Source: Bacteroidota bacterium
GTDB taxonomy: Bacteria; Bacteroidota; Bacteroidia; Chitinophagales; Saprospiraceae
Direction: 5' to 3'
DNA: 64,000 bases
Assembly: GCA_024642705.1 (NCBI GenBank)
Contig: JAHEAQ010000016.1
Location: 1 to 64,000, forward strand
Positions 1 through 64,000 of the stretch are shown here, piece by piece. A program made the position numbers and the translations under genes. Each line of letters opens with the position of its first letter. Position 1 is the stretch's first letter. The notes under the pieces are model-generated. The model searched no databases and had not been told where the DNA came from. It saw only the letters and a list, made by a program, of their open reading frames with translations.

Positions 1-115
1 GCCTGAATTGAGCTCTGATAATAAAATATTCAATCTACTTAAATAAGCATTCCTCTTTTTCAAGAAGCATAGAATTTGATTGTTTCTAAGCAATAAAATT
101 TTATTTTTTTCCCTA

Positions 116-1201
116 TTATTTTATCAAGAAAGCAAGTTTTCCACATTGTTCAGATTCTCGAGATCTTTCAAATCTAAAATCTCTAGACTTTCTGAGAGCA
201 AGAGAAATTAAACCTGCAGAACTAATTGTTGATTCGTCTCTATTCATCGAAGCAGAAATAACATTTCCACTTTTATCAATGCAAATATCAACGACTACTT
301 GACCTTCAGTATCAGAAAGGATTAGAATTTCTGGAATCTCCTTAACTTTTCTACTACCAATTCCACCAAATATTTTTATATCTAAATCTTCATCAATTTC
401 CATCAATTCAACAGTATCATCCATTGGAACAGGCACAATCACCTCCTCTTCAACAGTATTAGAATTAGAATCTCCATAATAAACAGAATCTTGTCCAATC
501 ATAATTACATCATCCATAGTGGGAAAAGTTGAGTTTTCACTATTCTCAATATCTTCATTTTGATGACCGACAGAAAGCACCTCTTCATTATCTGTATTTT
601 GAGTCTCCATTTCATCTCCTTGATTAGCAACCTCGACTATTTTTTCTTTAGGCTCTTCATCTATTGGAATCGCCACTCTTTGACAATATTTATTAGCCTG
701 TCTTTTTGCTAAATCTGATCCCAAGCGCAAAGCTTTATGCCAATCGGTGCACGCTTTAACATCATCTTCTAACTCAAAGAATGAATTTCCTCTATATAAT
801 AAGGCGTCAACGTTTTCTTTATTCTTCATAATAGTAAAGTCAAAATAGCTTACTGCTGCCATAGGATTATTCAACCCCAACTCTGCTTTCCCTAATATGA
901 GACAAACTTCTTCATTCAATCCATTTAATTGAACATAATCCATTCCGTCTTTTTTTGCTCCTTTATAAGCTCCAAGTGCATATTTAGCATTGGCTCTATA
1001 AATCAACACATCTTTAAATGATGGATCACTTTTTATGATATCATTATATATTTGAATGGCTTCATCATATCTACCACTATCAAATAGATAATTTCCTTTA
1101 ACATATTTGAAACCGACCTCTTCTTCTATTGCTTGAGCTAAAATGCCCGAATTGGTAATAAAAACTGCAATCAATATGATTAATATATTTCGAATGTTCA
1201 T
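116..1201 (-). CDS. TPR protein with TonB-C-like C-terminal domain, secreted
   Basis: A 361-residue protein starts with a cleavable signal peptide (about residues 1-22, ending in ILAQA). Residues about 30-170 form tetratricopeptide repeats, visible as repeated xYDEAIQIYxxII and DALLYRGNSFFELED units. A low-complexity acidic linker (about 180-275) follows. The last 80 residues carry the TonB C-terminal-like pattern: a GQVVVDICIDKSGNVISA strand followed by ALRKSRDFRFERS. In TonB this fold contacts outer-membrane receptors, but no transmembrane anchor and no proline-rich stalk are present, so it is more likely a periplasmic or surface protein that uses the fold for binding. It stands alone, divergent from the thiolase across a gene-free stretch. 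The two domain types are clear; the function is unknown. Confidence 0.7.
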   Translation of the reverse strand: MNIRNILIILIAVFITNSGILAQAIEEEVGFKYVKGNYLFDSGRYDEAIQIYNDIIKSDPSFKDVLIYRANAKYALGAYKGAKKDGMDYVQLNGLNEEVCLILGKAELGLNNPMAAVSYFDFTIMKNKENVDALLYRGNSFFELEDDVKACTDWHKALRLGSDLAKRQANKYCQRVAIPIDEEPKEKIVEVANQGDEMETQNTDNEEVLSVGHQNEDIENSENSTFPTMDDVIMIGQDSVYYGDSNSNTVEEEVIVPVPMDDTVELMEIDEDLDIKIFGGIGSRKVKEIPEILILSDTEGQVVVDICIDKSGNVISASMNRDESTISSAGLISLALRKSRDFRFERSRESEQCGKLAFLIK

Positions 1202-1388
1202 TTTTTGAATTGTTTGGTATAAAGTTAAGAACGAAATTGGATTCGTAGAGTTTCAAAACCAAAACTTCTTAAATAACTTTTAACAGTTTTGCACCTTGAA
1301 AAATTTTACAAATTTAAATAAGTTTGAAAATTTCGTAAAAAAAGGAAGTTTTGGAAGAAAAGGAAGACTTATTGGAAAGGAGAAAAAA

Positions 1389-1491
1389 AAAGCGCGCAAA
1401 GTCCTCACTTTGACGCGCTTATTACCCTAAAACTAATTTTATAAAACACCCTTACATACTAGTCACCATTTTCCTGCTTTCCCCCTACTTT
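1389..1491 (-). ncRNA. Candidate small RNA or structured element, copy A
   Basis: Read on the minus strand, a conserved segment of about 72 bases (1420-1491) is followed by a strong hairpin and then a U-tract (the A run at 1383-1391). The hairpin pairs 1391-1396 with 1414-1419 and 1397-1401 with 1408-1412, with loop TCCTCA and one bulged base at 1413. That is the shape of a small RNA ending in an intrinsic terminator. There is no coding gene upstream on the minus strand that it could terminate, because the next gene (thiolase) points away. A near-identical copy lies at 1720-1820. I could not find a convincing TAnnTTTG promoter for it, so the direction of transcription is inferred only from the U-tract. 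Confidence 0.5.
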
Positions 1492-1719
1492 TTAAAATAA
1501 TAAAGACAATTAAAAAATAAAGATTATAAATAAAATATATTATTTATTGATTTTCAAGATACTACACAATATTTTTATTGCGATAAATTTTAATTAATTT
1601 TAAAATTTGTAGGAATTAATTTTAGCGACTTCCAAAAAATGGGATGGATTTGGATAAATTGTAAATTTCAAATAAAGAAAAGGGCAAGAATTCTACAAAA
1701 AAAGCGCTTAAATTAAAAA

Positions 1720-1820
1720 AGCGTGCAAAGTCCTCACTTTGACACGCTTATTACCCTAAAACTAATTTTATAAAACACCCTTATATACTAGTCACCTTTT
1801 TTTTGCTTTCCCCCTACTTT
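1720..1820 (-). ncRNA. Candidate small RNA or structured element, copy B
   Basis: This is the second copy of the element at 1389-1491. The hairpin pairs 1720-1725 with 1743-1748 and 1726-1730 with 1737-1741, with the same loop TCCTCA and the same bulge. Against copy A the outer stem changes from GCGCG/CGCGC to GCGTG/CACGC, a compensatory change that keeps the pair, so the stem itself appears to be under selection. The following 72 bases match copy A with only a handful of differences, including the pyrimidine-rich end TTTGCTTTCCCCC or equivalent. It could be a duplicated small RNA, or a pair of structured repeats of unknown origin. Confidence 0.5.
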
Positions 1821-1989
1821 AATATAAAAAAAATTAAAATTTTTATAGATATAAATATATGTAATGTATAATTCATTGACTATGTGTAGTGAAATATTCA
1901 ATAAAAGTGAATAAAAATTATTTAAATTTTAAATAAAATATTTCATAAACATGAATTAACGTATCTTTAGGAAATAAAAAGCAAATAAA

Positions 1990-3168
1990 ATGAAAGAAGT
2001 ATATATCGTTTCAGCAATAAGAACTCCAATGGGAAGTTTTGGAGGTCAATTAGCAAATTTTTCAGCTACTTCCTTAGGATCAATTTCAATAAAAGCAGCA
2101 TTGAAAGAATCGAAAGTTAACCCAAATGATGTTGACGAAGTTTTTATGGGGAATGTTTGTCAAGCAAATTTAGGCCAAGCTCCAGCAAAGCAATCCAGCT
2201 TAGGCGCGGGTATTCCAAATACAGTTCCATGTACTACGGTTAATAAAGTTTGTTCTTCTGGAATGAAATCTATTATGTTCGGTGCTCAAGCTATTCAATT
2301 GGGGCAAGCGGATATTATAGTTGCAGGCGGAATGGAAAGCATGAGTAATATTCCTTACTATCTTCCAAATGTTAGATGGGGGTTAAAATATGGAGAGTCA
2401 AAATTAATTGATGGTTTACAAAAAGATGGCTTGACCGATGCTTACGATCACAATGCAATGGGCGTTTCTGCAGATCAAACTGCAATTAAATATAATATCA
2501 GCAGAGATGAACAGGATGAATTTGCCATTGATTCTTATAAAAAAGTAGCAAAGAGTACGAATGAGGGAAAGTTTATGGCTGAAATCACACCTATTTCCAT
2601 CCCTCAAAGAAAAGGAGACCCAATAATAATGAAAGAAGATGAGGAATTTACAAAAGTAAGTTTTGACAAAATCCCACTTTTAAGGCCGGCCTTTTCAAAA
2701 GATGGCACAGCTACAGCTGCAAATTCAAGCACTATTAATGATGGTGCTTCAGCTTTAATTCTTGCAAGTGCTGAAGCAGTGAAAAAATTTAATTTAACAC
2801 CTATAGCTCGGATTGTTTCATATGCTGATGCATCCCACGAACCAGAGTGGTTCACAACTGCTCCGACACTAGCAGTTCCAAAAGCTTTGAAGAGAGCTGG
2901 ATTAACAAAGGACAAAATGGATCTATTCGAAGTAAATGAAGCTTTTTCAGTAGTTGCCTTAGCTTTTAACAAAGTCTTAGAAGTAGATCCCAAGAAAGTT
3001 AATATTCATGGTGGAGCAGTTGCTCTTGGACATCCTCTTGGTTCGTCAGGTTCTCGAATCACAACCACTCTTATTCATGCACTTAAATCTACAAAGGGCA
3101 AATATGGATGTGCTACTTTATGCAATGGTGGCGGTGGTGCAAGTGCAATAATAATTGAAAATTTATAA
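1990..3168 (+). CDS. Acetyl-CoA C-acetyltransferase (thiolase)
   Basis: This enzyme condenses two acetyl-CoA to acetoacetyl-CoA, or runs in reverse as a degradative thiolase, in the cytoplasm. The 392-residue length is typical. The acyl-accepting cysteine lies in VCSSGMKS (Cys88), the NEAF motif is near residue 317, the histidine lies in GHPLGSSG (about His347), and the second catalytic cysteine is in CNGGGGAS near the C-terminus. The sequence is closest to biosynthetic-type acetyl-CoA acetyltransferases of the AtoB/PhaA kind, but the two thiolase classes cannot be separated safely by eye. It is monocistronic, with 136 bases before the next gene. No partner for fatty-acid oxidation or polyhydroxyalkanoate synthesis lies beside it. 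Confidence 0.92.
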   Translation: MKEVYIVSAIRTPMGSFGGQLANFSATSLGSISIKAALKESKVNPNDVDEVFMGNVCQANLGQAPAKQSSLGAGIPNTVPCTTVNKVCSSGMKSIMFGAQAIQLGQADIIVAGGMESMSNIPYYLPNVRWGLKYGESKLIDGLQKDGLTDAYDHNAMGVSADQTAIKYNISRDEQDEFAIDSYKKVAKSTNEGKFMAEITPISIPQRKGDPIIMKEDEEFTKVSFDKIPLLRPAFSKDGTATAANSSTINDGASALILASAEAVKKFNLTPIARIVSYADASHEPEWFTTAPTLAVPKALKRAGLTKDKMDLFEVNEAFSVVALAFNKVLEVDPKKVNIHGGAVALGHPLGSSGSRITTTLIHALKSTKGKYGCATLCNGGGGASAIIIENL

Positions 3169-3304
3169 ACTATTCAAATACAATCAAAAAGTGGTACCTT
3201 TTTTAAACATAATTGTTTTAATTTTCTTAATTATACCTTGATTTAATTATTATTGTTCTTTTTAAAATTTTAGATTTTTTTCAATTTTTCTAAACATAAT
3301 TTGC

Positions 3305-6115
3305 ATGTCTAATTCAAAATTAATTTTTGTTCTTCTACTTGTAACTCAACTTATAAGCTCTTGTTCTCCGGATGCCATTAATAGTTCTTCTGAAAAACCT
3401 GAAGAAAATAGATTTACTAAGTTTATATTGTCCCGAGGAATGGATGAGCCTATGGCTATGGATTTTTTGCCTGGCAATAAAGTCATTATTGTTGAAAGAA
3501 AAGGAGGCGTAAAAGTATTTGATGAAGGAACTGAAACAATGACTTTAGTAAGTACTTTAAAAGTGAATACCAAATATACTAATAAAGAAGGAAGAGTAAG
3601 GGAAGCAGAAGAAGGCCTAATGGGAGTTGTTTCTCATCCCAATTATGCAAAAAACAATTGGATATTTATGTATTACGCAGACCCTGAAGAGCCAAAACAT
3701 GTGCTGGCCCGATGGGTATTAAAAGATAATAAATTAGATACCGCTTCAAAAATTGTTGTATTGGAAGTTCCAACTCAAAGGGAAGAATGTTGTCATACAG
3801 GAGGAGGAATGGTCTTTGATAAAAATGGGAATTTGTATTTAACAGTTGGAAATAACACGGTAAATCCGCCAACAGGATCTTCAAATTTAGATGAAAGATT
3901 AGGTTACGAAAATTCGGACGATCAAAGAGGGCCTTCGAACTCGAATGATCTGAGAGGTAAAATTTTAAGAATCCATCCTGAAGATGATGGCAGTTATACT
4001 ATTCCAGAAGGCAATCTTTTTCCTAAAGGAAAAGAGAAAACAAGGCCCGAAATTTACACAATGGGACATAGAAATCCTTGGAGACCTACTTTGGATAGCG
4101 AAACTGGATATCTCTATTGGGGTGAAGTTGGACCAGATGCTTCTAAAGATTCCATTTGGGGACCTAAAGGATATGATGAGTTCAATCAAGCGAAAGGACC
4201 TGGTTTTTTTGGCTGGCCATATTTCATAGGTAATAACCGACCTTATAATACTCACAATCTTGAGACAGATACTTACGGGGCTGCATTTGATCCTAAAAAA
4301 GTTGAAAACAACTCAGTAAATAATACTGGAATTAAAGAATTGCCAGAACCTATTCCTGCATTTATTTACTATCCGTACGGTCCTTCTGAAGAGTTCCCTT
4401 TGGTTGGCAGTTCTGGAAGAAGTTCCACTGGAGGACCAGTTTTTCGAAAGGCAGATTTCAAAAATGCTAAAAGGCCTTTTCCTAGCTATTATGAAGGGAA
4501 ATGGTTGATCATAGACTTTATGCGGGATTGGATCATGTCGGTTACAATGGATGAAAATGGAGATTACGTTAGCATGGAACGATTTCTGCCTAGTCAAAAC
4601 TTTAATGCTGCCATAGATATGAAATTTGGACCATCTGGAGATCTGTACGTGCTGGAATATGGAGATGCTTGGTTTAGAAAAAATAGCAATTCTCAATTAG
4701 TCAAATTAGAATACAATTCTGGTAATAGAAAACCTATCATTCATGCAAGCGGCGATCAATTAGCTGGTTCTATTCCATTTACAACACAATTTACGTCTGA
4801 AGGAACTACAGATTATGATTTGTATGACCAAGGAAAATTAAAATTTAAATGGGAAATTGTTTCAGACAATGGGGTTAAAAAAAGTTTTAGTGAACAAAAC
4901 CCGAGCATGACTTTTGAAAAAGCTGGTATTTATAAGGTAAGCTTGACTGTAACGGATAGCAAAAAAGAAAGCAATAAAGTAGAATTTGAAATAGTTGCAG
5001 GAAATGAACCACCGTTGGTAACCATAGATTTTTCAGGAAATAATCAAAGCTTTTATTTTGGTGAACCTGAACTACCCTACTCAATAGATGTCAAAGACAA
5101 AGAAGACGGTAGTTCTTCTGAAGGAGGAATTGCTGGGGATGAAGTTGCTATTTCTTTTGATTATATACCTTCTGGTTTTGATCCTATACAAGCAGCTTCA
5201 AATCAAAGTGGCGCCGAAATGTTAGCCGTTGATGCTATAGCTCGGAATTTGATTGAAACTAGTGACTGTAAATCTTGCCACCAGTATGATGCAGCATCGA
5301 TTGGGCCAAGTTATTCTGAAGTAGCAAAAAAATATGAGAATACTGCTGAGGTTAAAGCTACTTTAATGGACCACATTATTAATGGAAGTTCAGGAATTTG
5401 GGGCGAGCATGCTATGGCAGCACATCCTGATTTAACTAATGACCATGCAAAAAGAATGGTTGAATATATTATGGCAATTAATGATGTAAAACCGACGGCT
5501 CAAAAGCTTTCACTTAGGGGGAATTTAAATCCAGTAATCCCTAATGGGGAAGATGGAAGTGGTGTTTTCTTATTACAAGCAGTGTACAATGATAAAGGGG
5601 TCGAAGGATTAAAATCTTTATCCACTTCTGAATCCATTGCTTTAAGAAATCCAGTAATTACACCTCAGATAGCGGATGCAACTGAACATACACAATTGTT
5701 GACCACTCCATCAACTAATTTTTATATGCTAGGCACGAAGGCTCATATAAAGTATAGTAGTATTGATTTGACAAATATAAATAAAATAGAGGCTTTCGTG
5801 CAAGTAAGTGATCGAGTCGAAGCATTGGGTGGAACAATTGAAATTAGAATCGATGATGTTAATGGTAAAGTGATTGGTAAAAGTGAGAAAGTTGTGAAGG
5901 TAGAAATTCCAAGAAGAAGTTTTGCAGGTTTTAATGGACCACCAGCAGCAACTCCTGAAGAAAGAAAGGAACGAAGACGTCGAGGACAGCAACAAATTCC
6001 AATTTCAATAGAACCGACAATAGGTTTTCATGATATTTATTTTGTGGTTTCAAATCCTGAAGCTATTGATAACAAAATTATGATGTCAGTATTAGAAATG
6101 GAATTTTTTAAATAA
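3305..6115 (+). CDS. Secreted PQQ-type sugar dehydrogenase fused to PKD and cytochrome c domains
   Basis: A 936-residue lipoprotein with the lipobox LISSC near residue 20. Residues about 40-470 are a glucose/sorbosone dehydrogenase-type beta-propeller (GSDH family; motifs GLMGVVSHPNY, TGGGMVFDKNGNLY, GHRNPW). Residues about 475-565 are a PKD-like domain ending in GIYKVSLTVTD. A c-type cytochrome follows, with CKSCH at about 654-658 and a likely axial methionine in GEHAMAAHP. The C-terminal 170 residues look like a beta-sandwich, perhaps carbohydrate binding. The layout suggests oxidation of a sugar or alcohol at the cell surface, with electrons passed to the attached heme. The cofactor is not provable from sequence, since not every GSDH-family protein binds PQQ. 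It stands alone between terminator-poor spacers. Confidence 0.85.
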   Translation: MSNSKLIFVLLLVTQLISSCSPDAINSSSEKPEENRFTKFILSRGMDEPMAMDFLPGNKVIIVERKGGVKVFDEGTETMTLVSTLKVNTKYTNKEGRVREAEEGLMGVVSHPNYAKNNWIFMYYADPEEPKHVLARWVLKDNKLDTASKIVVLEVPTQREECCHTGGGMVFDKNGNLYLTVGNNTVNPPTGSSNLDERLGYENSDDQRGPSNSNDLRGKILRIHPEDDGSYTIPEGNLFPKGKEKTRPEIYTMGHRNPWRPTLDSETGYLYWGEVGPDASKDSIWGPKGYDEFNQAKGPGFFGWPYFIGNNRPYNTHNLETDTYGAAFDPKKVENNSVNNTGIKELPEPIPAFIYYPYGPSEEFPLVGSSGRSSTGGPVFRKADFKNAKRPFPSYYEGKWLIIDFMRDWIMSVTMDENGDYVSMERFLPSQNFNAAIDMKFGPSGDLYVLEYGDAWFRKNSNSQLVKLEYNSGNRKPIIHASGDQLAGSIPFTTQFTSEGTTDYDLYDQGKLKFKWEIVSDNGVKKSFSEQNPSMTFEKAGIYKVSLTVTDSKKESNKVEFEIVAGNEPPLVTIDFSGNNQSFYFGEPELPYSIDVKDKEDGSSSEGGIAGDEVAISFDYIPSGFDPIQAASNQSGAEMLAVDAIARNLIETSDCKSCHQYDAASIGPSYSEVAKKYENTAEVKATLMDHIINGSSGIWGEHAMAAHPDLTNDHAKRMVEYIMAINDVKPTAQKLSLRGNLNPVIPNGEDGSGVFLLQAVYNDKGVEGLKSLSTSESIALRNPVITPQIADATEHTQLLTTPSTNFYMLGTKAHIKYSSIDLTNINKIEAFVQVSDRVEALGGTIEIRIDDVNGKVIGKSEKVVKVEIPRRSFAGFNGPPAATPEERKERRRRGQQQIPISIEPTIGFHDIYFVVSNPEAIDNKIMMSVLEMEFFK

Positions 6116-6242
6116 TTAATTGCACGAACTTATTAAAATGTGGATTTTCAGTTAAATTAATTAACTTAATTTGAATGAATTTAGAAAAATGATATTTCAA
6201 TTTGACATAACTGATAATTATATCCAATTTAAATTCTGCCAT

Positions 6243-6276
6243 TTTGTCACTATTTCTTAAAAAAAAACTAGTTTTG
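6243..6276 (+). promoter_or_regulatory. Bacteroidota-type promoter for the miaB operon
   Basis: A TTTG at 6243-6246 and a TAGTTTTG box at 6269-6276 fit the Bacteroidota primary sigma consensus (TTTG, about 19-21 bases, TAnnTTTG). The 22-base spacer is slightly long. The box lies 31 bases before the miaB start. Confidence 0.4.
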
Positions 6277-6307
6277 CATTCCTTTTTGAAGTTCTAAATA
6301 ATTAGGA

Positions 6308-7735
6308 ATGTATAATGATAACCCGACATTAATTAATGTCAACAAGCATATCGACGAATCAAAGCAAGGTGAAGTACTGGAAAGTTTTCAATCTGGATTA
6401 GAGAGTGAAAAGAAATTCTATATTGAAAGTTATGGATGCCAGATGAACTTCGCAGATTCCGAAATTGTAGCTTCTATTCTTACAGAAGATGGATACAGCT
6501 CGACCCGAATTATGGAAGAAGCAGATCTCATTCTTATTAATACCTGCTCGATCAGAGAAAAGGCCGAAGACAATGTGCGTCAGCGTCTCCGACAATTCGA
6601 CAAGGTCAAAAAAATCAAACCAGGATTGCTTGTTGGAGTGCTAGGGTGCATGGCTGAAAGGTTAAAAGGTAAATTTTTGGATGAAGAAAAACTAGTTGAC
6701 ATAGTAGTTGGACCTGATGCATATAGAGATTTGCCTCTTTTAATTAATAATGCTGAGGATGGACAAAAAGGAGTTAACGTACTTTTGAGTAGAGAAGAAA
6801 CTTACGCTGACATTTCCCCTTTGAGATTAGATTCTAATGGTGTAAGCGGATTTATTTCAATCATGAGAGGTTGTGATAACATGTGCTCATTTTGCGTTGT
6901 TCCATTTACAAGAGGGAGAGAAAGAAGCAGAAATCCATTCACTATTGTTGCAGAAGCGAGAGACCTTTTCGAAAGAGGTTATAAAGAAATAACTTTATTA
7001 GGTCAGAATGTGGATTCATTCAAGTGGGAAAATCCTGAAACAATGGAAATCTATTCATTTGCAATGTTACTTGAAATGGTCGCTTTAGTTTCTCCAATTG
7101 TTAGAATTAGGTTCAGTACTTCTCATCCTAAAGACATAACAGATGATGTATTATTTACAATGGCAAAATATGATAATATTTGTAAATACATTCATTTACC
7201 AATTCAATCAGGAAATAGCCGAATCCTTGAATTAATGAATCGGACATATGATAGATCTTGGTATGAAAGCAAAGTGAAAAGAATTTACGAAATAATGCCA
7301 GAATGTGCCATTTCTTCAGACATTATAACTGGTTTTTGCACTGAGACAGAAGAGGAACATCAAGACACTTTAAGTATTATAGAATGGGCTAAATTTACCA
7401 TGTCATATATGTTTTTTTATAGTGAGCGTCCTGGAACGTTAGCAGCTAGGAAATACAAGGATGATGTTCCTTATGATGTCAAGAAAAAAAGATTATCTGA
7501 TGTGATTAGAGTTCAAAGGCAAATCTCATTCGAACACAATAAATTGGACCTTGGCAAAACATTTGAAATATTAATTGAAGGAGATTCTAAGAAATCAAGT
7601 TTAGATTTTAAAGGAAGAAATTCACAAAACAAAGCGGTGATTTTCCCAAAAATAGAAGGATTTAAGCCCGGAGATTATGTAAATGTGAAAATTACTTCCT
7701 ATACAAGTGCCACGCTAAAAGGAGAAATAGTATAG
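6308..7735 (+). CDS. miaB: tRNA-2-methylthio-N6-dimethylallyladenosine synthase
   Basis: MiaB methylthiolates i6A37 in tRNAs that read UNN codons, using two [4Fe-4S] clusters and S-adenosylmethionine. The N-terminal UPF0004 domain has its three cluster cysteines in YGCQMN (Cys44), NTCSIRE (about 80) and LGCMAE (about 114). The radical-SAM cluster is [10 protein letters not shown] (Cys189, Cys193, Cys196). The C-terminal 65 residues form a TRAM RNA-binding domain. The length of 475 matches the family. The first 30 residues before [10 protein letters not shown] are a slightly longer leader than usual. It is the first gene of the run that continues with a sigma54 activator, lptE and secG, an order I recognise from other Bacteroidota. 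Confidence 0.96.
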
Positions 7736-7832
7736 TATTGACATTTCTTTTTATAAATGAAGATCAAGAAAAAAATACGGAATTAAATTAAAAGATTTTT
7801 AGATTAATAAAAATATCCAGAATTAAAACTGA

Positions 7833-9113
7833 ATGAGCAGTCTGCAAGCAATAAAACAAAGATTCGGAATAGTTGGCAGGTCAATTTTTTTAGAACATGC
7901 CCTAAATACTGCAATTAGAGTTGCTGGAACGGATCTTACAGTCCTTATTTCTGGAGAAAGTGGAGTTGGGAAAGAAGTTTTTTCAAAAGTTATTCATCAA
8001 ATTAGCCCAAGAAAACATAATCAATTGATTGCTATTAATTGCGGAGCAATACCTGAAGGAACGATCAATTCTGAACTTTTTGGACATGAAAAAGGGTCTT
8101 TTACTGGTGCGACAAGTGATAGAAAAGGTTATTTCGAATTTGCAGATAAAGGGACCATTTTTCTTGATGAGATCTCTGAAATGCCTCTAGACACACAAGC
8201 ATATCTTCTTCGGGTTTTAGAAAATGGCGAATATGTAAAAGTAGGTTCTTCTGTTGTTCAAAAAACAGATGTACGAGTTATTGCAGCAACTAATGTTGAT
8301 TTGCTTGAAAAAGTGAAAAATGGAAAATTTAGAGAAGATTTATATTACAGATTGAACACTATTCCTATAAAAATTCCTTCATTGAAGGAAAGGAAAGAAG
8401 ATATAAATATTCTTTTCAGAAAATTTGCAATTGACTTTGCTGATAAGTACAAAACTGAAATTATTCGTTTGGACGAATCTGCATTATTGTTGATTGAAAA
8501 TTACTCCTGGCCAGGAAATATACGAGAATTAAAAAATGTGGTTGAACAATTATCCATTTTGAGTGATAAACCACAAATTTCAGCTGACCAACTTAAAATA
8601 ATTATACCAAACATTTCACACAGGAATTTGCCAAGTATTTCGGTTCGAGATCAAAATGAATCTGGAGGGTTTCAAGAAAGAGAGATTTTATATAAATTAC
8701 TTTTTGAAATGAAAAGTGATCTGAACGATTTGAAATCACTAGTTTTCGAATTGATTCAAACCAACAATCTGGAATTTCCTAAGGTCAATAATTATGGGAA
8801 TAACAAAAATGCTTTACCAGAAAAATTTACAGAATTCAGGTCTAACCAAAATTATAAGAGACCAGAATTTGAAGAAATCGATGAAGAATTAGAAGGAAAC
8901 AATAATCCAATAGTGATTGAAAATTCAAATATCAAAAAATTTCAAGATTCGGAAGTGGTGGAAGAAAATTTATCTCTGGACGAAATGCAAAAAGAGTGGA
9001 TCAATAAAGCTTTGAAAAAACATAATGGCAGAAGGAAAGACGCTGCTGACGAGTTGGGAATTTCTGAACGAACCTTGTACAGAAAAATTAAAGAATACGA
9101 TATTATTCAGTAA
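7833..9113 (+). CDS. Sigma54-dependent transcriptional activator without receiver domain
   Basis: An AAA+ bacterial enhancer-binding protein that opens sigma54 promoter complexes by ATP hydrolysis. Walker A is GESGVGKE (about residues 40-47), the sigma54-contact loop is GSFTGA rather than the classic GAFTGA, Walker B is TIFLDEISE, and the arginine-finger/sensor region FREDLYYRLN is intact. The C-terminus is a Fis-type helix-turn-helix (DAADELGISERTLYRKIKEY). There is no response-regulator or other sensory domain: the AAA+ domain begins within 20 residues of the start. A variable linker of about 120 residues separates the AAA+ and HTH parts. Control would therefore need to be by abundance or an unseen partner. 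It lies 97 bases after miaB and before lptE, a conserved position in Bacteroidota. Confidence 0.93.
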   Translation: MSSLQAIKQRFGIVGRSIFLEHALNTAIRVAGTDLTVLISGESGVGKEVFSKVIHQISPRKHNQLIAINCGAIPEGTINSELFGHEKGSFTGATSDRKGYFEFADKGTIFLDEISEMPLDTQAYLLRVLENGEYVKVGSSVVQKTDVRVIAATNVDLLEKVKNGKFREDLYYRLNTIPIKIPSLKERKEDINILFRKFAIDFADKYKTEIIRLDESALLLIENYSWPGNIRELKNVVEQLSILSDKPQISADQLKIIIPNISHRNLPSISVRDQNESGGFQEREILYKLLFEMKSDLNDLKSLVFELIQTNNLEFPKVNNYGNNKNALPEKFTEFRSNQNYKRPEFEEIDEELEGNNNPIVIENSNIKKFQDSEVVEENLSLDEMQKEWINKALKKHNGRRKDAADELGISERTLYRKIKEYDIIQ

Positions 9114-9207
9114 TTAAATTAAGTCATTAACGAAAAATCACTTTTCAAACAACAAAAAATTTAATCTTTACTGTTAACTTCGTTAAGAATATATACTTAT
9201 CCGTCAC

Positions 9208-9699
9208 ATGTTAAATAAATTTTTTTTATTATTATTAATATTGATTTTTCAAGCGTGCTACTCTCTTAATGGCATTAGTATACCAGATAATGTAAATACA
9301 TATTATATTGAGACATTCAAGTTAAAAGCACAAAATGCCCCTCCCTTGATCAATCAGATTTTTACAGAAAAACTTAAAAATAAGATCAATACACAAACAA
9401 AGCTTGTTGCAAATGATAATAGCCCAGATATAGAATTTAGGGGAGAAATTTCTACTTATGCTATTGAAGCTTTGGCGCCTACTAGGGATCAGGAAAGTAC
9501 TTTGAATAGGTTGAGGGTTTCCATTAATGTTGAATATATTAATAGCAAGGACGAAAAAGGAAGTTGGAAACAAACATTTTCACAGAATTTTGATTTTTCT
9601 GCAGACCAAGATTTATTAAGTATTCAGGATCAGGCAATTGCAGAAATATACGACCAAATAATAGAACAGATATTCAATAAATCCTTTGCAAATTGGTAA
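9208..9699 (+). CDS. lptE: LPS-assembly lipoprotein LptE
   Basis: A 163-residue lipoprotein with lipobox IFQAC. The mature part has the Bacteroidota LptE pattern: a conserved YSLNGISIP start, YYIETFKLKAQNAPPLINQ, a helix with FTEKLKNKI, and alternating strands ending in a helix AIAEIYDQIIEQIFNKS. LptE plugs the LptD barrel and helps deliver lipopolysaccharide to the outer leaflet. LptD is not in the window. Its position between the sigma54 activator and secG agrees with the call. The stop codon lies 2 bases before the next start, so the two are probably co-translated. Confidence 0.85.
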   Translation: MLNKFFLLLLILIFQACYSLNGISIPDNVNTYYIETFKLKAQNAPPLINQIFTEKLKNKINTQTKLVANDNSPDIEFRGEISTYAIEALAPTRDQESTLNRLRVSINVEYINSKDEKGSWKQTFSQNFDFSADQDLLSIQDQAIAEIYDQIIEQIFNKSFANW

Positions 9700-9701
9700 A
9701 C

Positions 9702-10436
9702 ATGGAAAGCCGAAATATTGCATACTATTTGGAAGATTTGAACAGGGTCCGTGATTTGAGTTTTGAGAAACTTGGTCAATGGAAAGAAATGTATCCTTAT
9801 AGCCAAATGGTTCATTTTTTAATGGCAAAAAAATTCCAATTAGAAGGCTTAATAGATGATATGAAAGTTTTTCATACTGCAGCATTTTATTCCGTAGATA
9901 GAGAACATTTATTCGAACGAATGACCAATTCTGAATGCGAATCGATTACTGACTCTACTTCAATAACTAGATCAGAATTGGAATTAATTCCTGAAAGTGA
10001 AATCGTATCAGCATTACCAAATAAAGAACAATTTGTGGAACAATCATTAGAAGTTGAAAACTTAACTAAAATGAAAAAAGAAACAAATATTCAAAAACCA
10101 GAAATTGAGGATAAACTTTCATCTTTCGCGAAGTGGCTAGGAAGTTTACAAAATGTTTCTTTGGAGGCTCCAAAAGTAAAAAACAAAGTAAAAAAAGATA
10201 AAAAGAAACCTTTAAAGAAGTTAAAGAAAAACACAAAGAAAGACAACCTTGCAGTTCTAATTGAAAAAAGCGTTGTAAAAGACGATGAAATTGTTTCTGA
10301 AACATTGGCCAAAATTTTAGCTAGTCAAGGCCATAAAGAGAAAGCTATTAAAATGTATCGAAAGTTAAGTTTGATTTTTCCAGAAAAAAGTAGTTTCTTT
10401 GCAACTCAAATTGAAAATTTAAATAATTCGAATTAA
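9702..10436 (+). CDS. Hypothetical protein with lysine-rich middle and TPR-like C-terminus
   Basis: I do not recognise a named family. The best start is ATG at 9702 (protein starts MESRNIAYYL, 244 residues); an upstream TTG at 9693 would overlap lptE and adds only three residues. The N-terminal 70 residues are helical and aromatic-rich (SFEKLGQWKEMYPYSQMVHFLMAKK). The middle carries a very basic stretch of KK and KKP repeats (about residues 150-185). The last 50 residues resemble one TPR (ETLAKILASQGHKEKAIKMY). No signal peptide or membrane segment is present. It sits 2 bases after lptE and 1 base before secG, so it belongs to this envelope-linked operon. Proteins of this shape occur at this place in other Bacteroidota. 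Confidence 0.7.
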   Translation: MESRNIAYYLEDLNRVRDLSFEKLGQWKEMYPYSQMVHFLMAKKFQLEGLIDDMKVFHTAAFYSVDREHLFERMTNSECESITDSTSITRSELELIPESEIVSALPNKEQFVEQSLEVENLTKMKKETNIQKPEIEDKLSSFAKWLGSLQNVSLEAPKVKNKVKKDKKKPLKKLKKNTKKDNLAVLIEKSVVKDDEIVSETLAKILASQGHKEKAIKMYRKLSLIFPEKSSFFATQIENLNNSN

Positions 10437-10437
10437 A

Positions 10438-10710
10438 ATGGTAAATTTTTTAACCGTAATTATCGCGTTAATATGCTTGCTTTTAACGTTAGTTGTACTC
10501 ATTCAAAACCCAAAAGGTGGTGGTGTTGATTCAACTTTTGGAGGTCAGGGAGCAAATCAAATGTTCGGAGCTGCGAAATCCTCAGATTTTATAGAAAAAT
10601 TAACTTGGGGTTTAGCAATTTCATTATTTGTACTTTGTATCATAACTGTCTTAGTTGTAAATACTCAATCAGGCGGAGTTATTGATGCACCACTCCAATC
10701 ACAAGGATAA
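10438..10710 (+). CDS. secG: Preprotein translocase subunit SecG
   Basis: SecG is the small membrane subunit of the SecYEG channel that supports SecA cycling. The 90-residue protein has two hydrophobic segments (about 2-21 and 52-74) around a loop containing the family signature LIQNPKGGGVDSTFGG and NQMFGAAKSSDFIEKLTW. It is the last gene of the miaB-lptE run and is followed immediately by a strong terminator. Confidence 0.95.
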   Translation: MVNFLTVIIALICLLLTLVVLIQNPKGGGVDSTFGGQGANQMFGAAKSSDFIEKLTWGLAISLFVLCIITVLVVNTQSGGVIDAPLQSQG

Positions 10711-10713
10711 ATA

Positions 10714-10748
10714 AAAAAAGCCACGCTTTGACAGTGTGGCTTTTTTTT
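10714..10748 (+). terminator. Intrinsic terminator after secG
   Basis: GCCAC (10720-10724) pairs with GTGGC (10736-10740), flanked by an A run and followed by eight T residues. This ends the miaB-secG transcript and separates it from groES. Confidence 0.85.
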
Positions 10749-10828
10749 GTCAATATGGCAATCTTGGCTGAAATATGGTCAGTTAATTTCAGCAAATAAA
10801 AAAACTTCATTTTTATCATGCTAAAATG

Positions 10829-10858
10829 TCAGTCTTTATGCCTTGGCATGGTAACTGA
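10829..10858. promoter_or_regulatory. Symmetric operator-like dyad upstream of groES
   Basis: A perfect nested dyad of 30 bases: TCAGT, 4 bases, ATGCC, TT, GGCAT, 4 bases, ACTGA. Both arm pairs are exact and the spacers are symmetric about the centre, which is typical of a dimeric regulator site. It lies 60 bases before the groES start. It is not the CIRCE sequence used by HrcA. The right half also resembles a degraded sigma54 promoter (TGGCAT then CTGA at the -12 position), a weaker reading. Confidence 0.5.
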
Positions 10859-10918
10859 TGGATTACAACTGTAAGTTAATTATTAAACTTAATTGTCTAA
10901 CTAAAAACAAATTATTAT

Positions 10919-11182
10919 ATGAAGCCAATCAACGATAGAGTGGTAATTAAGCCTGCTCCGGCAGAAGAGAAAACTAAAGGTGGAATTATTATTCCTGATA
11001 CTGCAAAAGAAAAACCACAAAGAGGTGAGGTAATTGCTGTTGGACCTGGAAAGGACGGAAATCTAATGACAGTAACAAAAGGAGATATAGTTCTATATGG
11101 TAAATATGCTGGTCAAGAACTTAATTATGAAGGTGCAGATTACCTTATCATGAGAGAAGATGACATTCTTGTTGTTCTTTAA
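10919..11182 (+). CDS. groES: Co-chaperonin GroES
   Basis: The 10-kDa lid of the GroEL folding chamber. The 87-residue sequence begins [21 protein letters not shown], modestly broken here by the mobile-loop region [16 protein letters not shown], and ends with a typical [10 protein letters not shown] and [11 protein letters not shown]. Length is slightly short but normal for Bacteroidota. It is 49 bases upstream of groEL, and the operator-like dyad at 10829-10858 lies upstream. Confidence 0.97.
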
Positions 11183-11231
11183 TTAACTCCTATTCAACTT
11201 AACATTTTATTTAACAAAAAAAAATTAAAAT

Positions 11232-12869
11232 ATGTCTAAAGAGATTAGCTTTAATTCCGATGCTCGTGCAAAGCTAAAATCAGGTATTGATGCTTTAGCT
11301 AACGCAGTTAAAGTAACATTGGGACCTAAAGGAAGAAATGTAATTATTCAAAAAAGTTTTGGTGCTCCAACTATTACGAAAGATGGTGTTACTGTTGCGA
11401 AAGAAATAGAATTGGAAAACCCAGTTGAAAATATGGGTGCGCAAATGGTTAAAGAAGTTGCTTCAAAAACTGCAGATCTTGCAGGTGATGGAACAACGAC
11501 AGCAACTGTTCTAGCTCAAGCAATGGTAGCTGCAGGTATGAAAAACGTAACAGCTGGTGCCAATCCAATGGATTTGAAAAGAGGAATCGATAAAGCAGTT
11601 AAAGCTGTGATTGAAAACCTAAAACAACAAACCGAGATCATTGGTGATGATTACAATAAAATAAAACAAGTTGGTTCTATTTCTGCCAATAATGATGAAG
11701 AAATAGGTTCATTAATTGCTGATGCGATGAAAAGAGTTTCTAAAGATGGTGTAATTACTGTTGAAGAAGCTAAAGGAACAGATACATATGTTGACGAAGT
11801 TTTAGGTATGCAATTTGACAGAGGATATTTGTCTCCGTATTTTGTTACCAATGCAGAAGATATGCTTTGTGAATATGAAAATGCTTATATTCTAATTCAC
11901 GATAAGAAGATATCTAACATGCAAGATATTCTTCCAATATTGGAAAAAGCTGTTGGTTCTAACAGACCACTTTTAATCATTGCAGAAGATATCGAAAGTC
12001 AAGCACTTGGAGTATTGGTTGTAAATAGATTAAGAGCACAATTGAAAATTGTTGCAGTAAAAGCTCCAGGATTTGGTGATAGAAGAAAAGCAATGCTTGA
12101 AGATATTGCCATTCTAACGGGAGGAACTGTTATTTCAGAAGAACAAGGTTACAAATTAGAAAATGCTGAACTTGATCATTTAGGAACTGCAGAAAAAATT
12201 ACCATCGACAAAGACAATACAACTATTGTAAATGGTGGTGGTCAAAACGAAGGAATTCAAGCAAGAATTAATCAGATCAAATCTCAAATAGAGACTACGA
12301 CGTCTGACTATGATAGAGAAAAATTGCAAGAAAGATTGGCAAAATTAGCTGGTGGTGTTGCAGTTCTTCATGTAGGTGCAGCAACGGAAGTTGAAATGAA
12401 AGAGAAAAAGGATAGAGTGGATGATGCTCTTCATGCTACAAGAGCAGCTGTAGAAGAAGGTATTGTTGCCGGTGGTGGTGTTGCACTAGTAAGAGCAATG
12501 TCCTCTTTGGATAATGTAAAAGGATTGAACGAAGATGAAAACATTGGAATTCAAATCGTTAAAAAAGCATTAGAGGCTCCATTAAGAATAATATCTGAAA
12601 ATGCTGGTGTTGAAGGTTCTGTTGTTTTGAGAGAAGTTCAATCTAAGAAAGGTTCTTACGGTTATAATGCAAGAACTGATGTTTTTGAAGATCTTAAAAA
12701 AGCTGGAGTAATTGATCCAACTAAAGTAACTAGAATTGCATTAGAAAATGCAGGTTCAATTGCTGGTATGATATTAACTACCGAATGTGTTATCAATGAC
12801 AAACCAACTGAAGACGCAGGTGGTCATGCTCATTCACATGGAGGTGGCGGAATGCCAGGTATGATGTAA
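11232..12869 (+). CDS. groL: Chaperonin GroEL
   Basis: The 60-kDa ATP-dependent folding chaperonin. All signatures are present: TLGPKGRNV, the ATP-binding [12 protein letters not shown], the apical domain LSPYFVTN, and a final GGMPGMM tail in place of long GGM repeats. At 545 residues it is full length. It is co-transcribed with groES and closed by the terminator at 12895-12924. Confidence 0.98.
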
Positions 12870-12894
12870 TAATTCACAAAAGTGATATATGGAA

Positions 12895-12924
12895 GGGAAG
12901 CAACATGTTTGTTTCCCTTTTTTT
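12895..12924 (+). terminator. Intrinsic terminator after groEL
   Basis: GGGAAGCAA (12895-12903) pairs with TTGTTTCCC (12909-12917) with one G-U pair, loop of 5, followed by seven T residues. Confidence 0.88.
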
Positions 12925-13146
12925 ATGCCTTTTCAAATCAAAAAATCTCAATAAAAACGTGTCTTTTGAGTTATTAATGCGAATGTTATTGATATAGATT
13001 AATCCTCATTTCTTGCATGCTTGTCCATAATTCTCCATTGAAATTAATTAACATTCTATTTTTACTATAATTTTTTTGATATTTATAACCACGAATTCAA
13101 TTATTTTCTATTCAAAAAACTTTTTGTACTTCAAAATAAAATAACA

Positions 13147-16100
13147 ATGAGACATTTTTTATTCATTTTAATTCCATTTTTTCTCGCTATTAACTCTGCA
13201 TTTTCTCAGGAAACGAGACTATTAAGGTCTCCTGACATCAATGAAAGTCATATTACATTTGCTTATGGCGGTGATATTTGGATTACAACTCTAGGTGATC
13301 AATCGACTTTAAGATTAACTAGTACTCCTGCAGTAGAAAGTAACCCTCATTTGTCTCCTGATGGAAAGACTGTAGCTTTTACTTCAAACAGATCCGGATC
13401 TGATGCAATATATACGGTTTCAATTAATGGAGGAAGTCCAAAAAGACTAACATTCCACCCAAGTCAATCTATAGCTATTGGGTGGACTCCAGATGGTTCG
13501 AAAGTCTTGTTTGCTTCTTCAAGAGACGCTGCTCCCTCCCGTTATAATAGGTTATGGACTGTTAATAAGGATGGTGGTCCCTCTGAATTATTATCCAATC
13601 AATGGGGAAATGATGGATCTTATTCTGAAAATGGTAAAAATATTGTCTTACAACCTGTTTCAAGATGGGATTCTGAATGGAGAGGTTATCGAGGTGGTCA
13701 AAATTCTCCATTAATTATTTTGAATCTAACAGATAATACAGAAACAATCATTCCTAACGACGAAAGAACAATCGATATCCATCCCATTTGGATAAAAAAT
13801 CAAATTTATTTTCTTTCTGATAGAGATAAAACTTCAAACATCTGGGCATACAATACAGATACAAAAGAAATTAAACAAATAACAAAATTTAAGGGATCAG
13901 ATATTAAATGGTTGGCAGGAAAGAATAAAAATCTTTGTTTCGAAAGAGAAGGTTTTGTGCATATTTTCGATTTGACTACCAATAAATCAGAAAAGATAAA
14001 AATCGAATTAACTGGAGATTTCCCTTGGGCAGAAACTAAATGGGAGGATGTTAGTGGCGACGCTCGTTCTGCAGTTCTTTCCCCAAATGCAAAAAGGGTT
14101 ATAATAGAATCTCGGGGAGAGATATTTACTGTTCCTGCTGAAAATGGAAACACAAGAAATATTACTTTATCCTCTGATGCTGCTGATCGATCGCCACTTT
14201 GGTCGCCAAAAGGAGATCAAATTGCTTGGTTTTCTGATCAAAGTAAAAAAGGATATGAATTGATTATTGCTGATCAAGATGGGATTTCTAATATTAAGAA
14301 AATATCCATTGGAATTTCAAAATTAGCATGGGAACCCACTTGGTCTCCAGATGGTAAATTTATCGCTTTTGCAGACGATGATGTTAGAATTCAAGTTATA
14401 GAATTAGCAAGTGGCATTATAACAACTGCTGATGTTGGAGGGACGAATCTTGAAAGGGGTGATCAAGGCATCACTTGGTCTCCAGATTCCGAATGGTTGG
14501 CTTATTCAAAAACTGGCCTAAATGGATTTAGACAGATTTTTGTGTGGTCAATCACTGAAAAAAAAGCATATGCAATGACTAATTCGTTTGCTGATTCTTT
14601 TTCTCCAGCTTGGGATATGGATAAAAAACACATGTATTTTTTGGCTAGTACAGATTTGGCATTAAGTTCAGGTTGGGCAAATACAAGTTCCATGACTTCA
14701 AGACCTGAATATGCTGGATATGTAATTAACCTAAAAAATGGTGAACCATCGCCATTCAAACCTTTGAGTGATGAAGAAGAGGTTAAAAAAGAAGAAAAGA
14801 CAGATACAGATTCTATAAAAGTGAACACTGACGAAAATAAGTTGGAAAAAGAAGATCTTGAACTACCCGAAAAGAAAGAAACTGTCAAAGAAGAGAAAAA
14901 AGAAGAAAAAATTACCATTGATTTTGACAATATCGAAAGAAGAACAATGGCACTTCCTATTGACGTTGCAAATTATGTTGGCATGCTAACTGGGCCCTCT
15001 GGGAATGTTTTTATTGCGGAAAGAAAACCAAACACAAGTGGTATAACTTTGCAAAAGTACAGTTTAGAAGATCGTAAATCAAAAGAATTTTTAAGCGGTG
15101 TAGGACAAGCCAGTGTTAGTTTTGACGCTCAAAACATGATTGCAAGAGTAGGTGGTTCATGGAAAATCTTTAAAACTTCTGGACCAAAAGCTGACGAAGG
15201 AAAATCCTTAAAAGTAGATTTGCAAATAAAATTAGATCGGCAGCAGGAATGGAAACAAATTTTTGAGGAAGCATGGCGATATGAAAGGGATTATTTTTAT
15301 GATCCTAATCTTCATGGTAGAAATTGGGATGATGTGCATTCAAGATATGCTCCATTAGTTCCATTTATCAAACACCGTGCTGATTTAACATATATTTTAG
15401 ATCAAGTTAATGGAGAATTATCGGTTGGTCATAGTTTTGTATTTGGTGGAGATTATCCTGAAACAGACAAAGACAAAGTTGGACTCTTGGGTGCAGATTT
15501 AGTCCAAGACAATGGATATTGGAAAATAACCAGAATATATACTACTGAGAGCTGGAATCCAGAATTATCAAGTCCACTTGATCGTCCAGATGTAAATATT
15601 AAAGAAGGATATTACCTCGTTGGGATTAATGGTAAAGAACTGACTTCTGGAATGGATCCATTTCAATTTTTAGATGGTACTCTTGACCAAATCACTTCCA
15701 TTCATATAAATTCTGAACCAAACTTTAAAGATGCTTGGAAAGAAAATGTCAAACCTATAAGAAGTGAAAATGCATTAAGACAAAGAGCTTGGGTTGAAGA
15801 TAACAGGAGATTAGTTGATAAATTATCAAATGGTCAATTAGCATATGTATGGGTTCCAAATACTGGTGGTCCAGGATTTGTATCTTTCAACAGATATTTA
15901 TTTGCACAACAAGATAAGAAGGGTGCAATAATTGACGAAAGATTTAATGGGGGCGGCTTGTTAGATGATTATATGGTGGATTTATTAACAAGAGAAATTA
16001 GGGCTGCTTTGACCAATGAAGTTCCTAATGGCGTTCCTCTGAGACTTCCAGGTGGAATATTAGGTCCAAAAGTTCTTCTAATTAACGAAATGGCAGGTTC

Positions 16101-16446
16101 AGGTGGCGACTTTTTCCCTTGGGTATTCAGACAACAAAAAGCTGGTGCATTAATTGGAAAAAGAACTTGGGGTGGTCTTGTAAAATCATCCGTTCATTAC
16201 GGACTTGTAGATGGTGGAGCACTTACCGCCCCAGACAATGCTGTTTTTGATCCTGTTAATGGAAAATGGATTGCTGAAAATGAAGGTGTACCTCCAGATA
16301 TAGAAGTTCGACAAGATGCTATTTCATTAGCCCAAGGTAAGGACCCACAATTGGAAAGAGCAGTAACAGAATTACTCAAAACACTTTCTAAAATTAATGA
16401 GCAAAAAATTGTTCCGCCTGCATTTTCAAAGCCTGCAAAACAATAA
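13147..16446 (+). CDS. Tricorn-type S41 peptidase, secreted
   Basis: A 1099-residue periplasmic or surface protease with signal peptide (ending NSAFSQ). The first half is a beta-propeller of TolB-like WD40/PD40 units (repeated SPDGKTVAF, TPDGSKVLF, SPKGDQIAW, SPDGKFIAF). A lysine/glutamate-rich linker occupies about residues 540-595. A PDZ-like domain (GYYLVGINGKEL) follows near 820, then the S41 catalytic core with the nucleophile serine in MAGSGGDFFPW (about 985) and GKRTWGG. This is the tricorn arrangement: the propeller gates peptides into the protease. It likely degrades peptides outside the cytoplasm. It stands alone, with no tricorn interacting factors nearby. Confidence 0.92.
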   Translation: MRHFLFILIPFFLAINSAFSQETRLLRSPDINESHITFAYGGDIWITTLGDQSTLRLTSTPAVESNPHLSPDGKTVAFTSNRSGSDAIYTVSINGGSPKRLTFHPSQSIAIGWTPDGSKVLFASSRDAAPSRYNRLWTVNKDGGPSELLSNQWGNDGSYSENGKNIVLQPVSRWDSEWRGYRGGQNSPLIILNLTDNTETIIPNDERTIDIHPIWIKNQIYFLSDRDKTSNIWAYNTDTKEIKQITKFKGSDIKWLAGKNKNLCFEREGFVHIFDLTTNKSEKIKIELTGDFPWAETKWEDVSGDARSAVLSPNAKRVIIESRGEIFTVPAENGNTRNITLSSDAADRSPLWSPKGDQIAWFSDQSKKGYELIIADQDGISNIKKISIGISKLAWEPTWSPDGKFIAFADDDVRIQVIELASGIITTADVGGTNLERGDQGITWSPDSEWLAYSKTGLNGFRQIFVWSITEKKAYAMTNSFADSFSPAWDMDKKHMYFLASTDLALSSGWANTSSMTSRPEYAGYVINLKNGEPSPFKPLSDEEEVKKEEKTDTDSIKVNTDENKLEKEDLELPEKKETVKEEKKEEKITIDFDNIERRTMALPIDVANYVGMLTGPSGNVFIAERKPNTSGITLQKYSLEDRKSKEFLSGVGQASVSFDAQNMIARVGGSWKIFKTSGPKADEGKSLKVDLQIKLDRQQEWKQIFEEAWRYERDYFYDPNLHGRNWDDVHSRYAPLVPFIKHRADLTYILDQVNGELSVGHSFVFGGDYPETDKDKVGLLGADLVQDNGYWKITRIYTTESWNPELSSPLDRPDVNIKEGYYLVGINGKELTSGMDPFQFLDGTLDQITSIHINSEPNFKDAWKENVKPIRSENALRQRAWVEDNRRLVDKLSNGQLAYVWVPNTGGPGFVSFNRYLFAQQDKKGAIIDERFNGGGLLDDYMVDLLTREIRAALTNEVPNGVPLRLPGGILGPKVLLINEMAGSGGDFFPWVFRQQKAGALIGKRTWGGLVKSSVHYGLVDGGALTAPDNAVFDPVNGKWIAENEGVPPDIEVRQDAISLAQGKDPQLERAVTELLKTLSKINEQKIVPPAFSKPAKQ

Positions 16447-16685
16447 CATAAAAGTAAAATATAAAAAGAAAGACGATTTACATAAAGAATTCTAAAAGGT
16501 CATGGACGCGGCATGGCATTAATTCTTTGTTTCTATTCTATTGCTATTGGAAATAATATTTAAGATATTTAGACTCAACTGATATTCAAACAATATTATT
16601 TATCCTACTTTATTAAATGAAATTTACCAAAAAGGTTTATTTAAATTAAGGTATTTGAAAATGTTTACAAGAAATAAATGGAAAA

Positions 16686-18224
16686 GTGATTCTGAAAAAA
16701 TCAATCATAATTTCAATTATAATTATAGCAACTTGTCCTAAACTGTTAGGTACAATACACTATATAACACCAAATGGTGCTGGACTTATGAATGGGAACA
16801 GTTGGGATAATGCATTGCCAGGAATATCACTCCAACTCACAATTGATGCCGCTTTAGCTGGTGACAGCATCTGGGTTTCCTGTGGCTCGTACAGACCCAC
16901 AACTTCAAATGATAGAAGTCTAGCGTTTCATATGAGAAATAATGTTTCTATTTTTGGAAGTTTCAATGCGAATGAAGCATTAGTTTCAGAAAGAGAATTT
17001 ACTTGCGGCCCTTGCAGTATATTAAATGGTAACATCGGTAATGTTAATGTTGCTACTGATAACTCTTATACTATAATTGTTAATATTGGATTGGACCATT
17101 CGGCGATTCTTGATGGATTTGAAATAAGCGGTGGCTACGATAATCGTTCCATTAATTCAATCGAAGCAGGACTTGGTGGCGGCATCTATAATGGAGGTTC
17201 AGGGGCAGGAGGTGAAGGAGGAAATTGTAGCCCAACTTTTAGAAATTGTACCATTATCAATAATTATGCTGGGTACGGCGCAGGAATGTTCAATAATGGC
17301 CATCATAATGGTAATTCTGAACCCAACCTTTCAAATTGCATTTTTGCTAACAACAGAGCTTCAGTAGGAGGCGGTGGAATGGATAGTTATGGTTGGGATA
17401 ATGGAAATGTAGCACCATCATTGACGAATTGTCTTTTTTATGGTAATATTTCTGATGATAGGGCTGGCGCAATGTATTGTTGGGGAGGAAGAGGAGGAAA
17501 TTGCAATCCCACCATCGTTAATTCAGCATTTATTAACAATACTTCTCCAAATATAGCAGGAGGCATAATTGTTGATAATTCAGACGATTTAGATGGTTTG
17601 CCTCCTTTCAATGGCAATGCTGTAATTGATATAAGTAATTCCATTCTTTGGGGCAATACTTCAGGTTCAGGTCCGCAATTTTTCATTTTGGGTACTGGAA
17701 ACTTCAATGCTGTTTACTCCAACATAGATACTGTGGGCCAAACTTTAGCTCATCCCATTTCTGGACCTGGAACAGGAAATATTTTCATCAACCCCCAATT
17801 TCAAAATATAAATAATGCGATTGGTAATGATGGGTGTTGGATGACATTGGATGATGGTTTAAAGCTTCAGATTATCTCAGAATGCATAAATGCTGGAAAT
17901 ACTAGTTTAGGAGTTTCTCCTGAATTGTCATTTAATTCCAGGATTTCTGGAGCTGCAATTGATATAGGTCCATATGAATTTGATCTTCCAGAATCTGTAA
18001 CATGGACTGGAATCAATGGAAATGATTGGTTTGATGTTCAAAATTGGAACCCAACCAGAGTCCCAGATTCATTACAAATTATTACTATTCCAGGAATTGA
18101 AACCACTCCAAACCAACCAATTCTCCAAGAAATTAATGCTTTTTGTAAAGAACTTTTATTGCATGAAAATGCTTCTTTTCAGATTGTATCCCCAGGAATG
18201 TTGCATGTGAAAGGGCAGGAATGA
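16686..18224 (+). CDS. Secreted right-handed beta-helix repeat protein
   Basis: A 512-residue protein with an N-terminal hydrophobic signal (about 1-20). The start is GTG at 16686; no in-frame ATG precedes the signal. Residues about 130-330 are glycine/asparagine-rich parallel beta-helix coils with NCTIINNYA, NCIFANNRAS, NCLFYGNIS and NSAFINNTS repeats, as in chlamydial polymorphic outer-membrane and Bacteroidota surface proteins. Near residue 440 comes a TWTGINGNDWFDVQNW domain common in Bacteroidota surface proteins. The protein stops soon after, at GMLHVKGQE, without the type IX sorting domain usually found at the end of such proteins. It may be truncated or use another export route. Confidence 0.75.
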   Translation: MILKKSIIISIIIIATCPKLLGTIHYITPNGAGLMNGNSWDNALPGISLQLTIDAALAGDSIWVSCGSYRPTTSNDRSLAFHMRNNVSIFGSFNANEALVSEREFTCGPCSILNGNIGNVNVATDNSYTIIVNIGLDHSAILDGFEISGGYDNRSINSIEAGLGGGIYNGGSGAGGEGGNCSPTFRNCTIINNYAGYGAGMFNNGHHNGNSEPNLSNCIFANNRASVGGGGMDSYGWDNGNVAPSLTNCLFYGNISDDRAGAMYCWGGRGGNCNPTIVNSAFINNTSPNIAGGIIVDNSDDLDGLPPFNGNAVIDISNSILWGNTSGSGPQFFILGTGNFNAVYSNIDTVGQTLAHPISGPGTGNIFINPQFQNINNAIGNDGCWMTLDDGLKLQIISECINAGNTSLGVSPELSFNSRISGAAIDIGPYEFDLPESVTWTGINGNDWFDVQNWNPTRVPDSLQIITIPGIETTPNQPILQEINAFCKELLLHENASFQIVSPGMLHVKGQE

Positions 18225-18238
18225 AAATGTGATTCTCC

Positions 18239-19297
18239 TTAATTTTTTTCACTTAACATCATTAGAAATATTAAAAAATCTGGCAGGCTTTTAGAATGAT
18301 CTTTTGAAATTTTATAATACCACCCAATTTTTGGTAAAATTGGAATTTTATGAGTCTCCACAAACTCTATTAATGTTCCATCGGGATCTTCGGTATAAGC
18401 AAATCTTCCAGCTGCTTTACCCATATCAAAACTATCTGAACTATCAACCGTAAATTCAAATCTTTTAAGTTCACAAAAATTCTTGAAGTGGTCCATTCCT
18501 TGAACATCAAAGCACAAATGAATAAATCCCTGATCGCCCCAATACCTGTCTTGAAAAATGGGAGTTGTTTCTCTGCCATTCACCTCTATTAATTCAATTT
18601 CATTGTTGCCTAACAGTTTGGCAAATGGTCCAGTTCTCTCTTTTTTATGTTTTAATATTACTCGTCTATACTTAAACTTGCCATCAGACATTTTATCAAG
18701 GTCATCAAAAGATCCTTGTTTTATTTCACCAATGACGTCGAAATTTAAAATTTCACTGTAAAATAAAATGGATTTTTCGATATTTGACACGCCTATTGAA
18801 ACACCATAAACACCTCCCTGTTTTGAAATATTCTTTGATTTGTACCAATTTTCTGATTCTATCAATTGCACATAATTTCCAAAAGGATCCTGAAATGCAA
18901 ATGATTTTTTGTCCATCACATTCTCCGTTATAGCATATTGAATTACTGCATTAGTTTGGCTTATTTTGTCATATGCGTCATGGATATTTGAAACTTTCAT
19001 TTTTAACATAAAAATGCCAGGGTCACCAGGTCGTAATTTGTTTTTTGGAGGGAGGGATTCCCTGGATTTAAATTGCCAAAATTCTATTCCACCACCTCCA
19101 TTTTTATTTAGAGCTAATATAGCGTGACGTTTTTGAACTTTGTTTCCAGTATAGTCAATCATTAGTGGCGCATCTGCAATTTCATCAAATACAGGCACAT
19201 TCATTTTCAAATTTGCTCTATACCAACTCCAAACTTCATTTACATTTTTCGATCCAATGCCAACTTGTTGGATACTGCTAATATTATATTTTTCCAA
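18239..19297 (-). CDS. Two-domain VOC (glyoxalase/dioxygenase) family protein
   Basis: A 352-residue protein made of two vicinal-oxygen-chelate domains. Domain 1 has QQVGIGSKNVNEVWSWYR and FQDPFGNYVQLIES; domain 2 has GVYGVSIGVSNIEKSILFYS, GFIHLCFDV and TEDPDGTLIEFVE. Size and double-VOC architecture resemble 4-hydroxyphenylpyruvate dioxygenase and extradiol dioxygenases, but the C-terminal HPPD signature is not evident, so the substrate is open. Candidate metal ligands are the histidine in FIHLCF and the glutamate in LIEFVE. Its start lies one base past the stop of the oxoamine synthase, so it is translated with that operon and may act on a product of it. Confidence 0.75.
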   Translation of the reverse strand: MEKYNISSIQQVGIGSKNVNEVWSWYRANLKMNVPVFDEIADAPLMIDYTGNKVQKRHAILALNKNGGGGIEFWQFKSRESLPPKNKLRPGDPGIFMLKMKVSNIHDAYDKISQTNAVIQYAITENVMDKKSFAFQDPFGNYVQLIESENWYKSKNISKQGGVYGVSIGVSNIEKSILFYSEILNFDVIGEIKQGSFDDLDKMSDGKFKYRRVILKHKKERTGPFAKLLGNNEIELIEVNGRETTPIFQDRYWGDQGFIHLCFDVQGMDHFKNFCELKRFEFTVDSSDSFDMGKAAGRFAYTEDPDGTLIEFVETHKIPILPKIGWYYKISKDHSKSLPDFLIFLMMLSEKN

Positions 19298-19298
19298 A

Positions 19299-20549
19299 TT
19301 ATTTAATATTATAAGCTCCAGAGTTCAATTTACTTGAAATCGCACTGAAGGCATTTATAGTTATTTCAATATCTTCGACAGTATGATCTGCAGTTGGTAT
19401 CAAACGTAACAAAATCATTCCTTGTGGAATCACTGGATAGACAACTATACTGCAAAAAATAGAGAAATTTTCTCTAAGGTCATGCACTAGATGCATAGCC
19501 TCTTCAACGCTGCCATTCAGAAATACTGGCGTAACGCAAGAATTTGTATCTCCTAGGTTAAATCCTTTATCTTTAAGACCTTTTTGAAGAAGATTTACAT
19601 TATTCCATAGTTTTTTAATTAAAGTATTGTCTCTCCTCATTAGGTCCAATCTTTTAAGTGCTCCTTTTACAACAATATGCGGTAGAGACTTTGCAAAAAT
19701 CTGCGAACGCATGTTGTATTTTAGAAATTTGATAATATCCTCATCTCCAGCCATAAAAGCACCAATACTTCCCATTGATTTTGCAAAAGTTGAAAAATAC
19801 AAATCAATATCTTGTTGGACGTTTTGAAATTCTCCTGCACCCGCTCCAGTTTCGCCTAGAGTACCGAATCCATGAGCATCATCAACTAGAAATCTGAATT
19901 GGTACTTTTTCTTAAGTTCAATAATTTCTTGCAGCTTTCCTTGATCGCCTTGCATTCCAAAAACGCCTTCAGAAATTACCAGAATTCCCCCACCCGATTT
20001 TTCGCATAATGTAGTCGCAAATCCCAAGTATTTTTCTAAACTTACCATATCATTGTGGGTAAAGGCAAATCTTTTACCACTGTGTAATCTAACTCCATCT
20101 ACTATGCATGCATGCGAATTTGCATCATAAATAACAACATCTCTCCTACTCAACAAACAATCGATAGCAGACATAATGCCCATATACCCAAAATTCATCA
20201 GGACCACCTTATCTTTTTTTACAAATGAAGCTAACTCGTTTTCAAGATGTTCATGCCATTTCGTATCTCCAGACATCATACGAGATCCCATGGGATATCC
20301 CATTCCATGTTCAGCTGCACTTTCAGCATCTGTTTCGATGACATCTTGTCGTCTAGCAAGCCCCAAATAATCGTTTATTGACCAATTGATGACTTCTTTG
20401 CCCTGGAAAACCATTCTATTACCGAGAGGTCCTTCAAGCCTTGGAAAAATATAATAGCCTTCAGCAACCTCCGAATACTTTCCTAATGGGCCCATATTTT
20501 TCCTTAATCTATCAAATATGTCTACGCTTTGTATTTTATTTTCTATCAT
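19299..20549 (-). CDS. Alpha-oxoamine synthase (serine palmitoyltransferase / cysteate acyltransferase-like)
   Basis: A PLP enzyme of the family that joins an amino acid to an acyl thioester with loss of CO2. Visible features are NDYLGLA, MGSRMMSGDTKWHEHLE, the aspartate pair LVDDAHGFGTLGETGAG, and the PLP lysine in STFAKSMGSIGAF (about Lys250). The C-terminal RLIPTADHT is typical. The 416-residue length fits serine palmitoyltransferase, KBL, BioF and the bacterial cysteate acyltransferases. There are no biotin genes nearby, and the neighbouring SDR fits the ketone reduction step, so sphingoid base or sulfonolipid (capnine) synthesis is the favoured inference. The start overlaps the SDR gene by 14 bases. 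Exact amino-acid donor cannot be told by eye. Confidence 0.82.
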   Translation of the reverse strand: MIENKIQSVDIFDRLRKNMGPLGKYSEVAEGYYIFPRLEGPLGNRMVFQGKEVINWSINDYLGLARRQDVIETDAESAAEHGMGYPMGSRMMSGDTKWHEHLENELASFVKKDKVVLMNFGYMGIMSAIDCLLSRRDVVIYDANSHACIVDGVRLHSGKRFAFTHNDMVSLEKYLGFATTLCEKSGGGILVISEGVFGMQGDQGKLQEIIELKKKYQFRFLVDDAHGFGTLGETGAGAGEFQNVQQDIDLYFSTFAKSMGSIGAFMAGDEDIIKFLKYNMRSQIFAKSLPHIVVKGALKRLDLMRRDNTLIKKLWNNVNLLQKGLKDKGFNLGDTNSCVTPVFLNGSVEEAMHLVHDLRENFSIFCSIVVYPVIPQGMILLRLIPTADHTVEDIEITINAFSAISSKLNSGAYNIK

Positions 20550-21342
20550 GGTTTATATTTTTAACAATTCTATTCAATATGTTTGGTAAAAATCTTTTCA
20601 AAATTATACCAAATATTTCTTTACCACCTATATTCACTTCAGATTTTTTTTGTGAAATTGCTTTTAATGCTTTTTTAACAAATAAATCTACATTCATTCC
20701 ATTTTCAGAATTTGCATCTTTTTTGACGTGGGGACTTCCATCACCAAGTAATGCATTTTGAGAAATATTGGTATTGATATATCCTGGACAGATTATAGTA
20801 ACACTGATGCCATTATCAGATTCTTCTGCTCGAAGTGAATCAAAATATCCATGTAATGCATGTTTTGAAGCTGCATAAGAAGACCTAAAAGGAGTACCAA
20901 TTTTACCCGAGACACTGCTTAAAATAACAAAATGACCTTTTCGTCTTTGTGACATGGAATTCAAAACTGGTTTTGTTAACCGGGTAACACCTTGAAAATT
21001 AGTTTTCATAATTTTGTCCTCAGTTTCAAAACTGGTTTCTAAACACGAGGACCGTTGGGATATTCCAGCACCATGAATCAAGATATCAACTTCATATTGG
21101 TCTAAAATCTTTTTACTGGCCTCGGCTATGGATTTTTCGTCTTCCATATCAATAGCAAATATAAAACTTTTGATAGGATGTTGTAATTCAGATTGTACTT
21201 GTTTTAGTTTTTCTGTATTTCTTGACGATAAAATCACAAATGCCCCTAGAGCAGATAATTGAATAGCAAATGCTCTTCCTATGCCACTAGATGCGCCAGT
21301 GATCCAAATATTTTTATTTTGAAAGTAGATTTCATTTAGCAT
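20536..21342 (-). CDS. Short-chain dehydrogenase/reductase (probable 3-keto-lipid reductase)
   Basis: A 268-residue classical SDR. The NAD(P)-binding motif is TGASSGIG near residue 15, the active-site serine lies in ILSSVSG, and the catalytic YxxxK is YAASK. The strand-loop HGAGISQ replaces the usual NNAG, as in DHRS7 and 11beta-HSD-type members that act on lipid or steroid ketones. The C-terminus is basic and may touch membrane. As first gene of the SDR - oxoamine synthase - VOC operon it would reduce the 3-keto group left by the synthase (3-ketosphinganine or 3-ketocapnine). That role is inferred from position only. Confidence 0.85.
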   Translation of the reverse strand: MLNEIYFQNKNIWITGASSGIGRAFAIQLSALGAFVILSSRNTEKLKQVQSELQHPIKSFIFAIDMEDEKSIAEASKKILDQYEVDILIHGAGISQRSSCLETSFETEDKIMKTNFQGVTRLTKPVLNSMSQRRKGHFVILSSVSGKIGTPFRSSYAASKHALHGYFDSLRAEESDNGISVTIICPGYINTNISQNALLGDGSPHVKKDANSENGMNVDLFVKKALKAISQKKSEVNIGGKEIFGIILKRFLPNILNRIVKNINHDRK

Positions 21343-21562
21343 TTTTAGAGTTCTTTTAAGGATTCATCAATTCATATGATTCACTCCAAATTCAAATGCA
21401 AACGAATGCAAAACATGCTAAAACGACTCCATTTCCATTTAAATTTTGATATCAATCAAACTCCACATTAAATCACAATTTTATGGCCATTCAGATATTT
21501 TCCAAAATACTTGCAAGTTATCAGTGCAATATTATGATCAAGAATAAGTGGAATACATTGCA

Positions 21563-22108
21563 TTAAATCGCCCAAATACCTCCTACTTCTTCCAATGTGA
21601 TACAACCTTTCTGAGCTCCTGGAATTGGATCATACACCAATACTTTTTTGGCGCCAACTTCAGAAGTACAAAATCCAGTAATGCACATTTCGTGAATATT
21701 TTTAATAAAATCATCATTTCCTTCAAGGCCATTTTTTATTTCGGCAAGCTTTTCTTCATCGGTTAAATTCAAAAATGATTTCGATTTAGATGTATTTATT
21801 TTGTCTATAAATGCTGAGAATCCATCTTTGTACTTTGTTTTTTCCTCCTCAGTTGCGTGCAATAAGATTGTTTCATCGATAAATTTTTCAATCATAATAT
21901 CTTTGGCGCCCGGTAAAGTATCTGTTCCTGGGATTATTATTTCTGCCATGGATTTCAATATTTTAGATTCATCTTCTGAATTAAAAGTTGGTACCCATCC
22001 TGGAGTAGGATCTGCGTTACATCCTGCTAAGACAGCTGCTGCTGTTCCTGCAGTAAGTGAATATCCCAATACTATGCCTGCTGTTTTTAATACGTCTCTT
22101 CTTTTCAT
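21563..22108 (-). CDS. Gluconate 2-dehydrogenase subunit 3-like, Tat-exported
   Basis: A 181-residue protein with a twin-arginine signal (MKRRDVLKTAG, hydrophobic stretch, then a lipobox-like VLAGC). The body is the helical Gluconate_2-dh3 type (FNSEDESKILKSMAEIIIPGTDTLPGAKD). In such enzymes this small subunit carries the large flavin subunit through the Tat pathway. Its ATG shares one base with the stop of the GMC gene upstream (TAATG), so the two are coupled. Confidence 0.85.
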   Translation of the reverse strand: MKRRDVLKTAGIVLGYSLTAGTAAAVLAGCNADPTPGWVPTFNSEDESKILKSMAEIIIPGTDTLPGAKDIMIEKFIDETILLHATEEEKTKYKDGFSAFIDKINTSKSKSFLNLTDEEKLAEIKNGLEGNDDFIKNIHEMCITGFCTSEVGAKKVLVYDPIPGAQKGCITLEEVGGIWAI

Positions 22109-23853
22109 TACAGATTCATTTTTTTAAGTTCATTCACAGCATGATTAGCTGCTCTTGCTGTTAATGCCATATAAGTTAAGGATGGATTTTGACATCCAGC
22201 TGAAGTCATTGCAGCTCCATCTGTTACAAAAACGTTTTTACAAGTATGGATTTGATTGAATTTATTTAAAACTGATGTTTTAGGATCTTTCCCCATTCTT
22301 GCTGTCCCCATTTCATGAATACCAATTCCCATTGCTCTGAAACCAGTTTTATCATTATCCAAACCATCGAACATATTAACATTTTTTGCACCTGCAGCTT
22401 CCAGCATCTCGGCAGCAGCAATTTTCATATCTTTTCTCATTGTTAACTCATTCTCTTGCCATTCTGCATCAATGGTTACCAAAGGCATTCCAAAACTATC
22501 TTTTTTAGATTCGTCTAGCCACATTTTATTTCTATGATCTGGCAGACATTCACCAAACCCTCCAATTCCTAATGTCCAAATTCCAGGAGTTTGCAAAGAC
22601 TCCATCAATTCTTTACCAAGCTTCATTTCTTTAATTACTTTAGACCAACTTTCTCTCGAAGCACCACCTTGATAACCAAAACCTCTAATAAAATCCTTTC
22701 TTTCTGATTTAGAATCTATATTTCTAAACCTTGGTACATAAATGCCATTCGGCCGTCTGCCTTTATAATATTTATCTTCAAATCCTTCAAATTGCCCATT
22801 TGCACCAACACCTAAATGGTGATCCATCAAATTGTGTCCTAGTTCTCCACTATCATTTCCTAAGCCATTCGGAAATCTATCAGATTTCGAATTTAATAAA
22901 ATTGAAGCAGTAGCAATTGCCGAAGCATTACAAAAAATTATTTTAGCATATACTTCGCGTGTTTCATTTGTTAAAGCATCAATGACACGGACGCCCTTTG
23001 CCATTTGAGTCTCCGGATCATAGATGATTTCTGAAACTATAGAATTGCAAACAATGGTCAAGTTTCCGGTCTGCTCGGCTACTGGTAATGTAGACGATAA
23101 ACTGCTAAAATATGCACCATAAGGACAACCACGAATGCATCTGTTTCTGTATTGGCACTGACCTCTTCCTTTTGATTTTTCGTGGGAAAGAGGACCTGTC
23201 ATATGCGCAGTTCGGCCCATTGTGATAACTCTTCCACCAAAATTGGAGGCCACACCAGCTTTAAATTTCTCTTCCACACAATTCATTTCCATAGGAGGTA
23301 AGTAGTTTCCGTCCGGAAGTTGCGCTAATCCTTCATTTTGACCTGAAACTCCTATAAATCCTTCTACGTAATCATACCATGGTTTCATATCAGCGTATCG
23401 AATTGGCCAGTCTACTGCAATTCCATCTTTTGCATTTGCATTAAAGTCCATTTCTGATAAACGGTAACTTTGCCTTCCCCAAGTAATGGATCGACCCCCC
23501 AAATGATAACCTCTCATCCAATTAAACGGCTTAACTTCAACAAATGGATGTTCAGTATCTTTGACAAACCAATGTTTTGACCCACGTTTAGTAGTATATC
23601 CAGTTCTACTTTGTACTAAATAATCTTTATTTTCTTCAATGGATAGCTGCTCCGACTGTCCAGGAAAATCCCATGTGTCCGAATTAGCAGTCACGTAATC
23701 AACGATGTGTTCTACTTTACGTCCTCGTTCCAGAACAATTGTTTTCAAGCCTTGTTCAGCCAATTCTTTTGCAGCCCATCCACCGCTTATTCCAGAACCC
23801 ACAACGATAGCATCGTATGTGACTTCTTCGTTTCCTTTTGAATTAAAGTACAT
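22108..23853 (-). CDS. GMC-family flavoprotein dehydrogenase, large subunit
   Basis: A 581-residue glucose-methanol-choline oxidoreductase. The FAD-binding Rossmann motif is VVGSGISGGWAAKELAEQG at residues about 17-35, followed by the Bacteroidota-typical YHLGGRSITWGRQSYR. The C-terminal GMC box includes HEMGTARMG, with the catalytic His, and CQNPSLTYMALTARAA. A cysteine-rich patch (CQYRNRCIRGCPYGAYFSS) may hold an iron-sulfur cluster, as in related gluconate dehydrogenases. It has no own signal peptide; export would ride on the Tat-bearing small subunit. The third, cytochrome subunit of classic gluconate dehydrogenase is absent here. Substrate is likely a sugar or polyol. Confidence 0.9.
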   Translation of the reverse strand: MYFNSKGNEEVTYDAIVVGSGISGGWAAKELAEQGLKTIVLERGRKVEHIVDYVTANSDTWDFPGQSEQLSIEENKDYLVQSRTGYTTKRGSKHWFVKDTEHPFVEVKPFNWMRGYHLGGRSITWGRQSYRLSEMDFNANAKDGIAVDWPIRYADMKPWYDYVEGFIGVSGQNEGLAQLPDGNYLPPMEMNCVEEKFKAGVASNFGGRVITMGRTAHMTGPLSHEKSKGRGQCQYRNRCIRGCPYGAYFSSLSSTLPVAEQTGNLTIVCNSIVSEIIYDPETQMAKGVRVIDALTNETREVYAKIIFCNASAIATASILLNSKSDRFPNGLGNDSGELGHNLMDHHLGVGANGQFEGFEDKYYKGRRPNGIYVPRFRNIDSKSERKDFIRGFGYQGGASRESWSKVIKEMKLGKELMESLQTPGIWTLGIGGFGECLPDHRNKMWLDESKKDSFGMPLVTIDAEWQENELTMRKDMKIAAAEMLEAAGAKNVNMFDGLDNDKTGFRAMGIGIHEMGTARMGKDPKTSVLNKFNQIHTCKNVFVTDGAAMTSAGCQNPSLTYMALTARAANHAVNELKKMNL

Positions 23854-24315
23854 AATAGAGTTTAAATTAATGTTAATTTAAGATCTGAATAATGCAGTTC
23901 AGATATTTATAGAATAAATTAATTCCAAGCCGTTAATTGGATTAGAAATAAATATGTTAGCAAATTCTAAAAAATATTTCAAAATCTCGAAATATTACTA
24001 CTAATTATTTTAAATTTTCAAAAATAATTAGGGAAGATAGTAGTTTTTATAAATATTTATTAGGTATTTTAATGTAATTGCGAGAAGAAATATTGATTAT
24101 ACTTCCAAGTATTTATGTTGAAATAAGTTAAATGTAAAAGCAAGTTATTTGAAAATCTTATCAAAATTCTGATATTTTGGCTAATCCCAAAAATTTATTG
24201 CCAAGTAAAAAATAAAAATATTTGCAGGACTTTTGAATAGGATACTTTTCTTTATATAATAAGAGGAAAAATAAATTCTTGATAGATTTACTTTTTTAAA
24301 TTTTCAGTAAAGGGC

Positions 24316-24350
24316 AAAAAAAAAGTTAGTCGCAGCAGATACGACTAACT
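24316..24350 (-). terminator. Strong intrinsic terminator, minus strand
   Basis: AGTTAGTCG (24324-24332) pairs exactly with CGACTAACT (24342-24350) over a 9-base loop; the A run 24316-24324 becomes a U-tract on the minus strand. It lies about 415 bases past the MauG-like stop codon, so it either ends a long 3' UTR or ends an independent small RNA made from 24350-24600. Confidence 0.8.
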
Positions 24351-24353
24351 TAT

Positions 24354-24383
24354 GCAAATTATAATCCCATGAACATATCCAAA
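24354..24383 (-). repeat. 30-base conserved motif, copy 1
   Basis: Thirty bases containing TATAATCCCATGAACATAT directly upstream (minus-strand sense) of the terminator hairpin. It matches 24507-24536 at 28 of 30 positions. Confidence 0.7.
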
Positions 24384-24506
24384 GTAGATATAAATCTTTT
24401 TTTATTCTACAAAGAATGTTATATAATAACTAAAACTCAATCTCTAATTTATTTGTCATGTGTTACCTGATAATAGCAAACTACGTAAATTCGCAGTTCA
24501 CTATTA

Positions 24507-24536
24507 GCAAGTTATAATCCCATGAACATATTCAAA
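24507..24536 (-). repeat. 30-base conserved motif, copy 2
   Basis: Second copy of the motif at 24354-24383 with two substitutions. The flanking sequence that corresponds to the hairpin is present only in degraded form (scattered GCAG and ACTA matches), so this copy looks like an older duplicate that lost its terminator. Confidence 0.65.
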
Positions 24537-24765
24537 TTTGTTATTTTGAAGTGAATAACTTTCATTCACAATACAATAATCAGAATAAATTTCGGGTCCA
24601 ACAAGTACAAAATTACGTTTATGTTATATATAAATAATTATAATGTGTTTTTGAAACAACTAATTATAATTGATTATCAAGATGTTATAATTTATGACCT
24701 TTGGATATTTTGTAATAATTGTTCAAATAATAATTTATTTTTGAGAAAAAATTTCTCAAAAAAAA

Positions 24766-25869
24766 TTATTTAAATGGATCAATTATATTTGGATTTGACA
24801 AATAGGAGGTATCTGTCATCGTTTTGAGAAACTTAATAATATTTGCTTTTTGTTTTTCAGATAGTGACAATGGTCTAATCAATGGATCAATATTTTGAGC
24901 AAAATGTCCACCTGAATTATAATGATCCAAAACTTCTTCCAGAGTTTTGAATCGCCCATCATGCATATAAGGCGCCGTTATTTCAATATTTCTTAAAGTT
25001 GGCGCGCGAAATTTTCCATTATCAAATAAAATGTTGCTTACGCCACCTTTTCCTTTATCTGGAAATCCGTTCAAATCAGAAACTGATTCAATTCCGTTGT
25101 TAAAATACTGTTGAGATGTCAACAATGCTCCATTATGACAATGCGCACATTCTGCATCTGGTGTAAGTGGATCGGCGTCAAAATACATATCTCTTCCATC
25201 CAATTCATCATTTGTATAAGCTGCATTATTCCCAAATTCAACCCTATCAAACTTACTATCTCCGCTTATGATAATGCGTTGGAATTGGGCAATAGATTTT
25301 GTAGCCAAATTTCTATTTATATCGGTGGCTCTTGTAATCCCAAATGCCTTTCTGAAAAGCTCCTGATATTTAGGACTTCTTCGAAGTTTTTCTTCTACAT
25401 TATCCCAATCCTCGATTAATTCAACTGCATTCTCAACGGGTTCTATAGCCTGTTCTTCTAAAGTATTCGATCTACCATCCCAAAACAATCCATTGAAAGC
25501 ATATGCAATATTTACCAATGACATTGAAGACCTCGTGCCAATCAGGCCATTCACACCATTACTGATTGATTTCCCATCCGTAAATGCTTTATTTGGAATA
25601 TGACAACTAGCACATGAGACGGTGCTATCCAATGACAAAATAGGATCATAAAATAAATGTTGACCTAATTTCACGCCATCTATTGTTAATGGGTTGTCTG
25701 CTGGATTTGTAAAACCCGGAAAATGTTTGGGCGTGTTCAGTTTGAAATCAACAGGATTATATTCGATTTGTGTTAGATCAATATCTTCAGATTTTTGATT
25801 TTCTTTCTCACAGCTTAAGAACAAGAATACCAAAAGTATTAACCAAATATGTAATTTAAAAGGTCGCAA
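24766..25869 (-). CDS. MauG/MbnH-like di-heme cytochrome c peroxidase, lipoprotein
   Basis: A 367-residue lipoprotein (LFLSC lipobox) of the bacterial di-heme peroxidase family. Heme 1 binds at CASCH (residues 86-90) and heme 2 at CAHCH (about 240). The conserved LFWDGR and APYMHDGRFKTLEEVLDHYN motifs are present. Family members either detoxify peroxide or, as MauG and MbnH, oxidise residues of a partner protein. Here two MbnP-like lipoproteins lie directly upstream in the same operon (4 bases between this start and the nearest), which favours the MbnH role: oxidising a tryptophan of MbnP. Confidence 0.88.
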   Translation of the reverse strand: MRPFKLHIWLILLVFLFLSCEKENQKSEDIDLTQIEYNPVDFKLNTPKHFPGFTNPADNPLTIDGVKLGQHLFYDPILSLDSTVSCASCHIPNKAFTDGKSISNGVNGLIGTRSSMSLVNIAYAFNGLFWDGRSNTLEEQAIEPVENAVELIEDWDNVEEKLRRSPKYQELFRKAFGITRATDINRNLATKSIAQFQRIIISGDSKFDRVEFGNNAAYTNDELDGRDMYFDADPLTPDAECAHCHNGALLTSQQYFNNGIESVSDLNGFPDKGKGGVSNILFDNGKFRAPTLRNIEITAPYMHDGRFKTLEEVLDHYNSGGHFAQNIDPLIRPLSLSEKQKANIIKFLKTMTDTSYLSNPNIIDPFK

Positions 25870-25873
25870 ATTT

Positions 25874-26614
25874 TTATAGTCTAAACTTTATTGCTTTTAT
25901 GTAATTATTTACCAATTGCGTTATTACATTTAATTCACTCGGATTGTGGTTTCTGGGAAAGGCTTTTATGTCAAAATATGTCTCGTCACCTTTTCTCAGC
26001 AATTTATCATAATCAAAGAATATTTCTAAACCGAAGTTAAAATTTTCATCTACATTCAAATCTTCTACCAATTCGTATGATCTGATTAATTCATCACTAC
26101 CTGTATGGTAAAAAAACTTCAAATTAAAATTTCCATTTCTTAAAGTATCAGCACTTCCTTCAGTTTTGGAAAAAATGTAAGATTTCCAATCTGCCCAATA
26201 AAAATCTGTTCTGCCCAATGGATCACTAACGTCAAAATCACTTGGTGTTTTACTATTCAAATCAGAAGCAACCCCCATTGTGAAATTTATCTTCTTGTAA
26301 GTACCTGTAGGTATATCATTGAATCTTATTGATTTTCCTGCAGATGCACTTAATTCGTCGAAATTATTAAGGCTAATAAATTCGATATCAGCTAATTCGA
26401 CTTTACCACCCTTTTTATCAGTTAATGAAATATCAGATACATAAAAGGCTAGATTTTCAAATTTAATATCCATATTCCCAAATTCATAAGCTTTATTCAA
26501 TATCAAAGGCTCATCTTTCATAATCGCCTTAAAACTTAAATCAAAACTTCCAGTTTCTTTGGTACATGAAGCTATTAATATTATCAAAAGAAATAAAACA
26601 AATATATTTCTCAT
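25874..26614 (-). CDS. MbnP-like copper-binding lipoprotein with the tryptophan motif
   Basis: A 246-residue lipoprotein (lipobox LIASC). The sequence follows the MbnP family: a first strand FDLSFKAIM, the signature FENLAFYVSDISLTDKKG, then FYWADWKSYIFSKTEGSAD (about residues 137-155) with the tryptophan pair, followed by FFYHTGSDE. In the studied MbnP a tryptophan in this segment becomes kynurenine through its MbnH partner and helps bind copper. The MauG-like gene is next in the operon. Whether copper is the ligand here is an inference from the family. Confidence 0.75.
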   Translation of the reverse strand: MRNIFVLFLLIILIASCTKETGSFDLSFKAIMKDEPLILNKAYEFGNMDIKFENLAFYVSDISLTDKKGGKVELADIEFISLNNFDELSASAGKSIRFNDIPTGTYKKINFTMGVASDLNSKTPSDFDVSDPLGRTDFYWADWKSYIFSKTEGSADTLRNGNFNLKFFYHTGSDELIRSYELVEDLNVDENFNFGLEIFFDYDKLLRKGDETYFDIKAFPRNHNPSELNVITQLVNNYIKAIKFRL

Positions 26615-26726
26615 TTACTTTTTTTTACAATTTGGATTATTATTTAAAAACCAATGGATAAACTATTTATCAACCATTATTTGTCTATTACATATAGAAC
26701 GAAATTTTCAATGGTTAAGTTTTCTG

Positions 26727-27524
26727 TTAATTGTGAATAAAATCACTTAAGTTCTTTTGAATATTTTCGTCGGCAAGTCCATTAACCAATTCCAAAAAAT
26801 TAACATTAAAAAGCAATTTTTTATAGTCGGCTTTTAAAGGAATCACAAAATCTTTGCCCAAAGGTAGTTCTATTTCAGCATCAAGCTTAAAATTTAGTGA
26901 AGTGTCAAAATTTTCAAGCGACCATTGCAAAGTGTCCATTTTTATAGAATCCACAACATACTTCATACGAATATTAGTGTGGATAAAGGTATTTTCAGAA
27001 AAAAAGTTATCCTCTTCTACGAAACTATCCTTCTCATCAAGCGCAGAAAAATTGCCACTTATTCCAAGTGTAAAGCTGATCCCGTCAAATTCTCGACCAG
27101 AATTAAAAGTGCCTACTGGGTAGGTAAATCTGCTTGTTTGCACAAATATAAAATCATCGGGTATAGTCGAAATATTACCACTTAGATCTCTAACATTAAT
27201 TGTTTCATTGATGGTATTTTCTGCATTATTTTTCCTTAATGAAACTTCAGAAATATAAAATTTGGCTTCAATAATTTTTATATATTGACCAAAGCTATTT
27301 AAATAAAAAGAATTATGCTTTAAGGTTGTATCACCCCAAAGATGGCTTATGCCCAATTTAAATGTTGGATAAACACAGCAATCTGAGCAAGGCTCGTCTG
27401 CTCCAAAATCATAATTTTTTGCGCTAATATCCAGACATCCTTCTTTTTTCTCATAACAAGAAGAAAAAACTAAAAGAGCTGTTGTTCCAATTATGGCTAA
27501 ATTATAAATTAAGCGTTTTGGCAT
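26727..27524 (-). CDS. Second MbnP-like lipoprotein, divergent
   Basis: A 265-residue lipoprotein (FSSC lipobox) related to the downstream gene. It shares the AKFYISEVSLRKN signature and the FDGISFTLGISG segment, but at the place of the W-rich motif it has SENTFIHTNIRMKYVVDSI with no tryptophan. A cysteine cluster CSDCC lies near residue 47-51 after a calcium-loop-like GCLDISAKNYDFGADEPC. It therefore looks like an unmodifiable paralogue, perhaps a second metal-binding or delivery protein. Its start overlaps the end of the exonuclease gene by 23 bases. Confidence 0.65.
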   Translation of the reverse strand: MPKRLIYNLAIIGTTALLVFSSCYEKKEGCLDISAKNYDFGADEPCSDCCVYPTFKLGISHLWGDTTLKHNSFYLNSFGQYIKIIEAKFYISEVSLRKNNAENTINETINVRDLSGNISTIPDDFIFVQTSRFTYPVGTFNSGREFDGISFTLGISGNFSALDEKDSFVEEDNFFSENTFIHTNIRMKYVVDSIKMDTLQWSLENFDTSLNFKLDAEIELPLGKDFVIPLKADYKKLLFNVNFLELVNGLADENIQKNLSDFIHN

Positions 27525-28326
27525 AGTTTTTTACTTCATTTTGAACTATTTTCTTGACTTGATGGGAAAATTCTTTCTCCAAAATCCAATTCAAGTATTG
27601 TCGATCATTATATAACAAAGGTCCGACTTCTTGTCCAATATATTTTCCAAAATTAAAAACGATTTTGTTGTTGCTATCGTACTTTAGTCGTTGGGTAACA
27701 TCTACTACATTTGTATCATTAGAGAATTCATTTAATACTTTAATATTGTTTTTTATTGGCTTTTCAACCACATTCCCATCACTATCAATAAAATCGACTC
27801 CATCATATCTTTCTAATTGGCCTATAAGCACGTCAACAGTCGCTTTAACATCCGCCATAGCATCGTGAGCATCTTCAAGTTCTTTATCACAATAGAATTT
27901 CAAAGCTGCTTTGAGCGTTCTAGGTTCCATTTTATAAAAGATTCTTTGCACATCTATTGTACTTCTTGTGCTGATGTCAAGATCAACGCCTGCTCGTGCA
28001 AACTCTTCCATTAAAATAGGAATATCAAATCTATTAGAATTATAGCCTGCTAGATCTGCATCACCAATAAAATTTTGAATCTTAGAAGCAACTTGCTGGA
28101 AAGTAGGTTTATTTGCTACATCTGCAGGAGTTATGCCATGAATGCTAATGGATTCCTCAGAAATTGGAATTCCTGGGTTTATTAACATTTCCATTTCCTC
28201 AGGATCAGCGATATTAGGGCTAAATTTTATCAACGCAATTTGAATGATTCTATCTCTTATTACATTTAGTCCAGTTGATTCGATATCAAAAAAAACTATT
28301 GGTTTCTTTAAGTTAAATTTGTGCAT
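27502..28326 (-). CDS. DnaQ-like 3'-5' exonuclease
   Basis: A 274-residue DEDDh exonuclease. The first acidic pair is FFDIESTGLN (Asp/Glu near residues 14-16), the second region is YNSNRFDIPIL, and the third is DAHDAMADVKAT with the DEDDh histidine. The 75-residue C-terminus (NFGKYIGQEVGPLLYNDRQYLNWIL) resembles the small C-terminal domain seen in exonuclease X-like proteins. Likely role is DNA repair or RNA trimming; it is not the DNA polymerase III epsilon of a holoenzyme by length and lack of partner signals. It lies in a tight operon with ApbE. Confidence 0.88.
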   Translation of the reverse strand: MHKFNLKKPIVFFDIESTGLNVIRDRIIQIALIKFSPNIADPEEMEMLINPGIPISEESISIHGITPADVANKPTFQQVASKIQNFIGDADLAGYNSNRFDIPILMEEFARAGVDLDISTRSTIDVQRIFYKMEPRTLKAALKFYCDKELEDAHDAMADVKATVDVLIGQLERYDGVDFIDSDGNVVEKPIKNNIKVLNEFSNDTNVVDVTQRLKYDSNNKIVFNFGKYIGQEVGPLLYNDRQYLNWILEKEFSHQVKKIVQNEVKNYAKTLNL

Positions 28327-28329
28327 TCT

Positions 28330-29340
28330 TTACTTATTTGTGGAATCAAAGGATACAAATTCACCTTTTTCATTTTGGTAAATAAGAATCCCTTCGATTT
28401 CGGGTGTCGTTTTTATTAATTTCATAGCATTCTCAAGCCCAAGTACCATGCAAGCTGTGGCATAACCATCTGCTAAAGCGCAAGATTCAGCAATAATTGT
28501 TGCGCTGAGTACATCATTTCGCTCTGGAAATCCCGTTTTGGGATTTATGGTATGACTATAGATCTTGCCATCCGTTTCGTAATAATTTCTATAATTTCCT
28601 GATGTTGCAATTCCTTTATTCGATATTTCAATAACTTGTTGATAATCATTAATATTTGAATTTGGCGAAGGAATTGAAACCCCAGTTCTCCAAGTAATTC
28701 CCTTGCTATTGAGTCCTTTTGCAAAAACTTCGCCCCCAATCTCGATGTAATAATTTATAATACCTTTACCATCAAACAAATCTGCTACTTGATCAACGCC
28801 AAAACCTTTGGCAATGCCTGAAAAATCAAGCTCCATGGCTTGGTTGGCCTTTTTAATGATTTGCCCATCAAGTTCTAATTTATTCAATCCTGTTAATGAA
28901 AGTAAATGAATTACTTCTGATGTATCAACATGCTCGATGTGATCTCTCCCAGAATAACCAAATCCCCAATAATTTACAAGGGGCATTACTGTAGGATCAA
29001 AAGCACCGTAGGTTTGATTGTAAATTTGTTGCGACAGTCTAAAATTTTCATTGAAATAATTGGTTAAAATAGTGTCTTTACTTACCAAACTTATGTAAGT
29101 CTTATAATTCTTATTAAACAAAGAAATCAGACTGTTTTTCTCATAAGTTGAAGTTGCTGCATTTACTCTTAACAAAAGTTGATCTATTTCACTTTGTAAT
29201 TTGTCCTTATCATTTCCTTCCACATTAATATTATAAGTTGTACCCATTGTTTTACCGGATAAAACAAAATATTCTTTATCAATAGGTGAACAACTTATAA
29301 TTTGAAAAAGGAAAACAATACCAATTAAAAATATCCTCAC
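28330..29340 (-). CDS. apbE: FAD:protein FMN transferase ApbE, lipoprotein (copy 1)
   Basis: A 336-residue lipoprotein (ISC lipobox near residue 17). ApbE moves FMN from FAD to a Thr or Ser of target proteins in the periplasm. Motifs are SGKTMGTTYNI, AMELDFSGIAKGFGVDQVA, the EIGGEVFAKG segment, and SHTINPKTGFP with DALSATI-like context, and the metal site ADGYATACMVLG. The neighbours DoxX and the exonuclease are not obvious targets. A second ApbE at 58995-59987 sits in its own unit, so this copy probably serves a different flavoprotein such as an Na+-NQR subunit encoded elsewhere. That last point is inference. Confidence 0.92.
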   Translation of the reverse strand: MRIFLIGIVFLFQIISCSPIDKEYFVLSGKTMGTTYNINVEGNDKDKLQSEIDQLLLRVNAATSTYEKNSLISLFNKNYKTYISLVSKDTILTNYFNENFRLSQQIYNQTYGAFDPTVMPLVNYWGFGYSGRDHIEHVDTSEVIHLLSLTGLNKLELDGQIIKKANQAMELDFSGIAKGFGVDQVADLFDGKGIINYYIEIGGEVFAKGLNSKGITWRTGVSIPSPNSNINDYQQVIEISNKGIATSGNYRNYYETDGKIYSHTINPKTGFPERNDVLSATIIAESCALADGYATACMVLGLENAMKLIKTTPEIEGILIYQNEKGEFVSFDSTNK

Positions 29341-29347
29341 AAACTTG

Positions 29348-29755
29348 TTATTTCTTAATGAGACTGTCTAATGAATATTTTCCTGGACCAATAATTAGAA
29401 TAGCCAAATATGCAACAATATACATCATTGGCAATTCCCACTTTCCTAAAGGATCATTGATATGAACTACAAAAATAGCTACTCCCATAGTGATTATTAA
29501 CGGTATTGTAGATAGTCTAGTAAAAAGTCCAATCATCAATGCACCGGCACAAAAAAGTTCTGCAAATGAAGCCAAACCAAGGCTTACTGTTGGCCCTAAA
29601 CCAATAGGGTCTCCAAATTTTACTGGCCCATCTTCAAAAAACCTCATAAATTTTCCCCACCCATGATTATATAGCATAGTAAATCCGAAAGTTAGACGAA
29701 TTAATAGTGAAGAAATGTCAATGCCAAAATTTGTTCTTTTAGTTGTTGCTAACAT
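29348..29755 (-). CDS. DoxX family membrane protein
   Basis: A 135-residue protein with four hydrophobic segments (about 13-30, 52-72, 77-98, 108-127). It has the DoxX pattern LLIRLTFGFTMLYNHGWGKFM at the first helix (broken here at 20 residues), and SLGLASFAELFCAGALMIGL. Family members are quinone-linked or redox-associated membrane proteins. It is 7 bases upstream of ApbE, hinting at a shared redox theme. No catalytic residues can be assigned. Confidence 0.85.
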   Translation of the reverse strand: MLATTKRTNFGIDISSLLIRLTFGFTMLYNHGWGKFMRFFEDGPVKFGDPIGLGPTVSLGLASFAELFCAGALMIGLFTRLSTIPLIITMGVAIFVVHINDPLGKWELPMMYIVAYLAILIIGPGKYSLDSLIKK

Positions 29756-29784
29756 AAATTTTAATTTTTATTTCTAATTGATTA

Positions 29785-30147
29785 TTACACTTTTTTAAAA
29801 CCTGTAATGGTATTTTTTTCATCAGTCAAAATAATTATAGGTTTATAATTCTTTGCTTCTTCCCTATCAATATTACAATAAGATAGAATATGTATCTTAT
29901 CACCTGGTTTTGCATGTACTGAAGCACCGCCGTTCATACAAATTTCACCAGTTCCTCTTGCTCCTTTAAGAATATAAGTAATGAGTCGATTTCCATTTGT
30001 TGCATTATTTACATGTACAAGTTCCCATTCATATAAGTCTGCTGCGTCCATTAAATCTTCATCTATAGTGATGCTTCCTCTATATGCAATATTTGATTCT
30101 GTAACAAACACTTGTTGCAGCTTAGATTTTAAAACTTTTATGAGCAT
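29785..30147 (-). CDS. panD: Aspartate 1-decarboxylase
   Basis: PanD makes beta-alanine from L-aspartate for pantothenate and CoA. It is made as an inactive chain that cleaves itself between Gly24 and Ser25 to form a pyruvoyl cofactor; the YRGSITID site is intact. The 120-residue length and the GARGTGEICMNGGASVHAKPGD (shortened here) catalytic region are standard. No other pantothenate genes are in the window. Confidence 0.95.
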   Translation of the reverse strand: MLIKVLKSKLQQVFVTESNIAYRGSITIDEDLMDAADLYEWELVHVNNATNGNRLITYILKGARGTGEICMNGGASVHAKPGDKIHILSYCNIDREEAKNYKPIIILTDEKNTITGFKKV

Positions 30148-30170
30148 GTATTTTTAATTTGTTTTTTGAA

Positions 30171-31034
30171 TTAATTATTTTCATCTTTCAACAATCCTTC
30201 AGCCAAAGCTTCTTCTCCATAACCGTGTAATTGAATAGGTTTCTGCTTTTTTCTTAATCGAATGTTCAATACTTCTACTAATAAAGAAAAAGCAATTGCA
30301 AAGTATAAGTACCCTTTTGGAACTGCTCCTATTTCAGCTCCAGCAATGGAAATATCTCCCAAATGAGCACCTTCAAGAATTAACATAAAACCAATCAAGA
30401 TTAAAAAAGAAAGTCCGAGCATTTGAATTGTAGGGTGTTTATTTACAAAATTACTTACTGGATTTGCAAACAACATCATGATCAAAACCGATAACACCAC
30501 TGCAATGATCATTAAGACCAATGAACCTGTAAGTCCATTTGTCATACCCACAGCTGTCAATATGGAATCAAAAGAAAAAACAATATTGATAACTGCAATT
30601 TGTGTGATTGCATTGGTTAAGGTACTAAGTTTGGGCTTTGTGGTTCCATCTTCATGTTCTTCACCTTCTAACTTATGGTGAATTTCAGAAACACTTTTAT
30701 ACAGTAAAAATATTCCACCAGCGATTAATATTAAACTTTGCCCAGAAAGGCTTCCTTCTATTCCGATAAAATTAATGTGAAACCATGGATCTTCCATTGC
30801 AATTAACCATGTCACGCCAAACAACAAAATAATTCTTAAAAGCATCGCCAAAAGCAGTCCTATATTGGTCGCTTTTGCTCTATACTTTTCTTCTAATCGA
30901 TTAGAAGTGATAGAAATAAAGATAATATTATCCACTCCAAGCACAATTTCTAAAAATGTCAAGGTTATTAGACTCAACCAAATCGAAGAATCTGAGAAAT
31001 CGGGCATAACAATTAATGGAATGAGGTCTATCAT
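30171..31034 (-). CDS. TerC family integral membrane protein
   Basis: A 287-residue membrane protein with seven or more hydrophobic segments and the TerC signature: LEIVLGVDNIIFISI near residue 30 and INIVFSFDSILTAVGM near residue 150, each bearing a membrane-embedded acidic residue thought to bind metal. TerC/Alx-type proteins export manganese or load metal onto secreted enzymes. The C-terminal tail is cytoplasmic and charged. It is the first gene of the TerC-PanD-DoxX-ApbE-exonuclease run, all on the minus strand with short gaps. Confidence 0.92.
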   Translation of the reverse strand: MIDLIPLIVMPDFSDSSIWLSLITLTFLEIVLGVDNIIFISITSNRLEEKYRAKATNIGLLLAMLLRIILLFGVTWLIAMEDPWFHINFIGIEGSLSGQSLILIAGGIFLLYKSVSEIHHKLEGEEHEDGTTKPKLSTLTNAITQIAVINIVFSFDSILTAVGMTNGLTGSLVLMIIAVVLSVLIMMLFANPVSNFVNKHPTIQMLGLSFLILIGFMLILEGAHLGDISIAGAEIGAVPKGYLYFAIAFSLLVEVLNIRLRKKQKPIQLHGYGEEALAEGLLKDENN

Positions 31035-31239
31035 TTCTGAATAAATTATATGTTAAACTATTAAAGGATATAAAATCTTAATTTTCTGCAATTTACATAC
31101 AGATATTAAGGAAGCACAATTTAAGATCGAATATTCATTAGAAGAAATTAATTTCGAATTATATGAAGAAAAAATTAAATCTTATAGCGGTTTTACATTC
31201 TGGTATTCTATTTGCAATATGTATTGAAAACAATATAAA

Positions 31240-31776
31240 TTGAAGCCTTCGATCCAAGTCATTTCATATTTTTTATTCTTATTCCTTATCCTAAGCTCTT
31301 CTGCACCGTCAGAAAATAACAATAAGAAAAAGAAAAATATATGCACTGAATACACTGAGAAATATGTGGACAAAATAACTGGAATCAAAAGATATATTGC
31401 AAAGGAGAAAATAGCGCTAGCAGACTTTGAAAATAAAAATGATTTCGACTTGGTTTGGTTCAAAAGCAAAGAGGAGTATACTTTGGCTTTAAAGGCTAGA
31501 AATAAAATGTGTTTCGAACATGATATTGCAGTTTCTTTTCATCTGTTACAAGGTCAAGTTATCACTTGCCCAAGTTCCCACATTTCAAATTGTGAATCAT
31601 TGATGACTATTAATTTTCAAGAAATGGAAGAAATCGATCAAAAGTTTGAAATGTTAAGTTCTTCCGAAGTAGTAGGGATATCATTTGACAATAGAAAAGA
31701 AATATATAAATTAAAACTTTTACCAAATCAAGCCAAATTGTTCAAGCAAACATTGCTATGCTTGAAAACCAGGTGA
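31240..31776 (+). CDS. Hypothetical secreted protein
   Basis: I do not recognise a family. The 178-residue reading starts at TTG (31240); no ATG is possible because in-frame options upstream meet a stop. The first 22 residues form a signal peptide (FLFLFLILSSSAPS), followed by an NNNKKKKN stretch. Two cysteine pairs (in KNICTEY, KMCFEH, TCPSS, SNCES) may form disulfides. It is flanked upstream by the divergent TerC operon and closed by a bidirectional terminator. Codon use is similar to its neighbours. Confidence 0.6.
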   Translation: MKPSIQVISYFLFLFLILSSSAPSENNNKKKKNICTEYTEKYVDKITGIKRYIAKEKIALADFENKNDFDLVWFKSKEEYTLALKARNKMCFEHDIAVSFHLLQGQVITCPSSHISNCESLMTINFQEMEEIDQKFEMLSSSEVVGISFDNRKEIYKLKLLPNQAKLFKQTLLCLKTR

Positions 31777-31786
31777 GCAGAAACAA

Positions 31787-31820
31787 AAAAGCCTTATTTG
31801 TTTTCACAAATAAGGCTTTT
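31787..31820. terminator. Bidirectional intrinsic terminator
   Basis: AAAAGCCTTATTTG (31787-31800) pairs exactly with CAAATAAGGCTTTT (31807-31820). A/T runs on both sides let it serve both the plus-strand hypothetical gene and the minus-strand giant secreted protein that converge here. Confidence 0.9.
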
Positions 31821-31837
31821 AGTTATTATCAAAATTA

Positions 31838-34800
31838 TTATTTGATCACAATCATTTTCTTAGTAGCACTGAAATCATCAGAGTTCAACTGATAGTACAA
31901 TACTCCCGATGTATTCAAGTTATCTATTTTAACTTTATTTAAACCTTTTGCATAAGCTGCCGAAGTTGTAAACAATAATTTGCCAGTAACATCATATACT
32001 GATAAAGTAGCATCAGCAGCATTTGGTAAACTAAAGCTAATTATTGTGCTTCCTCTAAATGGATTTGGTTCATTTTGGAATAACGCATAATTTTCAGAAA
32101 CTTCAATTCCTTCATTTGTTCTAAAGCTAACTTTTACCTCATTTACTTCTAAAGTTGATCCTATATAAGCTTCAGATTCTGTAACTCTTGAACTTACACT
32201 CACTACATCTTTAATTTCTAAAGCTTGAGCAGCAACGAATTTTAAGGTAAATAGAACTTCATCCGCATTTATAGTAGCTCCTTTAATATTATCATAAGAT
32301 GTAGTAATGATGCCTTCGGAAACTCTGTTCAAACCAAAATTAGCTTCTCCCAATTCCAAAGACCCTTTTTCAAATCCAACAAAATTTAAATCTTTTGCGA
32401 ATTCTAAAGTGAATTGATATCCGTAAACATTAGTAAATTCCGATGATCTGAAATTTATCAACACTGTTTCACCAGCTGCATAATTGCCATTTTCGATTTC
32501 AAAAGTTAATGCTTTATTATTTCTAGTTTGAGCATTCATCATTGCATTGGCCACAGCAGAACCATTCACATCTCCGATTTTAACTGCTACAAAATTCTCA
32601 GCCATCATATCTTTTGCTAAAGATTCTACACTTATCACTTCATTAAATGGCCAAGGATTACCAGGATTGCTAAAGCTGTATGAACCATCCACAAATCTCC
32701 AAGAATCATTAGATGGTAATTTATTTTCAGCATATAATCCTAATATCAACTTTCTTAATTGCAATAAATCCGAAGCTTTAATACCACCATCATTATTAAT
32801 ATCTGCAGCAATCATTTTAAATGGCGAATCTAAAGCAACTAAATTTAAAATATGCTTTTGAATTAAAACCAAATCTAATGTTGATACTCCATTTAAATAA
32901 TCATCATTTCTCAATGAAGAAACCTCATAATCTTTAAACATTGGATTGCCATAGAAAGCATATTTTCCGTCTGAACCCGTCATTGTATATTTCGGAAATT
33001 CTGGGTTGTTAGACATAGCTTCAACTTCAACTTTATCCACATTAGCGCCAGATTCTGTTACTATATTTCCAGCTATTGCAGATAAACCGCCTTCAGAATC
33101 TTCACATGCTCCTAAGTTGTCTTGCAATCTAAAACTTGCTGTACAGAAATCATAATTTCCTGCATCATCTGTCACATATATTCTTACATCAATTGTTGCA
33201 GAAACACCATTTGGAATGTATGCACATGTGAAGTTCCATCCATATTCTAAATTGCCAGTATTGGTATTTGTAACTCTATTCAATGATTTTAAATATGCCT
33301 CAACAGAATTTAATCCAACAACATCAGACTCAGGAACCATAGATACAAATACATCAGTACATGCGTCAAATGATCCTGCATCAAAATCTGATGCCCATAA
33401 GGTAACTCCATTCATCAACATAATTGCAGAGGACAAACCATCAAAGCAATAAGGCGTTGGTGCTTTTGTATCTTCTTTTGACAAACCGAATTCACACGTT
33501 TTCGTACTTGAATTACCACAACCATCGCTAACTATCCATGTAATTGTATGATTTCCTTCAGGGAAAGAAACTAAAGGCACATTATTTACTTTAATATTTC
33601 CAGGAGCTACAGAATTTCCTTCACCTTTATATTCTTTGGTGTCCCCTTCAAACTTCAATACCCAATTCCATCCTAAGAATGAAGACTCTGTACATGCATC
33701 TGTTGCAGAAGCTGTAATTGCTCCAGTCAACTCTTCTCCACATCCTACAATAAATCCTTCTCCACAAGTAATTTCTGGACCAGTATTGTCAAATAAATCG
33801 TACTCAACATACATCTCAAAATACCCATTTTCAGGCACAAACGGATTGATTTCTCCTTCAATATAATAATTCTCTACAAACTTACATTGATCAATAATTT
33901 CCCAGTGAGCCAATATCTTCTTACATCCACCACCAGCAAAATTAAATGTATCTAGCTCAAGATTTATACCTACTTCAGAGCATAAGTTGTCGATATCAAT
34001 AATAGGTGCTGTAATTGAAACACCGCCGCATTCCATTACTTCTATTGCTGGTAGGTTTTCACCATCTTCCACAGAATAACCAATATTGAACGGATTCATC
34101 AAGCACCAAATCAAATTAGGATCATAAGAATGGTCTTTTTTATCTGTATAATTTACTTTAATATAGTTTCTGAACAAAATATCCTCAGCTGAACCTTCAG
34201 GGAAGGTAATATCATCACATGTTAAGAAATTAAGGTCTGGATCTGCTGTGATTGTAATTTCCTGAGAACAAGTTGAAGTAAGCATGTTATTGGTATTGAT
34301 AACAGTAACGGTCCTTGTTACTTTGCCTAATCCACATTCTTCCTCACTTGTTAATGCTTGCTCAATTTTGGATCTACATGCCGCTGCACCATCTGCAGCA
34401 CCAAATAAAGCGTCGATTTTTTTCGCATCGCTACTTCTTAAAGTTCCTTTGTTAACCAAGCTGCTAATCAATGCAAAATCGGTGCAAGTGATGTTTGTTG
34501 CTTTTGGCACAAAACAAACTGGAGGCAACTTATCTTGCACATCAACTTCCACCATTGCAGTATTGCAATTATCCGCTATATCACCTGTTTTATCTCCAAA
34601 TATACCGTTCATGTTAGCATCATCACAAACTCGAATCTCAATCATGTTCACTTTTCCAGCATCAGCACAACAAAAATGTAAAACATCCCAATATTTTCCA
34701 TTGTCATCTTCATAACTAAAATCAAACGGTACATCATTGTTTTTGCAAGAACCGCTCATTCTTCTAGCTAAAAATTCTACTGGACCGCAGTTGTCAAAAG

Positions 34801-37800
34801 ATCCTTCATCAAGAGAGCTCACATGTAATTTTGCTAATCCTATATCATTCAAATCTGATAATGAAACTACAGTATGTTTATCTGCAACAACAACTGGAGG
34901 CACATTATCAATAACCGTAATATAGAAAGTATCTAAAGCAATATTGTTGCAACAATCTGCATAGCCAGCAATTATTCTAACCGGTTCATCAGGCATTGTT
35001 TTTGCACTATTTGGCAAATATAAAACGCCATCTTCAGAAACTGTTCCTACGGATGTCCAATAGCCAACAGTTATTTTTGTAGAGCAATTATCTTTTGCTT
35101 TACCTACTGGTAAAACATATTCAGCACTACAATCCCATAGTGAAGTAGAAATAGTCAAATCGTCAATTTTTTCAATTTCTGGTGCAACTATATCCATAAC
35201 TTTGATAATTTGGTTATGGTCAATAATGCCACCTGAACACCAATCAATAATAGTCCATTGCCTTAAAATTTTATATGAACCATAGCTTTGACCACAATCC
35301 TCACCACATATTTCAATTTTTATATCGTTAAAACCAGCAGCAACTGTTCCACAACCTAAAGCACCTGGTTTTCCAGTTCCAAAAGCCACCAAATTATCAG
35401 CTTCATCATATTTATCGTAAGGAGATGGATAACCATTTGCCATCACATTCCAAACTTTTCCAGCTCCATCACATGATAATACTTCTTCTCTGTCAGCTGT
35501 TCCATAAGAGAAAACTCTTTCTGTACAACCTCCATTTGCAGTACAATCATAATCAGCTGGAAGTGTTAAATCATTAAGATCTTCAGGGATGATATAAATT
35601 TCTTGCTCACATGTGCTTGTTAAACCATATTTATCTACTGCAGAAAATACCCTTACTATTCTGTCTCCGTCACATGCTCCATTGACTCTATGATCATTGT
35701 AAACCAAATTGAATGGTGAACATTCTTCTACTCCAACATGCCACAAAATCGAATTGCTTAGTCCATTGTAATTTGAGCTAACTGGCAAACCTTGTAAAGT
35801 CTCACATCTTGTGTCATAAATGCCACTTGCATCTAAGCTTTCTGGGTCGGTAGCCACTTCGCAAGAAACTGCAACAAAAGGAGGACAAGTAATAACAGGA
35901 GCAGCTTTGTCTTCTACGACAAGCGTTCCCCAACAGCTATTGCCATCATAGCCACTTGTTACTGAAACTTTATAGGTTCCTGGTTCAGAAACTAAATTTC
36001 CTGATAATCCTTCAATTACTACATCATAATCATAACAAGCATCTGGATCAACACCATACAAGAAGTGCAGGTAATTGATGTTTGCAAAGCAAGTTTCTGG
36101 ATCAATTGAAACATTTACTTTTCCTAGACAAGCCATAGATTCTGAAAATGGCGGATCATAATCCACAATGACTTGAAAAGTATAAGCAGCATCTGCTCTG
36201 CCCACAAAACCAGCATTTGTGAATGTTTTGATTGGCATAGGATTGGTAGCTCCTGCATTCGTAGCTTCATCCATTAATCCGTCCGGGCCACTGAAAGTCC
36301 AATTGCTTGGATCGAAAGTTCCAGCATTCGGACTTTGATCATTATTTCTATACGCCCAGCCATTGGTATATTCCCATGCTTGACCAGTTCCTGACATATT
36401 TGGATCTCCAAAAACATCTATGATGATTCCGTTACAATATAGTTCAATTGCATCATCACCATTAATAGAAGCTGGTCCATTTCCTGCAGCTACTACACTT
36501 GGTGAAAATCCAAAAAAGTTTCTAAATTCTGTAGTCTCATTCGAGACATAATAATATTTTCCTTTAGCAAGGCTTACTTTTGGTAAAGTAAATTCCAAAC
36601 CATCGCTTCCACCACCATTGTTGGCAGAACCAAGACCATAAGCAGATAAATCACCAATGTTTTCTAAAGAGTATAATTCTATAGCTTTAGGTAAACCACC
36701 AGGTATATCCCCATCAATAACCCCTGTAATAATTAAGTTACCGCAAGAAGAAACGGTATTTGTAACATTGTAAGTTCCGATATCACTGTTGTCAGCTTCT
36801 ATAGCTCCAGAAGCTGGGTCCAATTCGAGATGAGGACCACCATCAACAACCGTATATTTGTATAACCCATCCGTTCCTGAAGTATGTACCGGAAGCATTG
36901 CACCATATCTAGGGCACAACATTGCCGGATCGAATGAAAATTCAGCATCAGGAGCTTCAAAAATGGTTAATTGAGTGGTGTAAGCAGCATCAAGGCAAGG
37001 AGCAGGTTTTATAGCGAATTCAACCAATCCAGAAAGTACTATTTCATCATAATTATTTATATCACTCACTTGAACAGTTTCGACGTTATCAGTGGCTGAA
37101 TATCCACATGCACCCGTTGTGCTTAAACACCATAAATTCCAATTAGATCCACTTTGAAAAGGTGCAAATGCAGCTGCATCAACATTGAAATTAAAAAACA
37201 TTGAATTAGCAGATACAGTAACTGCTGATGCAAACCCGAAATCGATAGAATTGAAATCATCTGGACCTACCAAATTATGTGTATTTACTCCATCATTAAT
37301 GGTTAAATCCCAGGCAACAATGTTAGCTAAAGAAATTGAACCAATTGTTCCATCCGTAGTAATGGTACCTACCACAGTACCATCTGTACCAATACTCCTA
37401 TTTACATTATATACATTATCATTAAAAGTAGTAGTCCAGGTTAGCTCCACTTGTGAATTTGCTTCACTTGCATCTGGAGTATAAGTGGCATTCGGATCGT
37501 TAATATTACTAAATGCTCCTGCACCACCAGACCATTCGCCGAATCCTGTTGCATTTAATTGAATTACTTCATCAACGAAAGCGATCTGATTAGCACCAGC
37601 ACTTCCAGCACAAAAACTAGCTGCAGACACTACGATATCATCTATACCAAATTCATCTCTACTTCCACTGCCAGAGTCATCATCCGTATTCCATCTTATG
37701 TAAAATGTTCCTCCATCAGGAACCGTTGTTGGTAACAAAATTATACCTGATTTTGGAATGGCTAAAAAACCAAACGCATCAGCAACAGCAGTCGATGTAA

Positions 37801-38353
37801 AATCAAAAGCAGAAATGCTGGTATATGCATTTCCATCACTGCTCACAGCCAAATTGAAAGAATTCGCTCTTGCTTGATCATTATTTACCCATAATTCATA
37901 AGAAATATTAATTCCTGTTAGGTCTGCTCCAGTATTGTTGGTTACTGTTAAGGTAATGGTTCCAGGTGTAAAATCAGTTCCAGCTGGCTGAATACCCAAG
38001 AACACGTCTGCTCCCATTGCCATTGTAAATGCATACACACCTCCGGTTGTTACTCCACCTCCAGCATCGGTTCCTCGAGCTAAATCATTAGCGCCCACAG
38101 CCCCAGGTACTGTTCCGTCACTATGCCCAGTAAACGTCCATGCGTTAGAACTGATTCCTCCTGCTGCAGGCATCGGTGAAGGAGCTGCAGTAGCAGTATA
38201 AGTTCCGTTGTTAACTGTAGTAACGCTGTTTTCAAAATTTATCGTTGCACTAACGCCTGAAAGCGGCAAGGATAATTGACTAATAAGGGAGGTGTTAAAA
38301 CTAAATAGCAATACAAAAATTGCAAAGAATGAATGGGTATACGTTCTTTTCAT
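31838..38353 (-). CDS. Giant type IX-secreted multidomain surface protein
   Basis: A 2171-residue secreted protein. Residues 1-26 are a signal peptide. About 40-250 is a jelly-roll-like sandwich (GTFYIRWNTDDDSGSGSRDE). About 534-720 is a lamin-tail (LTD) domain with KAIELYSLENIGDLSAYGL and INGDDAIELYCNG. About 730-1750 carries repeated cysteine-rich Ig/HYR-like units (DKAAPVITCPP, DNTGPEITCGEG, VIDNVPPVVV). About 1755-1815 is a CnaB-like fold. About 1815-1880 has two dockerin-type EF-hand repeats (DINNDGGIKASDLLQLRKL). About 1945-2070 is cohesin-like (NVYGYQFTLEFAKDLNFVG). The last 85 residues are a type A sorting domain (NEPNPFRGSTIISFSLP, ending KKMIVIK). It probably adheres to particles or matrix, and has its own terminator. 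Confidence 0.92.
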   Translation of the reverse strand: MKRTYTHSFFAIFVLLFSFNTSLISQLSLPLSGVSATINFENSVTTVNNGTYTATAAPSPMPAAGGISSNAWTFTGHSDGTVPGAVGANDLARGTDAGGGVTTGGVYAFTMAMGADVFLGIQPAGTDFTPGTITLTVTNNTGADLTGINISYELWVNNDQARANSFNLAVSSDGNAYTSISAFDFTSTAVADAFGFLAIPKSGIILLPTTVPDGGTFYIRWNTDDDSGSGSRDEFGIDDIVVSAASFCAGSAGANQIAFVDEVIQLNATGFGEWSGGAGAFSNINDPNATYTPDASEANSQVELTWTTTFNDNVYNVNRSIGTDGTVVGTITTDGTIGSISLANIVAWDLTINDGVNTHNLVGPDDFNSIDFGFASAVTVSANSMFFNFNVDAAAFAPFQSGSNWNLWCLSTTGACGYSATDNVETVQVSDINNYDEIVLSGLVEFAIKPAPCLDAAYTTQLTIFEAPDAEFSFDPAMLCPRYGAMLPVHTSGTDGLYKYTVVDGGPHLELDPASGAIEADNSDIGTYNVTNTVSSCGNLIITGVIDGDIPGGLPKAIELYSLENIGDLSAYGLGSANNGGGSDGLEFTLPKVSLAKGKYYYVSNETTEFRNFFGFSPSVVAAGNGPASINGDDAIELYCNGIIIDVFGDPNMSGTGQAWEYTNGWAYRNNDQSPNAGTFDPSNWTFSGPDGLMDEATNAGATNPMPIKTFTNAGFVGRADAAYTFQVIVDYDPPFSESMACLGKVNVSIDPETCFANINYLHFLYGVDPDACYDYDVVIEGLSGNLVSEPGTYKVSVTSGYDGNSCWGTLVVEDKAAPVITCPPFVAVSCEVATDPESLDASGIYDTRCETLQGLPVSSNYNGLSNSILWHVGVEECSPFNLVYNDHRVNGACDGDRIVRVFSAVDKYGLTSTCEQEIYIIPEDLNDLTLPADYDCTANGGCTERVFSYGTADREEVLSCDGAGKVWNVMANGYPSPYDKYDEADNLVAFGTGKPGALGCGTVAAGFNDIKIEICGEDCGQSYGSYKILRQWTIIDWCSGGIIDHNQIIKVMDIVAPEIEKIDDLTISTSLWDCSAEYVLPVGKAKDNCSTKITVGYWTSVGTVSEDGVLYLPNSAKTMPDEPVRIIAGYADCCNNIALDTFYITVIDNVPPVVVADKHTVVSLSDLNDIGLAKLHVSSLDEGSFDNCGPVEFLARRMSGSCKNNDVPFDFSYEDDNGKYWDVLHFCCADAGKVNMIEIRVCDDANMNGIFGDKTGDIADNCNTAMVEVDVQDKLPPVCFVPKATNITCTDFALISSLVNKGTLRSSDAKKIDALFGAADGAAACRSKIEQALTSEEECGLGKVTRTVTVINTNNMLTSTCSQEITITADPDLNFLTCDDITFPEGSAEDILFRNYIKVNYTDKKDHSYDPNLIWCLMNPFNIGYSVEDGENLPAIEVMECGGVSITAPIIDIDNLCSEVGINLELDTFNFAGGGCKKILAHWEIIDQCKFVENYYIEGEINPFVPENGYFEMYVEYDLFDNTGPEITCGEGFIVGCGEELTGAITASATDACTESSFLGWNWVLKFEGDTKEYKGEGNSVAPGNIKVNNVPLVSFPEGNHTITWIVSDGCGNSSTKTCEFGLSKEDTKAPTPYCFDGLSSAIMLMNGVTLWASDFDAGSFDACTDVFVSMVPESDVVGLNSVEAYLKSLNRVTNTNTGNLEYGWNFTCAYIPNGVSATIDVRIYVTDDAGNYDFCTASFRLQDNLGACEDSEGGLSAIAGNIVTESGANVDKVEVEAMSNNPEFPKYTMTGSDGKYAFYGNPMFKDYEVSSLRNDDYLNGVSTLDLVLIQKHILNLVALDSPFKMIAADINNDGGIKASDLLQLRKLILGLYAENKLPSNDSWRFVDGSYSFSNPGNPWPFNEVISVESLAKDMMAENFVAVKIGDVNGSAVANAMMNAQTRNNKALTFEIENGNYAAGETVLINFRSSEFTNVYGYQFTLEFAKDLNFVGFEKGSLELGEANFGLNRVSEGIITTSYDNIKGATINADEVLFTLKFVAAQALEIKDVVSVSSRVTESEAYIGSTLEVNEVKVSFRTNEGIEVSENYALFQNEPNPFRGSTIISFSLPNAADATLSVYDVTGKLLFTTSAAYAKGLNKVKIDNLNTSGVLYYQLNSDDFSATKKMIVIK

Positions 38354-38706
38354 GAGACTAGGTTGGTTTATAATTATTATATATACGCCGTAAAACTAGG
38401 TGTTTCTAATGAATAATTATAATTATTTCGTCATTAAAAGTCTGATATAAAACAATTAACACATATGAATAAATACAAAATAATGTATGTAATTTTAAAT
38501 GTTCATTTTATATATACTAAATATTTCTATGTGATAAGAAAAAAATAAATTAAACCCAAAAAAAATTTCAGAACCATGAATTCATGACTTCTTCCATTTA
38601 ACATGGGCTCTTTTTATTATTAATCGTGGGCTAGATAAAATAATTTAACAGTCGAATGTTTGCCTATTGAACAATTAAATGTGGCAATGTACCCTTCAAT
38701 ATCCGC

Positions 38707-38787
38707 AAGTTGAAAAATAAACCTCGCCAGATGAAGTTTTTTGGAAGTAAAAGGTGTTTTTTCATTTTTTGATTGAGCAAAAAACGA
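38707..38787 (+). repeat. Direct repeat of about 80 bases, copy 1
   Basis: Contains AAGTTGAAAAATAAACCTCG, then GGAAGTAAAAG, then TTTTCATTTTTTGATTGAGC and AAAAAACGA. The same order of segments recurs at 39179-39260. Confidence 0.7.
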
Positions 38788-38860
38788 AACAAAAAGGCTC
38801 CCTTTTTCAAAGGCATTATCGATGAATCTGGTTTTGGTAGCCCTATTATCAGATTAAAGA

Positions 38861-39000
38861 CCGCACCTACGGAGCTCATTGTCATTTTTACATTTCTTTT
38901 TACAAACAGTTCGCCCCGAGTGGGGCTAAAAAATCCCGTAGGGATGATCTGTTTGTAGCAAAATAAGACATTAACAAATTAAGCTCCAGAGGAGCGACCT
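38861..39000. repeat. Palindromic repeat cluster (REP/MITE-like)
   Basis: TACAAACAG (38901-38909) pairs exactly with CTGTTTGTA (38949-38957). Between these arms are two further hairpins: GCCCC-gagt-GGGGC (38913-38926) and ATCCC-gta-GGGAT (38933-38945). Downstream lies GCTCC-aga-GGAGC (38983-38995), and upstream CCTACGGAGCTC. The G+C content is far higher than its surroundings. Short CCGTAGG/CTCCgtaGGAG motifs of this type recur in intergenic DNA of many Bacteroidota; the exact family is not known to me. Confidence 0.7.
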
Positions 39001-39060
39001 ATTCAAAATCCAATATTTCAAAGGAGGTCGAAAGTTTTTTGATTGTTTCGTATGATATTA

Positions 39061-39108
39061 TTGTTTTGGTGGCATTCTTTGCCAAAAATGATGATAAAAT
39101 TATTCTTT
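39061..39108 (+). repeat. Dispersed 48-base repeat, copy 1
   Basis: Begins TTGTTTTGGTGGCATTCTTT and runs through GCCAAAAATGATGATAAAAT. It matches 49035-49082 at roughly three of four positions. Both copies lie between genes. Confidence 0.6.
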
Positions 39109-39178
39109 AAAAGTCCATTAATCGACTGCCTGAGCAATTACCGTGAATTTATTATAGGAAAATTTTCTTTTATAAGAA

Positions 39179-39260
39179 AAGTTGAAAAATGAACCTCGTT
39201 GGTCGTTTATTTATGGAAGTAAAAGATATCTTTTCATTTTTTGATTGAGCAAAAAACGAC
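39179..39260 (+). repeat. Direct repeat of about 80 bases, copy 2
   Basis: Second copy of the repeat at 38707-38787, ending in the same TTTTTGATTGAGCAAAAAAC block. The pair brackets the palindromic cluster. Confidence 0.7.
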
Positions 39261-39282
39261 AAGGTGCATTAAAATTTTCAGC

Positions 39283-40137
39283 CTAATCGTTCAATCTAAT
39301 CAAACCTTCTTGAACAACTGAAGCAACCAATTTTCCTTCTTGATTAAAGATATTCCCCCTTGTGAATCCTCTAGAATTGGAAGCGCTTGGACTATCTAAG
39401 GCATATAAGTGCCATTTAGAAATGTCAAACTCACGATGGATCCACATGGCATGATCTAAGCTTGCTAAAAAGCTCTTACTTTTATTCAGTTTTTCCCTAT
39501 GAGGTAATGTTGCCGTTGTCAACAGGTTATAGTCACTTGCATAAGCCAAGATCTGATGTTGCATTCTAAGGCCATGGTTCACTTCCCCTTTTGCTCTAAA
39601 CCAAATATGCTGAAACGGCTCTCCATCCTTTGTTAACAATGGACCATAATTTTCAACGGGTCGAAATTCTATTGGCCTTTCATGCATATAAGCGGCGTAA
39701 GCACTTGGAAATTTGAACTTAATGGATTCGAGAATATCATGATCAGAAAGCAAATGTTCCGGCCCTGTTACTTTCGGCATCTCTATTTGGTGATCAGAGC
39801 CTTCTTGTTTTGCTTGAAAAGATGCTGCCATAATAAAAATGGGTCTTCCTTTTTGAATGGCCACTACCCTTCTTGTTGTAAAACTTCCACCATCTCTCAC
39901 TACATCAACTTCGTAAACGATAGGCAGTTCAATATCTCCAGCGAGTATAAAATAGGCGTGCATAGAATGCATAAATCTTTCTTCAGGGACAGTTCGATAA
40001 GCGGCATTTATAGACTGTGCTAATACTTGCCCCCCAAAAACCCTTTTCCAAGGGGCCTTAAAATTCTGACCGCGAAAAATATTCACTTCTATCTGCTCCA
40101 AGGTGAGCAATTCTTCTAAGTCTTTTACATTTTCCAT
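39283..40137 (-). CDS. tesB: Acyl-CoA thioesterase II
   Basis: TesB hydrolyses acyl-CoA to free fatty acid and CoA. The 284-residue protein is a double hotdog: the first with FRGQNFKAPWKRVFGGQVLAQ and HSMHAYFILAGD, the second with LATATL-type strands, SLDHAMWIHR and SRGFTRGNIFNQEGKLVASV. The catalytic Asp lies in SLDHAMW near residue 210. It is monocistronic and points away from the tRNA gene. Confidence 0.94.
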   Translation of the reverse strand: MENVKDLEELLTLEQIEVNIFRGQNFKAPWKRVFGGQVLAQSINAAYRTVPEERFMHSMHAYFILAGDIELPIVYEVDVVRDGGSFTTRRVVAIQKGRPIFIMAASFQAKQEGSDHQIEMPKVTGPEHLLSDHDILESIKFKFPSAYAAYMHERPIEFRPVENYGPLLTKDGEPFQHIWFRAKGEVNHGLRMQHQILAYASDYNLLTTATLPHREKLNKSKSFLASLDHAMWIHREFDISKWHLYALDSPSASNSRGFTRGNIFNQEGKLVASVVQEGLIRLND

Positions 40138-40289
40138 TCTTTATACCTTTTCAACTTAAATGATTAAGAATCAATCCTATCTGATCCAATAAAAAGCAAA
40201 GATGATATTTAAAATGCACATGATAGGCGATTGAGCGAATAAACCTTCAAAAAAAATGGCAGAATAAAGTGAAAATTTATATAAATCTA

Positions 40290-40297
40290 TATATTTG
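40290..40297 (+). promoter_or_regulatory. -7 box of the tRNA-Ser promoter
   Basis: TATATTTG matches the Bacteroidota TAnnTTTG element and lies 38 bases before the tRNA. No clear TTG is seen at the -33 position. Confidence 0.4.
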
Positions 40298-40335
40298 CAT
40301 CGCTTTAGAAATTTTAAAGCAAAAGCGACTCAACT

Positions 40336-40424
40336 GGTGAGATGGGTGAGTGGCTGAAACCACCGGTTTGCTAAACCGACGTACTTGGAAACAGGTACCG
40401 GGGGTTCGAATCCCCCTCTCACCG
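40336..40424 (+). tRNA. tRNA-Ser (anticodon GCT)
   Basis: The acceptor stem GGTGAGA (40336-40342) pairs with TCTCACC (40417-40423), followed by discriminator G. The anticodon loop TTGCTAA carries GCT, reading AGC/AGU. A long variable arm (GTACTTGGAAACAGGTAC) is typical of serine tRNA. The T loop is GGTTCGAATCC. CCA is not encoded. A terminator follows directly. Confidence 0.96.
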
Positions 40425-40429
40425 CATAG

Positions 40430-40458
40430 AAAAAGCCGACTTTATGTCGGCTTTTTTT
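40430..40458 (+). terminator. Intrinsic terminator after tRNA-Ser
   Basis: AGCCGAC (40434-40440) pairs with GTCGGCT (40446-40452), loop TTTAT, followed by a T run. Confidence 0.9.
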
Positions 40459-40883
40459 ATTAAACACCTACCTTATCTATTGTAAAAGCTATTCCAAGAT
40501 CTTATTCTAAAAAGTAAATTTTGAAGTTTTTTAAAAAAATATTACTAAATCACTCCGAATAATATTGTTATGTTTTAATTGTTTAAATGAAATAACTAAA
40601 CATAAAAATTAAACATATTTATTATTCATTCAATAATGACATGATTTATTGAAACTCGGCACAGTTATTTCTTGTTAATGTTATTATTATAGATTAATGT
40701 TTTATAAATATTAACAATTAAAAATAGTGACATAAAATACATTCGTCGTCTTAATAAAAAGGTTATTTGAAAGCAGTATGAAATGCATGCTTAATAACTA
40801 TTGGACATAAAATAGCCTTGTATTGTATATTGAATTCTCATAAAATACTATGCTCATATTTTGTAATTTGAAAAATAAATAAA
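40459..40883. other. Gene-free stretch
   Basis: About 425 AT-rich bases between the tRNA terminator and the next start. No gene, repeat or strong hairpin is seen. It presumably carries the promoter of the downstream hypothetical gene. Confidence 0.6.
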
Positions 40884-41555
40884 ATGAAAAAAATAATTCT
40901 TACTTCAATTTTCGCTTTTTTATTAATAGGTGTCTATGCTCAGGATATTGATGTTTCTGAAGGTACGAAAGCCATGAGAGAAGGTTCATTTAACGCCTAC
41001 ACTGTGGAACTGGAAGGTGCAAGTGCTTCTTTTATTGAATCAAGTTGGAAAGATTTCATGAAAGATTATGATGCGAAAATTAAAAAAGACAAAAAACAAA
41101 ATTTAATTGTTTCTGAGGCGGTTCAAATGCCAAGAATAGGAAGAACACCACTTGATGTTTACGTTATGATTTCTGAAGATAAATCTGGATTAAAAACGGA
41201 TTTTAGTGTTTGGTTTGATACAGGGAGTGGTTACGTAAATTCAATAGATATGGAGGTTCAATCTGAATCTGCTGTGGAGATTGTAACTGAATTTGCTACC
41301 ATTGTATTGAAACAAGTTGCTCTGGATAATGAAAAGGCTGAAGAAGAAAAGCTAAAAAAATTAAACGGTGAACTTAAAAAGTTAGAATCTACAGAAGATG
41401 ATTTGAGAAAAAGCATTTCAAAAGCTCAGGAAAATATTCTAAAATGGGAAAAAGAATTGCGTCAAAATGAAGATGACATTGCTGGAAAGAAAAAAGAAAT
41501 CAGAAAGCAAACTGATGTTTTTGACGAAGCAAAAGAAAAAGCCAAAAAGTATTAG
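40884..41555 (+). CDS. Hypothetical periplasmic protein with C-terminal coiled coil
   Basis: A 223-residue protein with a signal peptide (FAFLLIGVYAQ). Residues about 22-145 form a mixed alpha/beta domain with SSWKDFMKDYDAKIKKDK and LDVYVMISEDKSGLKTDFSVWFD; the last 75 residues are a highly charged coiled coil (KLNGELKKLESTEDDLRKSI). I do not recognise a named family, though proteins of this layout are frequent in Bacteroidota. It is monocistronic with a strong terminator shared with the corA end. Confidence 0.65.
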   Translation: MKKIILTSIFAFLLIGVYAQDIDVSEGTKAMREGSFNAYTVELEGASASFIESSWKDFMKDYDAKIKKDKKQNLIVSEAVQMPRIGRTPLDVYVMISEDKSGLKTDFSVWFDTGSGYVNSIDMEVQSESAVEIVTEFATIVLKQVALDNEKAEEEKLKKLNGELKKLESTEDDLRKSISKAQENILKWEKELRQNEDDIAGKKKEIRKQTDVFDEAKEKAKKY

Positions 41556-41584
41556 TATCAATAAATTTAGGTTAGAAAATTATA

Positions 41585-41623
41585 ATGCCGTCTATGAATT
41601 CATTTCATAGGCGGCATTTTTTT
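41585..41623 (+). terminator. Intrinsic terminator, 14-bp stem
   Basis: ATGCCGTCTATGAA (41585-41598) pairs with TTCATAGGCGGCAT (41604-41617) with one G-U pair, followed by a T run that reaches the corA stop codon. It mainly serves the plus-strand gene. Confidence 0.88.
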
Positions 41624-42677
41624 ATAACCATTTTCTTTTTTTGAAGTAAAAAATCAGCCCTACCAATAAAACAAACATTATTCCTAATAATACAAAATAG
41701 CTATATTCCCAATGTAGTTCAGGCATGTTGTCAAAATTCATCCCATATACTCCAGCCAAAAAAGTCAACGGAATAAAAATGGTGGCAACTAGTGTAAGCA
41801 CTTGCATCACTTGATTCATTTTGTAACTTACTTCCGTAATCAATAAATCTTGAAGCCCAGTTAGAATATCCCTATATGAATCAAGCATATCCATTATTTG
41901 AATAGTATGATCGTATGCATCTCTTATAAATAATAAAGTCCGGTCTTCTACATAGATGGTTTCATTTTTAGAAAAGCGATTGATAGCCTCTCTTAGTGGC
42001 AATATAGATTTCCTTACAAATAATAATTCTTTCTTTAGAATATGAATTCTATTCTTATTTCTTAAGTCTTGAGTAGACAACAAATTTTCTTCCAGTTCTT
42101 CTATCACTTCTTCGATTTCTTCCAAAACGATATAATAATTATCGATTAATACATCAATGATTGCATATGACAAATAATCGGTCTTTCGGTTTCTTATTCT
42201 TCCCTTACCATTTTTTATACGAATCCTAACTTCTTCAAATAAATCACTTTCATTTTCTTGAAAAGTTAATACGACACTCTTATTAAAATACAACGAAATT
42301 TGTTCTGTAGTAACAGACAATTTTGATTTATCAAATGATAAAGCCCTTATTGTTATGAAATTACCTAGCTCGTACTCATCAAATTTTGGGCGTTGATTCA
42401 CATCTGCAACATCCTCCAAAATAAGAGGGTGAATTTGAAATGCTTTACCAATAATTTCTATTAATTCCACATCATGAATACCGCGTATGTCATACCAATT
42501 TACCTTGCCATCAATCAAATTATTGAAAGCAATTTTTTTATGGTTATCAAACTTATCTTCCACAAAAGAGTCTCCATCATATTGCAAAAAATGAATGTAT
42601 ATTTTCTCTAATTGTTTGTTTCCAGTATAAACTATAGTTCCTGGAGACAAACCCGCTTTTTTGTGTTTTTTCGACAT
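41622..42677 (-). CDS. corA: Magnesium/cobalt transporter CorA
   Basis: A 351-residue CorA-type channel. The N-terminal two thirds are the cytoplasmic funnel, with a long helix EEVIEELEENLLSTQDLRNK. Two transmembrane helices sit at the C-terminus (about 292-312 and 325-345), with the selectivity motif YGMNFDNMPE between them. The positively charged C-terminal tail KKRKWL is typical. It is monocistronic. Confidence 0.95.
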   Translation of the reverse strand: MSKKHKKAGLSPGTIVYTGNKQLEKIYIHFLQYDGDSFVEDKFDNHKKIAFNNLIDGKVNWYDIRGIHDVELIEIIGKAFQIHPLILEDVADVNQRPKFDEYELGNFITIRALSFDKSKLSVTTEQISLYFNKSVVLTFQENESDLFEEVRIRIKNGKGRIRNRKTDYLSYAIIDVLIDNYYIVLEEIEEVIEELEENLLSTQDLRNKNRIHILKKELLFVRKSILPLREAINRFSKNETIYVEDRTLLFIRDAYDHTIQIMDMLDSYRDILTGLQDLLITEVSYKMNQVMQVLTLVATIFIPLTFLAGVYGMNFDNMPELHWEYSYFVLLGIMFVLLVGLIFYFKKRKWL

Positions 42678-43076
42678 TTACAATAATTATAATCAGATAT
42701 TTATTACTAAAAAAATTTATTTAGAAAGTCTATAAACTTTAATTTTAATATTGAACTAAATATCAAGGTACTCAATTTTAAACGGATAGTTAACTAAGAA
42801 TAATAGTAACTAACTACATCCCAATAAATAGGAATCTCAACATAAGTAATCCCAAAAGATAAAATACATTGAAAAAGAATGTTTTATTTAATTAAAGTTT
42901 AATTTTGCATTAAATTATTAAAAACTAATAGCTTACAGGTGTTTATAAATAAAAAAAACTCTATTATCAATGTTTTCCGTCAGTTTTGAATTATTGCCGA
43001 ACAATACAATTTCGGCTTCTAATCATCAACAGTTCAATTAACAAAAGCTATTATCAAAGCGCAAAAAAAATTCTAA
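42678..43076. other. Gene-free stretch between divergent genes
   Basis: About 400 AT-rich bases between corA (minus) and the DedA gene (plus). It should hold both promoters. No hairpin, repeat or small gene stands out. Confidence 0.6.
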
Positions 43077-43718
43077 ATGTCTTCATTTAAAGAATATTTA
43101 TTTCACCTCGATGAATGGTTGGTTGTAATGTTGACTTTGCATCCTATATATTTTTATACATTATTATTTCTAATAATAATGAGTGAAACTGCATTTTTTC
43201 CTATAGCACCATTACTTCCTGGAGGTGGTTTAATTTTCGCAATTGGTGTATTAGCTTCAGATCAATTATTAAGATTATCTTTTGTGATTCCAATACTTAT
43301 TTTAGCCGGCTTTATTGGAAATTTGCTTGCTTTCAAATGGGGTGAAAAAATGGGTGAATTATTATTGTACAAGTTTCCAGGATTGAATGAAAAAAATTAC
43401 AAAAAAACTCATGATTATTTCAATAAGCATGGAGGAAAGGCATTTTTATTTTCGAGGTTTGTTCCAGTTGTTAGAGCATTAATTCCATTTGTTGCAGGCA
43501 CGATGAAAATGGATAAAACTAGTTTTTATAAATCCAATATCCTGAGTGTCACTCCTTGGGTTATAACCATAACTTTTTCTGGATACTTTCTCGGAGGATT
43601 ACCTTTTATCAAACAAAACTTTAGCACCATCATATTAATGTTAACGTGCATATTCTTGTTTGGTGTATTAATCGTTTCCTATTCAATTATCAAATCACAA
43701 AAACAATATTCAAAGTAA
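43077..43718 (+). CDS. DedA family membrane protein
   Basis: A 213-residue membrane protein. It carries the DedA/SNARE-associated signature: the glutamate in SETAFFPIAPLLPGGG, a re-entrant segment GNLLAFKWGEKMG, and the arginine-rich FSRFVPVVRALIPFVAG. DedA proteins flip phospholipids such as undecaprenyl phosphate or support membrane energetics. Its start follows a 398-base gap, and the ATP-grasp operon begins about 100 bases later behind its own promoter, so it is probably separate. Confidence 0.93.
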   Translation: MSSFKEYLFHLDEWLVVMLTLHPIYFYTLLFLIIMSETAFFPIAPLLPGGGLIFAIGVLASDQLLRLSFVIPILILAGFIGNLLAFKWGEKMGELLLYKFPGLNEKNYKKTHDYFNKHGGKAFLFSRFVPVVRALIPFVAGTMKMDKTSFYKSNILSVTPWVITITFSGYFLGGLPFIKQNFSTIILMLTCIFLFGVLIVSYSIIKSQKQYSK

Positions 43719-43730
43719 ATTTCAATGAAA

Positions 43731-43761
43731 TTGCTTAACGAATATAATTATAGTACTTTTG
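43731..43761 (+). promoter_or_regulatory. Promoter of the amidoligase operon
   Basis: TTG at 43731-43733, a 20-base spacer and TACTTTTG at 43754-43761 match the Bacteroidota TTG / TAnnTTTG consensus well. It lies 55 bases before the first gene at 43817 and just after the DedA stop codon. Confidence 0.55.
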
Positions 43762-43816
43762 CATTTTTTTTACAGAAAGTACATATTTTTTAGTATTATT
43801 AATCAACACAATTAAT

Positions 43817-44524
43817 TTGAAAGAAGAACATAAAAAGTGGTATTCTCCTACCTTAAACAAAGAAATGGAGATGCTAATTTTCGGGCACGCGGGATATCCC
43901 GTAATCCTATTTCCAACAACTATGGGTCGATTCTATGAATGTAAAGATTTTTTACTTTTAGATTCAGTTAGATGGTTTTTGGATCAAGGACTTGTACAAA
44001 TTTATTGCCCAGATAGTATCAACGAACTAAGTTGGTACAATAAGAATATTCACCCAGCAGAAAGAGTGAAAAATCACATGTGGTATGATCAATTTATTTT
44101 AGATGAAGTTGTGAATGCAATTCGACATGAAAAAGGAATGTCCAAAATTGCTGTTGCGGGTCCAAGTTTTGGTGGTTATCAAGCGGCAAATTTTGCTTTC
44201 AGACATCCGGATGCCGTGAGTCACATGTTTAGTATGAGTGGTTCATTTGATATCAAATCATTTGTTGATGGGTATTACGATGACAATGTCTTTTTCAATA
44301 ACCCGGTTGATTTCTTACCTGGCAACAATAATCCAGAACTTTGGAAAATGAAGATCATTCTTGGAGTTGGTGAGTGGGATATTTGTCTGGATGCAAATCA
44401 AAGGTTATCAGAAATATTATCAATAAAACAAATTCCACATTGGTTGGATTTAAGAAGATGGGCAAAACATGATTGGCCATTATGGAGGGAGATGTTTCCT
44501 CATTATTTATCCACATTATCATAA
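43817..44524 (+). CDS. Esterase-like alpha/beta hydrolase of the amidoligase operon
   Basis: A 235-residue protein of the putative esterase (esterase D-like) type. The nucleophile serine lies in AGPSFGGYQ (about residue 117), the acid in GVGEWDICLD and the histidine in WAKHDWP. The start is TTG at 43817; the N-terminus KEEHKKWYSPTLNKEMEML fits the family with no earlier start. No signal peptide, so it is cytoplasmic. It opens a five-gene plus-strand operon (gaps of 15, 42, 9 and 6 bases) of ATP-grasp, GCS2, glutamine amidotransferase and ATP-grasp. It may cleave or transfer an acyl or peptidyl ester of the operon's product. Confidence 0.8.
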   Translation: MKEEHKKWYSPTLNKEMEMLIFGHAGYPVILFPTTMGRFYECKDFLLLDSVRWFLDQGLVQIYCPDSINELSWYNKNIHPAERVKNHMWYDQFILDEVVNAIRHEKGMSKIAVAGPSFGGYQAANFAFRHPDAVSHMFSMSGSFDIKSFVDGYYDDNVFFNNPVDFLPGNNNPELWKMKIILGVGEWDICLDANQRLSEILSIKQIPHWLDLRRWAKHDWPLWREMFPHYLSTLS

Positions 44525-44539
44525 TCTATTCGTTCAAAG

Positions 44540-45712
44540 ATGAAAAAAATAGGCATTTTATTCGGGAAAGAAAATACCTTTCCACAAGCATTTATCGACA
44601 GAGTAAATGAAAAAAAATTAAAAGATATTACTGCAGAAGCTGTGCATATTGACATGGTTCAACAAGCAAAGCCGACTGATTACGCTGTAATCATTGACAG
44701 AATTTCACAAGATGTTCCTTTCTACAGAGCTTTCTTGAAAAATGCTGCAATTTCTGGTACTGCTGTTATTAACAATCCATTTTGGTGGAGCGCTGATGAG
44801 AAATTTTTCAACAATGCATTAGCAGAAAAAATTGGTGTTCCTGTACCAAAAACTGTGATTTTACCATCTTATGAAAGACCTGATGATACTGGAGAAGAGT
44901 CATTTAGGAATCTTGCTATGCCATTTGGTTGGGATAAAATATTTTCATATGTTGGTTTTCCTGCATATATGAAACCACATGATGGAGGTGGATGGAAAAG
45001 TGTTTATAAAGTGAATGATGCTAACCAATTGTTCGCTAACCATGCTGAAACTCAGCAATTGGTAATGATGTTGCAAGAAGAAATCCAATTTACTGAATAT
45101 TTCAGATGCTATGTGCTAGGAGGGAATCGTGTTCATATCATGCAATATGAGCCTAGAAATCCTCATCATGAAAGATATGTGTTAGATGGACCTCCAGTTG
45201 ACAAGGCTATTTTGAAAAAAGTAGAAGAATATTGCATTAAATTAAATCAAGCATTAGGTTATGATTTCAATACAGTAGAATTTGCAATTCGAGATGGAAT
45301 TCCTTATGCTATTGATTTTTGCAATCCTGCACCAGATGCAGATATCCATTCAGTCGGCCAAGAAAATTTCGATTGGATAGTTGAAAATGCAGCTGATTTA
45401 GCAATTGAAAAGGCAAAGTCTTATCAGAAAGGCAAAATGAATTTGACTTGGGGAACATTTATTAAGGATCAATTCAGCAATTCTCCTACTAAGCCGGAAA
45501 CTGTTGCTAAAGCAAAAACGCCAATAGCAAAAACTGCAGCAGCAAAACCTGCAGCAAAAGTTCAACCAGTTGCCAAAAAAGCAGCTCCGTCTAAAACTGA
45601 AAAAGCAGAAAAAGTAAAAACAGCAGAAAAAGCTGCACCAAATGCAAAGGCAAAACCCGCAGCAGCAAAAAAGGCTCCAGCTGCGAAAAAGAAGCCTGCA
45701 CCTAAAAAATAA
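44540..45712 (+). CDS. ATP-grasp ligase with lysine/alanine-rich tail
   Basis: A 390-residue protein. Residues 1-310 are an ATP-grasp fold of the RimK/D-Ala-D-Ala ligase type: a small N-terminal domain, the glycine-rich loop KPHDGGGWKSVYKV (about 152-165), QEEIQFTEYFRCYVLG, and the metal-binding VEFAIRDGIPYAIDFCNPAP. Such enzymes form an amide or ester through an acyl-phosphate. Residues about 318-390 are a low-complexity tail of Lys, Ala and Pro (AKTAAAKPAAK, AAKKAPAAKKK), unusual for a ligase. The tail may bind nucleic acid or polyanions, or be a substrate for the neighbouring ligases; nothing proves either. It is 15 bases after the esterase. Confidence 0.85.
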   Translation: MKKIGILFGKENTFPQAFIDRVNEKKLKDITAEAVHIDMVQQAKPTDYAVIIDRISQDVPFYRAFLKNAAISGTAVINNPFWWSADEKFFNNALAEKIGVPVPKTVILPSYERPDDTGEESFRNLAMPFGWDKIFSYVGFPAYMKPHDGGGWKSVYKVNDANQLFANHAETQQLVMMLQEEIQFTEYFRCYVLGGNRVHIMQYEPRNPHHERYVLDGPPVDKAILKKVEEYCIKLNQALGYDFNTVEFAIRDGIPYAIDFCNPAPDADIHSVGQENFDWIVENAADLAIEKAKSYQKGKMNLTWGTFIKDQFSNSPTKPETVAKAKTPIAKTAAAKPAAKVQPVAKKAAPSKTEKAEKVKTAEKAAPNAKAKPAAAKKAPAAKKKPAPKK

Positions 45713-45754
45713 ATTGTAATTTCATATAATCATAAAGCTATAAAAATTGATAAT

Positions 45755-46852
45755 ATGCATTTTACTTTAGGTATTGAAGAAGAATATCAAGTTATCGACC
45801 CAGTTACAAGGGAGCTTATTTCACACGATCAAAAAATCGTAGAAGTAGCAGAAAAACATCTTGAAGAGCAGGTTAAAGCGGAAATGCACCAAGCTGTTGT
45901 AGAAATTGGGACTAAAGTATGTCAGGATATTCATGAAGCGAGGAAGGAACTCACTTATTTGAGAAAAACCATTTCTGAAATTGCAGTAGACCTTGGTTTT
46001 AGAATAGGAGCTTCGGGAACCCATCCATTTTCGGAGTGGGAAAAACAGCTTATTACGCCGAATCCGAGATATGACGAGATTATAAAAGAGATGCAGGATA
46101 CTGCAAGATCGAATTTGATTTTTGGTCTTCATGTACATGTAGGAATGGAAAGTAAAATGTTGGCATTGCAAATTCAAAATTCAATGCGTTATTTTCTACC
46201 TCACATTTATGCATTGTCTACGAATTCTCCTTTTTGGGAAGGAAGAAACACAGGATTTAAATCATTTAGATCAAAGGTATTTGACAAATTTCCAAGAACT
46301 GGAATTCCAGATGTATTTCAAAGTCTTGCGCAATATGAAAATTATATCAATTTATTGATTAAAACTGGTTGTATTGATAATCCAAAGAAAATATGGTGGG
46401 ATATTAGGGCCCACCCTTTTTATCCTACTTTGGAAATAAGGATTTGTGATATACCAATGACTGTAAATGAGACCATATGTATAACAGCAGTTATTCAAGC
46501 CATAGTAGCGAAGTTATATAAATTGCGAACTCAAAATATGACTTTCAATATTTACCATCGATCGCTAATTAATGAAAATAAATGGCGAGCTGGCAGATAT
46601 GGATTGGACGGCAAATTAATTGATTTTGGAAAGGAAATTGAAGTCGATACAAGGTCAATGCTTTATGAACTTTTAGAATTTATTGATGATGTAGTAGACG
46701 AATTAGGATCTAGAGATGAAATTGAAAAGGTGAAAAATTTAATTGAAAAAGGCACAGGAGCTGATAGGCAGCTAGCAGTTTTTGAGGAAACAAAAGATTT
46801 GGCAAAAGTAGTTGATTATATCATCGAACAAACTTTAGATGGTGTTCATTAA
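45755..46852 (+). CDS. GCS2-type carboxylate-amine ligase (YbdK-like)
   Basis: A 365-residue member of glutamate-cysteine ligase family 2. Signatures are FTLGIEEEYQVIDPVTREL, with the metal-binding glutamates at the start, VEIGTKVCQDIHEARKEL, FGLHVHVGMES and WWDIRAHPFYPTLEIRICD. These ligases join a glutamate or related carboxylate to an amine with ATP. Among ATP-grasp enzymes and an amidotransferase, it probably makes one of the amide bonds of the operon's product, rather than glutathione, since no glutathione synthetase neighbour is seen. The C-terminus is alpha-helical and acidic, as usual. Confidence 0.9.
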   Translation: MHFTLGIEEEYQVIDPVTRELISHDQKIVEVAEKHLEEQVKAEMHQAVVEIGTKVCQDIHEARKELTYLRKTISEIAVDLGFRIGASGTHPFSEWEKQLITPNPRYDEIIKEMQDTARSNLIFGLHVHVGMESKMLALQIQNSMRYFLPHIYALSTNSPFWEGRNTGFKSFRSKVFDKFPRTGIPDVFQSLAQYENYINLLIKTGCIDNPKKIWWDIRAHPFYPTLEIRICDIPMTVNETICITAVIQAIVAKLYKLRTQNMTFNIYHRSLINENKWRAGRYGLDGKLIDFGKEIEVDTRSMLYELLEFIDDVVDELGSRDEIEKVKNLIEKGTGADRQLAVFEETKDLAKVVDYIIEQTLDGVH

Positions 46853-46861
46853 TATTAATAA

Positions 46862-47680
46862 TTGAACGTGAAAAAAATAAAATTAGCTATCCTTGATATG
46901 AATAACAAAGCCAAAAATGAAGGCTTGAGATGTATTAAGGAAATCGTTGCAGAATTCGATAGCGAAGTGGATTGGGAAGTTTTTGATATACGTGGTGAAA
47001 ATAGTTTCCCAGACTTATCTTTTGATATTTTTATTTCAAGTGGTGGACCTGGAAGCCCGCTGGAGGAAGGAGAGTGGAAGCAAAGATATTTCGACCTTGT
47101 TGACAATGTCTGGAAGCATAATTTAAAAAAGGAAAATGACAAAAAATATTTTTTCTTTATTTGTTACTCTTTCCAAGTAGCATGTGAACATTTCAAACTT
47201 TGCACCATTAACAGAAGAAAGAGTACATCATTTGGGGTTTTTCCGATCCATAAAACTAAGGTTGGAAAAAAAGATCCAATTTTAAGCCATTTGAGGAATC
47301 CATATTATGCTGTAGATTCAAGGGATTGGCAAGTTGTACAACCAAAACATGAGGTTTTTGAAGAGCATGGAGCAAAAATATTAAGCATTGAAACTTTTAG
47401 GACCCATGCCGAATACGAAAGGGCAATCATGGCAGTTAGTTTTTCTGATGAATTTTTTGGAACTCAATTTCATCCTGAAGCAGATCCTGAAGGCATGAAA
47501 GCCTATTTTTCTAGGGGAGAAATGAAGGAAAAAATTATCAGTAATTACGATGAACAGAAATATATTGATATGATTGAGCACATTGATGATCCTGATAAAA
47601 TTAGAAAAACTCATGAAACTATTTTACCAGTTTTCATTGCGACGGCTATTGAGAAAATTTCTTCATTAATACTTGTATAA
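46862..47680 (+). CDS. Class I glutamine amidotransferase-like protein
   Basis: A 272-residue GATase1 protein. The catalytic cysteine lies in FFICYSFQVA (near residue 101; the usual GxCLGxQ is changed to ICYSFQ), and the histidine and glutamate in GTQFHPEADPEGM. The oxyanion strand ISSGGPGSPLE is intact. The start is TTG at 46862, with a GTG two codons on as an alternative. It may feed ammonia to a ligase or hydrolyse a gamma-glutamyl bond, as related PuuD-type proteins do. The C-terminal 60 residues are an extra helical piece. It sits between GCS2 and an ATP-grasp gene with gaps under 10 bases. Confidence 0.82.
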   Translation: MNVKKIKLAILDMNNKAKNEGLRCIKEIVAEFDSEVDWEVFDIRGENSFPDLSFDIFISSGGPGSPLEEGEWKQRYFDLVDNVWKHNLKKENDKKYFFFICYSFQVACEHFKLCTINRRKSTSFGVFPIHKTKVGKKDPILSHLRNPYYAVDSRDWQVVQPKHEVFEEHGAKILSIETFRTHAEYERAIMAVSFSDEFFGTQFHPEADPEGMKAYFSRGEMKEKIISNYDEQKYIDMIEHIDDPDKIRKTHETILPVFIATAIEKISSLILV

Positions 47681-47686
47681 ATTTTT

Positions 47687-48883
47687 ATGATAAAGTCATT
47701 TAGAGATAAATTTAATGCACAATTTTCAGAAGAAAAGTACGATTCATTTTTGAAAGACATCGAAGATGAATTTAAATATAAGCCAGATTTTAGGATCGCT
47801 GAATCTCCAGTTTTTATTCCAAAAAATCTAAAAAATAAACTTCTTGAAGCTTGTGATGATATTCTTGCTGTGGTTAATAAACCAAATTTCAAAGAATTAA
47901 CTAGAGATGCTATTATACATCCTTCGCTGCACGTTCCTGCGGAAGATTATAGGTCGAGGTTTATTCAATTTGACTTTGGGATTTGCAGAGATGAAAATGG
48001 TGAACTTACTCCAAAACTGATAGAATTACAAGGTTTCCCATCCCTTTACTTTTTTCAAGATTTTTTATCAAGTAAATACCGCAAACATTTTGATATACCA
48101 GCAAATGTTTCCATCCATCTAAATGGAATAAATAGAGAAGAATATGTCGAAATGTTGCGGCATGAGATTGTTGGGGAAACAGAACCAAGTCAAGTTGTTC
48201 TATTGGAGATTGAACCTGAAAAGCAAGTCACGAGAATTGACTTTTTGTGTGCCGAAAAACTACTAGGGATAAAGGTTTTGTGCATCAGTAAAATGAAAAA
48301 AAGAGGCAAGGAGTTGTTTTATGAAAATGAGGATGGAAAAGATGTGAAAATTTTAAAAATTTACAATCGAGTAATATTTGATGAATTGAACAAAAGATCA
48401 GATATCCAAAGAGAGTTTTATTTTAAAGATGAAGTGGATGTAGAATGGGTTGGACACCCAAATTGGTTTTTTAGAATAAGTAAATACACACTTCCTTTAC
48501 TGCATGGAAAATATGTTCCAAAATCTTATTATTTGGACAAATTAACAGCTTATCCAGAAGACTTGGAAAATTTTGTGTTAAAACCATTGTATTCCTTTGC
48601 AGGATCTGGCGTTTTACTTAACATAAATAAGGAAATTTTGGATGAAATTGAAGATAAAGAAAACTATATTTTACAAGAAAAAGTCCATTATGCCCCAGTA
48701 ATTGAAACACCTGATGGGTTCGCAAAATGTGAAATAAGAATGATGACTTTATTCAATACAAAAGAAAAAAAGGCCAACGTCGTTTGTAATTTAATGCGAT
48801 TAACAAAAGGTGAAATGGTAGGTGTTAAATACAACAAAAATAAAACCTGGGTAGGCGGCAGTATTGGATTTTTCGAAGAATAA
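47687..48883 (+). CDS. Circularly permuted-type ATP-grasp ligase (tentative)
   Basis: A 398-residue protein that I place among divergent ATP-grasp ligases. The metal-site-like IELQGFPSLYFFQ is at about residues 107-120. Late in the chain comes the nucleotide-binding loop ENFVLKPLYSFAGSGV (about 286-301), then YILQEKVHYAP and CEIRMMTLFN. Metal-site residues before the nucleotide loop is the order seen in glutathionylspermidine synthetase and circularly permuted ATP-grasp enzymes. It is 6 bases after the amidotransferase, an amidase-plus-synthetase pairing that recalls glutathionylspermidine metabolism. Last gene of the plus-strand operon. Confidence 0.65.
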   Translation: MIKSFRDKFNAQFSEEKYDSFLKDIEDEFKYKPDFRIAESPVFIPKNLKNKLLEACDDILAVVNKPNFKELTRDAIIHPSLHVPAEDYRSRFIQFDFGICRDENGELTPKLIELQGFPSLYFFQDFLSSKYRKHFDIPANVSIHLNGINREEYVEMLRHEIVGETEPSQVVLLEIEPEKQVTRIDFLCAEKLLGIKVLCISKMKKRGKELFYENEDGKDVKILKIYNRVIFDELNKRSDIQREFYFKDEVDVEWVGHPNWFFRISKYTLPLLHGKYVPKSYYLDKLTAYPEDLENFVLKPLYSFAGSGVLLNINKEILDEIEDKENYILQEKVHYAPVIETPDGFAKCEIRMMTLFNTKEKKANVVCNLMRLTKGEMVGVKYNKNKTWVGGSIGFFEE

Positions 48884-49034
48884 GAATTAGTAAAAATCAA
48901 TTCAGCTATAATTTTTCAGACTTAAGTTGTTTGTAAATACTCAGAATGGTTAAAGTTTCTCTGGGGATAAAGCTTTGGTGCTTAAATTTGATTGGCAATA
49001 TTTACAACCAAATGCATTGAATTAACCAAGAATC

Positions 49035-49082
49035 TTGTTTTAGTGGCATTTTTAACCAAAAAAGATGATGAAATTGTCATTT
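49035..49082 (+). repeat. Dispersed 48-base repeat, copy 2
   Basis: Begins TTGTTTTAGTGGCATTTTTA and matches 39061-39108. It sits in the gap between the two convergent amidoligase operons, where no gene or clear terminator was seen. Confidence 0.6.
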
Positions 49083-49133
49083 CATGCATATTTCTCGTCT
49101 ATTTGGGCAGACTTAATCATTTTTTATAACATC

Positions 49134-50336
49134 TTAATGCTCCAATTTATTAGACGGAGGAAGACTTGCGTGAAACTCTTTTGAAATTATTTCAGTATAT
49201 TTTTCCAACAATTCCAATACTCTTTCTCTAGAATCAGATTCTACAATAAAACCAATATGCCACGGAAAGTTCATCTTCCATTTAATTTCCTTGTCTTTGA
49301 ATATTGATATGTCTGGATATTCATATCTGGTTAAAGAAACTACAATTCCAGCATAGGTATTTTTTATTTTTGGTAATACATATGGGACTTTTTTGAATGC
49401 GGCAGTTTCTATTCTGGCCCATTCTCCCCATAAATTTACACCCGAAGCTATTTCAACCATTTCAGCAAGATTAGCCCCTCCTACCCTTGATGAAGTTTCA
49501 AGAAAATATATTTTACCATCAGATTTAGACTTAATAAATTCTGTGTGTGAAGCACCAAATCTTAATCCGAAGGCTTCCACAACCTGTTTATTTGCTTTAG
49601 TCAATGCTTTTTCATCTTTTGTGCCAGTTTCTATGGTACAAGAACGAAAGATTCCACCTCCATGGGCTACATTGAATGGTGTATCCAAATATTGGCTAAC
49701 CCTTGAAAACACAACTTTACCTTCATAATTCAAACAATCTACATGAAACACATCTCCAGGAGCAAACTTTTCTATTAAATACCTATGCCGGTCATCGCCT
49801 AATTCATTCACAATATTCCATAACTCTTGCTTGTTATTTATTTTCTGAATTCCTTTGGCCGAAGCCTCGAGTCTTGGTTTCAAAAGCCATGGAGCCGGCA
49901 CATTGTCAGCAAATTCATTTATTTCATTATCATTAAACAGTGGAATAAAATCTGGGATTTGGACTCCAGCATCCTTTGCCTTGAATCTCATTGCAAGTTT
50001 ATCTCTGAAATGCTGAGCTGTAGTTTCCCCCATTCCTGGCATTCTGAAATATTCCCTTAATCTAGCTACCTTTTCAACGTCAAAATCATCCAAAGCCACA
50101 AAAACATCAAATTTTAGTGAACGAAATTTGTAAGCTATTCCATTAGTTACATGCCCTTGGACCCATTCTTCAATGTAAAATACTTCATCAATAGAGTCCC
50201 ATGGCCAATCTTCGTGCTCAAGACTTTTTTTGGTGAGCAAGAAAACTACATTTCCCTCAGCTTTACAACTTTTTAAAAAGTCTTGGCCTTTAAAATAAGT
50301 GGAAACACATAAAAAATTTATAGGACGAGATTGCAT
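49134..50336 (-). CDS. ATP-grasp ligase, carbamoyl-phosphate-synthase-like
   Basis: A 400-residue ATP-grasp enzyme of the PurT/carbamoyl-phosphate synthase-large-subunit-like group. The order is: N-terminal Rossmann-like domain (residues 1-110), the ATP-grasp loop PWLLKPRLEASAKGIQKI (about 145-162), RYLIEKFAPGDVFHVDCLNY, then IYFLETSSRVGGANLAEM with the metal-binding glutamate and arginine. It belongs to a minus-strand operon of esterase - M17 aminopeptidase - this gene (gap 6 bases), convergent with the plus-strand amidoligase operon. A cytoplasmic ligase joining an amino or carboxyl partner is expected; the substrate cannot be told. Confidence 0.85.
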   Translation of the reverse strand: MQSRPINFLCVSTYFKGQDFLKSCKAEGNVVFLLTKKSLEHEDWPWDSIDEVFYIEEWVQGHVTNGIAYKFRSLKFDVFVALDDFDVEKVARLREYFRMPGMGETTAQHFRDKLAMRFKAKDAGVQIPDFIPLFNDNEINEFADNVPAPWLLKPRLEASAKGIQKINNKQELWNIVNELGDDRHRYLIEKFAPGDVFHVDCLNYEGKVVFSRVSQYLDTPFNVAHGGGIFRSCTIETGTKDEKALTKANKQVVEAFGLRFGASHTEFIKSKSDGKIYFLETSSRVGGANLAEMVEIASGVNLWGEWARIETAAFKKVPYVLPKIKNTYAGIVVSLTRYEYPDISIFKDKEIKWKMNFPWHIGFIVESDSRERVLELLEKYTEIISKEFHASLPPSNKLEH

Positions 50337-50342
50337 AATATT

Positions 50343-51764
50343 TTATATTAATGTTTTCATAAATTCAACTAAAAGTCTAACGCCATATCCAGACGCACAT
50401 TTCATTTTAGCATACTCCGAAGAGCCAAATGCTACGCCCGCAATATCTAAATGAGCCCATTTTTCATGCTCTTCGGTAAATGCTTCTAGAAATTTTGCAG
50501 CTGTAATAGCTCCAGCAATTGGTTTTCCGCTAAAGTTCCTAAGATCTGCAATATCAGACTGAATATCTTCGTCGAAATCATCATAAAGCGGCAGATGCCA
50601 TAATCTTTCATGAATACTCGCTCCTACTTTGCTTAGAGAATCCGCAAGTTCATTATTAGTTGTAAACATACCGCCAGCTGAATATCCAAGGGTTCTTACA
50701 ACGCTACCTGTTAAAGTTGCCAAATCAATCATATGGTCTGGATTGTATGTGTTAACCATATGACTTAATCCATCAGCTAGAACCAATCGTCCTTCAGCGT
50801 CGGTATCTATTATTTCAATAGTTTTTCCAGAATGCGAATGAATTACATCGCCTGGTCTAATACTATTTGCGTCAACTGCATTTTCTGCAGCAGCTATGAT
50901 TCCCACTACATTGATTTCTAATTTGAGTTTAGCTGCCAATTCAACAGCCCCAAGAACTGCAGCTGCTCCGCCCATATCACTCTTCATGTAATGAAGGTTA
51001 GCCGATGGCTTAATGGATAATCCACCAGTATCAAAAGTTATACCTTTTCCTACTAACCCTAAATCGATTTGATCTGTTTTCTTGGCCTTATGACTTACAA
51101 CAATTAAACAAGGTTCGTTTATACTCCCCTGCCCTACAGCTAATAATGCTCCAAAGCCTTCTTTCTCTAATTTGCTTTTATTCCAAACTTCACAATTATA
51201 GTTATATTTCTTAGCTGAATCCTGAGCCCATTTTCCTAGAAATTCTGGTGTTTTTTGGTTGGCAGGTGCATCAATTAGCGTTTTAATACTATTAATTGTA
51301 TCTCCACTTTGTTCGCCTTCTTTAATAAATCCCATTATATCGCCCAGAGCAACAAATGAAATTGTGGTGTCTTTTTTGGCTTCTATACCTTCATTTAGAT
51401 TTGACTTAAATACACCCAAATTATAAGTAGCCATTTGAATTCCTATAGCGGCTTGCTTAATTTCTTCAAAGTTTAAATTAGAACAATCCAATTGAATGTC
51501 CGACCAATATTTTTTATTATAAAAAGTAATTTTTCTAAATGCATCTTTCAGTTTTACTGCATCTTTTTCTTCTCCTAATCCCAAAAGGTAAATTCGTCTG
51601 CCCGAATTAGAATAAAGCATTTGGCATTTTGCAAAATCACCTTCAAAATCAATATTTTTAATTCCAGTTATTTTTTCAATTTGATTAGTATCAACCGCAT
51701 TTTTACGAAATGGTAAAATCAAATCTAGATCATAGTTTATCGTTGGTACTTGTATATACTTCAT
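50343..51764 (-). CDS. Leucyl aminopeptidase (M17)
   Basis: A 473-residue cytosolic metallo-aminopeptidase. The catalytic C-terminal half has VGKGITFDTGGLSIKP, YMKSDMGGAAAVLG and the family signature DTDAEGRLVLADGL, all needed for the two-zinc site, plus AGAITAAKFLEAF. The N-terminal domain is divergent. Members cleave N-terminal residues, and PepA also processes Cys-Gly from glutathione breakdown. Its 4-base overlap with the upstream esterase gene and 6-base gap to an ATP-grasp ligase suggest a dedicated trimming role in the pathway rather than general housekeeping; that is inference. Confidence 0.92.
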   Translation of the reverse strand: MKYIQVPTINYDLDLILPFRKNAVDTNQIEKITGIKNIDFEGDFAKCQMLYSNSGRRIYLLGLGEEKDAVKLKDAFRKITFYNKKYWSDIQLDCSNLNFEEIKQAAIGIQMATYNLGVFKSNLNEGIEAKKDTTISFVALGDIMGFIKEGEQSGDTINSIKTLIDAPANQKTPEFLGKWAQDSAKKYNYNCEVWNKSKLEKEGFGALLAVGQGSINEPCLIVVSHKAKKTDQIDLGLVGKGITFDTGGLSIKPSANLHYMKSDMGGAAAVLGAVELAAKLKLEINVVGIIAAAENAVDANSIRPGDVIHSHSGKTIEIIDTDAEGRLVLADGLSHMVNTYNPDHMIDLATLTGSVVRTLGYSAGGMFTTNNELADSLSKVGASIHERLWHLPLYDDFDEDIQSDIADLRNFSGKPIAGAITAAKFLEAFTEEHEKWAHLDIAGVAFGSSEYAKMKCASGYGVRLLVEFMKTLI

Positions 51765-52555
51765 ATTTTTTTATTGTAAAACAACCACTTTATTGCTTCA
51801 GGAAACTCTTCTCTCCAATAAATTTCTCCGTGTTCACCTTCAAGATTAATTTTCACTACCAGATCAAAAAAGTCGTTAGATATATCTTTTTTCAATAGTA
51901 TTTTTTCCATTTTTAACACATTTGGTAAGTGAGACTTACTTTCTTTGCCTCCTGCGTATAAATAAATCTTTGAACTTTGAGTTGGAGCAAAATCCATAGC
52001 ATTTTCAAAAATTATATTTGAAATCCACAAACTTGGAGAAAAAATCATCATTTTGCCAAAAATGTTCGGTTCAGTCAACCCTCCAAATAAACTAATCAAG
52101 CCACCCATTGAACTACCTCCTATACCAGTATTTTCATGGTCTTGTAAAGTGCGGTATTTGTTATTTACATAGGGAATTAATTTGTCTTTCATGAATTGTA
52201 TGTAATGTTTCCCTAATCCTTGCCCATATTTTGGGTGAAAATCAGGCAAATATTCTCTTATCCTTTCATGCTCTCCGTGATCAATTGCAATTATGATTAC
52301 GTCCTTAAAACCTTCTGAAGCAAGTTTGGATAGGGACTTATCAATTGCCCAATCTCCAAATGGGGCATGAGGATTAAACAAATTTTGTCCATCCTGAAGA
52401 TAAAGAACAGGGTACTTTTTATCAGAATCGTGATAATCATATGGTAATAAAGCTGATATTTTTCTTGTTGAGTCTAAATGGGCTACGGTATAAGCTTCTT
52501 CTATCACTACAATTATTGGGTCAAACTCGCTCACTTTTTTTGCGCCAAAATACAT
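51761..52555 (-). CDS. Esterase D-like alpha/beta hydrolase
   Basis: A 264-residue cytoplasmic hydrolase of the putative-esterase family. It has LPYDYHDSDKKYPVLYLQDG, the nucleophile serine in GIGGSSMGGLIS (about residue 146), and the histidine in GEHGEIYWREEFP. There is no signal peptide. The stop codon overlaps the start of the aminopeptidase gene. It parallels the esterase that opens the opposing operon, so each operon has one such hydrolase. Confidence 0.82.
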   Translation of the reverse strand: MYFGAKKVSEFDPIIVVIEEAYTVAHLDSTRKISALLPYDYHDSDKKYPVLYLQDGQNLFNPHAPFGDWAIDKSLSKLASEGFKDVIIIAIDHGEHERIREYLPDFHPKYGQGLGKHYIQFMKDKLIPYVNNKYRTLQDHENTGIGGSSMGGLISLFGGLTEPNIFGKMMIFSPSLWISNIIFENAMDFAPTQSSKIYLYAGGKESKSHLPNVLKMEKILLKKDISNDFFDLVVKINLEGEHGEIYWREEFPEAIKWLFYNKKI

Positions 52556-52735
52556 ATTAAATTCTAACTAGTTAATGAAATCAACAGAATTCATTCTTCA
52601 AAATATTTAAAATTTCAAAACTCAAAATTTAAAGCATTAATATTCTGACATTACTTTACAAATGAACACATTAGTAACTCAAGTCACAGACTGAAAACTT
52701 ATTCACCCTTAAATTTGTCTTTCTTAAAAAAACAT

Positions 52736-53266
52736 ATGAAAAATAATCTTAGATCAAATTTATTGATGGCATTATTGGCAAGCTTTACATTAGGACTTAC
52801 CCCTTTCTTTCCTGAGCCACACATTGTTGGCAAATTGAGATGGATTAAAGGAGGTGGAAAAGGAATGCAGCTTATGGATTATGCTGATCTTTTGATGCAT
52901 GGATTGCCATGGCTATTATTAGCCTATTTTCTATTTAAATACGTAAAATCAAATTTTGTAAATAAAAACAATCGTAACATGAATATTAAAGAATTATTAA
53001 AAGAAGAAAATGTAAAAATTATTGATGTAAGAGAAACTTATGAATATTCTTCAGATCACATTCCTGGCTCTGTAAATTTTCCGCTTTCTCAATTTGCAAA
53101 TTACTTGCCTAAATTAAAAGAAATGCAAGGTCCAATTATATTGTATTGCAGAAGTGGTGCAAGAAGCGGGCAAGCAGTCGCTTTCTTGAAAGCTCAAGGT
53201 GTTAACAATGCTTTTAATGGTGGTGGTTTGTATGAAATGGAAGGGTATACAAGCATTTTGAATTAA
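52736..53266 (+). CDS. Membrane-anchored rhodanese-like protein
   Basis: A 176-residue protein from ATG at 52736; an upstream TTG (52715) would add seven residues without support. Two hydrophobic segments (about 7-24 and 50-68) are followed by a rhodanese domain (about 80-176) with KIIDVRETYEYSSDHIPGS and the active-site loop YCRSGARSGQA, whose cysteine carries persulfide. The sulfurtransferase domain probably faces the periplasm or cytoplasm depending on topology, which cannot be fixed here. It precedes the persulfide dioxygenase-rhodanese gene at 53524, suggesting a shared sulfur-handling function. Confidence 0.85.
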   Translation: MKNNLRSNLLMALLASFTLGLTPFFPEPHIVGKLRWIKGGGKGMQLMDYADLLMHGLPWLLLAYFLFKYVKSNFVNKNNRNMNIKELLKEENVKIIDVRETYEYSSDHIPGSVNFPLSQFANYLPKLKEMQGPIILYCRSGARSGQAVAFLKAQGVNNAFNGGGLYEMEGYTSILN

Positions 53267-53523
53267 TCCAATATAATAAATATCATTCTAATAACAGATA
53301 TAAATTATTTGATTTAAAAAGTCTGAATAATAACTTTAAAAGTTAAAAAAAATAAGAATATGTTTTGCGGTTCACGATGTCCTTAAATTGTTTCAATATC
53401 AAAAAAATTCAATAATTAATTGAAAAAGGATATTGGTGAGCTAAATTATTCATAAAATAATTTGCCTCTAAAATCCACTTATTGTTTAATTAAAACCATT
53501 TATTGGTGATAAAAAAGAAAAAA

Positions 53524-54936
53524 ATGAAAATAGAACAAATTTATACGGGATGCCTTTCAGAAGCTGCTTATTATATTGAATCAGAGGGAGAAGCAGTTAT
53601 AATTGATCCTTTGCGTGAAACAAAACCTTATTTAGATAGAGCTAAAGCTGATAATGCAAAAATAAAATACATATTTGAAACACATTTCCATGCAGACTTT
53701 GTTTCTGGTCATATCGACTTGGCTAATAAAACTGGTGCTGAAATAGTATATGGACCTACAACGATGGAAACTGGCTTCAATAAAATAACTGCTACCGATG
53801 GTCAAATATTTAAAGTTGGTAAAGTTACTTTTGAAGTTTTGCATACTCCAGGACATACTATGGAAAGCAGTACATTTTTGCTTAGAAATGAAGTGGGAAA
53901 AGGAGTAGGTATTTTTACTGGAGACACTTTGTTTATTGGGGATGTTGGCCGTCCAGATTTAGCCCAAAAAGTAATTGCTGAATTAACTCAGGAAAAATTA
54001 GCAAGTCATCTTTATGATTCGTTGAGAAATAAAATCATGCCATTAGATGATGACATTATTGTATACCCAGGTCATGGTCAAGGTAGTGCCTGTGGCAAGA
54101 ACATGAGCAGTGAAACCATGGACACCCTTGGACATCAGAAAAAAACAAATTATGCACTTCGGGCAGATATGACAAAAAAAGAATTTACTAAAGAAGTGCT
54201 TACTGGTCTTATGCCTCCTCCTGGATATTTTCCTCAAAATGTAATGATCAATATTAAAGGTTATGAACCTTTAGATTCTGTATTAAAAAAAGGAAGTAAT
54301 GCTTTGACTCCACGCGAATTTGAAATGTTGGCAAATGAAACAAATGCAATAATTATTGATACAAGAGCAAAAGACGAGTTCAGAAAGGGGTTTATACCTA
54401 ATTCAATTTACATCGGAATTGATGGAAGTTTTGCAACTTGGGCTGGAACTTTGATTCCAGACGTAAAACAAGAAATCCTTATAGTTGCTGATGAAGATAA
54501 AGTGCAAGAGGTAATCACAAGGTTAGCTCGTGTTGGATACGATAACGCTCAAGGTTATTTAAAAGGTGGATTCGAAGCTTGGAAGCAAGAAAAAAGGGAA
54601 ATTGATTTTATCAAAACAGTAACTGCAGAACAATTATCAAAAATTACTGATCCAGAAATTGTGGATATCCGAAAAGCAAGCGAATTCAATAGTGAGCATA
54701 TAATGGGAGCAATCAATGCACCCTTAGATTATATCAATGAAAGTATGAAAAAATTACTCCCTTCGAGTACTTATTATATACATTGTGCAACTGGATACAG
54801 GTCATTAATTTTTATTTCAATACTTCAATCCAGAGGATACCGTAATTTAGTTGACGTAAAATGTGGGTTCAATAAAATGAAAGATTCTAAGTTATTTGAA
54901 GTTACTGATTATGTGTGTCCAAGCACATTATTGTAA
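53524..54936 (+). CDS. Persulfide dioxygenase-like metallo-hydrolase with two rhodanese domains
   Basis: A 470-residue protein from ATG at 53524. Residues 1-230 are an ETHE1-like metallo-beta-lactamase fold: THFHADFVSGH (metal site), HTPGHTMESS, GDTLFIGDVGRPDLA and YPGHGQGSACG. It would oxidise persulfide with iron. Two rhodanese domains follow. The first (about 275-370) has IIDTRAKDEF but its active-site loop is VADEDKVQE with no cysteine, so it is likely inactive. The second (about 380-465) has HCATGYRS with the cysteine intact. An analogous fusion, with sulfur-transfer and oxidation in one chain, is widespread in bacteria. The strong terminator at 54996-55026 ends it. Confidence 0.88.
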   Translation: MKIEQIYTGCLSEAAYYIESEGEAVIIDPLRETKPYLDRAKADNAKIKYIFETHFHADFVSGHIDLANKTGAEIVYGPTTMETGFNKITATDGQIFKVGKVTFEVLHTPGHTMESSTFLLRNEVGKGVGIFTGDTLFIGDVGRPDLAQKVIAELTQEKLASHLYDSLRNKIMPLDDDIIVYPGHGQGSACGKNMSSETMDTLGHQKKTNYALRADMTKKEFTKEVLTGLMPPPGYFPQNVMINIKGYEPLDSVLKKGSNALTPREFEMLANETNAIIIDTRAKDEFRKGFIPNSIYIGIDGSFATWAGTLIPDVKQEILIVADEDKVQEVITRLARVGYDNAQGYLKGGFEAWKQEKREIDFIKTVTAEQLSKITDPEIVDIRKASEFNSEHIMGAINAPLDYINESMKKLLPSSTYYIHCATGYRSLIFISILQSRGYRNLVDVKCGFNKMKDSKLFEVTDYVCPSTLL

Positions 54937-54995
54937 AACAATTAAGAATGATTTCTATTTTGTTATAGTTTAATAAATTTTGATTGGTTAAATAG

Positions 54996-55030
54996 AAAGG
55001 TGCATCTCGTAATGAAGTGCACCTTTTTCA
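54996..55030 (+). terminator. Intrinsic terminator after the persulfide dioxygenase gene
   Basis: AAAGGTGCA (54996-55004) pairs with TGCACCTTT (55018-55026), followed by TT. Confidence 0.85.
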
Positions 55031-55222
55031 TTAGATTAATATTTACACTTTAATTTGCATCCTGATTAAATAAATAGTTTAAAAAGGACAAGAAAAAAAT
55101 AAATGACCTCTTAAAAGGAGGGCATTTTACAAAATTTCACATTTTAATACTAACAACTATTATTAGTAAAAACAGCCAGATATTCGAATTTTCAAATATA
55201 ATTTTCGGGTTAAAAATTTAAA

Positions 55223-56512
55223 CTATAATTCGTAATATAATCCCAAGTTCAATCCAAGTCCGTGCAATCTATTTGAATTGTTATTAAAATTAAATGCATA
55301 TCTTCCAAAAGGTTCTACATACCCATTAATTCTATGAAATAATTTTCTCTCGAAACCAAAACCTCCGATCAAAGAATTTAATTGCAGCGAAGATCTTTTA
55401 CCATGAATTTCTACATAAACTTCATCTAGCCCGCGACTAAATTCGTATTGAAATTCTTCACTTAAAATAGAATTAAATTGCGCTCCAAATCTAAAATATG
55501 GCTTCCAATTTCTGTCCGAATAAAGTTTATATTTTCCTGAAATTGGAATAATTAAACTAGAAAGTGATAGGGAAAGTTTTTTGAATTCATCTCCCTCGGT
55601 ATAATCAGCTACCGCATATAATTTTGCAGTTTCATAATCCCAAATTGATATTGTTGAATTGGTTAAACCAATCCCGCTTTCAATTGAAAACCTTGGTGAA
55701 AACAGCATTTCTAAGTTCAAATTAGATCCAAATTCAAAACCAGTGTTGAAATTTTTTACAAACGCAAAAGTTGGAGCTTTTACAGATAATCCAAGGTTGT
55801 AATAATCAGGAGTTAATTTTGATAAAAAAGACTTTTTCTTTTTAACTAAAACTGTTGGACTCAAATTCCATTTTCTTATCAGATTTTCACTTGAAACATA
55901 CAATTGCAAGTTATTAAGAAGGTCAAAATTCACAATTTCATTGGATCTATTTAGTTGACCTAACCCAATATTCTCATTATTTATATTGGCAGCATCAGAA
56001 CCTAATTGGTTTGTTCCACTATCATGCAGAATTAAAGTAGAGAAATAAGGATCGTTTTTATATGGGCCATTTTGGATAGCATAAGAATATTGGTTTAGTT
56101 TTTCCTTTAAATATTCAATTTCATTTTTTAGTGCTGCATTAACCAACGCACTTTGTTGATTTTCTAAAATTTGATTTTCTTCTTGAGAAATTTTATGTTC
56201 TAAATATTTCGTGATGTATCGATTTTGAAAAATGGTATCTATCAAATAAACATTTTGTTTAACGTACACCGTATCAATATCTTGAAATGAATTGCTCAAA
56301 TCGGCATTATCATTTTTAGATCCTAAGGAATAACCAAAATATAAACACAAACCTAATGCAATAGGTAGCCAAGCCCACAAAGGTATTACTGCTTTGTTTC
56401 GATTCGAGTTGGAATCGATTTTGCCTTTAAGGTCCTCCCACATTGACCAATTAGTAGTTTCTTTGGGAGGTTCAGACATTTTTTGTTTTAACTTGTCGTA
56501 AAATTCTTCCAA
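55223..56512 (-). CDS. Anti-sigma-like membrane protein with C-terminal beta-barrel
   Basis: A 429-residue protein. The N-terminal 40 residues are a cytoplasmic anti-sigma-like patch (EEFYDKLKQKMSEPPKE, then NWSMWEDLKGKI), and one transmembrane helix lies at about 43-62 (LWAWLPIALGLCLYFGY). A coiled-coil-like part (about 105-145) leads to a C-terminal region (about 245-429) of alternating strands like outer-membrane barrels (AFVKNFNTGFEFGSN, ending LNLGLYYEL). Starting 3 bases after the ECF sigma stop, it is probably the sigma factor's regulator, sensing an envelope signal through the barrel-like domain. The pairing is well known in Bacteroidota; the signal is unknown. Confidence 0.75.
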   Translation of the reverse strand: MEEFYDKLKQKMSEPPKETTNWSMWEDLKGKIDSNSNRNKAVIPLWAWLPIALGLCLYFGYSLGSKNDNADLSNSFQDIDTVYVKQNVYLIDTIFQNRYITKYLEHKISQEENQILENQQSALVNAALKNEIEYLKEKLNQYSYAIQNGPYKNDPYFSTLILHDSGTNQLGSDAANINNENIGLGQLNRSNEIVNFDLLNNLQLYVSSENLIRKWNLSPTVLVKKKKSFLSKLTPDYYNLGLSVKAPTFAFVKNFNTGFEFGSNLNLEMLFSPRFSIESGIGLTNSTISIWDYETAKLYAVADYTEGDEFKKLSLSLSSLIIPISGKYKLYSDRNWKPYFRFGAQFNSILSEEFQYEFSRGLDEVYVEIHGKRSSLQLNSLIGGFGFERKLFHRINGYVEPFGRYAFNFNNNSNRLHGLGLNLGLYYEL

Positions 56513-56515
56513 ATT

Positions 56516-57091
56516 TTAATTATTTACAGGGTTATTAAAATCAATATTTTCCTCATGGTCTTGCCCTAGAATGTTAAAATTTTCTTTTAAAATCAATTGC
56601 AATTGTTTTTTTGCTCTATTTAAGTTCGATTTAGATGTTCCTTCTGATATATTAAGTATTTCAGCAATTTCATTGTGTTTGTATCCATCTATGATATAAA
56701 GATTAAATACTGACCTATAATGTGGACTTAATTTGCTTATACATTCCAATAATTCATCATAACTAATTTGGTCTAAAATATCTGGATCATTAGATTTCAA
56801 ATCGAACATATAATTCTCAATATCAGAAGTTTCATTTTTTTTACTCCTATAAAAATCGCTATTACAATTGATGATAATTCTTGCAAACCAGTTTTCAAAA
56901 GATCTTTCTATATCAAACAAATACAATTTATTAAAGACTCTCAAAAAAGCATTGCTTAAAATTTCCCTAGCATCATCATTATTAGAACTATACCTTCGGG
57001 CAATATGATAACCAAAGGAATAATACCTGTCGAATAAATGCCGTTGCGCTTTCTCTGATCCAGATAAGCATTGTTTGATTAGCTCTTTAAT
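56516..57091 (-). CDS. ECF RNA polymerase sigma factor, start codon unclear
   Basis: The coding frame clearly contains sigma70 region 2 (SGSEKAQRHLFDRYY, DDAREILSNAFLRVF) and region 4 (LSPHYRSVFNLYIIDGY, HNEIAEILNISEGTSKSNL). Region 2 begins well before the TTG at 56944, which is therefore not the true start. Upstream the frame stays open to an in-frame TGA at 57152-57154, but holds no ATG, GTG or TTG between. Candidate starts are ATT at 57091 (giving IKELIKQCLSG, the length seen in this family, 191 residues), or ATA at 57115. I give the ATT reading. A sequencing error or a frameshift from the small ORF at 57087-57155 remains possible. The anti-sigma-like gene follows 3 bases after the stop. 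Confidence 0.75.
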   Translation of the reverse strand: MKELIKQCLSGSEKAQRHLFDRYYSFGYHIARRYSSNNDDAREILSNAFLRVFNKLYLFDIERSFENWFARIIINCNSDFYRSKKNETSDIENYMFDLKSNDPDILDQISYDELLECISKLSPHYRSVFNLYIIDGYKHNEIAEILNISEGTSKSNLNRAKKQLQLILKENFNILGQDHEENIDFNNPVNN

Positions 57092-57155
57092 TTTGTTCCA
57101 CTTGTTTAAATGTATACGACTGGTTAAGAGAAAATGGTTGCTTGGGGTTTTTCAT
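57087..57155 (-). other. Small ORF overlapping the sigma factor start
   Basis: A 22-codon ORF (starts MKNPKQPFSL, ends VEQN) whose TAA shares one base with the ATT proposed as the sigma factor start, forming ATTAA. Such an overlap could allow reinitiation. It could equally be chance, since AT-rich DNA often has short ORFs. The surrounding 300 bases up to 57397 hold no other recognisable gene. Confidence 0.3.
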
Positions 57156-57397
57156 AATTTAAAAACATAAAACTTACTTTCAATAAAATATTAAAATTCG
57201 GGTGAATGTTTATATCCATTTCTATACTCGAAAAAAATATATTTTGAGAATTATTGGTACTCATGCCTAAAAAATGAATATGAACCGAATTTTCAAAAAC
57301 TTTATACAATTCTTCTTAAAGACAGGATATAAGCTTCTAATATCCAAAAGATCATTTTTAATTAAAACTGACCTTAATTTATCATCAAACAAAGTTA

Positions 57398-58567
57398 CTA
57401 AAATTGAAATTGTAAGTTCACACTGCCAATAAAAGAATTCAATCCTGTATTTCTCATGTAATAAGCTGTTCTAAATTCAATAGATTTGAATGACATTTGC
57501 CTATTTAGTAAATTAGCATGAGCAAGTCCATAAACTGGATAATAACCAAAAGCAACACCCATGTGTTTGCTTTTCAGAGTGCTTAAGTCAAAATCTGACG
57601 TATAATATTGTTCTGTAGAAAGATGGGTTTTGTAAGGAGCAAAATAAATGGACCCTTCTTGAGTGTGGTATCTAAAAAATGGTGAAATACTAATGCTATT
57701 ATTTATTTTTATCGGAAGTTCAAGGCTTGCAGTATGCGCTTTAATTCCAAAATCGTCTTCGTAATACCGGTAATATGATCGCAAAATAAATCTGTCACTG
57801 ATAAAATAATTAAATTGAACACTTAATGGGATTTTTAATCTCGACTGTGGTAATCGTTCGATATCTAGTGTATTCATATCACTGAAATATACTCTATGAA
57901 AAGGAGTAGAAAGCAGGCCAGTCATATAAATAGCTTCAGCACTTATAGCTATTTGCATTTGCTTGTTGAGTACTTGAGAAAAAACTGCAGATAAATTGTA
58001 AGAACTTCTTTTATTTGTTGGAATGGTTACGGTTCTGCGAAGTTCAATAGGAAAATAGGGTCTCCATTGATCAATGAAAGCTTGAGCTTGAAAACTCAAT
58101 TCAGTATTCCCTTGATTCCATTCTTTTGCAAAATTAAGCCCTCCATTAATTGAAGTGTAATCGAATTCATTGCTAAACCCAACTCTACCTCCATAAGTTA
58201 ATCCTTTTCCAAGATCTTTTTGAGTGAATCCTAGATTTCCATACACTCTAGTATCTTGGACAGAAGCTGAAGACATACGTGCATCAATCATATCCGTTGA
58301 TGCGGATGTATATGCATCAGCACCAACTGTAATTTGCAAACTTTTAGCTGAATCAATTGGAATATTGACAATCAACATGCTTGCACCGTCAATCAAATGT
58401 TCGGTACCAATTCCTCCTTCTACAGCTGAATTATTTCCTTCTTGTTGGTAATAACTAGCTAAAAAATTTACATCTATTGCTTTATCATTTCCTTTCATTC
58501 TGTATTCGCTTTGTGAATAAGTAAGAATAGGTATAAGAAAAACAACGATTATGGCGATTAATCTCAT
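57398..58567 (-). CDS. DUF3570 family outer-membrane-like protein
   Basis: A 389-residue protein with a signal peptide (IPILTYSQ). The body is a chain of amphipathic strands typical of a beta-barrel, with DUF3570 hallmarks NFLASYYQQEGNNSAVEGG near the start, VGADAYTSASTDMID, and a strand end SVNLQFQF at the C-terminus that fits outer-membrane insertion. It is the last gene of the thioredoxin - ApbE - DUF4266 - DUF3570 unit. Function in the literature is open. The unit suggests export or display of a modified product or electron carrier. Confidence 0.85.
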   Translation of the reverse strand: MRLIAIIVVFLIPILTYSQSEYRMKGNDKAIDVNFLASYYQQEGNNSAVEGGIGTEHLIDGASMLIVNIPIDSAKSLQITVGADAYTSASTDMIDARMSSASVQDTRVYGNLGFTQKDLGKGLTYGGRVGFSNEFDYTSINGGLNFAKEWNQGNTELSFQAQAFIDQWRPYFPIELRRTVTIPTNKRSSYNLSAVFSQVLNKQMQIAISAEAIYMTGLLSTPFHRVYFSDMNTLDIERLPQSRLKIPLSVQFNYFISDRFILRSYYRYYEDDFGIKAHTASLELPIKINNSISISPFFRYHTQEGSIYFAPYKTHLSTEQYYTSDFDLSTLKSKHMGVAFGYYPVYGLAHANLLNRQMSFKSIEFRTAYYMRNTGLNSFIGSVNLQFQF

Positions 58568-58717
58568 TTTTTAAGTTTAATGGATAAATATGAAGAACTG
58601 ATAATAGTAGAATTCAAATTATAATTCATTTCGCTATCCTATTTTTGGTTAGAAAAAATATTAGGTTTTAGAAATGATGAGGTGAGCTGAATTCTAAAAA
58701 TTACTAATTCAAAATTC

Positions 58718-58936
58718 TTAATTACAACCACATCCTCCTCCAACTTTTCCCCCATTTGCTCCAGATGCGCCTTCCCTATAAGATTGAAAATTTGATTCAA
58801 ATGTGACGATCTTTTTCTGACTCAGAACCATGTCTTTTTCATTGATGTGCATTTTCTGATATGGTGCTACAGCGCATGAACTCGTCACAAATAAGACAAC
58901 CGGTGTTATGATTATTAATTTAATTATATTTTTCAT
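58718..58936 (-). CDS. DUF4266 small lipoprotein with GGGCGCN tail
   Basis: A 72-residue lipoprotein from ATG at 58936; an upstream TTG at 58957 would spoil the signal. The lipobox is TSSCA. The mature peptide of about 50 residues ends SYREGASGANGGKVGGGCGCN. The REGxSG-rich, glycine-rich ending with two cysteines is the conserved DUF4266 hallmark. The EGASGAN stretch loosely resembles the ApbE acceptor motif DxxTGAT but has Asn at the FMN-bearing position, so it is not a clear acceptor. It sits between ApbE and DUF3570 and may be the substrate of the unit's enzymes. Confidence 0.85.
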   Translation of the reverse strand: MKNIIKLIIITPVVLFVTSSCAVAPYQKMHINEKDMVLSQKKIVTFESNFQSYREGASGANGGKVGGGCGCN

Positions 58937-58994
58937 TTTAATAATTGATCGATTCAAAATTTAAGATAAACAGGTTAGTTTGAAAAAAACCTGA

Positions 58995-59987
58995 TTAATT
59001 GTAGTTCAATTTTAAGTTTTCGGAATGAATTATTTCATCATCATCCGTTAAAATAATGCCTTCCACATTTTTAAGTTTGTTGATTAGAAACAAACCTTCT
59101 TCTTTACCCAAAACAAATACAGAAGTTGCCAAGGCGTCAGCAATTTCAGCATCTGGGCAAATTATGGTAACACTTTTGATCCCTGAAGTAGGATATCCTG
59201 TTCTTGGATTGATAATATGAGCAAACCTTTTGCCTTCACTCGTGAAAAATTTCTCATAGTTCCCTGAAGTTACAACAGCACAATTATTAACCGACAAGTC
59301 AGCTATTTCTCTTTTTGGGTTTTTAGGATCGCTAATTTTTATGTCCCATAATTCAGAATTTGTTGAGGTTTTTCCCCAAATCAATAAATCGCCACTTGCA
59401 TTAACTATGCCTCCTTGCACACCTTCAATCTTTTCAATCAATGCTTTTGCTTTATTCGCAGCATAACCCTTTCCTATTGCACCAAAACCGATTTTCATTC
59501 CTTTCTCTTTCAAAAAAACCATGTTATTTTCCATGAGTTCGATATTTTCCCAATTAATTTTGGATTTTGCCTCTTCTATGTCTTTACTAGAAGGCAACGA
59601 ATGTTCTTTTCTATCAAACACATAAACTTTATCCATTGATGCAAAAGAAATGTCGAACGCCCCATTGGTCAATGCGGATATTTTTTTCGCTCTATGAATA
59701 AGATCGTACAATTCTTTGTCTACTTTTACCGGAACGATGCCAGCATTCCGATTAATTTCGCTGGTTTGAGAATTTTCATCCCAAGATGAAATCAATTTTT
59801 CAATTCTAGATACCTCTGCAATTCCTTTATTAATTGCATTCCATCCTATATATTCATTCTCAGCAACAATTCTAAAAACAAATTTACACCCCATGAGCTT
59901 CGTCTCCTTTTCAACTGAAACACTAGACTGTCCCTTGACAAATAAAAAAGAAAACAAACACAAAATTGACAATGATAACAATCTCAT
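58995..59987 (-). CDS. apbE: FAD:protein FMN transferase ApbE (copy 2)
   Basis: A 330-residue ApbE with a signal peptide (LFSFLFVKGQ). Motifs are KLMGCKFVFRIVAE in place of the usual GTxY start, MKIGFGAIGKGYAANKA, the IVNASGDLLIWGK strand, FAHIINPRTGYPTSG, and the metal site ADALATSVFVLG. It differs considerably from copy 1 at 28330-29340, as expected for a paralogue with its own target. The start overlaps the thioredoxin gene by one base, and DUF4266 follows 58 bases on. The target may be encoded in the unit or elsewhere. Confidence 0.92.
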   Translation of the reverse strand: MRLLSLSILCLFSFLFVKGQSSVSVEKETKLMGCKFVFRIVAENEYIGWNAINKGIAEVSRIEKLISSWDENSQTSEINRNAGIVPVKVDKELYDLIHRAKKISALTNGAFDISFASMDKVYVFDRKEHSLPSSKDIEEAKSKINWENIELMENNMVFLKEKGMKIGFGAIGKGYAANKAKALIEKIEGVQGGIVNASGDLLIWGKTSTNSELWDIKISDPKNPKREIADLSVNNCAVVTSGNYEKFFTSEGKRFAHIINPRTGYPTSGIKSVTIICPDAEIADALATSVFVLGKEEGLFLINKLKNVEGIILTDDDEIIHSENLKLNYN

Positions 59988-60415
59988 TATATCAAAGATT
60001 TTATTTCTTTAGTAAAAGCCTTCGGAGTTTGATTGTCAAATTTTAAATGTTTTATTACCGCCCCTTGGGAATCTAATAATACAATGTGAGGAAATAATCC
60101 TGAAGGGTTGTACTTAGAAGCTAATTTTTCATTGTAAGCAGTTTGTTCTGCTGGCAATTTATTTTTCTTTTTAGCAGGAAAATCAAGGTATACAACGACT
60201 AAATTATCTTTTTCAAAACTTTTAAAATCTTCGGCAAGCAATATAGTTTCCTTAAATTTCATACAAGGAATACACCAATCTGATCCAGCAAAAACCACTA
60301 AAATCTCTTTATTCTGATCAGAAGCAATTTTCTGTGCAGATTCCAAATTCGTTTGCCATTCCACTGGATTATTGAAAATGAACAAACTTTGCAACAAAAT
60401 GAATATTGATAACAT
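59987..60415 (-). CDS. Thioredoxin-like protein, periplasmic
   Basis: A 142-residue thioredoxin fold with a signal-like hydrophobic start (MLSIFILLQSLFIFN). The redox motif is SDWCIPCMKF, followed by YNPSGLFPHIVLLDSQG with the cis-proline. It resembles the thioredoxin_7/DsbDgamma-like type. It heads the ApbE - DUF4266 - DUF3570 unit and could reduce or assemble the cysteines of the DUF4266 tail. Confidence 0.88.
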   Translation of the reverse strand: MLSIFILLQSLFIFNNPVEWQTNLESAQKIASDQNKEILVVFAGSDWCIPCMKFKETILLAEDFKSFEKDNLVVVYLDFPAKKKNKLPAEQTAYNEKLASKYNPSGLFPHIVLLDSQGAVIKHLKFDNQTPKAFTKEIKSLI

Positions 60416-60656
60416 AAATAATATTTTAATTATTAGTAATACGGACGAAAAGATCGAATTGGTTGCTAGGGTTTCTTGAATTAAAAAAATAATTTATAAC
60501 AAATTTATAGAGGTTGTATATAAACATAAAGGGATACTCGAATATTGCTATTTGAAAATTTCAGCGTGTTAAAATTATTTTAAATATTTACATGGTTTAG
60601 CCCAAGATTAGGCCAATAAGTATTGAAGAGATTCAGGTAGGCCAGTAAATAAGATT

Positions 60657-61862
60657 TTATTCAATTGAATGTGCAATTTTTGGTTCAAAATTCACCATTA
60701 AAAAATAAGCAACAATCAATATTGAGACCGATCCAGTAATTATAAAAAAGAATTGAGCTCCAAATCCATACCATACCAGTCCGCCAAGAAAACTTGAAAG
60801 CATTGCTGCAATGCTATTAAAAGCTTCATAATTGCCAATTGCAGAACCTACTTCTTTTCCTCCAACTACGTTGCTTATCCATGCTTTTGCTACCCCTTCA
60901 GTACAAGAAGCATATAATCCATACAATAAAAAAAGTGCAAAAATGAACGGAGAAAATCTTGTGGTTAATCCAAGGCAAAAATAAACAATTGAGAACAACC
61001 CTATTCCAATTATAAAAATCTTTTTAAGCCCAAGTTTATCAGCCAATATTCCTATCGGGTATGCCGAAAGTGCATAGATTAAATTATAGAAAACATAAAT
61101 CCAAATAACTACATTATCCTTTACTCCCAAATTGCTTATGTACAAAAGCAAAAATAAATCTGTGCTATTTACTAATGCAAACAAAAGTAAACCTAGAACT
61201 AATTTTTTATAAGTTTTGGGACTTTTGACAATATACGACCACATCACATAAAGAGAGGGGCGAATTTTCGAAATTGAATTAGAATTGTTTTTTTCTTTGA
61301 TTAATAAGGTAAATAATATCGCTAGCACACCGGGAATAAAAGCAATTAGGAATATCGCTTTATAAGATTCCGGATAGATGGCTAGAAAAATAATCGCAAT
61401 TACGGGACCAATTGAAGCACCTAAAGTGTCCATTGATCTATGAAAACCAAAAATTCGTGCTCTATTTTTTTCATTGGATTCTGCGGATAACAAAGCGTCT
61501 CTAGCTCCAGTCCTTATTCCTTTACCAATTCGATCAGTAACTCGAGCTCCTAATACCCAAAATGCATTTGCCCAAACTGCTAGCAACGGCTTGGATAATG
61601 CACTCAATGCATAACCTAATTGAACAAAAGGTAATCTTTTTAATGCCAAATCAGACCATCTTCCAAAATATGCTTTACTAAGTCCAGCAGTTGCTTGAGC
61701 TATTCCTTCTAATATTCCTATTCCTAAAACTGTAAATCCAATACTCTTCAAATAAAAAGGCATAATTGGATAAAGCATTTCACTTGCCATATCAGTAAAA
61801 AGGCTTACTAAGCCTAACAATAAAACTGTTTTAGTGATTTTGCTCTTTGCTTTTGGGACCAC
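60657..61862 (-). CDS. MFS transporter
   Basis: A 401-residue major facilitator with about 12 hydrophobic segments. The GxxSD-like FGRWSDLALKR lies in the loop after helix 2, and the second-half GILADKLGLKKIF loop is present. The start is GTG at 61862 because no ATG is available in frame. The signature VLGARVTDRIGKGIRTGARDAL is typical of a conserved bacterial subfamily of unknown substrate. It lies 42 bases after the polyphosphate glucokinase and may be co-transcribed. Confidence 0.88.
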   Translation of the reverse strand: MVPKAKSKITKTVLLLGLVSLFTDMASEMLYPIMPFYLKSIGFTVLGIGILEGIAQATAGLSKAYFGRWSDLALKRLPFVQLGYALSALSKPLLAVWANAFWVLGARVTDRIGKGIRTGARDALLSAESNEKNRARIFGFHRSMDTLGASIGPVIAIIFLAIYPESYKAIFLIAFIPGVLAILFTLLIKEKNNSNSISKIRPSLYVMWSYIVKSPKTYKKLVLGLLLFALVNSTDLFLLLYISNLGVKDNVVIWIYVFYNLIYALSAYPIGILADKLGLKKIFIIGIGLFSIVYFCLGLTTRFSPFIFALFLLYGLYASCTEGVAKAWISNVVGGKEVGSAIGNYEAFNSIAAMLSSFLGGLVWYGFGAQFFFIITGSVSILIVAYFLMVNFEPKIAHSIE

Positions 61863-61904
61863 CTATTTATTCTTGGATTCTACTGAAATTAATTATAATT
61901 GGAA

Positions 61905-62663
61905 CTAAGAAAAATGTCTTTTTGCAGCCATTGCTGCCCCTATTATACCTGCATCATTTTCAAATTTCGCAATAACTATGGGTGTATCAATCGTCAACTT
62001 GTGCTGAAATTTTTCAAATTTAGTACTTGCTCCTCCTCCCAGAATAAATAAATCTGGCGAAAAAGTGGTAACTATATGATTTAGAAAGAAATCAAATCTC
62101 TTGCCCCAAGCTTTCCAAGATAATTCGCTAATTTTCCTTGCTTTATCTCCAGCATAAAACTCAATAGGTTTCCCTTTTTTACCAAAAATTCTGCCCAATT
62201 CAATGTTTGGTATCAATTGACCGTTGTAAAATACGCCTGAGCCAAGGCCTGTTCCAATAGTTATCATAATTACCATACCATCGTCTTTGCCTTTTCCTGC
62301 GCCTAACTCCATTTCTGCAATTCCTGCAGAATCGGCGTCATTGAAAACAATATATTGATGCCCAGTTTTTGATTTGAATAATTCATCAATTTGAACGCCT
62401 ACCCAGGATACATCAATATTGCCTGAAGTAATAGCTTTACTTTTTATCACTACAGTTGGAAAACTTACTCCAATGGGCCCATCATACTGAAATTGATCTA
62501 CTAATTCTTTGACCGTATCTGCAATATTTTCAGGAGTTGCTGGATCAGGAGTATCCAATCTAATGCGCTCACTCAGAAAATCTCCATTGCTTGTATTAAC
62601 CAAGGCAGCTTTGATACCTGACCCACCAATATCGATTCCCAAAACACCAATTGAATCACTCAT
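61905..62663 (-). CDS. ppgK: Polyphosphate--glucose phosphotransferase (ROK family)
   Basis: PpgK phosphorylates glucose using polyphosphate, and often ATP. The 252-residue length, the N-terminal LGIDIGGSGIKAALV, ITIGTGLGSGVFYNGQL, the aspartate of FNDADSAG and the C-terminal LILGGGAS are typical for this ROK branch. The characteristic WxGVQIDEL segment near residue 87 fits the polyphosphate-specific type. The product glucose 6-phosphate feeds glycolysis. The neighbours are an MFS transporter and, divergent, a hexuronate gene. Confidence 0.88.
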   Translation of the reverse strand: MSDSIGVLGIDIGGSGIKAALVNTSNGDFLSERIRLDTPDPATPENIADTVKELVDQFQYDGPIGVSFPTVVIKSKAITSGNIDVSWVGVQIDELFKSKTGHQYIVFNDADSAGIAEMELGAGKGKDDGMVIMITIGTGLGSGVFYNGQLIPNIELGRIFGKKGKPIEFYAGDKARKISELSWKAWGKRFDFFLNHIVTTFSPDLFILGGGASTKFEKFQHKLTIDTPIVIAKFENDAGIIGAAMAAKRHFS

Positions 62664-62909
62664 AAATTAATAAATTTTATTCTAGTTTTAAAAATAATTA
62701 CATATACCAATGACAATTTAAAGAATTAAAATCAATCGAAACAAATTGATTTTATCAATATTATTCATTTTTACAAAAAAATAATTTTAACTCCATGTAA
62801 AATTTCAAATAAAATATAACACAGGATTGAATTTTGTAATTTCATAGAAGATTGAATATCTTTTTTTAATTTCACAGTTAACAACCATAATTAAATAAAA
62901 AATAAACCT

Positions 62910-64000
62910 TGAAAAAACTAAATCGAAAAACTGCTAATATTAATCAAATTTATCCTGAAAGAATTTTGCAATTTGGGGGAGGAAATTTTTTAAGAGGCTT
63001 CGTTGATTGGATAATTGAAAGATATAATCGGCAATCTAACGATGAAAAATTAGGCATTGTAGTCATTAAAGTTCGGAAAGAAGGCAGTTATCAAGACTGG
63101 AAAGATCAAGATGGTCTTTTCCATATGTTTATTAAAGGTTATGCTAATGGAAAAATTATAGACGAGAAAACACTTATCAAGAGCGTTGGTAGAATAATAC
63201 ATGCTCATGGTGACTGGATTGAATTCATAAATTCTGCACAACAGCCTTTGTTAAATATCATTATATCAAATACCACAGAAACGGGAATAAATTTTGATGA
63301 AAATGACAATATAGATCAAACTCCTTCTACTTTTCCTGGCCAACTTTGTCAATGGCTATACCATCGGTTTACCTATTTTAACGGTGTGCGGAAAGCAGGT
63401 TGTATTATTATTCCTTGCGAACTTATAAATAATAATGGAGAATTATTAAAACAAGTATTACTCCAATATGCAATTCATTGGAATTATGGTGATGCTTTCA
63501 TCAAATGGTTAGAAAATGAAAATCATTTTTGCAATACATTGGTTGACCGAATCGTCTCTGGTATTAAAGAAGAAAATATTCAAAAATATCAAGAAAGAGT
63601 TGGTTATGAAGATCAATTGATGACAGAAAGCGAACCTTATCATTTGTGGGCAATTGAATCTAAATATGACATTGGATCTAGACTTTCGCTTAACCGAATT
63701 GGTTTAAATGTTATTTATACTACTAACCTTAAGCCATATAGAGAATTAAAGTTGAAAATTTTAAATGGTGCTCATTCATCTATGGTTCCTATTGGACTAC
63801 TCTTAAAACTTGAGAAAGTGATTGATGTGATGAATCATGAAAACCTCAGTACGTTTATTGAAAAATTGATTCTCGAAGAAGTTTTACCTAGTCTGGATGT
63901 CGATAAAGAATCGGGAAAAGAATTTGCTAATGAAGTAATCGATAGATTTAAAAATCCATTTCTAGATCATTATTTAAAATCCATTTCCCTTTATTCGATC
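62910..64000 (+). CDS. uxaB: Tagaturonate reductase, 3' end outside the window
   Basis: An incomplete reading of 363 codons, still open at the window edge. The start is TTG at 62910; an in-frame stop lies two codons upstream and no ATG precedes the conserved Rossmann motif. The N-terminal YPERILQFGGGNFLRGFVDW, the SNTTETG strand, LVDRIVSG and LKILNGAHSS match the mannitol dehydrogenase-type altronate oxidoreductase UxaB. This enzyme reduces tagaturonate to altronate in hexuronate degradation. No other uxa genes are visible before the end; they may follow. The full protein is expected to be about 480 residues. Confidence 0.85.

Follow-up and report, generated by a model that had tools for sequence, protein, structure and literature searches.

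The eight genes described here lie in a stretch of 64,000 nucleotides from a Saprospiraceae genome (the window). With a probability that we put at about 0.5, they form one cytosolic pathway, which would use ATP-dependent ligations, one after another, to build a small peptide-like conjugate and would also trim it. The best reading of its product is a gamma-glutamyl-peptide amine conjugate, a class suggested by the resemblance to glutathionylspermidine synthesis. Stepwise formation of amide bonds with trimming had already been proposed in an earlier note on this DNA, and fits the gene set.

All eight open reading frames of the two facing operons that the note had laid out were found in the window, five on the plus strand and three on the minus strand (Table 1). 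The plus-strand genes are separated by gaps of 15, 42, 9 and 6 bases and the minus-strand genes by one 4-base overlap and one 6-base gap; the operons are convergent, with their 3' ends 250 bases apart. The promoter sequence claimed for the plus-strand operon is present exactly there, but matches to TTG-N20-TAnnTTTG are no commoner in the window than expected by chance (3 found, 2.73 expected), so only the position before estA supports a promoter. A sigma-70 scan of the window was uninformative, with 52 promoter-like sites against 52.3 expected. The count of two hydrolases has to be raised to three, two esterases and one aminopeptidase, besides the GATase-like protein.

Table 1. Features of the two operons in the window
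Feature	Position	Strand	Description
promoter match	43731-43761	+	TTG-N20-TAnnTTTG, Bacteroidota type; 55 bases before estA
estA	43817-44524	+	alpha/beta hydrolase, PF00756 esterase family (5.5e-8); 235 aa; TTG start
grsA	44540-45712	+	RimK/LysX-like ATP-grasp ligase; 84-residue Lys/Ala-rich C-terminal tail
gcs2	45755-46852	+	YbdK-type carboxylate-amine ligase, GCS2 PF04107 (1e-62); GIEEE motif
gat	46862-47680	+	class I glutamine-amidotransferase fold, PF00117 (3.9e-9); amidotransferase or gamma-glutamyl peptidase
grsB	47687-48883	+	divergent ATP-grasp; glutathionylspermidine/glutathione synthetase fold (predicted model)
grsC	49134-50336	-	ATP-grasp, L-amino acid (dipeptide) ligase kind; PF13535 (2.7e-8)
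m17	50343-51764	-	leucyl aminopeptidase family M17, PF00883 (3.5e-113)
estB	51761-52555	-	PF00756 esterase family hydrolase (8.7e-28)

GrsB has no Pfam match above cut-off (the best, PF14397, reaches 19.9 bits against 31.4), and its description as a divergent ATP-grasp protein, which we uphold, rests on a structural model. In this AlphaFold2 model (pLDDT 93.5) the protein has the full-length fold of glutathione and glutathionylspermidine synthetases and of YgiC/YjfC. The previous statement that no glutathione synthetase is present therefore needs correction, as the predicted synthetase fold is complete. The Z scores were 26.8 for YjfC, 26.4 for YgiC, 25.3 for GspS and 24.2 for human glutathione synthetase, and the top 21 entries ranged from 22.3 to 26.8 with an rmsd of 3.2-4.3 over 315-370 of 398 residues. 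The 26 matches with a Z of at least 19.5 consist only of glutathione, glutathionylspermidine and trypanothione synthetases, nematode glutathione-synthetase-like effectors, YgiC/YjfC and Cp1B (Z 22.7). Likewise, all 21 Foldseek matches with E at or below 0.001 (1.8e-14 to 4.0e-7) belong to that synthetase family, YgiC/YjfC or Cp1B. The sequence link to YgiC is weak and local: hhalign gave an E-value of 7.4e-5 and a probability of 62 over 79 columns, the profile search of the PDB gave 0.019, and identity to YgiC/YjfC is only 13-14%.

In other lineages GrsB is replaced, in position and distribution, by a circularly permuted ATP-grasp protein, GrsB2. Its gene was sought in 119 genomes and found in 15 of the 19 that have grsA without grsB, in none of the 14 sampled cluster-free genomes with neither gene, and in one of the 86 grsB-positive genomes tested (out of 91), there as a 37% identical match. 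In all 15 cases it is a neighbour of grsA, and in 14 of them gat is on its other side, the exception being G344, where gat is on another contig. An hhalign comparison of GrsB2 with YgiC gave no significant match (E 0.4). The alignment between GrsB and GrsB2 is weak (E 4.8e-4, probability 32); common descent is thus possible, and the term substitute refers to position and distribution.

The distribution of the core enzymes was followed in 296 Bacteroidota genomes, with cut-offs of 1e-3 for grsB, 1e-20 for grsA, gcs2 and gat, and 1e-40 for grsC. One of 92 grsB matches, a fragment with stops (G104, E 9.7e-4), was left out. We found grsA in 107 genomes, gcs2 in 102 (ten of these matches, with 35-42% identity, are possibly different YbdK-like proteins), gat in 70 and grsC in 65. 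Both grsA and grsB or grsB2 were present in 103 genomes, grsA alone in four and grsB or grsB2 alone in three. The remaining 186 have neither, which argues against the possibility, raised in the note, that the ATP-grasp proteins are housekeeping enzymes. When the association was shuffled within families, using 143 of the 296 genomes in 21 families listed by hand, the observed value of 82 exceeded the mean of 61 and the largest value, 70, of 20,000 shuffles. Among the 60 nearest genomes, 27 carry grsB. In the trees of grsA, grsB and gat, the window's sequence groups with those of two genomes of the same genus, of G045 from another family of the order and of G280 from another order of the class (97-100% bootstrap), the branching inside this group being weak. 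Roughly one in three of the sampled genomes has the core enzymes, and in the others they are, almost without exception, absent as a set; this pattern points to one shared metabolite.

Physical linkage is looser than co-inheritance. At 34 of 60 grsB loci fetched, one or more partners immediately precede the gene on its own strand, and at 26 none does; in only 30 of the 60 loci read are grsA and grsB 6 kb apart or less. The complete run estB-m17-grsC-estA-grsA-gcs2-gat-grsB, all on one strand, was found at three of the 60 loci, in genomes of another family. The two operons therefore belong together, as had been supposed, and do occur jointly elsewhere. It is extremely improbable that two unrelated operons merely meet here by accident, as might be thought from G001 and G002, where the two modules are about 21 and 26 kb apart, and from the many grsC genes that have no core gene beside them: grsA is present in all 65 genomes with grsC (as is grsB or grsB2), and the three genomes of another family carry both modules as one co-directional run.

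GrsC matches the L-amino acid ligase 4wd3 (6.8e-17) and so resembles L-amino acid ligases such as 4wd3, BL00235 and BacD; it differs from them in being found, within the sample, only in genomes with grsA and in sometimes sharing an operon with M17 and an esterase. m17, which was searched for in 20 picked genomes and is the single match at E at or below 1e-20, and the only M17 found, in the window's genome (G000), adjoins grsC in only seven of 20 loci fetched around grsC. The pair m17-grsC is adjoined by estB in several other families, and in many Bacteroidota loci estA stands next to the core operon on its upstream side. Relatives of estA (28-37% identity) are present in 15 plasmid records, and three of the six such loci read (Peptoclostridium, Pararhizobium and Sinorhizobium) have a grsC-like ATP-grasp gene next to them; the plasmid search with grsA gave no match.

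Gcs2 scores 541.8 bits with NF010039 (cut-off 371), matches the ybdK structure 1r8g at 4.6e-49, and falls short of the threshold in all of the NCBIfam glutamate-cysteine ligase models listed. Its GIEEE near the N terminus fits the GhExE motif of GCS2/YbdK carboxylate-amine ligases (PMC2588565). The gene is absent from 13 of the 106 genomes with grsB or grsB2, including both same-genus genomes and eight of the 15 grsB2 genomes, which makes the GCS2 step dispensable. The Portibacter marinus record carries grsA, gat, grsB and the second module without gcs2; all eight genes are present in record L085, a relative of which is a Gelidibacter. This bears on a comparison with glutathione biosynthesis, which the operon resembles in combining a GCS2 family ligase with a ligase of the glutathione-synthetase fold; Gcs2 here is YbdK-like and missing in the same genus, and bshC is kept. 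Since these two ligases, the gamma-glutamyl-peptidase-like protein and M17 resemble parts of glutathione synthesis and turnover, the genes could be taken for a low-molecular-weight, glutathione-like thiol pathway replacing bacillithiol. We consider this very unlikely, as genomes without gcs2 retain the remaining genes. Replacement of bacillithiol itself is rejected: bshC is present in 290 of the 296 genomes, with or without the cluster, so nothing is replaced.

GrsA is weakly RimK-like. It reaches 39 bits with TIGR00768, below the cut-off of 143.4 for assignment as RimK, and its profile gave only weak matches in the PDB, to biotin carboxylase and acetyl-CoA carboxylase. It may nevertheless work like a RimK-type ATP-grasp enzyme. 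RimK-type ligases can modify proteins, and those of the cluster could tag a protein with amino acids or amines, which the peptidases and esterases would remove. This explanation appears quite improbable, given that the closest folds to GrsB act on small peptides and that no short target-like ORF was seen among the 25 commonest neighbour families (ORFs called from 70 aa upwards). It would accommodate the Lys/Ala-rich tail, which has at least 40 residues in 12 of 42 GrsA sequences (the window's included, one genome counted twice), and the weak matches of five of 34 GrsA members to R2K_2, a clade for which protein modification is proposed (PMC4431377); the window's protein is below the R2K_2 cut-off. 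A graspetide precursor gene was likewise not seen among those 25 neighbour families. In three genomes belonging to a single genus (L133, L134 and L137) the eight-gene run is followed, on the other strand, by a cyanophycin synthetase gene, identified by Pfam scan in one of them and by clustering in the others. The window's genome has no match over the TIGR02068 cut-off, so we regard it as a lineage-specific neighbour and reject a cyanophycin link.

The designation of Gat as a glutamine amidotransferase held in part. The class I fold is predicted and the catalytic triad Cys101/His204/Glu206 is intact, and invariant in 37 of 37 sequences, but judged by its model the protein could equally be a gamma-glutamyl peptidase. 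VIA-align placed the amidotransferase TM1158 first (Z 23.3), with a slight lead over gamma-glutamyl peptidase (22.0), which ties with DnfC (22.3), whereas Foldseek ranked gamma-glutamyl peptidase 1 first. In four loci (G309, G149, G325 and G305), all from genomes without gat, gcs2 and grsB are separated by the gene of an M29-family peptidase, in one case together with a short ORF. Were Gat a true glutaminase passing ammonia to GrsB, the pathway would end in a terminal carboxamide, such as that of the osmolyte N-acetylglutaminylglutamine amide. Against such an ending, 34 of the 103 genomes carrying grsA together with grsB or grsB2 lack gat, and in the four M29 loci its place is filled by a peptidase and not by another glutaminase; the Foldseek ranking also disagrees. 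We therefore think it unlikely, even though it would suit the invariant triad, the top Z score of TM1158, the finding of gat only with grsB or grsB2 (70 of 70 genomes) and the four of 60 loci in which gat and grsB are paired with no adjoining grsA.

Under the preferred reading, a gamma-glutamyl-peptide amine conjugate, Gcs2 and the RimK-like GrsA would form the first amide bonds, giving either a gamma-glutamyl amide or an amide of an amino acid. The next step, coupling of the peptide's C-terminal carboxylate to an amine (either a polyamine or an amino acid), would fall to GrsB, or in other lineages to GrsB2, and is proposed by analogy with glutathionylspermidine synthetase, YgiC/YjfC and glutathione synthetase; polyamine genes are not among the eight. 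Gat, or in some operons the M29 peptidase, may remove or exchange the gamma-glutamyl group. The accessory module GrsC-M17-EstB would make and recycle a dipeptide feeding the pathway. This scheme predicts that GrsB and GrsB2 are interchangeable and that GrsC feeds GrsA.

Glutathionylspermidine synthetase/amidase and the peptide-spermidine ligases YgiC/YjfC share the fold of GrsB. They resemble the present system in having a hydrolase encoded next to the ligase, but there it is a fused amidase and here a protein of the class I GATase fold or of the M29 family; in addition, the operon here includes two more ligases. Operons combining several ligases with peptidases are reportedly covered by the 2009 survey of amidoligase clusters by Iyer, Aravind and colleagues, a composition like the present one. 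Stand-alone amide ligases acting in sequence without an NRPS are described for Cp1B of the E-64 pathway (PMC12568646) and for PumK/PumM of pseudouridimycin synthesis (PMC6586884). Those belong to fungal and Streptomyces product clusters, whereas the present genes occur in many families of one phylum and are often unlinked. Our literature searches yielded no publication that we recognised as describing this gene set, and we encountered no annotation naming the product of the pathway.

A ligase set that is co-inherited across the phylum even when unlinked, and one member of which has given way to a very different ligase, behaves like a real pathway under selection. Tentatively, and with rather more doubt than confidence, we suggest that it makes a widely shared, undescribed intracellular metabolite of Bacteroidota, a gamma-glutamyl-peptide/amine conjugate assembled by three or four stand-alone ligases, with dedicated peptidases and esterases for its turnover, kept by roughly one in three sampled genomes and, its genes often being scattered, easily missed by cluster mining. 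If found, the product would represent a new metabolite, cofactor-like or for storage, in many Bacteroidota, and it would assign a function to the GCS2/YbdK-type enzymes of these bacteria.

The eight open reading frames that the earlier note had claimed are all present, at its positions and with the tight spacing it described, and family profile searches bore out the families it assigned. They are listed in the table under names coined in this analysis. A promoter had also been claimed before estA; the pattern is there, but its frequency in the window is at chance level. The window comes from a 5.7 Mb genome (G000), in which it is contig C150; G001 belongs to the same genus.

Genes of the two facing operons
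Gene	Strand	Position	Family
estA	plus	43817-44524	esterase
grsA	plus	44540-45712	ATP-grasp
gcs2	plus	45755-46852	GCS2 ligase
gat	plus	46862-47680	glutamine amidotransferase-like
grsB	plus	47687-48883	divergent ATP-grasp
grsC	minus	49134-50336	ATP-grasp
m17	minus	50343-51764	M17 aminopeptidase
estB	minus	51761-52555	esterase

The surroundings of grsB were fetched for 60 of the 91 grsB-positive genomes in a phylum sample of 296. A same-strand partner was found directly upstream of grsB in 34 of these loci and none in 26. The partnered loci comprise 11 with estA-grsA-gcs2-gat-grsB, 3 with the whole eight-gene run and 20 with other runs; in 30/60 the distance between grsA and grsB is at most 6 kb. 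Across the sample grsA occurs in 107 genomes, gcs2 in 102, grsB in 91, gat in 70 and grsC in 65, and the gene pairs are far from independent. Since relatives have genes in common, labels were shuffled inside families (21 families, 143 genomes, 20,000 shuffles). Co-occurrence of grsA with either grsB or grsB2, a gene standing in for it, was observed in 82 genomes of this set, against a shuffled mean of 61 and a maximum of 70, and for five further gene pairs the observed value was likewise never reached. At least one genome with both was present in 20 of the 21 families.

The strongest single result is that one slot is filled by two different ligases. Nineteen genomes have grsA without grsB, and 15 of these encode the circularly permuted ATP-grasp grsB2 (PF14403 above cut-off in 1 of 2 members scanned). 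According to hit coordinates, with three loci read, grsB2 adjoins grsA in 15/15 and is located between grsA and gat in 14/15. It was not found in any of 14 sampled cluster-free genomes (those with neither grsA nor grsB). Of the 91 grsB-positive genomes 86 were tested, and 85 lack it; G193 alone gave a match, of 37% identity. The remaining four grsA-only genomes have a divergent grsA (33-43% identity). Counting grsB2, grsA and grsB/grsB2 occur together in 103 of the 296 genomes, apart in 7 and not at all in 186. All 15 grsB2 genomes have gat, and gcs2 is missing from 8.

No Pfam family was reached above cut-off by grsB. An AlphaFold2 model of GrsB (47 aligned sequences, pLDDT 93.5) was used for structure comparison, including Foldseek, which revealed whole-length matches to YjfC, YgiC, glutathionylspermidine synthetase, trypanothione synthetase and eukaryotic glutathione synthetases. 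The 26 entries with Z of at least 19.5 are all of that kind or Cp1B of the E-64 pathway, likewise among the matches, and the next entry has Z 12.5. Profile comparison with E. coli YgiC gave E 7.4e-5 over 79 columns. An excerpt of the E-64 paper terms YgiC and YjfC peptidylpolyamine synthetases and describes Cp1B as a fungal amide ligase structurally related to them (PMC12568646).

The model of Gat (pLDDT 94.2) carries a Cys-His-Glu triad, unchanged in 37/37 sequences. Its top Foldseek match is Arabidopsis gamma-glutamyl peptidase 1, whereas VIA-align placed the amidotransferase TM1158 (23.3) slightly above that peptidase (22.0), which tied with the amidotransferase DnfC (22.3). As an ammonia donor Gat would be expected to keep to grsB, and the two are adjacent without other cluster genes in 4/60 loci. 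Yet gat is absent from 34 of the 103 genomes having grsA and grsB/grsB2, and at four loci (one Pfam-scanned) its place is taken by an M29-family metallopeptidase, which would fit a hydrolase role. With signs in both directions, the genomic evidence is compatible with either an amidotransferase or a peptidase.

In the second operon, grsC is confined to grsA-positive genomes, all 65 of its genomes having grsA. GrsC is similar to solved L-amino acid ligases. Both m17 and estB adjoin grsC in several loci, but when 20 loci were fetched with grsC as the centre, only 7 had m17 beside it. In 14 genomes picked for carrying grsC with m17, M17 adjoins grsC in 14/14 and is the sole M17 found in 13. No M17 was found in five of six cluster-free genomes searched, which were chosen rather than sampled. 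An estA-like esterase next to a grsC-like ATP-grasp was also seen on plasmids, at 3 of 6 places read (Peptoclostridium, Pararhizobium, Sinorhizobium). The estB of five loci (L133, L134, L137, L196, L207) has about 110 extra N-terminal residues missing from that of the window, which we take to resemble an E-set/carbohydrate-binding-like domain (GNFNxWNP-type motif).

GrsA is RimK/LysX-like, scoring under family cut-offs, and the R2K_2 ATP-grasp model matched weakly in 5/34 members. Lys, Ala and Pro abound in its C-terminal 84 residues (23 K, 24 A, 11 P, 5 D/E), which presumably resemble a histone-H1-type tail; tails of at least 40 residues occur in 12/42 sequences examined and are limited to some relatives. 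Gcs2 is a YbdK-type carboxylate-amine ligase, dispensable within the window's own genus. On contig C80 (L002), G000 encodes another, distant GCS2-like ORF, some 640 residues long and presumably ending in CBS domains.

Several neighbours were observed besides. In L133, L134 and L137 (G331, G070, G151) the one-strand eight-gene run is followed, beyond grsB and on the other strand, by a gene for cyanophycin synthetase, with a short ORF between in two of the three; the one scanned combines PF18921 with domains of the Mur ligase and RimK types. In three loci of family f43 (L169, L170, L175) a gene clustering with hutH directly follows grsA on the same strand, the comparison gene being an annotated histidine ammonia-lyase close to the estA-like gene of Peptoclostridium (L163). 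In L111, L117, L120, L129, L132, L138 and others, the estA/grsA operon is immediately preceded by a divergent gene of yet another esterase family, F5est, whose single scanned member matched PF00756.

Amidoligase operons with several ligases are already known as a predicted kind, and an excerpt of a 2008 Aravind-group paper describes a proteobacterial GCS2-sized ligase adjoining a GATase-like thiol peptidase (PMC2588565). Our literature search, which did not cover the 2009 survey likeliest to contain the set, gave no paper recognised as describing it; excerpts of two ATP-grasp papers (PMC8939145, PMC4431377) do not describe it either. As such operons were already predicted and no description of this set was found, we rank it as a variant of the known kind.

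A bshC search, with hits in 290 of the 296 genomes, ruled out replacement of bacillithiol by this pathway. We propose stepwise amide ligation in which GrsB would add a C-terminal amine or amino acid, while the trimming enzymes would act alongside. The product is most likely a glutathionylspermidine-like conjugate, its substrates being inferred. Among neighbours up to two genes from a core gene at the examined loci, the most frequent family without a name occurs at only 7 loci, and the sole recurring transporter family, an ABC ATPase, at 4, of which three belong to the genus of the window and include one genome twice. Because recurring neighbours and transporters are few and the distribution is wide and often unlinked, an intracellular metabolite suits these genes better than a secreted antibiotic.
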